A DNA stretch of 64,000 bases from Hanleya hanleyi (lineage: Eukaryota > Mollusca > Polyplacophora > Lepidopleurida > Hanleyidae), in assembly GCA_036873755.1 (NCBI GenBank), contig JAVTVY010057091.1, positions 186,001 through 250,000 of the forward strand, read 5' to 3'. The notes under the pieces were generated by a model. The model made no database searches. It saw nothing but the letters and a program-made list of their open reading frames with translations, and was not told the origin of the DNA. This document shows positions 1-64,000 of this stretch, piece after piece (positions within the stretch are counted from its first letter, which is position 1; each line of letters begins with the position of its first letter). The position numbers were made by a program, and so were the translations under genes.

Positions 1-129
1 TGGGGTAGTCTACGCGTGTGCCTGACCTGTAGATATAGTGTATATACTTTCCTTTCTTTCTATCATAACTGTGAAACTTTGACTTGTACTCCAGACGGAG
101 GTGCTCCTACATAAAGGAGGAATATACGA

Positions 130-154
130 ACGATACGATACGATACGATACGAA
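130..154. repeat. Short (CGATA)n microsatellite
   Basis: About four and a half copies of a pentamer, cgata, just outside the left tandem arm. It may mark the outer edge of the composite structure. Confidence 0.8.
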
Positions 155-169
155 TGGCGTTGCGGCATT

Positions 170-2050
170 TAACAGTTCATTGTCCATCTAGCGGTAGATA
201 CGGCACTTTGGGATAGTATTATTATTTAACGGCAGATTGAGACGGCGGTTTGATGGTATTCTCCTTTTCCTCGGCGGTGGAATGGAGACGGTGGTTTGAA
301 TAGTCTCCCTTGCTTAGAAGCACTTTCTCATCAGTGGTGGAATGAAGACGGTAGTTTGAATGTTATACTTTTGCTCAGCGGTAGATACGGCACTTTGGGT
401 TGTATTATTATTTAGCGGCAGATTGAGACGGCGGTTTGATAGCCTTCTCCTTTTCCTCAGCGGTGGAATGGAGACGGTGGTTTGGATAGTCTCCCTTGCT
501 TAGAAGCACTTTCTCATCAATGTTGGAGTGAAGACGGTAGTTTGAATATTATACTTTTGGCGGTTTCATGGTTTTCTCCTTTTCCTCGGCGGTGGAATGG
601 AGACGGTGGTTTGAATAGTCTCCCTTGCTTAGAAGCACTTTCTCATCAGTGGTGAAATGAAGACAGTAGTTTGAATGTTATACTTTTGCTCAGCGGTAGA
701 TACGGCACTTTGGATTGTATTATTATTTAGCGGCAGATTGAGACGGCGGTTTGATAGCCTTCTCCTTTTCTTCAGCGGTGGAATGGAGACGGTGGTTTGG
801 ATAGTCTCCCTTGGTTAGAAGCACTTTCCCATCAATGGTGGAGTGAAGACGGTAGTTTGAATATTATACTTTTGGCGGTTTGATGGTTTTCTCCTTTTCC
901 TCGGCGGTGGAATGGAGACGGTGGTTTGAATAGTCTCCCTTGCTTAGAAGCACTTTCTCATCAGTGGTGGAATGAAGACGGTAGTTTGAATGTTATACTT
1001 TTGCTCAGTGGTAGATACGGCACTTTGGATTGTATTATTATTTAGCGGCAGATTGAGATGGCGGTTTGATAGCCTTCTCCTTTTCCTCAGCGGTGGAATG
1101 CAGACGGTGGTTTGGATAGTCTCCCTTGCTTAGAAGCACTTTCTCATCAATGGTGGAGTGAAGACGGTAGTTTGAATATTATACTTTTGCTCAGCGGTAG
1201 ATACGGCACTTTGGATTGTATTGTAGTTAGAGGCAGATTGAGACGGCGGTTTGATAGCCTTCTCCTTTTCATCGGCGGTGGAATGGAGACGGTAGTTTGA
1301 ATAATCTCCCTTGCTTTGAAGCAATCGACTGCTTACTTTTTCATCAGCGTTGGAATGAAGACGGTGGTTTGAATAGTTTCCCTTGCTTTCAAGCACTGAA
1401 GATATTGAAGAATGAAGTTTGAATGTTATACTTTTGCTCAGCGGTAGATACGGCACTTTGGATTGTATTATTATTTAGCGGCAGATTGAGATGGCGGTTT
1501 GATAGCCTTCTCCTTTTCCTCAGCGGTGGAATGCAGACGGTGGTTTGGATAGTCTCCCTTGCTTAGAAGCACTTTCTCATCAATGGTGGAGTGAAGACGG
1601 TAGTTTGAATATTATACTTTTGCTCAGCGGTAGATACGGCACTTTGGATTGTATTGTAGTTAGAGGCAGATTGAGACGGCGGTTTGATAGCCTCCTCCTT
1701 TTCATCGATAGCCTCCTCCTTTTCATCGGCAGTGGAATGGAGACGGTAGTTTGAATAATCTCCCTTGCTTTGAAGCAATCGACTGCTTACTTTTTCATCA
1801 GCGTTGGAATGAAGACGGTGGTTTGAATAGTCTCCCTTGCTTTCAAGCACTTTTTCATCAGCGGTGGAATGAAGACGGTAGTTTGAATATTATACTTTTG
1901 CTCAGCGGTAGATACGGCACTTTGGATAGTATTATTATTTAGCGGCAAATCGAGAGGGCGGTTTGATAGCATTCTCATTTTCCTCAGCGGTGGAATGGAG
2001 ACGATGGTTTCAATAGTCTCCCTTGCTTTGAAGCAGTTGACTGCTATTTG
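170..2050 (+). repeat. Left arm: higher-order tandem array of 40-65-bp modules
   Basis: Modules begin CAGCGGT, continue through GAGACGG and GGTTTGA, and end in a T-rich stretch. They alternate in a higher-order order, so the module containing CGGTAGATACGGCAC recurs at about 376, 691, 1007, 1192, 1441, 1627 and 1906. Open frames of 60-110 codons on both strands here follow from the repeat period and are not genes. Confidence 0.9.
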
Positions 2051-2865
2051 GGACCGCTTGATACATGAGCTAATGGAAAATCAGTACGCCAGCACACTTC
2101 GTCTGGTATAAGTCCGCAAACTTAGTGCACATATCTGGTCCATAATTCATGTAAGGGACTCCGCGATAGCGAACACCATATAAGTAGATAAATAACACTT
2201 ATCAGAAATATGGGACGACTGGTGGGGGTTATATTTGAGAAAGAATTTGTATATAGGCCTATGTCTTTTCGAACTTTCAATTTTAAACAGTGGCGTTGCA
2301 GTCTTGGTAGTTTGCAGACTGGCAATTCCTACCTACACAGCTGCTTTGCGGCATTGCTCCAACAGAATAAATCTTCCTTGTAAATATGGCAAGAACGGGT
2401 TATAACTCTTGGTTGGATATGATGTGTTTGGATATTTCAATTGTCGATGTCTATACAGCGGACTTGAGCTGATACAAGTCGGAGGTCACATGTCCTCGAC
2501 AACGGATTTTGCAATAACTTCTTCATCAGATATGCATATTTCGAAAATTATTAAAAAAATCACATGTTTGGTAATTTGACAGTGCTGTTGAAAAGAAATT
2601 TTGAGGAAATGTTTTTGTCAAAAGTAAGATCTTGTATATTAGCTAACACAAAAATTTACAAACTTCACAACCATGTTAAAAACGTCTTATTCAAATATAG
2701 AAAATAGCATGCTGTTGCAGCAAAATAGCCTGTATTATATGAACCATAGGGCAGATTCCACGATAACCTAGTCCACCTCCAAGTTCTTCGTCCAATCCAA
2801 AAATTATATTAGTAACTTTAAAAATATAAATATAACTCTTTATCGTGTAGGCATACATGCGTAGC
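2051..2865. other. Unique spacer between repeat blocks; nothing recognised
   Basis: Mostly AT-rich single-copy sequence. The first 20-25 bases (CTATTTGGGACC and what follows) reappear in inverted orientation near 8662-8690 within the right arm, so the arm homology reaches slightly into this spacer. No convincing reading frame or RNA gene was seen. Confidence 0.5.
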
Positions 2866-5800
2866 CGAGTGTCAAAGCGGTGTTAGGGAGGAATGCACGT
2901 GAAGTCGAGTGTCAAAACGGTGTTAGGGAGGAATGTACGTGTAGCCGAGTGTCAAACCGGTGTTAGGGAGGACTGTACCTGAAGTCGAGTGTCAAAGCGG
3001 GTAAGTCGAGTGTCAAAGCGGGTTTACAACTAACGGTTAGGTAACTTTCATAACTATCAAGTTCAGGTTCGTTTCAGCTATAAAAAAAAATATTTCTTTA
3101 CCAAAGTCTGTAGTTTGTCAAATCGGGGTTAGGGAGGAATGTACGTGTAGCCGAGTGTCAAAGCGGTGTTAGGGAGGAATGTACGTGTAGCCGAGTGTCA
3201 AAGCGGTGTTAGGGAGGACTGTACCTGAAGTCGAGTGCCAAAGCGGGTTTAGGACTTAGGGTTAGGTAACTTTCATAACTATCAAGTTCAGGTTCGTTTC
3301 AGCTATAATTTTTTTTATTTCCCTACCAAAGTCTGTAGTTTGTCAAATCGGGATTAGGGAGGAATGTACGTGAATGCGAGTGTCAAAGCCGTGTTAGGGA
3401 CAAATGTACGTGAAGTCGAGTGTCGAAGCGGTGTTAGGGAGGAATGTATATCAAGTTGACTGTCAAAGTCGTGTTAGGGATGAATGTATGGGAAGTTGAG
3501 TGTCAAAGCGGTGTTAGGAAGGAATGTATGTGAAGTCGAGTGTCAAGGTGATGTCAGGAAGTAATGTATGTCAATGTGAAGACGAGTGCCAAAGCGGGGT
3601 TAGGGAGGAATGTACGTGAAGTTGAGTGTCAAAGCGGTGTTAGGGAGGAATGTACGTGAAGTCGAGTGTCAAAGCAGGGTTACGGAGGGTTGTATGTTTA
3701 GACGAGTGTCAAAACGGTGTTAGGGAGGAATGTACGTGTAGCCGAGTGTCAAAGCGGTGTTAGGGAGGACTGTACCTGAAGTCGAGTGTCAAAGCGGGTT
3801 TAGGACTTAGGGTTAGGTAACTTTCAAAACTATCAAGTTCAGCTTCGTTTCAGCTATAAAAAAAATGATTTCTCCACCAAAGTCTGTAGTTTGTCAAATC
3901 GGGGTTAGGGAGGAATGTACGTGAAGTTGAGTGTCAAAGCGGTGTTAGGGAGGAATGTACATGAATTCGGGTGTCAAAGCGGTGTTAGGGACAAATGTAC
4001 GTGAAGTGGAGTGTCAAAGCGGTGTTAGGGAGGAATGTACGTGAAGTCAAGTGTCAAAGCAGGGTAAGGGAGGGTTGTATGTGAAAATGAGTGTCAAAGC
4101 GGTGTTAGGGAGGAATGTACGTGTAGCCGAGTGTCAACGCGGTGTTAGGGAGGACTGTACCTGAAGTCGAGTGTCAAAGCGGTTTTAGGACTTAGGGTTA
4201 GGTAACTTTCATAACTATCAAGTTCAGGTTCGTTTCAGCTATAAAAAAAAATTATTTCTCCACCAAAGTCTGTAGTTTGTCAAATCGGGGTTAGGGAGGA
4301 ATGTACGTGAGTTCGAGTGTCAAAGCAGTGTAGGGACAAATGTACGTGAAGTCGAGTGTCAAAGCGGTGTTAGGGAGGATTGTATATGAAGTTGACTGTA
4401 AAAGTCGTGTTAGGAATGAATGTATGGGAAGTTGAGTGTCAAAGCGGTGTTAGGGAGGAATGTACATGAATTCGGGTGTCAAAGCGGTGTTAGGGACAAA
4501 TGTACGTGAAGTGGAGTGTCAAAGCGGTGTTAGGGAGGAATGTACATGAAGCCGAGTGTCAAAGCAGGGTTAGAGAGGGTTGTATGTAAAGACGAGTGTC
4601 AAAGCGGTGTTAGGGAGGAATGTACTTGAAGTTGAGTGTCAAAGCGGTGTTACGGAGGAATGTACATGGATTCGGGTGTCAAAGCGGTGTTAGGGACAAA
4701 TGTACGTGAAGTTGAGTGTCAAAGCGGTGTTAGGGAGGAATGTACGTGTAGCGGAGTGTCAAAGCGGTGTTAGGGAGGACTGTACCTGAAGTCGAGTGTC
4801 AAAGCGGGTTTAGGACTTGGGGTTAGATAACTTTCATAACTATCAAGTTCAGGTTCGTTTCAGCTATAAAAAAAAAAATTCTCCACCAAAGTCTGTAGTT
4901 TGTCAAATCGGGGTTACGGAGGAATGTACGTGAATTCGAGTGTCAAAGCAGTGTTAGGGACAAATGTACGTGAAGTCGAGTGTCAAAGTGGTGTTAGGGA
5001 GGAATGTATATGAAGTTGACTGTAAAAGTCGTGTTAGGGATGAATGTATGAGAAGTTGAGTGTCAAAGCGGTGTTAGGAAGGAATGTATGTGAAGTCGAG
5101 TGTCAAAGCGATGTTAGGGAGGAATGTACGTGTAGCCGAGTGTCAAAGCGGTGTTAGGGAGGACTGTACCTGAAGTCGAGTGTCAAACCGGGTTTAGGAC
5201 TTAGGGTTAGGTAACTTTCAAAACCATCAAGTTCAGGTTCGTTTCAGCTATAAAAAATTTATTTCTCCACCAAAGTCTGTAGTTTGTCGAATCGGGGTTA
5301 GGGAGGAATGTACGTGAAGTTGAGTGTCAAAGCGGTGTTAGGGAGGAATGTACATGAATTCGGGTGTCAAAGCGGTGTTAGGGACAAATGTACGTGAAGT
5401 GGAGTGTCAAAGCGGTGTTAGGGAGGAATGTACATGAAATCGAGTGTCAAAGCAGGGTAAGGGAGGGTTGTATGTGAAAATGAGTGTCAAAGCGGTGTTA
5501 GGGAGGAATGTACGGGTAGCCGAGTGTCAACGCGGTGTTAGGGAGGACTGTACCTGAAGTCGAGTGTCAAAGCGGTTTTAGGACTTAGGGTTAGGTAACT
5601 TGCATAACTATCAAGTTCAGGTTCGTTTCAGCTATAAAAAAAATTATTTCTCCACCAAAGTCTGTAGTTTGTCAAATCGGGGTTAGGGAGGAATGTACGT
5701 GAGTTCGAGTGTCAAAGCAGTGTAGGGACAAATGTACGTGAAGTCGAGTGTCAAAGCGGTGTTAGGGAGGAATGTATATGAAGTTGACTGTAAAAGTCAT

Positions 5801-7065
5801 GTTAGGGATGAATGTATGGGAAGTTGAGTGTCAAAGCGGTGTTAGGAAGGAATGTATGTGAAATCGAGTGTCAAGGCGATGTCAGGAAATAACGAGTGTC
5901 AAAGTGGTGTTAGGGAGGAATGTACGTGAAGTCGAGTGTCAAAGCAGGGTTAGGGAGGGTTGTATGTGAAGACGAGTGTCAAAGCGGTGTTAGGGAGGAA
6001 TGTACGTGTAGCCGAGTGTCAAGGCGGTGTTAGGGAGGACTGTACCTGAAGTCGAGTGTCAAAGCGGTTTTAGGACTTAGGGTTAGGTAACTTTCATAAC
6101 TATCAACTTCAGGTTCGTTTCAGTTATAAAAAAAAATATTTCTCCACCAAAGTCTGTAGTTTGTCAAATCGGGGTAAGGGAGGAATTACGTGAATTCGAG
6201 TGTCAAAGCAGTGTTAGGGACAAATGTACGTGAAGTCGAGTGTCAAAGTGGTGTTAGGGAGGAATGTATATGAAGTTGACTGTAAAAGTCGTGTTAGGGA
6301 TGAATGTATGGGAAGTTCAGTGTCAAAGCGGTGTTAGGAAGGAATGTATGTGAAGTCGAGTGTCAAGGCGATGTGAGGAAGTAATGTACGTCAATGTGAA
6401 GACGAGTGTCAAAGCCGTGTTAGGGAGGAATGTACGTGAAGTCGAGTGTCAAAGCAGGGTTAGGGAGAGTTGTATGTGAAGACGAGTGTCAAAGCGGTGT
6501 TAGGGAGGAATGTACGTGTAGCCGAGTGTCAAAGCGGTGTTAGGGAGGACTGTACCTGAAGTCGAGTGTCAAACCGGGTTTAGGACTTAGGGTTAGGTAA
6601 CTTTCATAACTATCAAGTTTAGGTTCGTTTCAGCTATAAAAATTTATTTCTCCAAAGTCTGTACTTTGTCAAATCGGGGTTAGGGATGAATGTACGTAAA
6701 TTCGAGTGTCAAAGCGTTGTTAGGGACAAATGTACGTGAAGTCGAGTGTCAAAGCGGGTTTAGGACTTGGGGTTAGGTAACTATCAAGTTCAGGTTCGTT
6801 TCAGCTATAAAAAAAAACATTTCTCCACCAAAGTCTGTAGTTTGTCAAATCGGGGTTAGGGAGGAATGTACGTGAAGTTGAGTGTCAAAGCGGTGTTAGG
6901 GAGGAATGTACATGAATTCGGGTGTCAACGCGGTGTTAGGGACAAATGTACGTGAAGTTGAGTGTCAAAGCGGTGTTAGGGAGGAATGTATGTGAAGTCG
7001 AGTGTCAAAGCAGGGTTAGGGAGGGTTGTATTTGAAGATGAGTGTCAAAGCGGTGTTAGGGAGGA
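2866..7065 (+). repeat. 40-bp satellite array with TTAGGG core and a longer interspersed unit
   Basis: The basic 40-bp unit reads GGTGTTAGGGAGGAATGTAC followed by a segment close to GTGAAGTCGAGTGTCAAAGC. Roughly every 200-600 bases the run is broken by a 120-130-bp unit that contains TTAGGGTTAGGTAAC and then AGTTCAGGTTCGTTTCAGC, an A-run and GTCTGTAGTTTGTCAAATC. The long unit is seen near 3020, 3250, 3800, 4190, 4806, 5190, 5576, 6070, 6580 and 6760. This is a higher-order satellite, with no coding evidence. Confidence 0.92.
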
Positions 7066-7467
7066 ATAAATGCCGACTGATATAGTCCAGGGATTAACCA
7101 AAAACAAAAAATATTGTTTGAACAAACAACGTATCTTACAGTTGCAACAACAGCCACGTTGAAAACGAGTACATTACATGTTCGGCCTGTAGTGCCAAAT
7201 CTGTAAATACAATTGAATTCCACACACAGGAAAAAATGTGCTATAATACTGATAAAAACCTGTTCATGTCTGGAGAATTGCAGAAAGATGGTACCGGCAG
7301 TAGACATGTGCAGAAATATGTCAGGTACGCCAACAACAACAACATTTTTCCCATGGGAAATTAAAATCTTTAAATAAGGTAACTCGATGACTTTTTATCA
7401 TCACGGGTTTATCAGGAAACGGGGAAAGGTGGGGGTATTTTATTTCTATTTTTTTATTCTATTCTTA
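7066..7467. other. Unique spacer; nothing recognised
   Basis: Single-copy sequence with a (CAA)n-like stretch near 7330. I found no homology to known proteins in its short frames. Confidence 0.4.
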
Positions 7468-8935
7468 GTCTCCAATGTACCGCTGACGAAAAGTATCATA
7501 TCCAATCAAATCACCGTCTCAATCTGCCGGTAACTTATAATACTATCCAAAGTGCCGCATCTACCGCTGAGCAAAAATATAATATTCAAACTACCATCTT
7601 CATTCCACCGCTGAGGAAAAACTGCTTCAAAGCAAGGGAGACTATTCAAATCACCGTCTCCATTCCAGCGCTGAGGAAAAGAAGAAGGCTATCAAACCAC
7701 CGTCTCAATCTGCTGCTAAATAATAATACTATCCAAAGTGCCGTATCTACCGCTGAGCAAAGGTATAATATTCAAACTACCGTCTCCATTCCACCGCTGA
7801 GAAAAGGAGTAGGCTATCAAACCGCCGTCTCAATCTGCTGCTAACTAATAATATTATCCAAAGTGCCGTATCTACCGCTGAGCAAAAATATAATATTCAA
7901 ACTACCGTCTTCATTCCACCGCTGAGGAAAAACTGCTTCAAAGCAAGGGAGAAGATTTAAACCACCGTCTCCATTCCACCGCTGAGAAAAAGGAGGAGGC
8001 TATCAAACCGCCGTCTCAATCTGCCGCTAAATAATAACACTATCCAAAGTGCCGTATCTACCGCTGAGCAAAGGTATAATATTCAAACTACCGTCTTCAT
8101 TCCACCGCTTAGGAAAAAGTGCTTCAAAGCAAGGGAGACTATTCAAACCACCGTCTCCATTCCAGCGCTGAGGAAAAGAAGAAGGCTATCAAACCACCGT
8201 CTCAATCTGCCGCTAAATAATAATATTATCCAAAGTGCCGTATCTACCGCTGAGCAAAGGTATAATATTCAAACTACCGTCTCCATTCCACCGCTGAGGA
8301 AAACGAGAAGGCTATCAAACCGCCGTCTCAATCTGCTGCTAACTAATAATATTATCCAAAGTGCCGTATCTACCGCTGAGCAAAAATATAATATACAAAC
8401 TATCGTCTTCATTCCACCGCTGAGGAAAAACTGCTTCAAAGCAAGGGAGACGATTCAAACCACCGTCTCCATTCCACCGCTGAGAAAAAGGAGGCTATCA
8501 AACCGCCGTCTCAATCTACCGCTAAATAATAACACTATCCAAAGAGCCATATGACTACCGTCTTCATTTCACCGCTGATGAAAAAGTAAGCAATCTATTT
8601 TCTTGATAAGCTTTATACAAATGATGACCTCCAAACAGCCGTCTTCAATCCTCCTCAGCTCATGAATCAAGTGGTCCCAAATAGCACACCATTAATTAAA
8701 GCAAGGGAGACTATTCAAACCACCGTCTGCATTCCACCGCTGAGGAAAAGGACAAGGCTATCAAACCGCCGTCTCAAGCTCCCGCTAAATAATCATATTA
8801 TTCCAAAGTGCCGTATCTACCGCTGAGCAAAAGTATGATATTGAAACTACCGTCTTCATTTCACCGCTGATGATACTTAATCTACCGCTGTGAGAAAGTA
8901 TTATACCCAAAGTGCCGTCTTCATTCCACCGCTTC
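7468..8935 (-). repeat. Right arm: inverted copy of the left-arm modules
   Basis: The same modules as the left arm, read on the minus strand (for example ACCGTCTTCATTCCACCGCT is the complement of a left-arm module). One stretch at 8662-8723 matches the inner end of the left arm (about 2010-2072) in inverted orientation. Copy order and number differ between the arms, as expected of unequal exchange. Confidence 0.9.
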
Positions 8936-9650
8936 AGAAAAGTATGGTCCCAGAGATTTCTCGTGCTTGCTTACATGAAGTATCGACCGAAGAAAGCTGG
9001 TTCTTGCATGAGCATGTAAATCCGAGACACAGTCGTTCCAACCTGGAACAATATGGTCCTTATTGTCTTTAACTTTTGATATTGTCTCGGTGGCCGCAGA
9101 TGACAGTGCATACACAATAGAATTATAATATTTACATATATATATCAGTTTCATCACACAATACAGCATATACTGGAGATGGTATTGTAAGGCGGGGTTT
9201 TTGCCCACAGCCAGCCGACTCATAGGAATGTACATTTCTTCTCTACCTCTGTCAATCACAATGCAATATACAACTTGTCGGCGGCGGCAACTGTCAATCA
9301 ACGGACTGAATGTTACGGTGAACCATGATAGCTTCACATATGTTCTGTACCAAGGCGTTATTATTTCCTCACGTTGCAGTCGATTTTACATGCACATATT
9401 GGAGAACAAATACACAATTTAGGCGAATATATTGCCGTTGCAACAGGTAGCGACTGATCGTTCGATTTCAACGTTTTTTGACTGGCCCGTAATGTCCACA
9501 CGGTATCGTGTCATCGGTAAACAATATTTATTTTACTTTTAATTGGTTCATAATGATAGCCTAAAACCTTATTTCAGATATACTGAATGCAATTTTTTTT
9601 TTACAAAAATGAGAAAGATTGAAAAAAAACTTGTCGACGTCACGCATGTT
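8936..9650. other. No gene recognised
   Basis: A minus-strand open frame of 138 codons (9337-8921) overlaps plus-strand frames of similar size. Its protein has no motif I recognise and its 3' part runs into the tandem arm, so I do not call a gene. Confidence 0.4.
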
Positions 9651-9740
9651 GCCTCCTGCTTTCGAACTCGGTAAAAGAAGATTTCGAGGCGCTTGTGATC
9701 CAACGTGCGTATCCACTACACCACGACATAGGAACAACTG
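9651..9740 (-). tRNA. Degenerate tRNA-like sequence (possible SINE head)
   Basis: On the minus strand a good A-box (TGGTGTAGTGG) is followed about 45 bases later by a B-box-like GAGTTCGAAAGC, the spacing of an internal RNA polymerase III promoter. A four-pair D stem can be drawn. The anticodon stem is poor and the acceptor ends do not pair. More likely a tRNA-derived SINE head or a decayed tRNA than a functional tRNA. Confidence 0.4.
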
Positions 9741-9818
9741 TAACAGGCTGTTTTGTCACTTTAATCTACTTACGAAAACTTCAAACGTTATGAATCATAA
9801 TTTTTCATTTTTTAGTAT

Positions 9819-9915
9819 GAAGGACCCCTTGGACCAAAAAGATCTTCCAGCAGTGGGAATATAATGTAACCACACAACACCAGGTTAAATGGCGTTTTGG
9901 TCCAAGGGGTCCTTC
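9819..9915. repeat. Perfect 21-bp inverted repeat around a 55-base loop
   Basis: Bases 9819-9839 and 9895-9915 are exact reverse complements (the core includes GACCCCTTGGACC). It could be a very short MITE, a hairpin RNA or a cruciform-forming site. Confidence 0.85.
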
Positions 9916-10105
9916 GCGTCTAAATGCGTGTCTGAAGAACTCGATTTAGACCTTTTTTCACGAAATAGCACAAGCTGTTGATTACAGTTTCATGTGATAA
10001 ACTATAACCATAACGCAATCGCACTAAAACTGTCACATATTGTGTACTTACATTTTCTCTTGCCCTTACATTGAGACCTAAGTATTTTTAGGACATTTTA
10101 TTTTT

Positions 10106-11495
10106 GTCCCCCGCCGCAACGCGGCCGGGGACTTTAAAATGGTTCTTGCTTCTTTGTGTCCGTGGATGTCCGTGTACGTCCGTGCATGTCTGTTCGAAGC
10201 GATAACTTCCTAACGCTTTGTTGGATTCTTCCGAAATTCGGAATACACATTCCTTGCGACAAGACGCCAGTCTGTATTGCATTTCAGCAACATCTGCCTG
10301 AAGGTGGCGCCACTGGTTCTTGCTTCTTTGTGTCCGTGGACGTCCGTGCATCTCTGTTGGAAGCGATAACTTCCCAACGCTTTGTTGGATTCTTCCGAAA
10401 TTCGGAATACGCATCCCTTGCGACAAGACGCCAGTCCGTATTGCATTTCAGCAACATCTGCTTGAAGGTGGCGCCACTGGTTCTTGCTTCTTTGTGTCCG
10501 TGTACGTCCGTGCATGTCTGTTGGAAGCGATAACTTCCTAACGCTTTGTTGGATTCTTCCAAAATTCGGAGTACACATTCCTTGCGACAAGACGTCAGTC
10601 TGTATTGCATTTCAGCAACATCTGCCTGAAGGTGGCGCCACTGGTTCTTGCTTCTTTGTGTTCGTGAACGTCCGTGCATGTCTGTTGGAAGCGATAACTT
10701 CCCAACGCTTAGTTGGATTCTTCCGAAATTCGGAATACGCATTCCTTGCGACAAGACGCCAGTCTGTATTGCAACATCTGCCTGAAGGTGGCGCCACTGG
10801 TTCTTGCTTCTTTGTGTCCGTGCATGTCTGTTGGAAGTGATAACTTCCCAATGCTTTGTTGGATTCTTTCGAAATTCGGAATACGCATTCCTTGCGACAA
10901 GACGCCAGTCCGTATTGCATTTCAGCAACATCTGCCTGAGGGTGGCGCCACTGGTTCTTGCTTCTTTGTGTCCGTGGATGTCCGTGTACGTCCGTGCATG
11001 TCTGCTCGAAGCGATAACTTCCTAACGCTTTGTTGGATTCTTCCGAAATTTGGCATACGCATTCCTTGCGACAAGACGCCAGTCCGAATTGCATTTCAGC
11101 AACATCTGCCTAAAGGTGGCGCCACTGGGTCAAACTGGATCTTGGTCATTGTGTCCGGGGATGTCAGTTTGAATTCTTTACAAGCGATAACTTCCAAATG
11201 CTTTGTCGCATTCTCACGAAATTCGGCATGTACGCATTCCTTGCGACAAGACATTGGCTCAGCCGCTGCTATTGCATTTCAGCAACATCTGCCTGAAAGT
11301 GATCGCCACTGGATCTCGCTTCTCCATGTCCATTCCTGTTCGTGGATGTCTTTGCAAGCGATGTTCTTTGCAAGCGATAATTGCCAAATGCTTTGTTGGA
11401 TTCTCCAGAAATTCAGCATACGCATTCCTTGTGACAACACGCCAGTCGCCGGTTTCAGCAACATCTGCCTGAAGGTGGCGCCACTGAGTTTCTAT
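10106..11495 (+). repeat. Hairpin-headed tandem array, about 155-174-bp monomers (family B)
   Basis: It opens with a near-perfect 12-bp hairpin (10106-10132, GTCCCCCGCCGC / GCGGCCGGGGAC). Monomers follow, starting near 10141, 10315, 10479, 10643, 10799 and 10953, then diverged ones to about 11495. Each contains TTCTTGCTTCTTTGTGTCCG, CGTCCGTGCATGTCTG, CGATAACTTCC, TTCCGAAATTCGGAAT and GGTGGCGCCACTGG. Long frames on both strands (up to 287 codons) come from the repetition and are not genes. Confidence 0.9.
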
Positions 11496-12208
11496 TCTTC
11501 TTGTCTGTTCCAGTTAAAATGGGCCTTCAATTTTGCTATGAAATCAATCTATTCCACATCATATGATTTACCCTAAAGCTTTTGCATGAACCATTTTTTA
11601 TTTCAGAAGTATAATATGAAATAAGTGGCGGGGAATCCCCGCAGTACTGAACCCCTGGTTTTTTTTAATTTCGTGTCATCTTAAACGAAGGACAACATTT
11701 CCTTCAATTTTGCTATCGAATAATTGCATTTCACATCATATGATTTACACGAAAGCTTCTGCACGAATCATTTGTATCCACACATGTAACTTACTATATT
11801 AATTACAACTGAGTTCCTAAAGTTCGGGTGCACACTGTGCATATGATCAATTTCCTGAATTGAACTGAATTCATCCTTGCTGGTCTTCAAACTGACAGAT
11901 GCTGGCATGAAGTTGTCAGTGCGGTTGTTCATGTACAGGGAGCTTTCTATGACTTTCATGTCAGAACACCACCACTACCCTCAAGGAGAGCATGCCCCCA
12001 CCCCCAGGGTGCCGAGCCGCACCCTCTATCTCCCAAACTAGCACTTGCCCGACCTTCATATATTTTGTTTGAACATATATATCTCTAATAGTATCTCGGC
12101 AGAAAGTTGAAATTTGTGTGTAGTCTGCAATATTGGTATAATTCTGCCACCTGTCAATGAATTTCAACCCCAAAAGGCTTCAATTTATCAGGCACAGACC
12201 CATGTTTT
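11496..12208. repeat. Diverged tail of the 10-kb array with a 75-bp direct duplication
   Basis: The segment at about 11520-11600 is repeated at about 11703-11775 (shared TTCAATTTTGCTAT and CACATCATATGATTTAC). Between them lies a small GC hairpin (GCGGGGAATCCCCGC). No gene recognised from there to 12208. Confidence 0.6.
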
Positions 12209-13090
12209 ACCCCTCGGCCAATTTGGCCATGGGGTATTGTCATCGTCTTGTACGTCCGTCTGTCCGTATGTGAGCGAGATAGCCGGAAAACCTTTCCGCT
12301 GATGAATTCCAAATTTGGTATGCTTATTTACCTAGTCAAGGACCAGAAGCCTATTGAATTGGGACCTGATTGGGTGGAAACCTTGGCGGCCATCTTTAAT
12401 TTTATGCAAAATGGATAAAATCTGAAAATTGTTCTGGCAATAATTGACAACAGATTCTTCTCAATTTGGTATTTATATGCCCAAAGATGTCGCTTGGGAT
12501 TGTGTTTCGCACACGTCTTGTGCCTATAATTATAAATCTAAATTTGGTTTCCGGGCAATAACTTGAAGACCCCTCTTTAGATTCTTCCCAAAGTTCGTAT
12601 GCTGATACATGTAACTAGACTGTAGAACTTCTGTTAAATCAGGATATTTTATAATTAATTAACAGACAGTGTCAGCGTACTGTTCCAGCTGTCTCCCCTT
12701 CAGTGATTGGTCATTCGAACCCGCCATTTTAAACTAATACGAGCATTTTCATTGGATCACTATTTATAGGAGCCACCCCAATCTTCATACACAACAACGT
12801 GACTGTCTCAGTTGACTGATGACATAGCGCGGCCTCGTTTTTGATTTCAAAATCTGCCGTCTAACTGGGAAAATGTTGCATCAGTCGATCATTGGCCCTC
12901 CGTAGAAGGCTAATACATGTTCCATGCCATGAGATGATGCTTGGGATTGCATTTCGCCCACTGCGCCTACAGGTGGCAAATTTAAAATTTGGTTTTCGGG
13001 CAATAGGTTGAGGATGCCTTCAGCTTCTCGTCAAATTTGGTTTGCAGATAATGCCCTGAGATGTCACTTGGGGTTGCTTCTCGGTTACAT
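12209..13090 (+). repeat. Hairpin-headed element, CGTCCGTCTGTCCG leader (family C)
   Basis: Starts with an imperfect hairpin ACCCC-TCGGCCAATTTGGCC-ATGGGGT (12209-12235), then TCATCGTCTTGTACGTCCGT, then diverged 150-bp monomers that share CAAATTTGGT and GGGCAATAACTTG-like boxes. It is interrupted at about 12613-12917 by about 300 bases flanked on both sides by ATACATG. A related copy starts near 32175. Confidence 0.65.
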
Positions 13091-14272
13091 AATTTCCATG
13101 CTTCACTGCATGGAAACTATATTACAGAAGCAATCAACTTTCAGTCAACCGTTCTGAGTTGATCTAAAAACTTGGGAAGGCAGAAAGACCCTTCCACATC
13201 CAACGCCTATGAAGCAGCAGTTGCCTCCCTCATATATATCCCCTGAGACCAACAATGCTAATAAATATTTCTGCCATTTCGGCGGGGGACCTAGCATCCT
13301 CTGGCTGCTTGTTTCGATTTCAGCCGCACCACGTATAGGCCAAAATCCCGCCTTATCGTACCATCACCTTTATGACTATATAATATTTGGACTGTTTGGA
13401 TTTCCCGAATTGTTTTACCTACTTTTGTCCCAGAACGAGAACGGATAATTAATGAACGGATGACCATTTCAGCCCATTTGGTCGTTGGTAAGATCATAAA
13501 CACTCGTAACTAAGACTGATCGTATTGATGGTTTTAGGTTAATTGAAAACACACACCTTTTGGCAGAACGGAGGAACAGCAGTTTCATTTTGCAGACTAG
13601 GTCGAATGGTACCCAAATTCATATCATTATTTTTTGTAATGGTCGAGGGGAGATAACTCCCAAGAAAATCAGAGACGTTTAATTACCGCCAGAGGGCAGT
13701 GCAGCATATAGGATCGCCATTTTGATGGTTTTGTGGCAGAAAAAATTGGAAATCCTGATAATGTGTTTAATGACGAACGTCGTCTGTGTGAATTTCCGTT
13801 CTGGGTTCGTATATACAAACATTAAACCATTGTCTTGTAATGTACGTGCAATTGGCAGATATGTCATATTTAGCATATAACTCTTCAAAATGATGTTCTG
13901 TTCGAGTAACGTCAACCTGTTTTGACAGATGTGCTGCAACAACAACAACCACTTACCACTGTAAATATGTCTTTCCTTGACTTACTCGTTACTTTAACTT
14001 AGTTTAAGCCGGGAAATAAGATTTTCATTGCCTTACTCTGCACCAATGAGGCAATGTATTGATTGATCGATTAAACACTGCCCGCCGACTGCAATCCGTG
14101 ACATGACAAAAACCTATTTAGCAGGTGAGGGAAAAGGACTAAATGGGATAGGGGCCTATCCCAATAAGCCACATCGTAATCCCAGAATTATCGCTTATTA
14201 CTGCATATTCATGCCAGGCGCGAGACTGAAGGGCAGGTTCACGCACATGTGTTTTTCCAAAAATCAGGAAAT
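13091..14272. other. No gene recognised
   Basis: Single-copy sequence. A perfect 9-bp hairpin (TTTCCATGC/GCATGGAAA) sits near 13100-13125. Minus-strand frames of 70-89 codons show no family features. Confidence 0.35.
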
Positions 14273-16160
14273 GGCGAGTGGTTCACCACTCGCCTGTTTT
14301 CGTCGGTCAGAATAAAATTTAATGACATCTTCAGCTGTTGCTGTCAAGTTCTTGGCTTCTAAAATATCTTGTTGTTCTTCATTGGCATGTTTCATAGGTC
14401 AGAATAAAGTTTAATGACATCTTCAGCTGTCGTAAAATTCTTGGCTTCGTAAAGATCTTGTTGTTCAGCAATTTCGGAAGGCTTCCCGCCATTTCCGCTT
14501 CCTGCGTTTGTGCAAAAAGTATAACCCTGTAGGGATTCCGCTAGGGTCTATTTGGGTCCGTCAACGGACCCATTCCCCCACTGAATGAAATAAAAATCCC
14601 CCTTTTGGTCTGCTTGTAAAGAAGTAAAATGGTAGCTGAAGGTTTAAAATGTTACTTTATATCCCTCCAAGTCTTCCCTTCGTGAATATCAATGAAAACA
14701 CATGTGGAAATTCACATTTAAAAAGACGGCAATTGCCGGAATTGGGACAATGACCTGACGGTTCTCTGAAGCACGTGGAAAGTTTCCCGCTTCCATTTTC
14801 AGCAAACAGTCTGCGACTACAGTCTGTCCATCCACCCAGATTTATTGTGTTTAGTGCTCTTCCAGCGCAGGCCACGGAAATGAAAGTAGAAGCTCTGGAA
14901 GGTCAAGTTAACAACAGTCACCATTCGGGTATATTCATCTGAGGGCATAATTTTGTTTGCCATGATGTTTTTCAGGGTCGGCGTATTCGACTGAAATGTT
15001 TTGAATTCGACTGAAGAAACGGAAACTCGGCCGGTTATTTGATCATATCTCGCGTAATACTGGTTCGATTCTGACAATCTAAACGTTCCGGAATAGCTGA
15101 AGAGATTCTCTGTTCAAAAATATATAGTTTGATGACAAAAGTATTTTTATTTTTGAGATAGTGGGCAACTGAAATAATCGTTCGCTGAATTTTTTTCTGG
15201 ACCGCTCTCACTATCAAAATCTGTTTATGTGCTCTCCACCACGTCCGCGTATCGACTCGGTTAGCGACCGTTCCGGAAGATTTCTGCTTCCAATTTCAAA
15301 TTATCGCGGTAATACATACGTAGCAAAGAGTCTAAATAGACTTTAAACAGACGTTCCTGCTGTTAATTATAAAATCCATCTCTAGACGCTCTCTCAGGCC
15401 ATCAATTTAAACGGCAATTATCAAAAATCTTCTGCCGCCGCGAGGGGGGAAACCCCCCTCTCGGACTCCCCCCCTTCGGTCGCTACGCTCCCTCAGACTT
15501 GGTCGCTTCGCTCCCTCGTATTTGCGGACCCAGATTTTTTTTTCTGGCGGAATCCAAGCCATGTGTCACAACAGAATTACAGATACTTGTATTTCCATCA
15601 TACAGACACATTTTGAGATGTGGGTTATGATACCCACAAATATAAAATCCGTCAAGCACCACGGCTCAAACCACCATGGCATCACGCCGTTTTACACATT
15701 AGTTTCCAATTTTGTTTAACATTACATCACTCATGTTTAAACATTAGTTTCCGATTTTGATTTTCTCTCGCTGTTACGCGGATCAAGTCCATGCTTTTTA
15801 TTGCTCTCACGCAATTCCGGTGGGTGTCAAGCACGCCTTTTCGTTCCTAACAATTTTGTCACTGTTAGCAAGCTGTTAGCGAAAAATTGCACGATGTCGA
15901 ATCCGAAAGGAAAGCCGATAGAACTATCAACGTACGGTACCTAAAATGGGGAGAGGAACCTACATCAGTGTTCCGAATTAAGGAAGACTACAACACCGTT
16001 CTTAACCGCGCATATGTGACCCACATATTCTGTAATGTACTTACAGAAGTAATTTTAGCATTGCACTCGCCTCAGGAATTTCTCAGGCGAGTGATAAAAG
16101 CACTCGCCTCACTCGCCTGAGCTTAAATTCAGGCGAGTGACGAATCACTCGCCTTCATTT
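14273..16160. repeat. Block bounded by GGCGAGTG/CACTCGCC palindromes
   Basis: A perfect 9-bp hairpin (GGCGAGTGG/CCACTCGCC) lies at 14273-14294. At 16064-16160 the same octamer recurs in both orientations at least five times and forms longer hairpins, the best at 16064-16093. Just inside the left side, about 95 bases are directly duplicated (about 14307-14400 and 14399-14490, sharing GTTTAATGACATCTTCAGCTG). The block may be one non-autonomous element or two copies of a palindromic repeat. Confidence 0.5.
15431..15520. repeat. GC-rich hairpin and CGCT-rich direct repeat
   Basis: GAGGGGGG-AAA-CCCCCCTC forms a perfect stem. It is followed by two copies of a GGTCGCT-cgCTCCCTC motif. The composition is much richer in GC than the surroundings, as often at the ends of dispersed repeats. 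Confidence 0.6.
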
Positions 16161-16281
16161 TGCTCCTTGAGAGCCCTGTTTTTTGGAGTTAGATGCTGAA
16201 ATTCGCTATTGCCATTTAGTATGAAAATCGTAAAAATATCCCAATTAGGATATTTCAATATCCAAACTTGGATTTAATATA

Positions 16282-16306
16282 ATATATATATATATATATA
16301 TCCCAC
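16282..16306. repeat. (AT)n microsatellite
   Basis: Continuous TA dinucleotides. Confidence 0.9.
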
Positions 16307-16399
16307 TTAGTCCTTTGCTCTGACCTGATTAGGAAGATCGACAGAAATCACTGAAATACTTGAGCGGGATCAATTTCCACTCTTCTTAATATCATTAAT

Positions 16400-16678
16400 A
16401 CAATTGATCCTATGGAGTGTCATATTAAATCCAATAGGATTATTATATTTCTATCCTATTAAATCCAGTAGGATTTTTTAGAATCTTATAGGATTTTTTT
16501 TAGAATCTTATAAGACTTTTCAGAATCTTATAGGATTTTTTTTAATCTTATAGGATTTCTTAGAATCTTATAAGATTTTCTCAGAATCTTATAGGATTTT
16601 TTAGAATCTTATAAGATTTCGAATAATCTTATAGGATTTTTCAGAATCTTATAGGATCCTATAAGATTTTTTTGTAAG
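16400..16678. repeat. AT-rich tandem array with core AGAATCTTATAGGATTTTT
   Basis: About a dozen 20-27-bp copies built around ATCTTATAGGATT or ATCTTATAAGATT, each itself partly palindromic. The left part is more diverged (CCAATAGGATTA). Confidence 0.8.
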
Positions 16679-16688
16679 GGGCTCCTCT

Positions 16689-17115
16689 TGCCCATGTAGC
16701 TGGAAGGAGCTATATATTAGTGGTAAAATCAATACTGTAGGGCGAGTTGTCAGTGCATAAAATGGTCTACATGAGTGAATTTAAGTCACTCTGGCCTAAC
16801 ATAAAACAAACTATTAACCTAAACCGAAATATTTGGATTTCTTATCCATGTACATTTTGCATACTGTAACATATATACTAGTCTGTTTCTTCTCCACGCC
16901 CATGTTGACTGTGAAAGAGTCTAGTCTAATAGACCACATACTGTAGTGTAATTATGGATGCGACGAATATAAAAGACGTTCAGTGGAATTTCCTCGAGTT
17001 TAATGTCCAGTCAGTGTCAATTATAATTACCCATGTTGACCAAATTGTGTACTGACATCAACTTGCCCTTCAGTATTGATATTTCCACTGATAGCTCCTT
17101 CCAGCTACATGGGCA
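16689..17115. repeat. Long imperfect inverted repeat (MITE-like, 430 bp)
   Basis: Bases 16689-16711 and 17093-17115 are perfect 23-bp reverse complements (core TGTAGCTGGAAGGAGCT). Inward, pairing continues with mismatches and small gaps for about 100 more bases per arm (for example AATCAATACTG opposite CAGTATTGAT). Probably a MITE or foldback-type element; a transcript would make a long hairpin. Confidence 0.75.
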
Positions 17116-19911
17116 TCGCTACTTCTGGCTATTAAAGCTGAAAGGAGCTACAGAAGTTCGTTCTTGTGATCTTCCTAACTGCCACAGGGACAATAGCCCT
17201 TCAGACATTAGCCAGGATTCATACGCCTCCTGGAAAGTCCTTAAAACTGCTGGAATTTAATTTGCTAACCTGGAAACTCCCAGAAGAACTACATGTACAC
17301 CTCAGTCTTCTCCGAGCGATCTGATGCCATGCATTACTGTGCCAAAATGTGTTCCCGAACTTCATGAATTTGTCCATCATTGTTGAAAGTTAATGTCCTG
17401 GAAAATCTAAATTATTGACCTTAAAAGAAAGTGCTGTAACTAAGTGTATGAACCATGATTTGCCCTTCAGGAGAAAAGCCCACAGGCTTATTCAGATTCT
17501 GGACAAAAGTCCTTCAGCATACATGTATATAAATTTAATGGTATATGCCAATAAAACATAGGAAAACTGATGACTTAATTATAACTATTATAATCATGTT
17601 TCATTTCAAACATAAAAGAAAAAACATAATTTTGAGTTTTAGTGCAACATGCTGATGCAGCCCCTATAAGATATTTTATATTTCTGATATTTACTAAATT
17701 TAGGGTCTGTCCGACTAACCATTAATACCTGTGTAGCAGCTGGACCTAAATGTCCGGCAGTCAGAAAAAGATACTTTATAAGCTTACACCATGTTCTCTA
17801 CCGATCTCGGACAATGTTCAACACTGAATGGAGTTTTGCCAGGCACAAATCATTCGGACCTGGGCCTTTTGTCCGGTGCCATTTTATACTGGAAAATTTA
17901 ATCAGTTGACAGTTTTCCACTGTTTGTGAGTGGGGGATGTTCACGCTATTTCAAACCTAAAAAAAATCAGTTTTATTCGTCAAACTTGCAATGACAATTG
18001 TCCTGCATGGCTGGTCAAAGTCTTGTGTTCGACCACGCTTTCCATTATCGCAAAATGCCATGTTAGGATTATTAATAAGTGTGGAGAAATCTTTGATTCC
18101 CTGTGACAAGATCGTTTTGGCGAGCAGTCAAATTGTTGCAGCAAACGATGCTGATCTGTTATTTTACATGTAGCTACCGCTCAAAACAGAATAAAACTGG
18201 TACACAAGACATTGATGTACAAAATATAAGAATGATTTGGTTGCAATTACTGTTGTACGGCAAAACTGCAGGCAAATAATCTAAGACTCAGAAATTGACC
18301 TTTGCAACAACAACAGCAACATCAACTATGCATCTAACGATGACATCTCAATGGAAATGACCATTTTCAAGGTTATAAAATGAACAATTTTGGGTGGTTG
18401 ATTCTCGTAATTATAACTGGAAGGCATGGTTTTATTTGCTTGGATTTTCAAACAGAAGACCTGATGGACATCATTTTTTTTTTATTTTTGAGGAAATATT
18501 AAAGGTATCATTTTTTGTGTATTCATTTTGGGTGCTCATACATTTTACATATTCAGCTAGATGAGGCAACTGGATATCAAGAGCTTTTGTTTGTGATATA
18601 AAAGTTAGAAATCAGTAGTAGAGATGTTGAATGGCCTGTTCGAGCCTCCTGGCAAAAGGTCTAGTCCTGCCCGATCAATAGAGGAATGAACTTAAACTAG
18701 CCGCTCGCTTTCCACGGGAATCCAATTCCTGTCAGCAGTCCCGCAAAATAATTCATGGGAATCCAACAGATCCCCATCAAATTTAAGCAATCTGTATAGA
18801 AATGATAGCATTGCATTCCCGTGAATTCCCATACATTTGGATTGTGGAAATTTTGATGAAAAGCAAGACCTGTTACATGTTCGGTGTACAATAAGGTCTG
18901 TATATTGACACAAAGAATATTTGTATGATTTAGAGATCTATATGTAGCGATAGCTGATATATAATAATGTTAGGTGCAGCTGTCACACCTGCCCTACCTG
19001 TAACTATGGTCCAATCCATTGCTTGTCATGCTTGCCTACATGTATACCATCTGGTTTGAGCTTAATCAACCATGGAACAGCCACAGTATAGTATATATAT
19101 GTTCTATTGCACATTGCGTTAAGTTATGAATTTCAAATTTTCAGTTTATTTGGTTCGTACCAACAGTGAACCATGTTAGTTGTTGCTGTGATTTCCATTT
19201 TGGTTGGATTGTAGTATGAAGTATGATTGGTGCTGGTCACACAGAGCAATTTACCCCGGCTGCACATGATCTGTTACATGTTTTTGGATGTGCGAGATCT
19301 GAACAGTTCTTAGTGAAAGCGGCACCATCTTGGATCTTACTTTATAATGTTCTGTCATTTAGTTTCAAAAGTGCAGCATGCTACTATTTGTTGGTTGTGA
19401 TCAGGATTTCATCTGTCTTCTGTACATGGATATCTATCAGCAGTTGTCCATTTCAAGCCTGTCATTTAAAGTGACCATTGCTGGGTTACAGGCTGGTATT
19501 TTACTCCATGAATATGCCGGTTATATCACTTTAACACTATTGTACATATAATCAGCTGTTTAAAGCGACCATCCATGCTCTCAGAGAGTTATAATGGAAC
19601 TTGGATAGGAGGGTCATCGTTCAACTGCTGAAAATGTTCAACATCACTGGACTATTTAGCAAGGGAGCTCACTCTTCCCATGTCACTTTTTAACTTGAAT
19701 CAGGCCTTGTCATGAGAAAATCACAGGCGAGCAAACTGAGTAGAACTAATGTAAGACAATTTAGGCAAGCAATAGACTGTTCATATCACATTCTTTGTAG
19801 GTGAGAAATGTGTGAGAGCACGGCAAGGTTTTGTATGCCCCCTTTTCCTTCTTGTGTATTGACTTCTCAGAATGTTGGCTGCCTTATTGTCCCCTGCCAC
19901 ATTAAAGGAGT
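17116..19911. other. No gene recognised
   Basis: Mostly single-copy AT-rich sequence with ACATGTA-type motifs. Short frames (60-83 codons) lack family motifs. No exon of the downstream gene could be identified here, although its 5' UTR exon(s) must lie upstream of 21365. Confidence 0.4.
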
Positions 19912-20733
19912 ACTTACCTTATTTTTGAGTGTGGCTATATTTATCAGCAATCGTATTCCAAACCTTATTGTGTAAAACTTATGTTGATAGAATGCGAAAT
20001 AAAGGAAATATTAGCTATTTGTTGCTCGCAACGGCGTACACTGGGCGCTGCCATTGCACCACTGCGTGACGTTTTTAGATGAGCGGAAGTGAGTTTATAC
20101 TCATCTAAAAACGTCATGGAGATTTAAGGTTGATCGTGCTGGTCATGCCGATAATTCGAAGGAGAAGGAACCCAGTAAATTCAAAGACGTTCTAGTTGAT
20201 TTTAGTAGTTCAAGTGTAATCATGAAAATGTTTATGAACTTAGAAGCATCGTCGTTCAACTGAAATCACTGGACAATTGCAGAGAACATCCTTTCAGTTT
20301 ACCGGTCAGTTTCAAATTTTGTCCAAATTGAATCGGGCAAGTCTCAGTTGAAAAACTTGGAAGAAATTTTTCAGTTGGCGAAAATAACCTAAACCAATTT
20401 CCTTTTAGGAATCCCCCTCGTGGGATATGTCGCGTCAATTTATTCCTTGAATTAAAACTTGAACCCAGATTAATTCAAATGCCATAGCTGGAACGTCCCT
20501 GGATCAAGCGTTAGCCGTGACGTTGTCCTGAATGCTGACGTCATCAGTCACGTCATCCCACAGGCAATATGGCGGCGATCACGTCAACCTCAAATCGGAA
20601 ACATAATTTCACAAATTGTAATAAAAATAATATGTTATCGCCCTCAATGAAAGTAAAATAGTTGGTTATATTTCTTTAAGAGTCTAACCTTTCTAATAGG
20701 AACCTATATAAAATAAGTTAAGTACTCCTTTAA
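19912..20733. mobile_element. MITE with TTAA target sites and AGGAGTACTTA termini
   Basis: Inverted ends AGGAGTACTTACCTTATTTT (from 19916) and the matching complement ending at 20729 are each flanked by TTAA (19912-19915 and 20730-20733). TTAA duplication is the rule for piggyBac and Kolobok families. There is no transposase frame inside, so it is non-autonomous. Confidence 0.65.
20067..20116. repeat. Perfect 17-bp hairpin inside the MITE
   Basis: TGACGTTTTTAGATGAG (20067-20083) pairs with 20100-20116 across a 16-base loop. Confidence 0.9.
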
Positions 20734-21260
20734 AGTGAGGGGAAATTAGAAACACTGGGCGTCCGTAATTCTGTCATCCCGTCGTTCTGTCATTCCGTGA
20801 CACATTTCTTGTCCGACAAATAACTCGAGAACTATTGAACTGATTGACTTCAAACTAGGAGAGTGTCTTGACATTGTGAGAGGACGGCTGGGATTGCTTT
20901 TCAGGCTGTGTAATCCAAGATGGCTGTCATCTGCCATCTGGAATTTTAAGCGCTTGGATCTTGTCCAGGCAATAACTTAAGAATAACCACTTCAAACTTA
21001 GAGAGTGGCTTCACATCGATGAGAGAACCATTAGGAATGCTTTTCAGTTACCTGTGTAATCCAAGATGGCCACCATCAGCCATCTTGCATTGTCATCAGT
21101 TGGATCTTTACACATTTCTTGTTTGATCAATAACTCAAAACTATTGATCCAATTGACTTAAGACTTGAAGAGTTCCTTGACATCCGTGAGAGGATGGTAG
21201 GGATTGCTTTTCAGTCACCTGTTTAATCCAAGATGGCTGTCATTAACACATTTGGGTTTT
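20734..21260 (+). repeat. CGTCCG-led tandem monomers (family D)
   Basis: GCGTCCGTAATTCTGTCATCC is followed by three diverged monomers of about 150-170 bp. They share AATAACTC-AGAACTATTGA, GACTTCAAACTA, GGGATTGCTTTTCAG and AATCCAAGATGGC. It ends about 100 bases before the first coding exon and abuts the right TTAA of the MITE. No clear head hairpin is visible here. Confidence 0.6.
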
Positions 21261-21364
21261 GGAAATTGATTGAAACTGACAGATCTATGCAGATAATTCT
21301 AACATTTATCAGTCCATTTAATCTTTGTAAACCTTTACAAACATGAACATTGTTTGTTTTGCAG

Positions 21365-24300
21365 GTTGAGCGATGTCAGAAAGGAACAGTGAGAACAGAG
21401 ACTACACTGAGAACCCTGATCCGGAGTCTGAATGTGGTGCAGTGAGGAGAGACATTGACAATGTGAATCTTGATCCTGAGTCCGACGGTGGTGCAGTGAG
21501 GAGAGACGATGACAATGTGAACCCTGATCCTGAGTCGGACGGTGGTGCAGTGAGTAGAGACAATGACATTGTGAGCCCTGATCCGGAGTCGGACGGCTGT
21601 GCAGTGAGGAGAGACAATGTGAACCCTGATCCTGAGTCTGACGGTTGTGCAGTGAGGAGAGACAATGACATTGTGAACCCTGATCCTGAGTCTGAAGGTG
21701 GCGCCGTGAGAAGAGACGATGACAAGGTGAACCCTGATCCTGAGTCTGAAGGTCATGCAGTGAGGAGAGATAGTGACAGTGTGAACCCTGATCCTGAGTC
21801 TGAAAGTGGTGCAGGGAGGAGAGATGATAACAATGTGAATCAGGCAGGCGAGTTTGAACAACAGTCTGAGGATCCAGAGGATGTTAATCGTTCAGATAGA
21901 ACTGATGCCCGGGTTCAGGTGAACAATGTCCGGGGATCCGTGGGTGGACAAGTAGACCCAGAGGACCAGCATGTTGTGCATTACGGTGGTGAGACTGGGG
22001 ACCTCACATATGGAGCAGCTATCCAATCTGAGAATCCAGAGGATGTTGATTGTTTAGATATAAACAATGCAGGGTGTTTGGTGAAAAATGTCCTGGGTGC
22101 TGAGGGTCAGCAGGAAGATCCAGAGGATCAGCATGTGGTGAATGACAGTGGTGAGTTTGGGGACCTGGCATGTGGAGTGGGTTTCCAGTCTGAAAATCTG
22201 GAGGACAATGATCTGGGGTTTGTCATTCCAGTATCAAACAGGGGTTCTAGGGATGGCCTGTATGGGTCATCAGGTCCCATTGCACAGTCAGAAGACCCAG
22301 AAGGGCTGATGCTCGTGAATGTTCCTCTCCATAATGGACAATCTGAGGAACCAGAAGACAGCACAGGGTCTATCAGATTCTATACAGAGGCATCATGCAA
22401 TAATAGTTCAGGTGTGGTTAATGGTTTGGAGGATGACAGTACTGAAGATGATAAGGAAGGAGCCAGTGTATGTGAACCACAGTTACATGGACTTGAAGCT
22501 GAAGGTGAACCAGATGATCATGATGATAGCCCCGTCTTAGTGTTAGACTCTCCCACAAGTGATGGTTCAAATTTGGACATCCACCCTGAGGTGGAAAGAA
22601 CAGAAGATGACCCAGATAGAGTTGATCTCCGGCCACTAAATGAACATGCTGAAGATGAGCCGGAGGAGAATATCTCCAGGTGTACGACTTCGGCACAAGT
22701 TTCTGATGATCTAGACCTTCACAATGATCCTACTGCTGATTGCACAGAGGGGGATGGTAGAGATCAGCTGTTTCACCTTGAGGAGGGAGAGGGTTGTGGC
22801 AGCTCAGGAGAACCATCTGGGGAAGCAGGAGGACACTGTCCATCCACAACTGATGAGACTGAGAGTTATGGATGTGCTATTGCTGATGATGTTCATGTGA
22901 ATGTGTCTGTAGAGGAAGCAGTGAGTGAGAGTAATGCTGTGGAAGCAGACTGTGGGGATTCTAAGGCTCAGTCCGAATCTGATCCTGAAGAGAACACAGG
23001 CACACAAGATCCGTCTGATGACAGAATTGAAGCTGATAACTCTCAAAATATTTCCGCTCACTTAGAGACAGAATCGATTGACAGACCAGGAGCTGGAGGC
23101 TTGCAGGCAACCAGTGATAGTAATAACATGGATTTTCGGGCTTTTTTCAATGGTGACACAGATGATGGTGATGAATCATGTGAGGAAGCTGAAGGGGCCA
23201 GTGCTAATACAGGGGAGACAATTCAGTGCAATGTCAGTGGCAGACCAGAGGCTAGGGAGAGTTTACAAGTTGTGATAGGGGGAGAGGAACACATAAATAC
23301 TGCGCATCATACCAGTGAGGGGCTGATACTTGGTGAACAACCACTGGGTAATATTCGTCATGGAGCAGGGGGTCTTGATACAGGTGAGTTGGAAGATCAA
23401 CCGGAAGATAGTGGGTTTAGCAGACGTGATGGTGAGCGGCCACGAGACAATGTTACCGAAGCTGATCTGTATGCACCTGAATGTGATAGGGTCCAAAACT
23501 GCTTAGAACAGTCCCATAATGACCATCAAGCGGCTACAAGTCTTGGGCATTCAATGGAGAATTTACCAGATTTAGTAATGGCTGATGTAAGCCATGCAAA
23601 CTCTGCGGACAATACACATGTACATGCAGTGGCCTCCTGTCAACCTTCAGCAGAAGCATTAAGTATGCAAAATCTAAACTTGCTTTCAGACCACTTGTGT
23701 TCAGGTGATGTTGGGGATAGTTTAAGCGAGGATTTTGAAAGATCTGCCGATGTTTTACAACCCGATGTTTTACAACAGCAGCATGTAAGTGTTAATGGTG
23801 ATGGATCAGAAGAAATGTTGGAAGCCTCATCTCCAAATGAGTTTTCAAATGTGGATGCAATTCAGCAGTCAGACTTGGTGTCCGTTCATATGTGCAATGT
23901 TGGAGAAGCTGTTGCTTCAACAATAAACTTGAATACAGGGGTGTTGAGACTGTCGAATGATGTTGGACACCTCTCAAGAGTTCACACTTCGAATGCTGCA
24001 GCATCGCATGATGTATCACATGGTCTGTCACATGATGGATTAGAACCGTCGAATTCCAATTTAAACAATTCCTTGCAACGGTTACCATGTTCATTATCTG
24101 GAAGTGTAGTGACTCAAACCGAAATTGAAACTAATAACATTAAAACCACACATTCCACTTCAGCTACATGTTCTGGTAACATTGTAGAAGATGAAGACCT
24201 TCTGAATGAGCTAGATGCTGAGTTACATATCATCACGACTGAAGAGACAAACCACCAAGATAGGGGCGACCACACTTTAGTGATGGTTTCTGATAGTGTG

Positions 24301-24434
24301 ACGGCTGCTACTGGTGATGGCCTTATTAACGGTTTACGAGCCTCGTCAGCCTCTTGTCTAGCTGATGTCAAACTACAACAACAAATAAAGCAGTTACTCC
24401 AAAGACTAGCTGATAAAGATGCGAAAATTGAAAG
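21365..24434 (+). CDS. CCDC186: CCDC186 exon with start codon: acidic repeat-rich N-terminus (1020 codons)
   Basis: Acceptor gcag at 21361-21364, ATG at 21373. Residues about 14-156 are eight tandem copies of an 18-residue unit (consensus NPDPESDGGAVRRDNDNV; one copy has 16). A looser repeat with QSE.PED and DPEDQHVV follows (about residues 160-330). The rest is acidic, serine-rich and low-complexity, and the last 20 residues (QIKQLLQRLADKDAKIER) begin the coiled coil. The exon must end at 24434 with a GC donor (AAAG|GCAAGT): only this keeps the frame into the exon at 30086. The GT four bases further on would run into a stop. Confidence 0.9.
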
Positions 24435-27400
24435 GCAAGTACACTTCTAATTAGTTTAAAATGTGGACTTAATACGATCAGAGTAGCATACATATAATGT
24501 GATAAATGATAGGATAGTACACGGTTACATGTACTGAATACAGATACATGTATTGGCTGGTTCCCCCCCTAATATATTGTGAATTATTGAGACACAATTT
24601 AGGGAGGTGATTGGATTATTCAATCATAGGAAGAAAGTACATTTCCTCACCCAAAACGGGACATGATCTAGAGGTGATTGATTGTTAATAGGTAATCTAG
24701 GGGTGATTGAATTATGTTAATATGTGATCTAGGGGTCACTAAATGTTAATAGGTGACCTACATTGTAGGGGTGAATGAATGTTAATGGATGCTCTAGGGG
24801 TGATTGCATTATGTTATAGGTGATCTAGGGGTGATTGAATGTTAATGGGTGATTTAGTGGTGATTGGATTATGTTAATATGTGATCTAGGGGTGATTGGA
24901 TGTTAATATGTGATCCAGGGGTGATTGAATGTTAATGTTTGATTTAGGGGTGATTGGATTATGTTAATAAGTGATCTAGGGGTGACTAAATGCAGGGGTA
25001 GAAATATTCAAAATCATCAGCAGGACATTTGTCCTGCTGGTCAAAAAAGTTGCCGGACATTTTTAGCCCACCATCACCAGATGGTGGGCTGTTCAAATCG
25101 CTTTTCGTCCGTGGTCCATCATCCGTCGTTCGTCCGTAAACAATTTCTTGTTATCGCGATTTCTCAGGAACTACTGCATGGATCTTTCTCAAATTTGGTA
25201 CACAGGTTCCCCTTGGGGTCTAGTTGTGCAAGATACCTTTTCTGATCGGATTCGAAAGTACAATATGGCCACAAGGCGGCCATCTTGGATTTTCCCATGA
25301 AACTTTGTTATCGCGATTTCTCAGGAACTGCTGCATGAATCTTTCTCAAATTTGGTACACAGGTTCCCCTTGGGGTGTAGTTGTGCAAGATACCTTTTCT
25401 GGTCCGATTCGGAAATCCAATATGGCCACCAGGCGGCCATCTTGGATTTCCCCATGAAACTTTGTTATCGCGATTTCTCAGGAACTACTACATGGATCTT
25501 TCTCAAATTTGGTACACAGGTTCCCCTTTGGGGTCTAGTTGTGCAAGATACCTTTTCTGGTCCGATTCGAAAATCCAATATGGCCACCAGGCAGCCATCT
25601 TGGATTTCCCCATGAAAGTTTGTTATCGCGATTTCTCAGGAACTGCTGCATGAATCTTTCTCAAATTTGGTACACAGGTTCTCCTTGGGGTCTAGTTATG
25701 CAAGATACCTTTTCTGGTCCGATTCGAAAATCCGATATGGCCACCAGGCAGCCATCTTGAATTTCCCCATGAAAGTTTATCGCGATTTCTCAGGAACTAC
25801 AGTATGGATCTTTCTCAAATTTGGTACACTGGTTCCCCTTGGGGTCTAGCTGTGCAAGATACCTTTTCTGGTCCGATTCGAAAATCCAATATGGCCACCA
25901 GGCAGCCATCTTGGATTTCTCTATGAAAGTTTATCGTCATTTCTCAGGAAGTACTGCATGGATCTTTTTCAAATTTGGTACACAGGTTCCCCTTGGGGTC
26001 TAGTTGTGCAGGATACCCTTTTCGGTCCGATTCGAAATCCAATATGGCCACAAGGCGGCCATCTTGGATTTCCCCATGAAACATTGTTATTGCGATTTCT
26101 CAGGAACTACTGCATGGATCTTCCTCAAATTTGGTACACAGTTTCCCCTTGGGGTCTAGTTGTGCAAAATACATTTTTTGGTCCGATTCGAAAATCCAAT
26201 ATGGCCACCAGGCAGCCATCTTGGATTTCTCCATGAAAGTTTGTTATCGTCATTTCTCAGGAAGTACTGCATGGCTCTTTGTCAAATTTGGCACACAGGT
26301 TCCCCTTGTGGTCTGTGTGCAGGATACCTTTTTTGGTCCGATTCCAAAATCCAATATGGCCACCAGGCGGCCATCTTGGATTTCCTCATGAAACTTTGTT
26401 ATTGCTATTTCTCAGGAAGTACTGCATGGATCTTTGTCAAATTTGGTACACAGGTTCCCCTTTTGGTCTATGTGTGCAGGATACCTTTTGTGGTCCGATT
26501 CGAAAATCCATTATGGCCACCAGGCGGCCATCTTCGGTTTCCCCATGCAACTTTATCGTGATTTTTCAGGAAGTACTGCATGAATCTTTTTCAAATTTGG
26601 TACACAGGTTCCCCTTTGGGGTCTAGTTGTGCAAGATACCTTTTTCGGTCCGATTGAAAAATCTGATATGGCCACCAGGCGGCCATCTTGGATTTACCCA
26701 TGAAACTTTATGGTGATTTCTCAAGAAGTACTGCATGGATCTTCCTCAAATTTGGTACACAGGTTCCCCTTGTGGTCCATTTCTGCAAGATATCTTTTTT
26801 GGTCCGATTTGAAAATCCAATATGGCCACTAGGTGGCAATCTTGAATTTCCGCTTGAAACATTGTTATCATGAATTCTCAGGAACTACTTCGTGGATCTT
26901 TCTGAAATTTGGTACACAGGTCCCACATGGGGTCTAGTTGTGCAAGATACCTTTTTTGGTGCGATTCGAAAATCCAAGTTATGCTTCAAATTAATCCGGT
27001 ATTCCCGAGTTGTGATGTTGCATCACAAGAGTCGGCGGATCAAACGGTGGGGCGTATTCTATATATTGACTAGAGAATATCCATACCTTCACCTTCCATA
27101 TCAAGGAGTTCAAATGATTCAGAATTAAAATGTATTTCTTCAAATTTAAAATCAATTTTCTTTACTCCATGCAGTTGCAAGTGAACTGGCACTGCCCCAC
27201 CGTTTCATCTGGCGACGGGTCGGTTACACGAAGGGACGTCACTCTTGTGACACAACGTCACAACTGTAGACTACTGCGTGTTTCGATCCAAGGGAGATAA
27301 TCAGGATTCAGACACTTTGGAAGTTTCAACATTATTGCGCGGACCGGATCCCTTCAGTATTAAGTTTTGTACCATCTTACAATTTTCGAGCATGGTATCG

Positions 27401-30400
27401 TAAAAGTGATATCTCAAACTAGCCCAGTAAACAGAACAGAATTAGCATTGGTTCCTAATTATAAAATCTTAAGTATGTTTCATAGCTCATGCCAAATTGT
27501 CAAAGAGACTTGTCTTCGCTTCCAGTACCCAATGATGACACGTGCAAAAAAAAATATACCACAAAACGAAGACGAAGGATCCTCCGGACATTCACTTTCA
27601 GACTAACTTTGCTCATTTCACTTGTACTATAACAACGGACATCAAATACAGTTTCTAGAATCTTGTAACTCCTGCAACTTAGAAAGATAATATCTTGGTG
27701 TTTTCCAGTGTCCCTTTTTCGATCTTTTTCGCTCAGATTCGAAATTCTGCAAACAAAATTACAAATCAATCGTTTGTTCTTAGTAACAATGGACAAAAAG
27801 ATCCTCTTGTCATTAGCTTACATTTATCGGACAATGGTGGGCGCCAAGATCCTTCAGGATCTCTCGTCATCTTTGTCAGGACGAAATTTATTGTCAGACA
27901 AACTGAAGTTGTTTTGCTTCATTGAACAATTTCTGAGATTTGCTGAACCAGTCACAAATTAATTTCTCAAGCGACCTTTGCCTTTTACTTTTGGTTTATC
28001 TCTCATATATTAAGTAATGTCCAGAGCTGTAATCATACCATGGTCGAGTTTTTCTTAAAATCGTCCTTAAAATTTCATGTCTCTGCCACGCTAGATGGCG
28101 GTGATGCAGGCAGAGCTTTTGGGGCTTTGTCTGTACTATTGGGTAGTATTTCTGATCTTTCTAATTCCCCTTGGTTGCAGACTTTTTTTTTACAGAAAGT
28201 CAAAGTTTTACAGGCCCGCCATTTTGTCGACCGAACACGAGGTTTCCCTTCAATGTACAGCTCATTCCGTGTGACCGACCTGCTTCACCCGACGGCCTAT
28301 AAATACTTTTAACTGCCTGACAAACAGCCGAGATGTAAAGTGCTCATAGACACATGGTAAATGTAGTAGGATGACGTCGATAATTCAGACCAATCAAAAT
28401 GTAGGTCACGAGGAATGCCCTTTCCACATTCCATTCCCCAACAACATCAAGCATGGCGAGTTGACTTTTGTTGAAATTTGCACATGAATTCGGGGAATAA
28501 AACTAAGATGAAGCGGTTGCCTTAAGCTTTATAAGTGATCTCATAGCAGGTTTTGTATTTTCTAGAGATTCAGGGCTGATAAACTGCGTCGGACAATTGT
28601 CCGAGGGACAATTGTCCGAGGGACAAACCAATTTTACCGGACAGTACATTTGTCCGACAAATCAATGTATATTTCGTTTCCTGAAATGTTAATAGGTGAC
28701 CTACATTGTAGGGGTGAATGAATGTTAATGGGTGATTTGGGGGTGATTGGATTATGTTAATATGTGATCTAGGGATGACTAAATGTTGATAGGTGATATA
28801 GGGGTGACTAAATGTTAATATAGGTGACCTACATTGTTGGGGAGAATGAATGTTAATAGGTGATCTAGGGGTGATTGGATTATGTTAATAGTTGATCTAG
28901 GAGTGATTGCATATCAATAGTGTATATCAATATTTGTTCTGAAATGCGAATGTTAATGGGTGATTTAGGGGTGAATGAATGTTAATGGGTGATTTGGGTG
29001 TGATTGGATTATTTTAATATGTGATCTAGGGGAGACTAAATGTTGATAGGTGATATAGGGGTGACTAAATGTTAATATAGGTGACCTACATTGTTGGGTG
29101 AATGAGTGTTAATGGGTGATTTGGGTGTGATTGGATTATGTTAATATGTGATCTAGGGATGACTAAATGTTGATAGGTGATATAGGGGTGACTAAATGTT
29201 AATATAGGTGATCTACATTGTTGGGTGAATGAATGTTAATGGGTGATCTAGGGGTGATTGAATGTTAATGGGTGATTTAGGGGTGATTGGATTATGTTAA
29301 AAGGTGATATAGGGGTGATTGAATGTTAATAGGTGATCCAGGGGTGATTGAATGTTAATGGGTGATTTAGGGGTGATTGGATTATGTTAATAGGTGATCT
29401 AGGGGTGATTGAATGTTAATAGGTGAGCTAGGGGTGATTGAATGTTAATAGGCGATCTAGGGGTGATTGAATGTTAATAGGTGGTCTAGGGGTGATTGAA
29501 TGTTAATGGGTGATTTAGGGGTGATTGGATTATTTTACTAGGTGATCTAGGGGTCATTGAATGTTAATAGGTGATCTAGGGGTGATTGAATGTTAATAGG
29601 TGATCTAGGGGTGATTGAATGTTAATGGGTGATTTAGGGGTGATTGGATTATGTTAATAGGTGATCTAGGGGTGATTGAATGTTAATAGGTGATCGAGGG
29701 GTGATTGAATGTTAATAGGTGATCTAGGGGTGATTGAATGTTAATAGGTGATCTAGGGGTGATTGAATGTTAATGGGTGATTTAGGGGTGATTGGATTAT
29801 GTTAATAGGTGATCTAGGGGTGATTGAATTATGTTAATAGTTAATCTAGGGGGGATTGAATGCCAATAGGTAGCCTAGGAGTGATTGCATATCAATAGTG
29901 TATATCAATATTTGTTCTGAAATGCGTAAACTTGGTGAAGTACATAAACTTCATCAACCCTGCTCCTGAAAAGAACAACCTGCATGTATGGGTACTTGGA
30001 ACTCCTGATTGAATTGTATATGTATCTTTTGTTATCATATTCAGAGGGTGCTATGATTAGCAATAAAACACTATATTTTATCCAGATTGGAGAATGAAAA
30101 ATCCAATCAAGAGGAACAACTGGAGTTCATTACTCATGAGAAGGACACTTACTTGAAGAAGTTACAGATTTTACAGTCCAAACAGTCACCAGACGATCTC
30201 TACTTACCACAAATTAAAGAGGTCAGTATGCATGTTCTGATTAGAACTTGAACTTGTGAATGTTTAACTTAAATTGGCAAATCTCATATTTCCAATTTTT
30301 CTAATACTCAGTATTCTGCTCACAATCTCTTCAGAGTAAAGATTTTTCTGTTTGCACCTGAGGTTGATAAGGGTGGCCTCCTGCAGCAATAATTGTTGAA

Positions 30401-33400
30401 AACAGCCTTTATTGAAATGTTCACATGGCATGTATCGATTATCATCATGTACATGAATTCTCTTCTTCAGTTGGAGTATACACTTAATCAGCAACAGAAT
30501 GAAATCCGAGGTCTGAAGGAGAAGTTATCATCCCATGATGCTGCGGCCAAGAGAGCAGTGGGTGCTTTACAGCATGAAATCAAACTTAGGGTGGACCAAG
30601 TAAGAATTCACAATACGACTGAGACGGCAGTGCATGCTTTACAGTATGAACTCAAACTTAGGGTGGACCAAGTAAGAATTGACCGCATGGCTAAGAGAGC
30701 AGTGGGTGCTTTACAGCATGAACTCAAACTTAGGGTGGACCAAGTAAGAATTTACAATACAGCTAAAAGAGCAGTGGGTGCTTTACAGCATGAACTCAAA
30801 CTTAGGGTGGACCAAGTAAGAATTTACAATATGGCTAAGAGAGCAGTGGGTGCTTTACAGCATGAACTCAAACTTAGGGTGGACCAAGTAAGAATTTACA
30901 ATACAGCTAATAGAGCAGTGGGTGCTTTACAGCATGAACTCAAACTTAGGGTGGACCAAGTCAGAATTTACAATACGGCTAATAGAGCAGTGGGTGCTTT
31001 ACAGCATGAACTCAAACTTAGGGTGGACCAAGTAAGAATTTACAATATGGCTAAAAGAGCAGTGGGTGCTTTACAGCATGAACTCAAACTTAGGGTGGAC
31101 CAAGTAAGAATTTACAATATGGCTAATAGAGCAGTGGGTGCTTTACAGCATGAACTCAAACTTACGGTGGACCAAGTAAGAATTGACAATATGGCTAAGA
31201 GGGCAGTAAATGCTTTACAGCATAAGCTCAAACTTAGGGTGGATCAAGTAAGAATTGACAATATGGCTAATAGAGCAGTGGGTGCTTTACAGCATGAACT
31301 CAAACTTAGGGTGGACCAAGTAAGAATTGACCGTATGGCTAAGAGGGCAGTGAGTACTTTACAGCATGAACTCAAACTTAGGGTGGACCAAGTAAGAATT
31401 GACCGTATGGCTAAGAGGGCAGTGGGTGCTTTACAGCATGAACTCAAACTTGGAGTGAACGGAATAAGAATTGACAATATGGCACTGCATGCCTTTAATA
31501 GTCTCTAACATGAACAAATAAATGAAGTCATAGCGAGGGCCTCTTTAGCCAACTGCAGATTATCTACAAAAAATAATTTTCCCAGCATACATAGTTGTTA
31601 TTTTACAAACTTGCTTAACGTTGCGAGGTGGGGTATCCACCGTCTCAATACATTTGGTCACTTCTCTCCTCACATGGCTTGCTGACATTGTCGCAGCTTG
31701 AGATTGACAGATCATCTCCAAGTCTGGCCATGAACGTAATATCTTACATCTTCATATGCAGATTTCACGAGTTAACAGGTCATGGGTATATTATATCCTG
31801 GGATGGGGATGATACGTTAATGTCTTGTGCCTTATTTTTAGGCTTAAATTTAATAATAGCTATTTTTTCTAACTGTGTGTTTTAGGTGACCAAAATGTAT
31901 GAGGACTGTAGGAAGGAGAAAGACTCAATGGTTGTGAAGTATGCTCAAGCTGAACATAAGAATATAGAGTTGCAGAAGAACACAGAGGCAGCTGAAGGCA
32001 AGCTGAGAGACATATTGAGAGAGAGAGAACAGTTTCTTGTGAAGGCCAGAGCGCTCAAAGCTGATTATACCAAGACATGTGCAGAGCTTGAATTAAAGGT
32101 AAGCTACTAATATATGTACTTCTTTGAGTGCCACCAGGATATTAATTTGAAGGAAGAGTGCTGGGAACATTTTCCCCCCTCAGCCAAATTTAGCCTTGGG
32201 GTATCGTCGTCATCATGTCCGCCTGTCTGTCCATCACCATTTTCTCTTTCAATTTGTTACCATTTAATATCGGTCCATGTGTGAAAGTTTGTCAGTTACT
32301 TGCCGATGGGCGGTGGTTCTCTCCGGGTACTCCGGCTTCCTCCACCAACCAAACTGACTGTCACCATATGAGTGAAACAAACTTGAGTGTGACATTAAGC
32401 CATTTAATATCTGAAGAAGACTACTTCTGAGCAGAAATTTACTGCAATGTGAGACTGACCTATTTCTATCGGGGTCATTGGGTTAAAGTTGTTCCTTTTG
32501 TCACCAATTAGATTTTAACGAACATAATTCAAGAATGATTATGTGTAGGCTTACTCAAATTACACCTGATACATATGTGCTCTTGGGCTTCGGCTAAAAT
32601 TGGCACTGGAATATTTTCATGATTTTGTATGTACGTACAATATGTCCATCTCTGTTTTATCATTACCGCCATATCGTAGAATGTAAAGGAGCACCAAACT
32701 GAAATCACAGATGAAGCAGATTGACCATTATTTTTTGGATCACTGGGTTAAACTGTCAATTTGTCACCAATGGCTTATTGCCATCATGCTGCTGATTGGT
32801 CAACGAGGGCCCTATTTAAATAACCCGAAGGCAGAGGGGTTCTCAGTGCTTTGCATGGTTCATGTTAATAGTACACAATCATGACAGTGTATAATTTACA
32901 CCTGACTATTAGTATGATACATGTCTGACAGCTTGTAAACATGACACTAGTGCAATATTTAGTTTGGTAGGGGTACTGTTGAGTTTGCTAGGTACTCATG
33001 TATTCATATGTTCACTTGTCTGTTCTCAGAATTCTGAGTTGCATTCAACGGGAAGAGAATTGGACAAACATAAAGAGCTGCTATCGTCGGCTGAGGTCCG
33101 CATAAAATGGGCGCAAAACAAGATGAAGGCAGAATTGGAAGCTCACAAGGTCAGTTATCTTTCCTTAATTTGGAGAGAAATATTCCTTTGTACCACCATA
33201 AAAATCTTAAGATGTGGATATATTTCAGAGTGTTTCGTGAAGTTACCACTTGTCTTTAATGTCCCAAACAACATTAATTCAAGAGAACTTTCAGTAATTT
33301 TCATATCTCTATGAATATGCCACAGGGTGAGGTTGAAGATGGCATTATCCCATTATGGGATAAATCACATAGCTCCTAGAGTAAAGTATGTAATGTATGT

Positions 33401-36400
33401 TTAACAGGGTGATAGAACAATCTGATAAGGTTGTGCTAGTTATACTAGATAATTATTTTCTTATGTTGTAATTGACAGGTGTCAAAGAAAGCATTACAGG
33501 AGTGTGCTGCTAGAATTATGGATAATGAATTGTATATGTTGTTATTGATAGGAGACAAGGAGTTAGAGAAGTGTGCTGCTAGAATTAAGGATAATGAAGT
33601 GTATATGTTGTAATTGACACGAGACAAATAAAGCGTTATAGAAGTGTGCTGCTAGAATTAAGGATACTGAATTGTATATGTTGTAATTGACACGAGACAA
33701 ATAAAGCGTTATAGAAGTGTGCTGCTAGAATTAAGGATAATGAAGTGTATATGTTGTAATTGACACGAGACAAATAAAGCGTTATAGAAGTGTGCTGCTA
33801 GAATTAAGGATACTGAATTGTATATGTTGTAATTGACACGAGACAAATAAAGCGTTATAGAAGTGTGCTGCTAGAATTAAGGATACTGAATTGTATATGT
33901 TGTAATTGACACGAGACAAATAAAGCGTTATAGAAGTGTGCTGCTAGAATTAAGGATACTGAATTGTTTATGTTGTAATTGACACGAGACAAATAAAGCG
34001 TTATAGAAGTGTGCTGCTAGAATTAAGGATACTGAATTGTATATGTTGTAATTGACACGAGACAAATAAAGCGTTATAGAAGTGTGCTGCTAGAATTAAG
34101 GATACTGAATTGTATATGTTGTAATTGACACGAGACAAATAAAGCGTTATAGAAGTGTGCTGCTAGAATTAAGGATAATGAAGTGTATATGTTGTAATTG
34201 ACACGAGACAAATAAAGCGTTATAGAAGTGTGCTGCTAGAATTAAGGATACTGAATTGTATATGTTGTAATTGATACGAGACAAATAAAGCGTTATAGAA
34301 GTGTGCTGCTAGAATTAAGGATACTGAATTGTATATGTTGTAATTGACACGAGACAAATAAAGCGTTATAGAAGTGTGCTGCTAGAATTAAGGATAATGA
34401 ATTGTATATGTTGTAATTGACACGAGACAAATAAAGCGTTATAGAAGTGTGCTGCTAGAATTAAGGATAATGAAGTGTATATGTTGTAATTGACACGAGA
34501 CAAATAAAGCGTTATAGAAGTGTGCTGCTAGAATTAAGGATACTGAATTGTATATGTTGTAATTGACACGAGACAAATAAAGCGTTATAGAAGTGTGCTG
34601 CTAGAATTAAGGATAGTGAATTGTATATGTTGTAATTGACAGGAGACAAATAAAGCCTGACGTAAGTGTGCTGCTAGAATTAAGGATACTGAATTGTATA
34701 TGTTGTAATTGACACGAGACAAATAAAGCGTTATAGAAGTGTGCTGCTAGAATTAAGGATACTGAATTGTATATGTTGTAATTGACAGGAGACAAATAAA
34801 GCCTTGCGTAAGTGTGCTGCTAGAATTAAGGATACTGAATTGTATATGTTGTAATTGACAGGAGACGAAGAAAGAGTTAGAGAAGAGTGTTGCTAGAATT
34901 AAGGAATCCAAAGAAGAGGCTGAACAGATCAGGAGAGATTGTCAGGCTATCATCAAAACTTATCAGGTAAACAAAGTGTACAATCTGTGACATGTTATAG
35001 CACCAACATTTTATTCTGTAGATATTTGGTCTCTCTTCAATAATTTGAATTTCATATTTCTGACACAGACTTCAAATGTGGGAGTGGCTTGATGTCAGTA
35101 ATAAAGATGTTGGTTGGACTGATAGCAGTAATGTGGAGGTTGGTTGGATTGATATCAGTTTAATATGAGGAGGTTGGTTGGATTGATATTAGTAATGAGG
35201 AAGTTGGCTTGACTGATAGCAGTAATGTGGAGGTTGGTTGGATTGATATCAGTAATGGGGTTGGTTGGATTGATACCAGTAATGAGGAAGTTGGATTGAT
35301 ATCAGTAAAGAGAATGTTGATTGGATTGATATCAGTAATGAGGAGGTCGGCTGAATTGATATCAGCACTGAGGAGGCTGGTTGGGTTGATATCAGTAAGG
35401 AGGAGGTTGGTTGAATTGATATCAGTAATGACGAGGGCAGTTTGGCTTATACCAGTAATGTGGAGGTTGGTTGGATTAATATCAGTAATGTGGAGGTTTG
35501 ATTGATATCAGTAATGAGGTGGTTGGATTGATGTCAGTAAAGACGAGGTCAGTTGGATTGACATCAGTAATGAGGCGGTCAGCTGGATTGATATCAGCAC
35601 TGAGGAGGTTGTGTGGATTGATATCAGTAATGAGGAGATTGGTTGAATTGATATCAGTAATAGGAGGTTGGTTGGATTGATATCAGTAATTAGGAGGTTG
35701 GATTGATATTAGTACTGAGGTGGTTGGTTTGATTGATATTAGTAATGAGGTTGGTTGGATTGATATCAGTAATGAGGAGGTTGGTTGGCTTGATATCAGT
35801 AATAAGGAGGCTGGTTGGATTGATATCAGTAATAAGGAGGTTGGTTGGATTGATATCAGTAATGAGGAGGTTGGTTGGATTTATATCAGTAATGTGGGGG
35901 TTGGTTGGATTGATATCAGTAATGAGTAGGTTGGTTGGATTGATATCAGTAATGAGGAGGTTGGTTGGATTGATATCAGTAATGAGGAGGTTGGTTGGAT
36001 TGATATAAGTGATGAGAAGGTTGGTTGGATTGATATCAGTAATGAGGAGGTTGGCTGGATTGATATTAGTGATGAAGTTGGTTGGATTGATAGCAGTAAT
36101 GAGGAGGTTGGTTGGATTGATATCAGTAATGAGGAGGTTGGTTGGATTGATAACAGTAATGAGGAGGTTGGTTGGATTGATAACAGTAATGAGGCGATTG
36201 CTTGGATTGATATTAGTAATGAGGAGGTTGGTTGGATTGATATCAGTAATGAGGAGGTTGGTTGGATTGATATCAGTAATAAGGAGGTTGGTTGGATTGA
36301 TATCAGTAATGAGGAGGTTGGTTGGATTGATATCAGTAATGTGGGGGTTGGTTGGATTGATATCAGTGATGTGGTTGGTTGGATTGATAGCATTAATTAG

Positions 36401-39400
36401 GAGATTGGATGGATTGATATCAGTAATGTGGAGGTTGGTTGGATTGATAGCAGTAATGATGAGGTTGCTTGGATTGATATTAGTAATGAGGTTGGTTGGA
36501 TAGATATCAGTAATGACATGAATGAGGAGGTTTGTTTTAATGAATGAGGGATCAAGTAACAGCAAAAACAATTTAAAGTCTCACTGGAGCATTGTTATTT
36601 ATTCATGAGAAACACCTCTGCCAGATCTGTCACCGCGGCAGGGAATTTAAACATGAATATCTCTAAAACAGTTAAACATTTTCAGGTCAAACTTTGTGTG
36701 CTACGTAGATCTGGATAATTTTTATGGTTGTATATTGGTGTCTGCTGGCACTATAGTCGGAGCATAGTTAAACATTTGTAACACGATTTTGTTTGATTTC
36801 TATTTTCTATAAAATTTAATTATAATGATCTTGAAGGGGTAGGCAAAGTGCTGAAAAGGCTTTGGGGTTGCTGGCATAACTGTGGAGTTATTTCATTTTT
36901 TTCGTGAATGGAAATTGACCAATTTGATCGGTGAACCAATAGTACATTACTAATGCCAGAAATTTGATTTGCCTGTATGTCAAAATTATCGCTAAAAATA
37001 ACCAATACGAGCAAAAAAGAGAAAAAAAAAGATTGCTCAGGCAGAACTTATATCTTCCTGAAAGTAGAACAGAATATCCTATGATAGCAAAGTTTCTTTC
37101 CCCTCACGCCTAAAGAAGTTCACCCTGTTTTCATGGCAATGTTTTTTTCGTGTCTTGTACGAGTCATCAGTATGTCTATATTGTTATTTCAGGAGTGCGA
37201 GGAGATGAAATCCAATACACTGGACCAACGGTTGAGGAAGAAAGAGAGTGAACTGTTATTAGAGAAAAGGGAGAAAACTGACCAGGAAGAGGTCAGACTA
37301 GCTTCTTAATCTACGGTCAAACTGCACAGAATGTACAAACTCTTATTTTACTAAATGGTAACTGTTATGGGCTGTTTCAATTAAAAATATGAAAACCCAC
37401 CTGAAAGAGAATACATTCATGAATATATCAGTTGTGCCTTCTCCCTCGACAATAAGAAAAAAATAAAGTTCTTTGGGTGGCTGATCAAGTTTTAGTTTTA
37501 CATGTTTTTCTTGAATGCCTGTATTCTGCCAGGTTCACAGTGTAGTACTACGAGAACTGGAGTCCCTGAAGGTCAAACACAAAGACACTCTGGAGGAACT
37601 GATCACCTATAAAGATAAGGTATTAATAGATGAACCTACACTTGCTATGAAGAAGTTTGACAGTCAATTAAACTGTGCTTGTCTATTGTTGGAGTATTAA
37701 GGGTACTGCAGGCACTTTTACACACCCTCTAGAATTTGTCTTTATACAGATAAAAGTATGCCTTCTATCTATGATAATGTGTATATTTGTTGCCCAAATC
37801 TACACCTGCTCTTGCTAATGGCCTTATCTCCCTTTAGGAAGATCCTACAAATAGTTAAAAACGAAAAGTTGTCTCCCCTTAGGGAGCTCTCTCAGCCCAG
37901 CTAGGTTACTTAAGCTCTGCCCAATCCTTAATCTCCCTCTTTCTCTATTTGTACCTGCTCGAGTGTCGTGCATATCAGGAAGTGTCCTATAGTGCTGGTT
38001 TGGTTGTTGTTGGTTTGACCTTCGGTTGTACCTTTGCTAAACTTGTATTTTTCTGTTGCTGTATTTCTTGGACAATTATGTCTGAGATATCTATCCCGGT
38101 TATTTCTAATTCTTGTCGCTCGCGTGGGCAGTTTTGGACTTGCTTAGATGCTCACACGGTTTGCTTTTCGTGTAAAGGTCACCTGTGTTATCGGCAGGCC
38201 ACGTGTTCAGAGTGTCAATCTTGGGATACTATTACCTGGAGGAACTATGCCCAGGCGCGGCGGGCATATTTATTGCACGCTACTGAAGACCCGGCATTAT
38301 CGGAGGACGATAGACGTCAAAATGAGATTGCGTTAGTTGGAGATCTGAAATTTAACAAGGACCTCGTGGGTTCTAATTTGGATTTATCGCATAGACTTAA
38401 AAGCCCGGCTTTATCATCGGCGTCTGTTACTATCCCTCCTAGTGGGACCGTTGCACGAGGAGATAGCGATCATGTTCTAGACAGTCTGGCTTCTACTGGT
38501 AAAGCCTTGTCTGGGGTTCCTGTGAAACCTGTTTCTTTGTTCGAGACAACAAAGGACTCTAGCCCCAGGTCGGGTTTGCCTGAGCGTTCTATTGTTACCA
38601 ACGAACAAAAGATTTCTGCTTCACCGCGTGTCATTTCACCTAATCTTTTGTCAGTCGGTCTATCTCTGTCCGGTTCTTTCAAAGAGAAAAAACATCATCG
38701 ATTGTCGACTTCACCTTTACGGTTTAAATCTCGTTCTTCCTCTGCTGTTTTATCTAAAGCAGCCTTTCGCTCTATGGTCGGTCGTTCGGACTCTACTTTG
38801 AATTATCAGATTGCGGATTTACAGCCTCCGGTTTCTACGTTTGTTGACCCGTCACTTCGTCGTTCCCGTGCTTCCAAATGACGCTCTTGTACATCGCAAC
38901 GCCGTTCACGTTCTCGTTCGCCTGTACGTCGTTTTGTTACTCCGCCTCGACGTTCTGTTATGCCGTCTCGTCGTTTTCATACACCTGTACGCCGTTCTCA
39001 TACACCTGTTCGTCGTTCTCGTTCTCCTGTTCGTCGAGCTCATACACCTAATCGTCCTAGTACTTCTTTACGGCTTTCCCGTTCTCCGGTACGCCGTTCT
39101 CGTACTCCTGTTCGACGTTCCCGTACGCCTCCACGCCTTTTGCCACGTCGTTCTTCCTCACCTCCCCGTCGGGGTCGTCAAGTTCGTCAGTCGCAGACTC
39201 CATTTCTTGATCAATCTTTTGATCGGTTATTGTCTACCTCTCGCCGTCGACACGTCGTTTGTTCTCCCAAAGCGGTTTCGACGTCTTCGTCTGATAGTCA
39301 AGATTCCCCTTCTTCTTCGGATAGTTCGAAAGATTCGTCTAAGATGCCATTTTCTGACAAAATGGCGGCGGTTTTGGCTCTCGTTCCGGACATGCCCGTT

Positions 39401-42400
39401 TCTTCTAATGCTGTCTCTTCATCTGCTCGGGTTAAATGTCCGACAGCGGCTTCTTCCGCGTTCACGTCTACTTCTTCTAAGACGCCTCTCACGTCAGGGG
39501 TTATTCTAGCCCAAAATCTTTCATCTACTCAATTTGAGAATTTCACAAAACTCAATTTTTCGGCGCGGCCTTGGCGCGCCAATAATCGAAAAAACTCAAT
39601 ATTTCCATGGTTTTCATAGTTTCGGCTCAGAAACTCAATTATGCAAACATTTTCATAGGGATAACTGAAAACAAATTTCAAACCCACAGTTGAAAATTAC
39701 ACATCCATTATACACGTCCGCCTTCATTTCAAGCCTGCGAATAATTTTTTCACTGGTGACCGACACTTTGGCAGGCCAGGGGTTTTTTCAGACAGTTTTT
39801 CATCGGGGTAACCCCGATGAAAAACGATTACAAATTGAGTTTTTGGAATTTTTTAAATTGAGTTTTTTTCTCGGAAATTGAGTATTTTCTGGGGTTGATA
39901 GTTTGCGCGCCGAAGGCGCGCTAAAAAATTGAGTTTCTGTGAAAAAAAAATTGAGTTTCTGTGAAAAAATAGTCGGAAGAAATATATAATTTGCGTCTGC
40001 CGGCAAGAATTTTTTTTGGCCGACGTTGCGGTCAATTGCAGAGACAGGGCGATATAAAGACATCATGTCTGAATACCTTACGTAAACCAGGATCGTTGTT
40101 GGAATCATAACGAAAGACATCAACAATTTTGGGGTAAAAGATTCGATCGTTACCTTTCCATTTTTATTTAACATCTTTCGACAGTGATTGGCAGCCATTT
40201 TCCTTCGACAGAGATACTGCATCAATAAATAGTTGTCTCCCTTGTTGCATTCGGAAACCAGGATTAGTGTGAAGTAGCGCACTCTTTCGCGGGCTCCCGA
40301 CCAGCGCCCTCTGTAGCGCCGTGATTGGCTAATAAACAACCTTGACCCTACCAAGGCAACGTGACAATCGTTTGACAGTTCGACGAAAGGAAGGTACACA
40401 CCGACGAGTTACGGTCCCGAAGAATTACAATCAATTAATTTGAAAGCTGAATACATCGTGTATATGGATCATACATGTAGAAATTCACAGCAGAGTCCAA
40501 TTGGAATTGATAGGCTTCTGATTATATGCATAGGTTGTTCAGTGAGTTACTTCTGTGTATGCTGATCATGTCTGTCATGCCTGTGTACCACTTGACTTAT
40601 TATGTCGGATTGTACTGGAATAAACAGTTGTTATGCAGCTACATTTATGTTGTTTAAGTACTGTGATGCTAGCTTCTGGTCAGCATCTGGGCAGAAATTG
40701 TAAATTACAGTTGATCGGGAAAACCTTAACCCGAACCCCATCACATGTCTGTAAAATGGCTGCATATGATAGATCATCAGTTTGAGATCACAGTAGCTTT
40801 GTCAACGCAGTCGCAATGGAAATTATGGCTGGTATGATAAATACAGAAATGTTAACATATCATGGATATTCATATATTTATTGATCTTGGACTCAATGAT
40901 CAATCCGTTCAGTCAGTTTTGGTTCATGTAATTTATCAGTTCATTCCATATATCCGCATGTGTTGCATGGGATTTACTTTAGCAATTACACTTCAGTAGT
41001 TTATTTGTGTGAACCTCCATACCTCACTCTGAAGTACATGCATAACAAAATGGACATTCATGTTTATTATTATGCCATTTTTAACATTTGTATTTTTCTC
41101 TGCGATGAAAAAGCGATCAAATAAAAGATTCTTTGGAGTGTACTACTAAAATAATAAAAAATTGAGTTTTATATCTACTACACGACTAAAAAGTTGAAAA
41201 ATTGAGTTTTATTGTACTTTTAGCGCGCCGAAGGCGCGCAAAAAAAAATGAATTTTTCAAGTTTTGAAATTGAGTTCGATAAAGGATTTTCGTCTGAAAA
41301 AACCCCTGCAGGCATCAATAACTTAGTATCTAACATTTGGAATGTGTTGCCCTGACAAAGATAGTATCTGGCTTCGTACTCAGTACTACAAAAGGTAGCT
41401 GTTTTTTTCCAGGAATAGTTGTTTATAATTGTTAGCTAACATGAAATAAATATGACTGCATGATTAACTTTGTCGAATTTCTGTATACAAGATGTAGTTT
41501 TTGGCTGAGTAAAAAACCATCGAAATTGCCTAGAAGAAGAAAAAACAATACGATGTTCATCAAGTATTCTGTTTGAAAATCCAATCAAATGGTACTATGC
41601 CTTTCAGTTATACTTAAAAGAGAATCAACAACCCAAGATTGTTGATTTTATGACCTTGAAAATGGTAATTTTTCATTGAGAGGAGATCGTCAGATACATT
41701 TCGTTGTTGTTGTTGCAAAGCCCGGGCCACTCAATTTCCGTGTCTAATTTCTTTGCCCACGGTTTTGCAGTTCATTAGTCATTGCAGTCAAAGCATTCTT
41801 ATATTTTGTACATTAATGTCTATAGTGCACAAGTTTTATTCTGTTTCGAGTGGTAGCTAGCTGTAAAATACCAGATCAACATCGTTTGAAGCAACAATTT
41901 CTGCCTGGCAAACGATCCTGTCAGAGTGAATCTTGCAGCGCATTTACTGATGATGTCAGCAATATTGCGAAGATGGTATTTGGCAATCTTCTTAACGCTA
42001 TATTTCATTGGATGATAATGAACTGCCTGTCCAATGAATGAGCGCGATACTGCCCAACACTCTCCTATCAAAGGTTCTCCTATGCACCATTTGTTCAAAT
42101 TGTCAGTATCACCTTTGTGCGGAGAGTCACAGTGCGCCAGTAAACAACAACAACGAAAACAGACGTCGGATCGCGAACTCGGACAAGATTCAAGGATTAA
42201 AATAAGTTTATTTAGATACAAATACACAATGATATGGGCGAGGAAATATCAGTAAAACTCAATTTTTTTTTCTCAATATCGAAAATTAAAGGAAACTGAA
42301 TTTGTCGAGGGAAAACTCAATTTACAAAAATCCTCTAAAACTCAATTTTCAAAATTTCTCATCGGGATTACCACGATGAGAAATCGGCTAGAAAAACCCC

Positions 42401-45400
42401 TGCACGTGTGCTCCGTCTCCAGCTTGGGAGTCTAATTGTATTGTGTTTGATCGTCAATTGGAGGATGACAACAAGTTTAAGAAGCCCTCGTTTTCATTTT
42501 ACCAACTTCATGATAACGTTCTTCCCGATAAACCGCCCAAACGTGATCGTGATTTGAGTCAGGTTTCGAAATCAAATAAAGCAACTTCTGTTTCGGTTCC
42601 TACCAAAGTTGTCGATAATGTTATGGAGATGTTGCTGGCAATGCAACGTATTACATCTTTCGCGGATTGGTTTCTGTTGGCTACTTCTCGGATTACCTTG
42701 GATCCTGCGTTACGTCAAGCGATGGTTCGGCTTCTTTGTCTTCTGGTCGTCTTACCTACTTACGAGCTTTCATTGACACGCTCAATATAGCTAACCGTCA
42801 TGTCATTGAGGCGGGTGCTTTTTCTTATGTTTCGCTTCTTCAAGCTCAGCGTAAAGTGTTGCTTCAGTTTGTCAAGCCTGACGTTCCATACTTTGTGAAG
42901 GATCAACTGTTACAACAGCCGTTATCCTCTAAGTTTGTTTTCAACAATGCTATCGAGTCTGTCATGCCTAGTATTCGTGAGGAACGGACTTCTCGTTATG
43001 CCCCCCCTCTAACTAGAGGGGGGGCATATAGCGATCGCTTTGTCCGTCCGTCCGGTCTGTCCGTCCGTCTGTCCGTCCGAATTTCTTGTCCGCGCAATAT
43101 CTCGGTTAATATTTGATGGACAGGATTGAAACTTGCATGCAATGTGCCCAGTGCCTCGTAGTTGTGCAGCGTAGAGTTTTTTCCGAGTTCTGGTATAATT
43201 TTCAAGAGTTATGGCCCTTTTTCTGAAATCTCTGTGAATTGGACTTGTCCGGGCTGGATCTTGGTTAATATTGTATGGACAAGTATGAAATTTGCATGAT
43301 ATGTGGTCAGTGCGTCACAGTTGTGCAGTGTAAAGTTTTTTCACGTTTCGCTTATATTTTCAAGAGTTATGGCCCTTTGTTCTTGAAATATCCATGAATT
43401 GGGACTTGTCCGGGCTGGATCTCGGTTAATATTGTATGGACAATTATGAAATTTGCAGGATATGTGGTCAGTGCCCTGTAGTTGTGCAGCGTGAAGTTTT
43501 TCCACGTTTCGCGTATATTTTCAAGAGTTATTTTTTCTTCAAATCTTTGTGAATTGGGACTTGTAGGGCTGGATCTCGGTTAATATTGTATGGACAAGTA
43601 TGAGATTTGCATGATATGTAGTCAGTGACCCGTAGGTGTGCAGCATGAATTTTCTCTGCTTGCGGTTATGTTTTCAAGAGTTATGGCCCTTTGTTTATCA
43701 AATCTAAGTGAATGGGATATATTTATTTTTCCAGGCTGGATCTCGGTCCATAACCGATTTGAACCAGAAAAATGGCTATATTATATGTTATTCTACATTC
43801 CAAAGCAGACAACATAGGTCCTGAAGTATGAAATTGCCCCAAAAAGAGTGAATTGGGTGCAAATTTCAAAGTTCACTGATCGCTTCGTAATTTCACCACA
43901 ACATACTCCCAAGGAATGTAGGTCTCATAACCAGGTCACATTTTCGGATTTGGCGAAGCCCTGGCGACCATCTTGCATCGAAACATCGTATTATCACTTG
44001 TTGGTTGATACTTGGAATATGTATTATGTGAGGCATGGCAAAAAAAGTGACTGAAACAGAATTTTTATAATTATCCAAATTAGGCCACCAACCAATAAAG
44101 AACAGAACGATGGCAGGGCAGTGTCGGATTAAAGCGGAAGGGGGGGGGGGGCATACAATTGAGCAATCTCTGATTGCTTCCTTCCTGTGTTTGATTTCTG
44201 CTGCGGCTCGGCGTCCGGCTTTTTCCGTGGATCGGAAGCCTAACCGGAATCGTGTATCCAAGCCTACCCAACGTGAGGTATTTCCACATGGTAATTTTCG
44301 TGGCTTCGACAAGCCTCTACAAGCCCGTGGCCGTCGTTCCACCCGTGGGAAATTTTCCAGAGGAAGGGGTGCTTCCAACAAATGACTATCCGTTCCCCAT
44401 TTCCCATCATACCAGAGATTTTCATCTGCCCGCCTTCCGCCCTTTCAATCATCAGGTCGTCGGCGGCCGTTTACAACATTTCTGGGAGAATTGGCAGCTC
44501 ATAACAGACAACGACTGGATTATCAAGACATTGAAGTATGGTTTCCTCTTCAACTTTCAGTCCCAGCCCAGACTCATCTCTCGGCCTCGTCCTTCTCTAC
44601 TGCCAGTTCCCACAGGACACGTTCAGACGCTTCTTTCCTCTGTCGCCACGCTCATCGCCAAAGGTGCCGTCAGAGAGCTGCCACATGCCGAAGACAGCGT
44701 CGGTTACTACAGTCATGTCTTCCTTGTTCCGAAGAAAGATTCGGACCAAATGCGGATGATTATCGATCTCAAGAGACTCAACAAGTTTCATCTGACCATG
44801 CCGCCTCATTTCAAGATGTCAGTCTCATCGATCCGGGCCCGCGTACATCACTGGGATTGGTTGGCCTCCATCGATTTACAGGACGCATATCTCCATATAC
44901 CTATTCATCCTCGTCATCGGCGATTCCTTCGTTTCACCATCAACGATCGTCGGTTCGAGTGGCAAGTCCTCCCGTTCGGAGTCAACATCACTCCATGGCT
45001 TTTCACCCGTATCACTTCACCAGTCATGGCGTTTCTCCATCTACGGGGCATTCACATCGAGGTTTATATAGACGACATCCTCTTGTGGGCTGCGGACAAG
45101 CCCCTACTCAACGCTCAGGTCCGTTTCACTCTGCTCGTTCTACGTCATCTCGGGTTCATACCTCACCCTCAGAAGTCAGAGTTGGTTCCAGCGCAAATTC
45201 GCCGTTACATCGGGGCTGTGTTCAATACTCGTCAACAACTGGTGCGCCCCCCAGAGGACCGGTGGACCAAAATTCAGGCGTTGATACTAAGGTTTTTGTC
45301 ATCAACTTATCAGACACGTCAGCGGTGGCAAAGCCTTCTGGGTTTACTCACTTCCACGCAGGGCCTTACTCATTACAGTCGTCTCCGAGTTCGGCCGCTG

Positions 45401-48400
45401 CAATACCATCTGTTTCCTTATCTACAGACGTCATCCCTCAATCCTGTTGTTCTGGTATTGACGTCTCTACATCCACATCTGATTTGGTGGCAGTCCCGCC
45501 ACAACGTCATGCGGGGAGTTCCCTTCCGATTTCCATCTCCGGATCACCATCTCCACACCGATGCTTCCGAGACCGGTTGGGGAGCCCATCTGGACGGTCT
45601 GGAGGTGTCCGGCAGATGGTCGAGTTTGGATGCCAGACTTCACATCAACCTTCTGGCAGTCATCCTAGCAGTTCAGCATTGGAGTTGGCGTCTCATGAAG
45701 TCGTCCCTTCTCATCGCTACGGACAACTCTACGGTCATTGCTCACATCAACAAGATGGGTACCACCCGATCTTTCTCAACGTTTCGTCTGGTGTGGGATC
45801 TTTACGACTGGGCTCTCATTCATCACTGTCATCTCAATGCTCGCCATGTTCCGGGTCGGCTCAATGTCTTAGCGGACCGCCTTTCTCGTCCCGACACCGT
45901 CCTTCAGACCGAATGGCAACTTCATCTGGAGGTCTTCCGTCAGATCTGCAGCGTCTGGGAGACCCCCGTGATCGACCTGTTTGCGACGAGGAACAATGCA
46001 CAGCTTACCCTCTTCGTCAGTCCGATTCTGGACCCTCAAGCCTTCGCCATCGACGCCCTTTCAATCAACTGGGACAACTTCCTGGCTTATGCCTACCCAC
46101 CCATGGCCCTGATTCTTCAAAAGATTTCTCAACACGACTGCGTCGTTCTGCTCGTGGTTCCGTGGTGGCCTCGTCGTCAGTGGTTTCCGGTTCTGGTTCC
46201 ACTTCTCACTGCTCCGCCACGTCGTCTTCCAGTTTGGCCCAGCCTGTTGCGTCAACCTCACGGGATATTTCATCACAACCCGCAGTGGCTCAACTTACAT
46301 GTCTGCAGACTATCCAGAGTGCACTCACAGTCCAAGGATTTTCAGCAGAAGTTGCACAGACGATGGTTTCAGCCAATAGATCTTCCACATCACAGCTCTA
46401 TCAAGCGAAATGGGCCTATTTCGTCTCCTGGTGCCAAGAACGTGATTCCGATCCCGACTCTGCCTCTATTTCCTTAGTAGCTGACTTCCTCCTTCACCTT
46501 CATCGTGATAAGAAGTTTCAAATCAGCACCATTGAGGGGTACCGGTCTGCTTTGGCTAGGGTTTTACGTCTTTCTACCGGCATCGACATTAGTCTAAACG
46601 ACAATATCTCTGCTCTCCTACCATGCCTACGGGCTTTCGCCTTACAGTCTCGCCGTACTCGCCAGCTGTTACCGAAGTGGGATATTGATGTGGTTCTTTG
46701 TGCCCTGATTCGTCTGCCCTTCGAACCTTTACAGTCCGCCTCTCTTAAAGCTGTTTCCTACAAAACTGCTTTTCTGGCGGCTTTTGCTTTGGCGTCTAGA
46801 GTTTCTGAACTTCACGCTCTGGAAAGATCATCTCTGACCTGGACGGCGGATTGGTCTCGCATTTCCTTTCGTCCCGTCCCTGAGTTCATCGCCAAGAATG
46901 AGGCTGTGCGCCAAGGTCCATGTGCTCAACGTTTGTACTCCATCCCTGCTTTATCAGACTTTGTTCGTGACCTTGAGGACGACTTACTGTTATGCCCTGT
47001 ACGAGTCATACGTCACTATCTCACTCGTACCGATCCTGGTCGGCGTTCTCGTCGTCTATTATTCCTGTCTCTTCAGCCATCTGCAGTGTGTGACATTACC
47101 AAGAATACTACTGCTTCTTGGTTGAAGAAGACCATTAAGTGGACATATCAACTTGCCATTGACGCTGCCCCACTTTTGTCCTCTGCTTCTTCCCATGAAA
47201 TTCGTGCCATCGCTACATCATGGCCTTTATGGAAGAACTTATCCCTTCATGACATTGTCCAGTCCTGTGCATGGACGGCAAATTCTACGTTCACCAATTT
47301 CTATCTGAGAGATATGTCAGTACAATCAGATAGGGTGACCACGCTTGGGCCGCTGGTGGCTGCCCAGCACGTGGTCGAGTAACTTTCCAAAAAAAAGGGG
47401 GGGGGCATTTGGAGGGGGGGCATTTTCGTTCAGCGCAGCAAGTCCGTCAATCAGCCAGCTTGCTGCATCATCTCATCTATCAGTCATATCATATGTCCAC
47501 CATACTACATGATCACCTCAATAGGTCAGCCTGCCAGCTGCCAACTCACAAGTCATCTTTCAAGGCCTGACACAAGGGTGAGTATTGTTTTTCTTTTTTA
47601 GGTATACTTTGTGTCAATTTCAGGTTTAAAGTACAGAGGGTTTGGTGCATGAGGGCAACTATGACCATCTTATTAGATCATCTCAAGAGAGGCAGCTGCT
47701 GTCAACTCACAAGTCATCTTACAAGAACTGACACATTCGTGAGTACTACTTTCAGGTTTACCAGTGTCAGCAACAGGGACTAAAGTACAGAGAGTTGACG
47801 TAAGATGGCTTGTGGACTAAAGAGTGGTATAAGATGGGCACCTTGTATGCAATGTTGTCGGGATGTACATGACCACTTCTATTCGTCATACACTGATTAC
47901 CACTCGAATACTCACAGCGCCACCGGCCCGAGTTCCTTCGTGGGGGTAAAATTGTGCACCACATCCACGATCACGGCTACATGGTTGAGTACATTCAACA
48001 ATCTATTACGATTACTCCATGACTACCCACAGCGTCACCGACCAGGGTCCCTCTTGTCGAGTACTAGTGTGCCATGTCCGTGATCATCTCAGCGGTTACT
48101 CAGCCTGCTATTGGAACTACAACAAGGCCGAGGTGCCCACCTCCATATGTTGGTAGTGAGCCATTAGCAAGAGCAGGTGTAGATTTGGGCAACAAATATT
48201 AAACATTTATAAATAATGTTGGTATTTGTTACCAAATCAAACCTGCTCTTGCTTTGATTACCCTCCCATCCTGCCCGTCACTCCACGGCCTTGCACACCA
48301 GACGTCTCGGGCTATAAGAGTGAGAAAGAGGGAGATTAAGGATTGGGCAGAGCTTAAGTAACCTAGCTGGGCTGAGAGAGCTCCCTAAGGGGAGACAACT

Positions 48401-51400
48401 TTTCGTTTTTAACTATTTGTAGCATCTTCCTAAAGGGAGATAAGGCCATTAGCAAGAGCAGGTTTGATTTGGTAACAAATACCAACATTATTTATAAATG
48501 TTTAATATTTGTTGGAAGCGCGTTTTTAATGATTCCAAATATCTAAATGTCTTAACTGTAAATCTGTAGCTTGTGAAGATATTTGAATTTAAAAAAAAAT
48601 AATTAAAAAAATTGAGCCTTCTTTTTTAAATGGCTATTTTCATAAAAGTATTTCTTTTATCGTAACTTACATCATCATTTTCTGTAGAAGACAACGCCAA
48701 CAAGAAATAGGTTTTGTCTCAGTTTTGTATATTTTGATCTAGTCTATCTGCATTTAATTCAACTTCAGAATTGTGAGTTGCTCAATTTTGTAAAGAAATA
48801 TTTCCTTAACCCTATCTGGCCTGGGTGATCTGGGGTGTACCGCAGCCTTGGTGGGGGGGGGGAGGGGGGTGGCTAAGGCTAGAGGGCTGAAACTTACCAC
48901 ACTATATCTTTGGGTCAAGCGCTACAAGAAAATGTAAAAAAAAATTCAAGATGACCGCCATGATGTCACTGTGATGTCATTTTCAAAAAGAGCATTTTTG
49001 GACGATTTTCTTCGCAGAAACTGCATGATAAATTAGTAAATAATAATCTGATATGAAATAAAATAAGTTTTACCCACTTTTCTGTACAGAAAGGCAAAAA
49101 TTTTGAAATATGACGAAAACATCACTTTTTCTGGTACCCCACATGGCCGCCATTTTGAATTTATCCATGATTCTCTGCTCGTGGGGTTATGCCAATAGGC
49201 TCAAAATGACCCCAATATGATAACCTATAACGTCAAGGAGTTTCAGCTCTCCATTTTTTGGCGTCCCGGAGATAGCGCAGAAAGTTTGGTAGGGGGGCAT
49301 TTTGGCTCCCCCCCCAAATCCCCCAGGCCTGGTAGGGTTAATGGGGGAAGGGAGGGAGAGAAAACAAATCAGGGGGTGTTTTTTGGCGATACTAAGACAT
49401 ATGGTTTCAGAAAAATGCATAGAATCGCGTTGACTCAACATGCTGAATTTTTGCGTAATTTTTGAAGAAATATGGCGAAAACATCACTTTTCTGGTATCC
49501 CCACATGGCCGCCATTTTGAATTTACCCATGATTCTCTGCTCGGGGGGTCATGCAAATAGGCTCAAAATGACCCTAGAGGGTGTGCAAAAGTGTGTGCAG
49601 AATGGTTCAGTATTCTTAATACTGTTAACTGTAGACCAGTATTAACATGCAGGACAGCATCATCATTATTTGTCATTGCTGTCAATGTGATATACAACAG
49701 CTAGGAAACAACCATTCTATTGAAGAAAGGGTCAGTTGTTCGTGTAAGGTACTATTGTTGAGGCTTTCATAGTTTTTTGAGAACCTCCAGTCTAGACTCC
49801 CTGTTGTACCAAGACAGAGTACTTGTTTTTCTACGTCCCATGATAGTTACAGGAAAGATTGATGGCTGAAGGAGTAAAACGATTTATATTACCAGTACGT
49901 ATTATCTTGAGCTTGATATTGCCATTCGAAGATGTGTGACAGATTATATCACAGTTTGTGTATGACTATTCTGGTGGTCAGTCTTTCTATACAGATCTTT
50001 TTATTGTAGTGAGAATAGGTTTTCCCACTATCTATATCAGTTTAGATAATAATTGGCTGTTGGCAGGTCGAAAGACTAAATGTTATACCAATCAACACTA
50101 TTCCTTCCCTTTGTTTTGTGACACATGAAAGATGGATAGAATGATATGCAGTTGAATGTCATGTCTACATCATTAATATACTATGCTTTGTAGGTCCGTG
50201 CTCAGGAGGCAGAACGGCTGACCAATGAACATACTTTGGCCAAATTCAAGCAAATCATGCAGACTCAAAAGAAGGAGAACAAAGATTTACAGACTAAGAT
50301 TGATAAACTGTTCCACACTCAGACAGACTTTGATAGGTGAGCATTCGAGTCTTTCACTCTCTATTATCTACAGTAATATCTCTATGTACCTGTACAAAAA
50401 TTATAAATTTATGACCTCTTCAGTCATCTCTAAACTGAAAATCAAAATAATGGATAACAAATTAACAGTGTTCAAAGTTCAAGTAAGTCTTGTAATAGCT
50501 TGAAAAACATATGATTGGATAAACACGATAAATGTCTAGTTGTCTCAAATTTGGTTGCTGTTTGTTTTTATCTCGCCTTACGAAGTAAAGGGGAGATATT
50601 GTGAGGGGGGAAAGAGGATGTCATCGTCGGTGTTGGTGGCGGTGTCGGTGTCGGTGTCCCCTGCCTGGAAATGATCAGGTTTTTGGTTTAGCAAATTCAA
50701 AAAAAATCTAGAAAATTTACAACAAATACAAAATAAAAATAAAAATATGGGGGGTGGGTATTCCACCTGACTACTCCTGGGATGCTTCAATGTTAAAATC
50801 CCTATGATAGACTTTTGCATTTAGCTGAAGTGCACATGTACATCTGTACTTAGAAAGTTTGCTGCAGTTGTCAGCTGTCATTGGATGATTATGCAACTTG
50901 GTACACATGTTCCTTATGATTAGAGGATGTACCTGTGCAATTTAGGAGATGAAATATTGATTTTTGTCCAAATTCTGGCAAATGATCTGTTTAGGTGAAT
51001 TGTACATGCAGTTGTCAGATTTCATTGGATGATTACGGAACTTGGTACACATGTTTCTTATGATTAGAGGATGTACCCATGCTATTTTTGAGATGAAATA
51101 TTAATTTTTCTCCAAATTATGGCAAATGATAGAGTTTTGCGTTTAGTGAAGTGCACATGTACATCTGTACATCACAGTTTGCTGCAGTTGTCAGCTGTCA
51201 TTGAATGATTATGAAACTTGGTACACATGTTTCTTATGATTAGAGGATGTACTTGTGCTATTTAGGAGATGAAATATTAATTTTTGTTCAAATTTTGAGG
51301 GTTTAAGTAATTTGCCAATGATAATGTACATGTATATACATGTCAGCTTTCATTGGATGAGTTGGACACTTGCTACCCAAGTTCAATGTGATTTGAGGAT

Positions 51401-54400
51401 GTGCATGTGCTATTTAAGAAATATGACATTAAATATGAATTTTTGTCCTAATTATTGCAGTTTAGACTTTGTACGTTTCCATTGATAAGGTTATTGTTGG
51501 GCAAAAATTTACATGTAGATCTGTACATGGGAAGTTTGTTGAACCTTTCGTGGGATGATTATAAAACTTGGAGGACATGTTTCATGTTTTCCTAGGTCAG
51601 AGCTGTCCCACAGTAATCCCACATGGGACTGACCTATCCAGCAGTAATCCCAAATGGCACTGGCCTATCCAGCAGTAATGCCACACGAGACTGACCTATC
51701 CAGCAGTAATCCCATATGGAACTCAACTATCCTGCAGTAATCCCAAACCGGACTGGTCTATCCAGCAGTAATCCCATTTGGGACTGGCCTATCCAGCAGT
51801 AATGCCACACGGGACTGACCTATCCAGCAGTAATCCCAGACCGGACTGGCCTGTCCAGCAGTAATCCCACATGGGACTGGCCTATCCATCAGTAATGCCA
51901 CACAGGACTGACCTATCCAGCAGTAATCCCAAATGGCACTGGCCTATCCAGCAGTAATGCCACACGGGACTGACCTATCCAGCAGTAATCCCAAATGGCA
52001 CTGGCCTATCCAGCAGTAATGCCACACAGGATTGACCTATCCAGCAGTAATCCCAAATGGCACTGGCCTATCCAGCAGTAATGCCACACGGGACTGACCT
52101 ATCCAGCAGTAATCCCAGACCGGACTGGCCTGTCCAGCAGTAATCCCACATGGGACTGGCCTATCCATCAGTAATGCCACACGGGACTGACGTATCCAGC
52201 AGTAATCTCACACGGGACTGACCTATCCAGAAGTAATATGACACTGGACTGCAATATGCAGCAGTAATCCCACATGGCACTGACCTATCCAGCCATAATC
52301 CTAGATGGGACTGACCTATTCCGCTGTAATCCCACACAGGTTTAGCCTATCCAGCGGTAATCCCACATGGGACTTGCCTCCCCAGCCGTAATTTCACACA
52401 GCATTGCCGTATGCAGCAGTAATGCCACACTGGACTGCCTATGCAGCAGTTATCCCACACAGGACTGTCCTAACCAGCATTAATCCCATACGAGACTCAT
52501 CTATCCAGCAGTAATCCCAGACAGGACCGGCCTATCCAGCAGTAATCCCACTTGGGACTGGACTATCCAGTAGTAATCCCACAGGGGACTGGTCTAACCA
52601 TCAGTAATAACACACGGGACACTGGTCCATCCAGCAGTAATCCTACACAGGACTGGCCTATCCAGCAGTTATCTCACATGGGACTGACCTATCCAGCAGT
52701 AATCCCACGGCACTGACCTATCCATCCTACATGGGATTAATTTATATGCCGTTAATCCCACATGGGACTGATGTTATTGTCTGTACCAGATAATCTATTC
52801 CAGACATTATTGTCTGTACCACATCACCTATTCCAGACGTTATTGTTTGCTCTACATGTACGCTTTCAATACTGCTGCAGCTTCGGCGGATGACCCCGCA
52901 AGGCGAGATGTTGAGGTTCTCAGAACGCTTGTTGTTTTTACCGACCAACCTTGATATTTCAAACCATAAAGAGGGAACCCACACATTCATTCTTTTTGGT
53001 GTTTATAAAAAAAGACAAAGATGATTGTATATAAGTGGGTACATTGCAAATCAAGCAATTTTATTTGGCAAAAATGGATCTTCATTATCTGAGAATCATA
53101 GATTTTGAAACAGTGGGGAAGATTCTTGGATGAGACTTGAATGCCCTGATTTGGAATAGGATTGAGGATTAAGTGATTTGATTACTATGACGCATTACTT
53201 GACTTTTATTCTGTATTAAAACTGTTTGTTGTTGTTTCTTCCAGGGCACAGGATACGATAAAGTCCATTGATGCAGACATTCGAGATTTGAAACTTTGCA
53301 ATAAGGAGCTGCAGGCTGAAATTGAAGGTTGTAGAAAGCGTGAAACTGATCTTTTGGAACTGACAGAAAAACTGACTGGAAAAAATGCTAATCTCCAGTC
53401 AGAAAATACATCACTAAATGGAAAGGTAGGTACAGTTCGGTCTCACTGAGTATTATGGGAGGCAGTTTAATATGGTGAACAAAATCAGGTTGATTAAATT
53501 ATGCCACTAACATGGGTCATGTAAATGCACTTCCAAATACTGTCAAAATTTATTCGACCTTTCAATATTATGAATTGATAATTACGATACTGGTTTATGT
53601 AGATTTGAAATTTACAACACATTGGTGAGAAAAAATACTATGAAAATAATCAACACTGTCACTAAAGCATCGATCCCTATTCTCTGGAAAACTGAAGTAT
53701 AGAGTTTAATTTGTGTTTATCCTCACAGGTCTTGACTTTGACAGGCGATCACCAAAGGATGACAATGGAGATACAGGAATTTGAAACCAATCTCAAACAC
53801 ACGGTACTTGTCAGAATTTCTTCGTAGGAGAAGTAGTCCCATTTCAGAGAACAGATTCTGATTCTATTTTATCTGGAATGGTATATGGAACTACATCTGC
53901 TTGTTTAGTGGGGTTCTTGTAATATGTGAAATGTTTTCAGATTTGGGACGATGTGGTTGCGAGTACAGCATGGTACAGTATTCATGTTAGACTGATACAT
54001 ACATATATATAGACATTCAGATTTCTGAAATCATTACAGCCTTCAACTCAACATGGGAGTGGAACTGTATTGGAGCTTATAAATTCTTCATGTCGGAGGC
54101 AGGAATTGTTTATAATCAAAATCATTGATCCCAAGGTAAAAAGTCTAGAACATCAAACTTGTGTGTGTGTGCGTGTGTGCAGGTTGTGTATGTGCAGTCG
54201 AGCCACAATGCATTTTTGCAGCTAACTCTCCAAGGGTCTACGTTGGTGAAAGCCTGATGTCTCTAACCGTCATTCTCGGTAGAGAGTTCCACTTGGGGTT
54301 GCGCATGCACAGTTGACCCAAAATGCCCTATTGCATACGACTGGTGCTGGGGGTATCTATTGGTGAAACCCCTAGGTTGCCAACCCCAGTTCTCGACAGA

Positions 54401-55661
54401 GAGTTCCAGTTACTCGTGCGCAATTGACCCACAATGCACTATTGGACATGACTGGGTCCAGGCATCTCCTTTGGCATGTTTGGTGAAACGCTGGTGTTCC
54501 CAACTCAGTTGCCAAACCCACATTGCCCTATTGTGCATGCCTGGTTCCATGGGTTTCATTCGATGAATCCCGGAGTCTCTAACCCTGGAGTTCCACTGCT
54601 GGTTGGGCATGCTCAGTTCAACCATAATGCTCTATTGCATATGGCTGGTTCCAGGAATATCCTTTGGTGAAAATATGACGTCTCTTACCTCCTATTTGTC
54701 TTAAAAGGGTTCCACTTCCAGTGGTGCATGTGCAGTCGAGTCACAATGGAATGCCATATTAGGAGATATCCTTTGCTGTGTCTGTAACCTAATGGACATT
54801 GTCATACTTTTTAATTTGTGTAACTTATTTAGCATAATTACTGAATTATGATGTTTCATATGAGCAAAGCTGAATTGTTTTCCCTGAAAAGGATTTTGAG
54901 TTTTATTAAATACATTTGTATCTGAGATAAATGTTGGTAGTTCTCCGGTTACAATGTAGTTAACTCCATGAGCATGAGTTCAGGCGAACATTGTTCATTG
55001 CATAGCATACACATTGTAGACCATAGGCTTCGCACATCCTCAAACATAACACTGTTGTCTTCGAACTATATGGAAAATTGTTCAACCACTGGCAAGTCTG
55101 TGGTCCATCATCGCCAAGCAATCCAATAACCAAACAAAAGAATACAAATACATGCTCTTCAGTGAAACTGGTTATAGCTGACATTGATTGACTTGCCGAT
55201 GGTCAGCTTTTGAACGAATGAAGGGTAGATGGAAATAGTTTCCTGGGTCGTGACATAAGGAGAATTGACAATTGACGGGGCTACCAGAACAGAAATGTAC
55301 GAAAACACATCTTCAAGAGGTTGCCACTTGCAAAATGCCAAAGTGCTGAAAAGTAGGGTTCCAATGTGAGATAATGTACCAGATACATGATTTGATACAA
55401 ACCACACATCCATGAGTGAGTCGGTTGTAGAAACCTATTTCACAGGTTCAAAAATCTCATGTGACCAACTGTATATGGCTGTGAACAAAAAATGATGGTG
55501 TCAGTTATATTGCTAGTATATATTCCGCTGGTCTGGTTGTTTCAGTCTGTATGATATGCAGCTTGTACATTTTCAGTCCGACAGTTTGGAAGAAGAACAA
55601 AAAGCTAGGAGAACCGAGACAGAAAAACTGAAGGAAGCTTTGAATGAAAAGATCAAATCTG
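21365..55661 (+). CDS. CCDC186: CCDC186 orthologue (RAB2-linked golgin), 12 exons seen, 3' end outside window
   Basis: The exons encode about 1478 residues: a long acidic disordered N-terminus, then nearly continuous coiled coil. Blocks recognisable from the family include MVVKYAQAEH, IKWAQNKMKAELEAHK, EEAEQIRRDCQAIIKTYQ, CEEMKSNTLDQRLR and EGCRKRETDLLELTEKLTGK. Known: CCDC186/CCCP-1 is a trans-Golgi coiled-coil protein that binds RAB2 and acts in dense-core-vesicle maturation and cargo retention. The start is the ATG at 21373, eight bases inside the first exon and the first ATG of its long frame; 5' UTR exons are not identified. All junctions keep frame. The conserved C-terminal region is absent, so the gene must continue past 64000. 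The first exon is far longer than the vertebrate N-terminus as I remember it. Confidence 0.88.
21412..21840 (+). repeat. Coding 54-bp tandem repeat in CCDC186
   Basis: Eight near-identical 54-bp units in frame, each with CCTGATCC-GAGTC and GTGAGGAGAGAC. The unit is a multiple of three, so copy-number change preserves the frame. Minus-strand frames here (107 and 161 codons) are mirror effects of the repeat. Confidence 0.93.
24590..24992 (+). repeat. 29-bp minisatellite, left part
   Basis: Units of GTGATCTAGGGGTGATTG plus AATGTTAATAG, diverged at the left. It lies in the intron after the first coding exon. The array is cut at 24992 by a transposon-like insertion and resumes at 28684. Confidence 0.9.
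25065..26990 (+). repeat. Hairpin-headed 157-bp tandem array (family A), copy 1
   Basis: The head is a perfect 11-bp hairpin, AGCCCACCATC-ACCA-GATGGTGGGCT (25065-25090). The leader is TTTTCGTCCGTGGTCC and CGTCCGT, followed by about 12 monomers of 154-157 bp. Each contains TATCGCGATTTCTCAGGAAC, CTCAAATTTGGTACACAGG, TTCCCCTTGGGGTCTAG, GTCCGATTCGAAAATCC and a CCATCTTGGATTTCC box. The last monomer is distinctive (GTCCCACATGGGG), exactly as in the copy at 56977. Overlapping frames of 60-133 codons here are artefacts. Confidence 0.93.
26991..28560. other. Interior of the CAGGG element; no gene recognised
   Basis: Single-copy sequence. Plus- and minus-strand frames of 76-98 codons have no conserved motifs and no transposase signature. 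ACTTTTAACTGCC near 28310 marks nothing identifiable. Confidence 0.4.
28684..29930 (+). repeat. 29-bp minisatellite, right part
   Basis: More than 40 units in the same orientation and register as 24590-24992. They are nearly uniform from 29220 to 29860, with a higher-order alternation of GAATGTTAATAG and GGATTATGTTAATAG forms. A GCATATCAATAGTG spacer occurs at about 28910 and again at 29888. Confidence 0.93.
30086..30221 (+). CDS. CCDC186: CCDC186 exon, 45 codons
   Basis: Acceptor tatccag, donor GAG|GTCAGT. Completing the split Arg codon from 24434 gives LENEKSNQEEQLEFITHEKD and on through LYLPQIKE, a coiled-coil segment. Ends in phase 0. Confidence 0.88.
30471..30599 (+). CDS. CCDC186: CCDC186 exon, minimal form of 43 codons; alternative ends up to 31391
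   Basis: Acceptor ttcttcag at 30463-30470. The peptide runs from LEYTLNQQQNEIRGLKEKLS to HEIKLRVDQ. The first usable donor is CAA|GTAAGAATT at 30600, and splicing it to 31886 gives ...RVDQ-VTKMYED, in phase 0. The 72-bp duplication downstream offers 11 further in-phase donors, so the exon may extend in 24-residue steps. Confidence 0.82.
30540..31508 (+). repeat. 72-bp tandem array that copies a 5' splice site (13 units)
   Basis: Each 72-bp unit holds the last 54 bases of the exon (RAVGALQHELKLRVDQ) plus 18 bases starting GTAAGAATT. Donor GT falls at 30600 + 72k for k = 0 to 11; the copy at 30960 reads GTCAGA, and in the thirteenth (31464) GT has become AT. The frame is open through all units to a TAA at 31506-31508. 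If read as protein, each unit adds 24 residues including VRIDNMAK-type sequence that was intronic. Confidence 0.95.
31886..32098 (+). CDS. CCDC186: CCDC186 exon, 71 codons
   Basis: Acceptor tgttttag, donor AAG|GTAAGC. The peptide VTKMYEDCRKEKDSMVVKYA through AELELK is strongly coiled coil and matches the family block with MV.KY and a following REREQ-type heptad stretch. Phase 0 at both ends. Confidence 0.9.
32175..32830 (+). repeat. Family C-like hairpin-headed element in intron
   Basis: CCCCTCAGCCAAATTTAGCC-TTGGGGTATCGTCGTCATC resembles the head at 12209 and is followed by GTCCGCCTGTCTGTCC. The downstream monomers are too decayed to define. Remaining intron sequence to 33029 shows nothing recognised. 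Confidence 0.5.
33030..33149 (+). CDS. CCDC186: CCDC186 exon, 40 codons
   Basis: Acceptor ttctcag, donor AAG|GTCAGT. It encodes NSELHSTGRELDKHKELLSS followed by AEVRIKWAQNKMKAELEAHK. The IKWAQNKMKAE block is the most diagnostic CCDC186 signature in the window. Phase 0 at both ends. Confidence 0.92.
33474..34861 (+). repeat. 73-bp tandem array that copies a 3' splice-site boundary (20 units)
   Basis: Each unit contains the intron end (TATGTTGTAATTGACAG or -CAC) plus about 40 bases related to the next exon's start (GAGAC-AA, then GTGTGCTGCTAGAATTAAGG). Boundaries lie at 33474, 33547 and then every 73 bases from 33616 to 34857. The acceptor is AG at 33474, 33547, 34638, 34784 and the real one at 34857; the other 15 read AC. 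A unit of 73 is not a multiple of three and most copies carry TAA in the exon-derived part. Confidence 0.95.
34862..34966 (+). CDS. CCDC186: CCDC186 exon, 35 codons
   Basis: Acceptor attgacag, donor CAG|GTAAAC. The peptide ETKKELEKSVARIKESKEEA ends EQIRRDCQAIIKTYQ, matching the family's EEADQIR...IKTYQ stretch. It is the only copy after the 73-bp array that reads on without a stop. Phase 0. Confidence 0.9.
35060..36540 (+). repeat. 30-bp minisatellite in intron
   Basis: About 48 units of GAGGAGGTTGGTTGGATTGA plus TATCAGTAAT. Because 30 is a multiple of three, both strands show long open frames (for example 293 codons, repeated NPTNLLITDI, on the minus strand). No splice sites or start context support translation. 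Confidence 0.95.
37193..37291 (+). CDS. CCDC186: CCDC186 exon, 33 codons
   Basis: Acceptor ttatttcag, donor GAG|GTCAGA. ECEEMKSNTLDQRLRKKESE and on to KTDQEE; the E.EE.KSN.LD..LR pattern is a clear CCDC186 block. Phase 0. Confidence 0.9.
37533..37619 (+). CDS. CCDC186: CCDC186 exon, 29 codons
   Basis: Acceptor ttctgccag, donor AAG|GTATTA. VHSVVLRELESLKVKHKDTL then EELITYKDK. The following intron (37620-50193) houses the DIRS element. Phase 0. Confidence 0.85.
37783..37946 (+). repeat. DIRS left inverted terminal repeat
   Basis: CTGCTCTTGCTAATGGCC, GTTAAAAACGAAAAGTTGTC, AGGGAGCTCTCTCAGCCC and AATCCTTAATCTCCCTC recur in reverse complement at 48323-48470. The outermost 30 bases differ between the two ends, as usual for DIRS, except for a shared ATATTTGTTG. 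Confidence 0.9.
39495..42402 (+). mobile_element. CAGGGG-type DNA element in DIRS ORF1, 5-bp target duplication CACGT
   Basis: Ends CAGGGGTTATTCTAGCC and GGCTAGAAAAACCCCTG form inverted repeats, flanked by CACGT at 39490-39494 and 42403-42407. Insert plus duplication is 2913 bases, a multiple of three, and ORF1 continues in the same frame on the far side. Subterminal AAACTCAATTT motifs are repeated near both ends, and a hairpin TCATCGGGATTACCACGATGA lies near the right end. It contains a second element of the same family. No transposase frame. Confidence 0.85.
39777..41308 (+). mobile_element. Nested CAGGGG-type DNA element, 5-bp target duplication CAGGC
   Basis: Ends CAGGGGTTTTTTCAGAC and GTCTGAAAAAACCCCTG are perfect 17-bp inverted repeats, flanked by CAGGC at 39772-39776 and 41309-41313. 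Just inside the left end is a palindrome built on TCATCGGGGTAACCCCGATGA. Subterminal AAATTGAGTTTT motifs occur five times on the left and three times on the right, with a GCGCGCCGAAGGCGCGC hairpin on each side. It carries no recognisable gene. Same family as its host element, inserted later. Confidence 0.88.
42997..44155 (+). mobile_element. Hairpin-headed repeat inserted in DIRS ORF1 (family E)
   Basis: The left end is a perfect 15-bp hairpin, TATGCCCCCCCTCTA-AC-TAGAGGGGGGGCATA (42997-43028). A leader of GTCCGTCCGTCCGGTCTGTC follows, then four monomers of about 160-175 bp sharing GGCTGGATCTCGGTTAATAT, GTATGGACAAGTATGA, GTTGTGCAGCGT and TTCAAGAGTTATGGCCC. The right end is a G-run followed by GCATA (to 44155), an inverted match to the head. 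The flanks suggest a TA target, but the exact boundary is uncertain. Confidence 0.75.
44156..44385 (+). pseudogene. DIRS ORF1 C-terminal part
   Basis: In-frame continuation of ORF1 after the family E insertion. It is a basic tail with FDKPLQARGRRSTRGKFSRG, probably nucleic-acid binding, ending in TGA at 44383-44385. Its last 100 bases overlap the start of the RT frame. Confidence 0.7.
44288..46477 (+). CDS. DIRS reverse transcriptase / RNase H / methyltransferase-like protein
   Basis: The first ATG of the open frame is 44288, giving about 729 codons; the frame is open a little further upstream. RT motif A is seen as SIDLQDAYLHIPI, motif B region as LPFGVNITPW, and the catalytic YIDD at 45065-45076. 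The RNase H domain follows with HTDASETGWG, ATDNSTVIAHIN and VPGRLNVLADRLSR, but the expected second acidic residue after HINLL is Ala (GCA, 45656-45658). A third region with WETPVIDLFATRNN, AIDALSINW and AYAYPP resembles the Dam-like methyltransferase domain described in DIRS elements. The frame overlaps ORF1 at its start and the recombinase at its end. No internal stop. Confidence 0.9.
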   Translation: MVIFVASTSLYKPVAVVPPVGNFPEEGVLPTNDYPFPISHHTRDFHLPAFRPFNHQVVGGRLQHFWENWQLITDNDWIIKTLKYGFLFNFQSQPRLISRPRPSLLPVPTGHVQTLLSSVATLIAKGAVRELPHAEDSVGYYSHVFLVPKKDSDQMRMIIDLKRLNKFHLTMPPHFKMSVSSIRARVHHWDWLASIDLQDAYLHIPIHPRHRRFLRFTINDRRFEWQVLPFGVNITPWLFTRITSPVMAFLHLRGIHIEVYIDDILLWAADKPLLNAQVRFTLLVLRHLGFIPHPQKSELVPAQIRRYIGAVFNTRQQLVRPPEDRWTKIQALILRFLSSTYQTRQRWQSLLGLLTSTQGLTHYSRLRVRPLQYHLFPYLQTSSLNPVVLVLTSLHPHLIWWQSRHNVMRGVPFRFPSPDHHLHTDASETGWGAHLDGLEVSGRWSSLDARLHINLLAVILAVQHWSWRLMKSSLLIATDNSTVIAHINKMGTTRSFSTFRLVWDLYDWALIHHCHLNARHVPGRLNVLADRLSRPDTVLQTEWQLHLEVFRQICSVWETPVIDLFATRNNAQLTLFVSPILDPQAFAIDALSINWDNFLAYAYPPMALILQKISQHDCVVLLVVPWWPRRQWFPVLVPLLTAPPRRLPVWPSLLRQPHGIFHHNPQWLNLHVCRLSRVHSQSKDFQQKLHRRWFQPIDLPHHSSIKRNGPISSPGAKNVIPIPTLPLFP
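46363..47382 (+). CDS. DIRS tyrosine recombinase (about 339 residues)
   Basis: This is the integration enzyme of the element. The chosen ATG (46363) begins MVSANRSSTSQLYQAKWAYF, where family similarity starts; the frame is open much further upstream, inside RT. An SAM-like N-terminal part (EGYRSALARVLRL) is followed by the catalytic set of tyrosine recombinases: Arg in ASRVSEL (46798-46800), His-x-x-Arg in SHEIRA (47194-47205) and the nucleophile Tyr in NFYLRD (47302-47304). All are present, so the protein could be active. It overlaps the RT frame by 115 bases in another frame and ends at TAA. Confidence 0.9.
   Translation: MVSANRSSTSQLYQAKWAYFVSWCQERDSDPDSASISLVADFLLHLHRDKKFQISTIEGYRSALARVLRLSTGIDISLNDNISALLPCLRAFALQSRRTRQLLPKWDIDVVLCALIRLPFEPLQSASLKAVSYKTAFLAAFALASRVSELHALERSSLTWTADWSRISFRPVPEFIAKNEAVRQGPCAQRLYSIPALSDFVRDLEDDLLLCPVRVIRHYLTRTDPGRRSRRLLFLSLQPSAVCDITKNTTASWLKKTIKWTYQLAIDAAPLLSSASSHEIRAIATSWPLWKNLSLHDIVQSCAWTANSTFTNFYLRDMSVQSDRVTTLGPLVAAQHVVE
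47383..48154 (+). other. DIRS 3' untranslated region
   Basis: Runs of A then G directly follow the recombinase stop. Downstream segments (GCTGCATCATCTCATC; CACAAGTCATCTT; GATGGCTTGTGGACTAAAG; GATCACGGCTACATGG) have diverged counterparts at 62455-63060 and 63290-64000. No gene. Confidence 0.75.
48155..48250 (+). repeat. DIRS internal complementary region
   Basis: Its first half is the complement of the left end (AGCAAGAGCAGGTGTAGATT) and its second half the complement of the right end (ATAATGTTGGTATTTGTTAC), fused at ATATTTGTTG/ATTTATAAAT. Such a junction-spanning segment is the template proposed for closing the circular DIRS intermediate. Confidence 0.9.
48323..48514 (-). repeat. DIRS right inverted terminal repeat
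   Basis: Reverse complement of 37783-37946 over about 145 bases, with its own outer extension to ATATTTGTTG at 48514. Confidence 0.9.
48806..49341. mobile_element. MITE with TTAA target sites and CCCTATCTGGCC ends
   Basis: TTAA at 48806-48809 and 49338-49341 flank inverted repeats of about 28 bases (CCCTATCTGGCCTGGGTGATC at the left, its diverged complement at the right). CCCT termini next to TTAA suggest piggyBac. It contains a segment (about 49090-49215) that is repeated at about 49450-49575 just outside, probably part of a second, truncated copy. Confidence 0.7.
50194..50336 (+). CDS. CCDC186: CCDC186 exon, 47 codons plus 2 bases
   Basis: Acceptor ctttgtag, donor ATAG|GTGAGC. VRAQEAERLTNEHTLAKFKQ through HTQTDFD, then a split Arg codon completed in the next exon. 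It is the first exon after the DIRS insertion, showing that the gene can resume in frame. Confidence 0.88.
50571..51595 (+). repeat. Hairpin-headed tandem element (family F), about 145-bp monomers
   Basis: The head TCTCGCCTTACGAAGTAAAGGGGAGA (50571-50596) is a near-palindrome. The leader is GTCGGTGTTGGTGGCGGTGTCGG, shown here only by its GTCGGT repeats. Four monomers share CAGTTGTCAG-TTTCATTGGATGA, AACTTGGTACACATGTT and GATTAGAGGATGTAC. The leader differs from CGTCCG, but the architecture is the same as in the other families. Confidence 0.7.
51595..52770 (+). repeat. 31-bp minisatellite in intron
   Basis: About 37 units of ACTGACCTATCCAGCAGTAA plus TCCCACATGGG, with a higher-order alternation of ATGCCACACGGG and ATCCCAAATGGC forms around 51900-52180. 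Confidence 0.93.
53245..53425 (+). CDS. CCDC186: CCDC186 exon, 60 codons
   Basis: Acceptor cttccag, donor AAAG|GTAGGT. After the split Arg it reads AQDTIKSIDADIRDLKLCNK, then ELQAEIEGCRKRETDLLELT, then EKLTGKNANLQSENTSLNGK. The RKRE.(D/E)LLE.TE(K/R)LT.KNA.LQSE run is highly characteristic of CCDC186. Phase 0 at its end. Confidence 0.93.
53729..53803 (+). CDS. CCDC186: CCDC186 exon, 25 codons
   Basis: Acceptor cctcacag, donor ACG|GTACTT. VLTLTGDHQRMTMEIQEFET then NLKHT. Short but phase-compatible on both sides (phase 0) and in the right position. Confidence 0.75.
54185..54790 (+). repeat. Degenerate tandem repeat, about 115-130-bp units
   Basis: Five diverged copies sharing GCATG-GCAGT-GA-CACAATGC, CTATTG, CTGGT-C and TTGGTGAAA, then TCTCTAACC and AGAGTTCCA. 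It lies in an intron; a short (GT)n tract precedes it at 54161-54180. Confidence 0.7.
55577..55661 (+). CDS. CCDC186: CCDC186 exon, last one visible (28 codons plus 1 base)
   Basis: Acceptor acattttcag, donor CTG|GTATGT. SDSLEEEQKARRTETEKLKE then ALNEKIKS, a coiled coil like the family's EEELRKEEVQ-type segment. It ends in phase 1, so a further exon is required; none in 55662-64000 fits. Confidence 0.85.
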
Positions 55662-56976
55662 GTATGTTAACTGATGACTCTAGTTATAAAACAAAGTTGT
55701 GTGTGGCTGCTACGAAAATATAAATGGCAGAGATTTGACGATGCAAAGACTAATTGTGAATGACATAAAGCCGGTGGATGATAAAGTTATGAGGAACTTT
55801 GAAATCTGTACGATTAAAGATGTACTCCGTAAAGATAAGGTAAATCTTGTACAAATTGAAGTGTGGTGGATTTATCTTCCATATTAATCTATATAGACCT
55901 TTTGTTCAGGTAATTAAGGGACTGTATCCGTCCATCGTTTGCTGTTGAGACGTTTTAAACGATGAAAAAAAATGTTCAGCAACTACACCCATCGTTTGCA
56001 CCATCGTTTTTTATGTAGCGAATGATAAAAAAAACCATCACCGAAGATTGCCGAAGGTGCCGCTGTCGTTCGGAAGAAAACGTCGTCGTTTGAAAGAAAA
56101 CGATTGTCGGCTGACAAAAGACGATTGCACGTGTTCAGCTGCGCATAAATACACACTGGGTGAACAGGCTATGCCTTCGCTCTCAACTGCGGACGTGTGG
56201 AACAAAATATAGCGCTCTCAACGAATTTGAAAATGGGTTTATTACAGGGGAAATAAATTACACTTCCGCGTTTTAAAGGTTGTGATTACGGGAAGTCGCT
56301 TTCTGTGTGTAAATTGATATATAAAAATGACAATCATCTAGCTATGATAATGGAAGTATTACATACGTAACTAAAACTGAATGTTTTAACACCCTCTCCA
56401 TGTATGGACGGTGTGAGAATTTTCTTTGAATAGGCCGGAAAAGGTAATCAACAGATAACTCGGCCGATATCTTACTGATCTGAATTATGTTCAGTTACTA
56501 TTAAACTTGAAGAGATACCCGTTTCAGAAATATTTAGGTTGATAAATATTTCCTTGTTATTCAGGGCGATACGGAAATGTTTACCAGGGAAAGATGTTGT
56601 CATGGTGTCGATTCGCCCGGAGATTTTCGCGATATGCCGACACTAGGTTTTGATCAGTTTCCTTGAAAACGCACGGATACAATAGAAATCTAAATAAATA
56701 TTTTTCATCGCGAGTATTATAGGACCATGAAAATATATCATTTTTGTATCTTCAGCCGTTTTCTTATAATGTTTACCGGAAAGCCTGTAACACAATTTGC
56801 GGCGAATTTTCCTGAAATTTGCCCACTTCAGAGCGCGTTTTCAATACCTCTCTGACAAATCGTTTTACACTTTTCTCGGTAAATATCACATGAAAAGGGC
56901 TGAAGAGACAGAAATGATATTTGTATTTTGATAATCTTTTGATACTCGGGATGAAAACAATTGTATTTAGATTTTT
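55662..56976. other. Intron sequence; nothing recognised
   Basis: The stretch 55900-56170 is rich in the words ATCGTTTGC, CGATTG and CATCGTTT in both orientations, hinting at a small repeat. An open frame at 55699-55887 lacks a usable acceptor in phase. No other gene seen. Confidence 0.45.
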
Positions 56977-58100
56977 AGCCCACCATCACCAGATGGTGGG
57001 CTGTTCAAATCGCTTTTCGTCCGTGGTCCGTCGTCCGTCCGTGAACAATTCTTGTTATTGCGATTTCTCAGGAACTACTGCATGGATCTTTCTCAAATTT
57101 GGTACACAGGTTCCCCTTGGGGTCTAGTTGTGCAAGATACCTTTTTTGGTCCGATTCGAAAATCAAATATGGCCACCAGGCAGCCATCTTGGATTTCCCC
57201 ATGAAACCTTGTTATCGCGATTTCTCAAAAACTACTGCATGGAACTTTCTCAAATTTGGTACACAGGTTCCCCTTGGGGTCTAGTTGTGCAAGAAACCTC
57301 TTTTGGTCCGATTCGAAAATCCAATATGGCCACCAGGCAGCCATCTTGGATTTCCCCATGAAACCTTGTTATCACGATTTCTCAGGAACTACTGCATGGA
57401 TCTTTCTCAAATTTGGCACACAGGTTCCAATTGGGGTCTAGTTGTGCAAGATACCTTTTCTGGTCCGATTCGAAAATCCAATATGGCCACAAGGCGGCCA
57501 TCTTGGATTTCCCCATGAAACCTTGTTATCGCGATTTCTCAGGAACTACTTCATGGATCTTTCTCAAATTCGGTACACAGGTTCCCCTTGGGGTCTAGTT
57601 ATGCAAGATAGCTTTTCTGGTCCGATTCGAAAATCCAGTATAGCCACCAGGCAGCCATCTTGGATTTCCCCCATGAAACCTTGTTATCGCGATTTCTCAG
57701 GAACTACTGCATGGATCTTTCCCAAATTTGGTACACAGGTTGCAATTGGGATCTAGTTGTGCAAGATACCTTTTCTGGTCCGATTCGAAAATCCAATATG
57801 CTCACAAGGTGGCCATCTTGGATTTCCCCATGAAACCTTGTTATCGCAATTTCTCAGAAACTACTGCATTGATCTTCCTCAAATTTGGTACACAGGTTTC
57901 CCTTGTGGTCCAGTGCAAGATACCTTTTTTTGGTCCGATTGGAAAATCCAATATGGCCACCAGGTGGCCATCTTGAATTTCCCTTGAAACATTGTTATCG
58001 TGAATTCTTAGGAACTACTTCATGGATCTTTCTGAAATTTGGTACACAGGTCCCACATGGGGCCTAGTTGTGCAACATACCTTATTCGTTGCCTAAATCG
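56977..58100 (+). repeat. Hairpin-headed 157-bp tandem array (family A), copy 2
   Basis: It has the same head hairpin (56977-57002), the same CGTCCG leader and the same monomers as 25065-26990, here about seven copies with starts 157 bases apart. It ends with the same distinctive terminal monomer (GTCCCACATGGGG). The sequence before the head (ATTTTT) is also shared. It abuts the decayed DIRS copy. Confidence 0.93.
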
Positions 58101-58421
58101 TAAACCTGCTTCAATTATTGCCTTTAAACTCCATTTAAATGCACAATCAAACGTAGAAAACGGAAGTTAAAACTAAAAATTATCTCCCCTAGGAGATAGA
58201 GTTATCCGCCCCTAGGAGAGCTCTCACTCTTCCCAACGTGGTTACTATATAAGACAATGCACAGCCCATTCTCTTCCTCTTTCTCCTGTTTGCTCGAGCA
58301 GTGCACATCTAGGGAAGTATTCAGAGTCAATTTTACAACATTGGTTGTTGTTGTCTCGCTGGTATATCCTTTATCAAGTGTTGAGTTTGTTGTTTATTCG
58401 GAACTTACTTACTGTATTATT

Positions 58422-58655
58422 ATGTCGGAAGTTCCGTCTTTTATTCCGTGTCGTACGTGCGGGAAAAATTTGTTCCCTTTGGACGCTCACACGGCTTGCT
58501 TTTCATGTAAAGATTTGTGTTATTGTGCGTCCACGTGCGCGGAATATGTATTATGGGTTCCGACGGCTTGGAAGATTTATGCCCAGGGCCGTCGTGCTTT
58601 GTTTTATATGCTTGTGAGGACCCGTCTATTTCGGAGATCGACAGACGGGTCTTAG
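58422..58655 (+). pseudogene. DIRS ORF1 N-terminal fragment
   Basis: MSEVPSFIPCRTCGKNLFPL then DAHTACFSCKDLCYCASTCA, homologous to the ORF1 start at 38078 and showing a cleaner C-x2-C...H-x3-C-x2-C cluster. The frame stops at 58653-58655 where the intact copy continues. Confidence 0.85.
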
Positions 58656-60829
58656 AAATTTCTTTGGTCAATGTGTGAAGTGTTGTTAGGATCTTGACCG
58701 AGCTGGTCAAGACCCAGTTTCTCCACGTCGGTATGTATTCCATACTATCATACACGAAGATAATTCTGGTTGCTAGACAGTTTGACCCGGTCCGGAGTTT
58801 CATTGTCTAGGTTGATCCAAAACCCGTTCCTTTGTACGCTCAACAAAGACCAGGTCGGTGCCTGGCCATTCCATTGTCTCCTTCAGACAAAAGAATTCTT
58901 TACCGCAGGTTATTTCGCCTGTCTATCGGTACCACATATCTCTTCCAAAAAGGAAAGCTAATAAACAACGTGGACATAGTTTATTTAATTCCGTGCCCGA
59001 TCTATTTGTGGGGCGAATGTTGGATTCGTTTTAGTCGGCCACGTGTTTAGTGTCTTTGGACGTACGTCGCTAAATACTTGGGGCGGAGATTTTAAATTCT
59101 CTTGAAATGATCGTCTGACGATGTTCTTCTAAAAGTCTTTATGAAATCTCATGTTTAACAAATAACACAGTCCTGCTTTAGGCCAGTGTGTAGTCAATAT
59201 TACGTCTTCACACAAACTTTGAGTTACGACCCGGTGTGTTTGAGGTAGGCTTTTATTAGTCTCCAACATTCCGTTTTTGTTCGGTCAGTATGGAGCCTAT
59301 TGTGATGTACTTTAAACGAACAAGTTTTTGTTTCGTTGTTTCATGATTTTATCCACTGAATTGTTGTATAAATTACCAGGATTGTGAGAACTACCCTCGT
59401 TTGACGCGGGAGGTTCGGTTTTCTCCGCCGGGGAAATCCGAGTCTTTATAAGCAGTCCGTCAAGGTTTCATGTTGTTGTTGTATGTTTTGTTCGGACTTT
59501 GATTGTTCTCACCTGCATCCATTCAATTCTGTGGCATACCAAGAAGGTAATCGCTTGTTATATCAAGTATTATTATGTGATTTTGATATCCTGTCTTCAA
59601 GAGAGATCTTACGGAGGTTTTATTCTGCCTCTCATGTTTACGTGTTTGTTGTTTTTGTGTACGTAACCACATCTCAACCCTATGTAAACGATGTTATAAT
59701 AATAGCATAAATGGATGTTACGGGGCTTCAATGCTACGACTATTTATTGCATTTTAATGAGCGTCTTTGCTGATCTCTTTATGTGATTAAGGGTGTGTCG
59801 ATCAACAAAGGGATCACGTGTTGGTTATCGTGAGTAAGTAATTCTATTACCCACTGTTTATTGTGATTCTGTGCTATACCTTGATACACAATTTTGTTTT
59901 ATACATGTGATTTGTTTTGTTTCTCACCAAGCTGTTCCATCTGTATACTGTGTTACGCTTATAATTCAGATGGACTTATGCACTAATTTTAATTTCTTCC
60001 CTATGAGAAAATTTAAAATTTACTAGCGTGAGTGGGAATCTATTGGTCCGGCCAAGGTTTAAGCCTAATGACACGTAAGTCGTGAAGTCTTCTATGGTTT
60101 CTTTCTACCAAGTTTGTATTACCAGTACAGTCTACTAGAGCATCAAACTGCTCTTTAGTAATGTTCTTACTGTTCTTCCGCTTCTCGACAAATTTGTTCG
60201 TGTTAGGTCATTTCAAATTCAAAATTTTTGAATAACCTCATTTTCCTGCCGGCGAGAGACCTTAAATGTTTTTCCTCTCTTCGGGAATTTAAAAATCCTT
60301 TAAGGATTTGTTTTGGTTTCCTGGAAAAATCTTTGTTCTGGATGTCGATTGTGTGACTTTTTGGTTATTGATAGTAACATTGTTGTAAATGTTTAATATT
60401 CTCTCCATATAAAACTCCAGTACTGAATCTCATGTACAGGAGACAAATTACATCGGGAGAGGTCATAATGTAACCATATTCATTGACACATTATTTCATG
60501 TTCACTGACACAAAGATCCATAATCCCATTTATCTCATTGAGCTTACATTTGGTGATTAACACTACAAACATTTAATATGTTCATCTCTACTGCGTTTAA
60601 AGAGAAGGAAAATTTATTACATTCGACTTCGGGGTTACTGTTTGCAACGCCCTTCGGTTACGTCGTGTACTTTTATAAGTTTGTATCCTGCTCCAGTTTG
60701 AGCGTGTATATACATTAAGTTGTTGTGAATTAGGAAATCACTACGTTGTTTATCATATACAACGTTTCTCGCATTTTTCACATTACGCTTTCCTATTACA
60801 CCTTTGACGGCATGTTCATTACGCCGTCA
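58656..60829. other. No gene recognised inside decayed DIRS
   Basis: AT-rich sequence with short frames only (up to 75 codons). It has no counterpart in the intact DIRS element and may be an insertion too old to identify. Confidence 0.35.
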
Positions 60830-61509
60830 TGTGTCTCTCATACACCTGTGCGTCGTTCTATTACATCGGTTAGACGTTTCCGGTACGCCATAACGCCGTT
60901 TGTCACGTCATTTCTTCATTTGCGAGATGCATATTTTATATCCATTCATCGGCACCCCTTTGATTCTTCATCGTCGGTCATCGGCGGGAGGGGAAGTCCG
61001 TTCGTTTGGCGTCATCTTTCCACTTGTATCAATTCTTCTCGGGTTTTTCACATTGTGATTTACTTAGGTTCGTCGTTACTCTACGAAGAGAGTCCTGTCC
61101 AGACCTTGTTGTTTTCCAGTCTGGAGTTCAGAATATCAAAATTGTATTACAATCAGCAGTATTTGGTCAAATACTGTTATATGGAATAGGTCTTTGGATT
61201 ATGGACGTGGATATTCTCTGAGGACGACGGCGGGAATGTGAATGACGGACTAGTCACCTTTAATTGAATTCAGCACAGTGTTGTTTTAACAAAGAACCAT
61301 GTTGACTTTAACACACAAACATTGTGTTGAGATCCATTTACCTTAGGATTGTGCTTAAACAACACAATGTTTTCGTGGTGTACTTGGACAGTTTTTCCGG
61401 CTTTCTCCATCAAGTACTTTATTCCTGTATAGACCGTTACACCAATGGTTAGACTTTGACTTTATGGTTCTGTCATCAACCTTAAGGTTGTTTATTATAT
61501 GTAGGACCT

Positions 61510-62458
61510 TACTTGCTTCGTTCCTATATTGGTCCTGGTGCCGAGGACGTGATACCGTCCCCGATTCTATTTCCCTCGCAATTGACTTCCTCCTTCACCT
61601 TCACCAGGATAGGGAGTTTCATATTAGCACCATGGAGGGCTATCGATCTGCTCTGGCTAGCGTGTTAGGTCTTACCTTTGGTACCGACTTTAGCCTTAAC
61701 GATTATATCTCTGCGCTTATTCGCGCCTTCGCATTACAGTCGCGTTGTACTCGCCAACTGTTACCGAAATAGGATATCGGTGTGGTTCTGTGTACCCTGA
61801 TTTACCATCTTGTGAACCCTTAGAGTCCGCGTCTATAAAGCTGTGTCTTATGAGACGGCCTTTGTGGCGGCGTTTGCTTTGACGTCCAGAGTGTCTCATC
61901 TTTATGCTCTTTAAAGATCTTCTATGACCTGGACAGCGGATTGGTCTTGCATTCTTTGCGGCCCATTCCTGAATTTATTGCCAAAAATGAGTCTGTTCGT
62001 TCAGGTCCGTGCGCTCAACGTCGTACTCCATTCCTACGTTGTCAGACTTTGTACATGGCCTCGGGGTCGATCTTCTGCTAGATCCTGTTCGAGCCTTCCG
62101 TCACTATCTTACTCGATTTCGTTCGCGGTTTTCGGCTACGGTTATCATATCCCTTCGCCGGTCAGCAAGGCTTGATATTTAAAAAAGCCGCGTAGTTGAA
62201 GAAGACGATAAAATAGTCTTATCAATTGCCAGAAGGTAGATTTACTATTGACGCCCCCACTACTGGCTTCCATTTCTTCTAATGTGTTTCGTACCATCGC
62301 TACTCATGGCCTTTATGGAAGAACTTGTCCCTTCTTGATATTGTCCAGTTCTTGTGTCTGGACTGCAAATTCCACATTCACAAATTTCTATCTGTGTGAT
62401 ATGTCAGTGCAGTCAGATAGTGTGACCACGCTTAGGCCACTAAGGGCTACCTAGCACG
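61510..62458 (+). pseudogene. DIRS tyrosine recombinase remnant
   Basis: Recognisable pieces include AIDFLLHLHQDREFHISTME followed by GYRSALASVLGL, then AFALQSRCTRQLLPK, MTWTADWS, and NSTFTNFYLCDMSVQSD, which keeps the catalytic Tyr. Several stops and frameshifts lie between them, and the His-x-x-Arg motif is degraded to FRTIATHG. Clearly dead. Confidence 0.88.
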
Positions 62459-62530
62459 TGGTTAGTTCTTTCAAGAAGAGAGGGGGGGCAGAATTTGTCA
62501 CCATTGCAGCAAGGCAGCCATCTTGCTCCA

Positions 62531-62603
62531 GGGAAGCTAGCTCAAATGGTAGAGCGCTCGCTTTGCGTGCGAGAGGTACCGGAATCGATTCCCGGGTTCT
62601 CCA
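62531..62603 (+). tRNA. tRNA-Ala(UGC)-like gene, slightly degenerate
   Basis: 73 bases fold as a cloverleaf: D stem GCTC/GAGC; anticodon stem CTCGC/GCGAG around loop TTTGCGT (anticodon TGC); T stem with one mismatch; acceptor with the G3-U70 wobble that identifies tRNA-Ala, but an A-C mismatch at 4-69. The A box (TAGCTCAAATGG) is good; the T loop reads ATCGATT instead of TTCGATT, which weakens the B box. Either a diverged tRNA gene or a tRNA-derived SINE head. It sits between two decayed DIRS 3' ends. Confidence 0.65.
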
Positions 62604-63127
62604 AGCCAACATTTGCCTCAAGTATGTTTCAATTTTAAATCTTCATCATGATCGTCTTTGAAGGAAGGAATAAGTCGGATAGACGACCATGGACTCTCTA
62701 ATCATCAATCTAAGTGGTCTGACACTTTGAGAGTTTTAATCTTTGCCTTAACTACGGTTTTGCTTGTGTCTTTCAGCTTGAAACTGACTTTCTTCTGGAT
62801 GATCTCAGCTGTGTGTCCTACGCTCGTCTCACAGGACAAGTTGGACGTAAGTCGTTGGTGGATTGAGAATGGCGTGGCTTGGCGCCCTCTAAGACCAAGA
62901 AGACCTAACAACCCGAGTGGTAGAGGATCCGGACATCTTGGTAGAGTTTACATATCACACCACGAGCACAGCTACATGGATGGAGGCACTCAAGAATAAG
63001 TATATTCTGTATCATATCCATGATTTACCCTTTTAAGGGAAGACACTCAAAAGATAAGTTAGATTAGTATCTTCTATTACTACTCCATATTACCCTCGGC
63101 TTTACCGGCCAGGTTTCTTTTGTTGAG

Positions 63128-63285
63128 ATTTATGGAAGAACCTGCCCCTCCTTGACATTGTCCAGTCGTGTCTGGACAGCGAACTCCACGTTCTCCAATT
63201 TCTATCTAAGAGATATGTCAGTCCAGTCAGATAGGATGACCACGCTTGGGCCGCGTATAGATGCCCAGCACGTGGTCAACTAAAT
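63128..63285 (+). pseudogene. Second DIRS recombinase C-terminal remnant
   Basis: Matches the last 50 codons of the intact recombinase at DNA level: TTTATGGAAGAACCTGCCCC, TTCTCCAATTTCTATCTAAG, GAGATATGTCAGTCCAGTCA, then CCCAGCACGTGGTCAACTAA and the same A-run/G-run. The start of this fragment is abrupt. Confidence 0.85.
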
Positions 63286-64000
63286 TTTTTAAAAAAAAGG
63301 GGGGGGCGGCATTTTGTATCATCGCAGCAAATCTGCAAATTGCTGTATCATCTCATCTCATTCATACTATATAGTCCACATTTGATTGATCACATATTGA
63401 AGGAAGAAATAAGTTCAGATGGACAACCTTGGATCCTCTAAGAGATGTCGGACACTAAATCATCACTCTAAGATGCCTGACTCCATGGTGAGTGTGATCT
63501 TTACCTTAATTGCGGTTTGGATTGTGTCTTACAGGTTGAATCTGACTTCCTTCTCATGATCTCAGCTGCGTCATCTACGATCAACTCCCAAGAAGCAAGT
63601 TGGACGTAGACGTTTGTGGACTGAGAGTGGTGTGGCTTGGCGACCTCTAGGCACGGACCAGTTATGCTTCACCCGGACTTAGGAACAGCCAAGAATCTGC
63701 ATACAGATAAGCCTTACCAAGTAGACCCAATAGCCCTAGTGGTACAGGTCCCTTTCTCTTGGTATAGATGGCTTCCCGAGTAGACCCACCAACTCTATGG
63801 GTAGGGGTCCTCTCTCGGTAGAAAATACTTCCACACCACGAGCACAGCTACATGGCTGTAGACATTCAAGATAAGTACAACTGTATCTTATCCACATTTT
63901 AACCTTTTTTTACGGTCATTGACCAGGGTTTCAATTGTTTGATTATTGATGTCTCATATCCATGTCTGTGTCTTCCCAGCGGTTACTTAGCTTGCCTTTG

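Follow-up and report, generated by a model that had tools for sequence, protein, structure and literature searches.

Twelve tandem, in-frame splice donors in a 72-bp array of a presumed CCDC186 gene of Hanleya hanleyi

In the window (the whole stretch analysed, 64,000 nucleotides; G000:C52390:186001-250000, in an assembly of 2.48 Gb and 52793 contigs), a 72-bp tandem array adjoins an exon of a putative CCDC186 gene and repeats the end of that exon together with its splice donor. The array is likely to be a minisatellite that swallowed the donor and was tolerated since the first donor works, with occasional in-frame isoforms that gain 24 residues; this genome readily makes repeats, and the array looks like a side effect of that, not like a built-in length dial. 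Its structure is real and its origin is ordinary. CCDC186 is described as taking part in dense-core vesicle maturation (PMC10419233). The array and the exons around it are listed below.

30086-30221, forward strand: coding exon next upstream (acceptor atccag, donor gtcagt, boundaries set by eye; open frame)
30471-30599, forward strand: exon whose 3' end presumably seeded the array (43 codons, LEYTLNQQQNEIRGLKEKLSSHDAAAKRAVGALQHEIKLRVDQ)
30600-31463, forward strand: twelve 72-bp units with GT donors at 30600+72k (k=0-11), from TRF and register alignment
31464-31508, forward strand: degenerate 13th copy (k=12), starting ATAAG and ending in the closing stop TAA (31506-31508)
31886-32098, forward strand: next exon (VTKMYEDCRKEKD...), with an acceptor to which each of the twelve donors could be joined
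33030-33149, forward strand: further downstream exon, after 31886-32098

TRF placed the array at 30545-31483, with 13.0 copies, 91% matches and 0% indels, and as a repeat it is far beyond chance. The preliminary description had proposed a duplicated exon-intron boundary, and the alignment agrees: each unit joins 18 nt of intron start to 54 nt of exon end, and the exon part of the unit consensus is identical to the last 54 nt of exon 30471-30599 at 52 of 54 positions. The natural donor of this exon lies inside the adjoining array and its GT is carried by the units, as in donor-spanning VNTRs of the ABCA7 type. All twelve units start with GT, as had been predicted for 30600+72k; 11 read GTAAG, and the one at k=5 (30960) reads GTCAG. 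A CAA donor had been claimed for every copy in one and the same form, which holds for the 11 donors with CAA followed across the boundary by GTAAGAATT and fails at k=5, where CAA is followed by GTCAGAATT. The 13th copy has indeed lost its GT (AT at 31464), and frame 0 from 30471 is open across all copies, up to the TAA. Any of the donors joined to the acceptor at 31886 keeps the frame and adds 24 residues per step, which gives this exon the range already described, from 43 codons with donor k=0 to 307 codons with donor k=11; as was also pointed out, 24 is not a heptad multiple but three heptads plus three, and each step shifts the register. The open frame is largely expected because a 72-bp open unit stays open when copied; therefore, only later mutations carry information.

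The acceptor before 31886 (ttttttctaactgtgtgttttag) is well formed by eye. U1 pairing came to -4.5 kcal/mol for eleven of the array donors and -1.7 for k=5; five further donors in the gene gave -5.5 to -9.1 kcal/mol, although for three of these the scoring began 1-3 nt away from the true donor, an offset that the duplex search tolerates. Of the donors scored in the gene, those of the array thus pair most weakly with U1, and there is no ground for assuming that the first one is strong. We also considered micro-exons or new introns within the array by way of ctttacag sites, and set them aside; such introns would be 45 nt long, with tracts that are weak by eye.

Variation among the units was counted as events, with each column and derived letter taken once over the 12 units. 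This gave 29 events (21 transitions and 8 transversions), of which 8 are synonymous, 21 nonsynonymous and none a stop. If mutation is random, with the transition bias seen here, 8.1 synonymous events are expected, and 29% of simulations contain no stop (P=0.29). The proposed check, whether unit differences are mostly synonymous, is thus answered in the negative, with a neutral pattern; the synonymous excess that would mark a selected coiled-coil repeat was not seen among these events (8/29 against 8.1, a comparison of low power). Variable columns number 11, 6 and 9 at codon positions 1, 2 and 3. Pairwise pN/pS over all 12 units is 0.78 for the whole unit, 0.68 for the exon part and 0.96 for the intron part, and over units 1-10 it is 0.57 for the whole unit and 0.44 for the exon part; these values, which rest on small, non-independent numbers, hint at constraint and leave room for a weak one. 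Intron columns 10-18 are over-variable, with 7 events where 3.6 are expected (P=0.04). At the GT itself only 0.8 events are expected, and its full retention is therefore unremarkable. The units most diverged from the consensus are k=0 and k=11, at 9 positions each, followed by k=8, at 8 positions.

A second boundary of the same gene recurs in a mirror array, on the acceptor side.

33462-34861, forward strand: mirror array, in which an intron-exon boundary is present in 19 copies of 73 bp
34862-34966, forward strand: exon whose 5' end presumably seeded the 73-bp array

TRF extends this array over 33462-34905, with about 20 copies. The unit, as displayed, consists of 28 nt of intron end and 45 nt of exon start and is out of phase. 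The acceptor AG is kept in 2 of the 17 in-register copies and in 2 edge copies shifted by 4 nt (4/19) and lost in the other 15 of the 17; 16 of the 17 contain an in-frame stop. Units differ from one another by 9.7% on average in the 72-bp array; for the 73-bp array, taken over its 17 in-register copies, the average is 3.4%. Over the six exons tested, from 30086 to 37291, 2 of 12 boundaries recur in arrays, namely donor 30600 and acceptor 34862.

Arrays detected by TRF cover 31% of the window and 11.6% of 50 loci surveyed elsewhere in the assembly. Within the window, a 54-bp array of 8.2 copies at 21404-21839 lies inside a 1026-codon open frame (21370-24447) and is a coding repeat, perhaps in the acidic N-terminal region of the same gene; two arrays lying apart, at 25147-26977 and 57051-58083, share one 157-bp satellite unit; and the 998-codon open frame at 44386-47379 is a candidate DIRS-type retroelement, its end resembling a tyrosine recombinase.

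Arrays that span a donor recur elsewhere in the genome, in kinesin genes. At locus L066 the units are 50 bp long (41 exon and 9 intron nt) and out of phase, and the donor is kept in 28/28 copies, the exon's own included (GTGAGT in 27, GTAAGT in 1); in the first donor, bases +2 to +4 form a TGA. This array of strong GTGAGT donors (L066:8490-9927) reaches the end of the analysed stretch. At L061 the units are 62 bp long and likewise out of phase; GTAAGT is found in 22/23 and ATAAGT in one, and the exon's own GTAAGT is additional. Most units at L048 and L050 measure 61 or 65 bp; the copies number 10 and 12, with GTTTGT in 9/10 and 11/12, respectively, and the two contigs (C48281 and C37783) are about 90% identical, that is, alleles or recent paralogues. 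L068 holds a diverged donor array of few copies, as judged by eye. Out-of-phase arrays thus have intact donors, and therefore intact tandem donors do not imply in-frame isoforms. The pair of 72- and 73-bp arrays had prompted the idea of a frame filter, by which sites stay live only in in-phase boundary arrays; the counts at L066 (28/28) and L061 (22/23) refute it.

How often donor and acceptor sides fall in arrays was surveyed on exon places that belong almost entirely to one gene family. A search of the assembly with PF00225 (kinesin) gave 124 exon-level matches, 79 of them in the 50 surveyed loci; after removal of 8 same-place duplicates, and with a single member kept of every near-identical contig pair (four pairs, whose best alignments had 89.7 to 99.8% identity), 67 were left, and 6 of 72 myosin matches brought the total to 73 distinct exon places. 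A side was called as lying in an array when its 90-bp interval had at least 2 further copies within 1 kb, downstream for donors and upstream for acceptors. Donor sides lay in arrays in 5/72 places by script (one place being too near a contig end) and in 4/72 after inspection, all four kinesin (L050, L061, L066 and L068); L061:2962-3411 was rejected as a donor array, as it sits well inside the intron, beyond the true end of the exon. Acceptor sides lay in arrays in 0/73 exon places. Random intron intervals did so in 58/730 draws downstream and 66/730 upstream, and repeat draws gave 60/730, 136/1460 and 139/1460, 8-9% overall. The P values are 0.64 for donors against control, 0.003 for acceptors against control and 0.058 for donors against acceptors, all of them too small because the hits among the controls are concentrated in 13-16 of the 43 loci. 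The share of donor sides in arrays is close to that of other intron DNA, and acceptor sides seem protected, on small numbers from almost one gene family.

A cruder count of left edges put 3 array edges at donors against 0.66 expected (P=0.03), unlike the interval test. The triple AGGTAAGT at 39-69 bp spacing was matched 842+1038 times and the reversed pattern 1101+1461 times; among the matches listed, in contigs up to C4614, a count by eye, without normalisation for single octamers, gave 15 contigs against 10. The notion that donors are hot spots for array birth is unsupported, as the reversed pattern is commoner and the interval test found no excess.

Taking these results together, the reading that competes best with a tolerated minisatellite, and that we still regard as unlikely, is that several donors are substantially used and that selection keeps a CCDC186-like ladder of proteins in 24-residue steps. 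A unit length divisible by three, the open frame and GT in 12/12 units are all consistent with it, as is the low pN/pS of the exon part in units 1-10. The read-through of 30471-31505 was also predicted to form two long helices, at residues 2-170 and 175-344 (single-sequence model, nearly all of it helix, best of five, mean pLDDT 73.8, pTM 0.24). Within the unit, the strongest hydrophobic harmonic is at 2.4 residues, ahead of 4.0 and 3.43, and consequently there is no clean coiled-coil period. Searched against Pfam, the spliced peptide gave no family above the cut-offs; the read-through gave 19 unrelated families, six of them above the cut-offs, which we took as chance matches summed along a repetitive query. 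The adjustable coiled coil of the preliminary description, taken as a selected feature, is left unsupported by the rest of the evidence: variation over the whole array suits neutrality, out-of-phase arrays keep their donors equally well, and donor sides are in arrays no oftener than intron DNA.

Less probable again, to the point of being hard to credit, is a constitutive use of the last good donor, 31392, through a preference for the intron-proximal site, which would make the array a constant insertion of 264 residues. The frame does remain open through twelve copies and closes soon after the last GT, and in the part of the DOK7 report cited here (PMC5585400) it is the intron-proximal site of intron 4 that is preferred. 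Such use would nevertheless require an exon of 921 nt and has the neutral variation against it; in kinesin L066 any later donor would bring in the TGA and the first donor should dominate there, and the ABCA7 report, in the portions cited (PMC5954066), describes retention of a single unit. That the copy number was inflated or collapsed in assembly is very improbable, for fragmented as the assembly is, the array carries unit-specific variants along its length and no second copy of its flanking exons was found in the assembly, where one copy of the locus was detected.

For the tolerated minisatellite that we favour, the array would have begun when the final 54 nt of the exon and the initial 18 nt of the intron were duplicated in tandem, and would have grown by unequal exchange or slippage, which may have left copies that are older and more diverged at its two ends. 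Two features would make it tolerable: the original donor, 30600, still precedes all the others, and 72 is divisible by three, so that splicing from a stray later donor would lengthen the helix by 24n residues without shifting the frame. Donor 30600, or another among the first few, probably serves most transcripts, with longer isoforms probably in the minority; rare longer protein forms are possible.

A broader proposal can be made only tentatively, and we think it rather doubtful: in a minisatellite-rich genome, arrays may repeatedly swallow exon ends, almost only on the donor side, where extra downstream donors are tolerated, and in-phase open units may leak extensions that become raw material for repeat-protein segments. 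Extra upstream acceptors would be tolerated only where most have lost the AG, as has happened in the 73-bp array. The outcome would be a standing stock of multi-donor exons, few of them, the present exon included, with open units of a multiple of three. If genome-wide, the asymmetry between donors and acceptors, for which numbers are small so far, bears on exon lengthening and on the origin of repeat proteins. The 72-bp array is in itself a natural experiment in splice-site competition, with twelve near-identical, evenly spaced, in-frame donors before one acceptor, and with an out-of-phase, acceptor-side mirror array in the same gene. Read aligners can produce spurious splice junctions between repeats (EASTR, PMC10632439), which makes short reads a risky guide to an array of this kind.

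Among known systems, several donors also compete for one acceptor in DOK7 intron 4, where, in the text cited (PMC5585400), two unlike sites lie 11 nt apart, whereas the twelve sites here are nearly identical. Reported intron gain by tandem duplication across a splice boundary, as outlined in the literature drawn on, copies splicing signals as the 72-bp array does; there, a new intron arises at the duplicated region, while the twelve copies here show no sign of one and their ctttacag sites are weak by eye. The splicing VNTR of miR-137 was rejected as a parallel, its arrangement being different in what is cited of it (PMC6692358). Limited, word-based searches of the open literature, in the portions returned, recognised no in-phase multi-donor array. 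The closest precedent is the human ABCA7 intron-18 VNTR, for which we rely on parts of one report (PMC5954066). Its 25-bp unit includes the exon-18 donor, with GT as the first two bases; as here, the array comes right after the exon and the unit begins with the natural donor GT. Retention of one unit is reported there, in 2 +/- 1% of transcripts and similarly across three tissues. As 25 is not a multiple of three, the retained ABCA7 unit shifts the frame and is subject to decay; the 72-bp unit also holds 54 nt of exon, in phase and open. By analogy with the ABCA7 pattern, use of mostly the first donor with a small tail would be likeliest for the 72-bp array, and this tail, unlike that of ABCA7, would be translatable. 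The 72-bp array is a frame-preserving variant of the known donor-spanning kind of VNTR.
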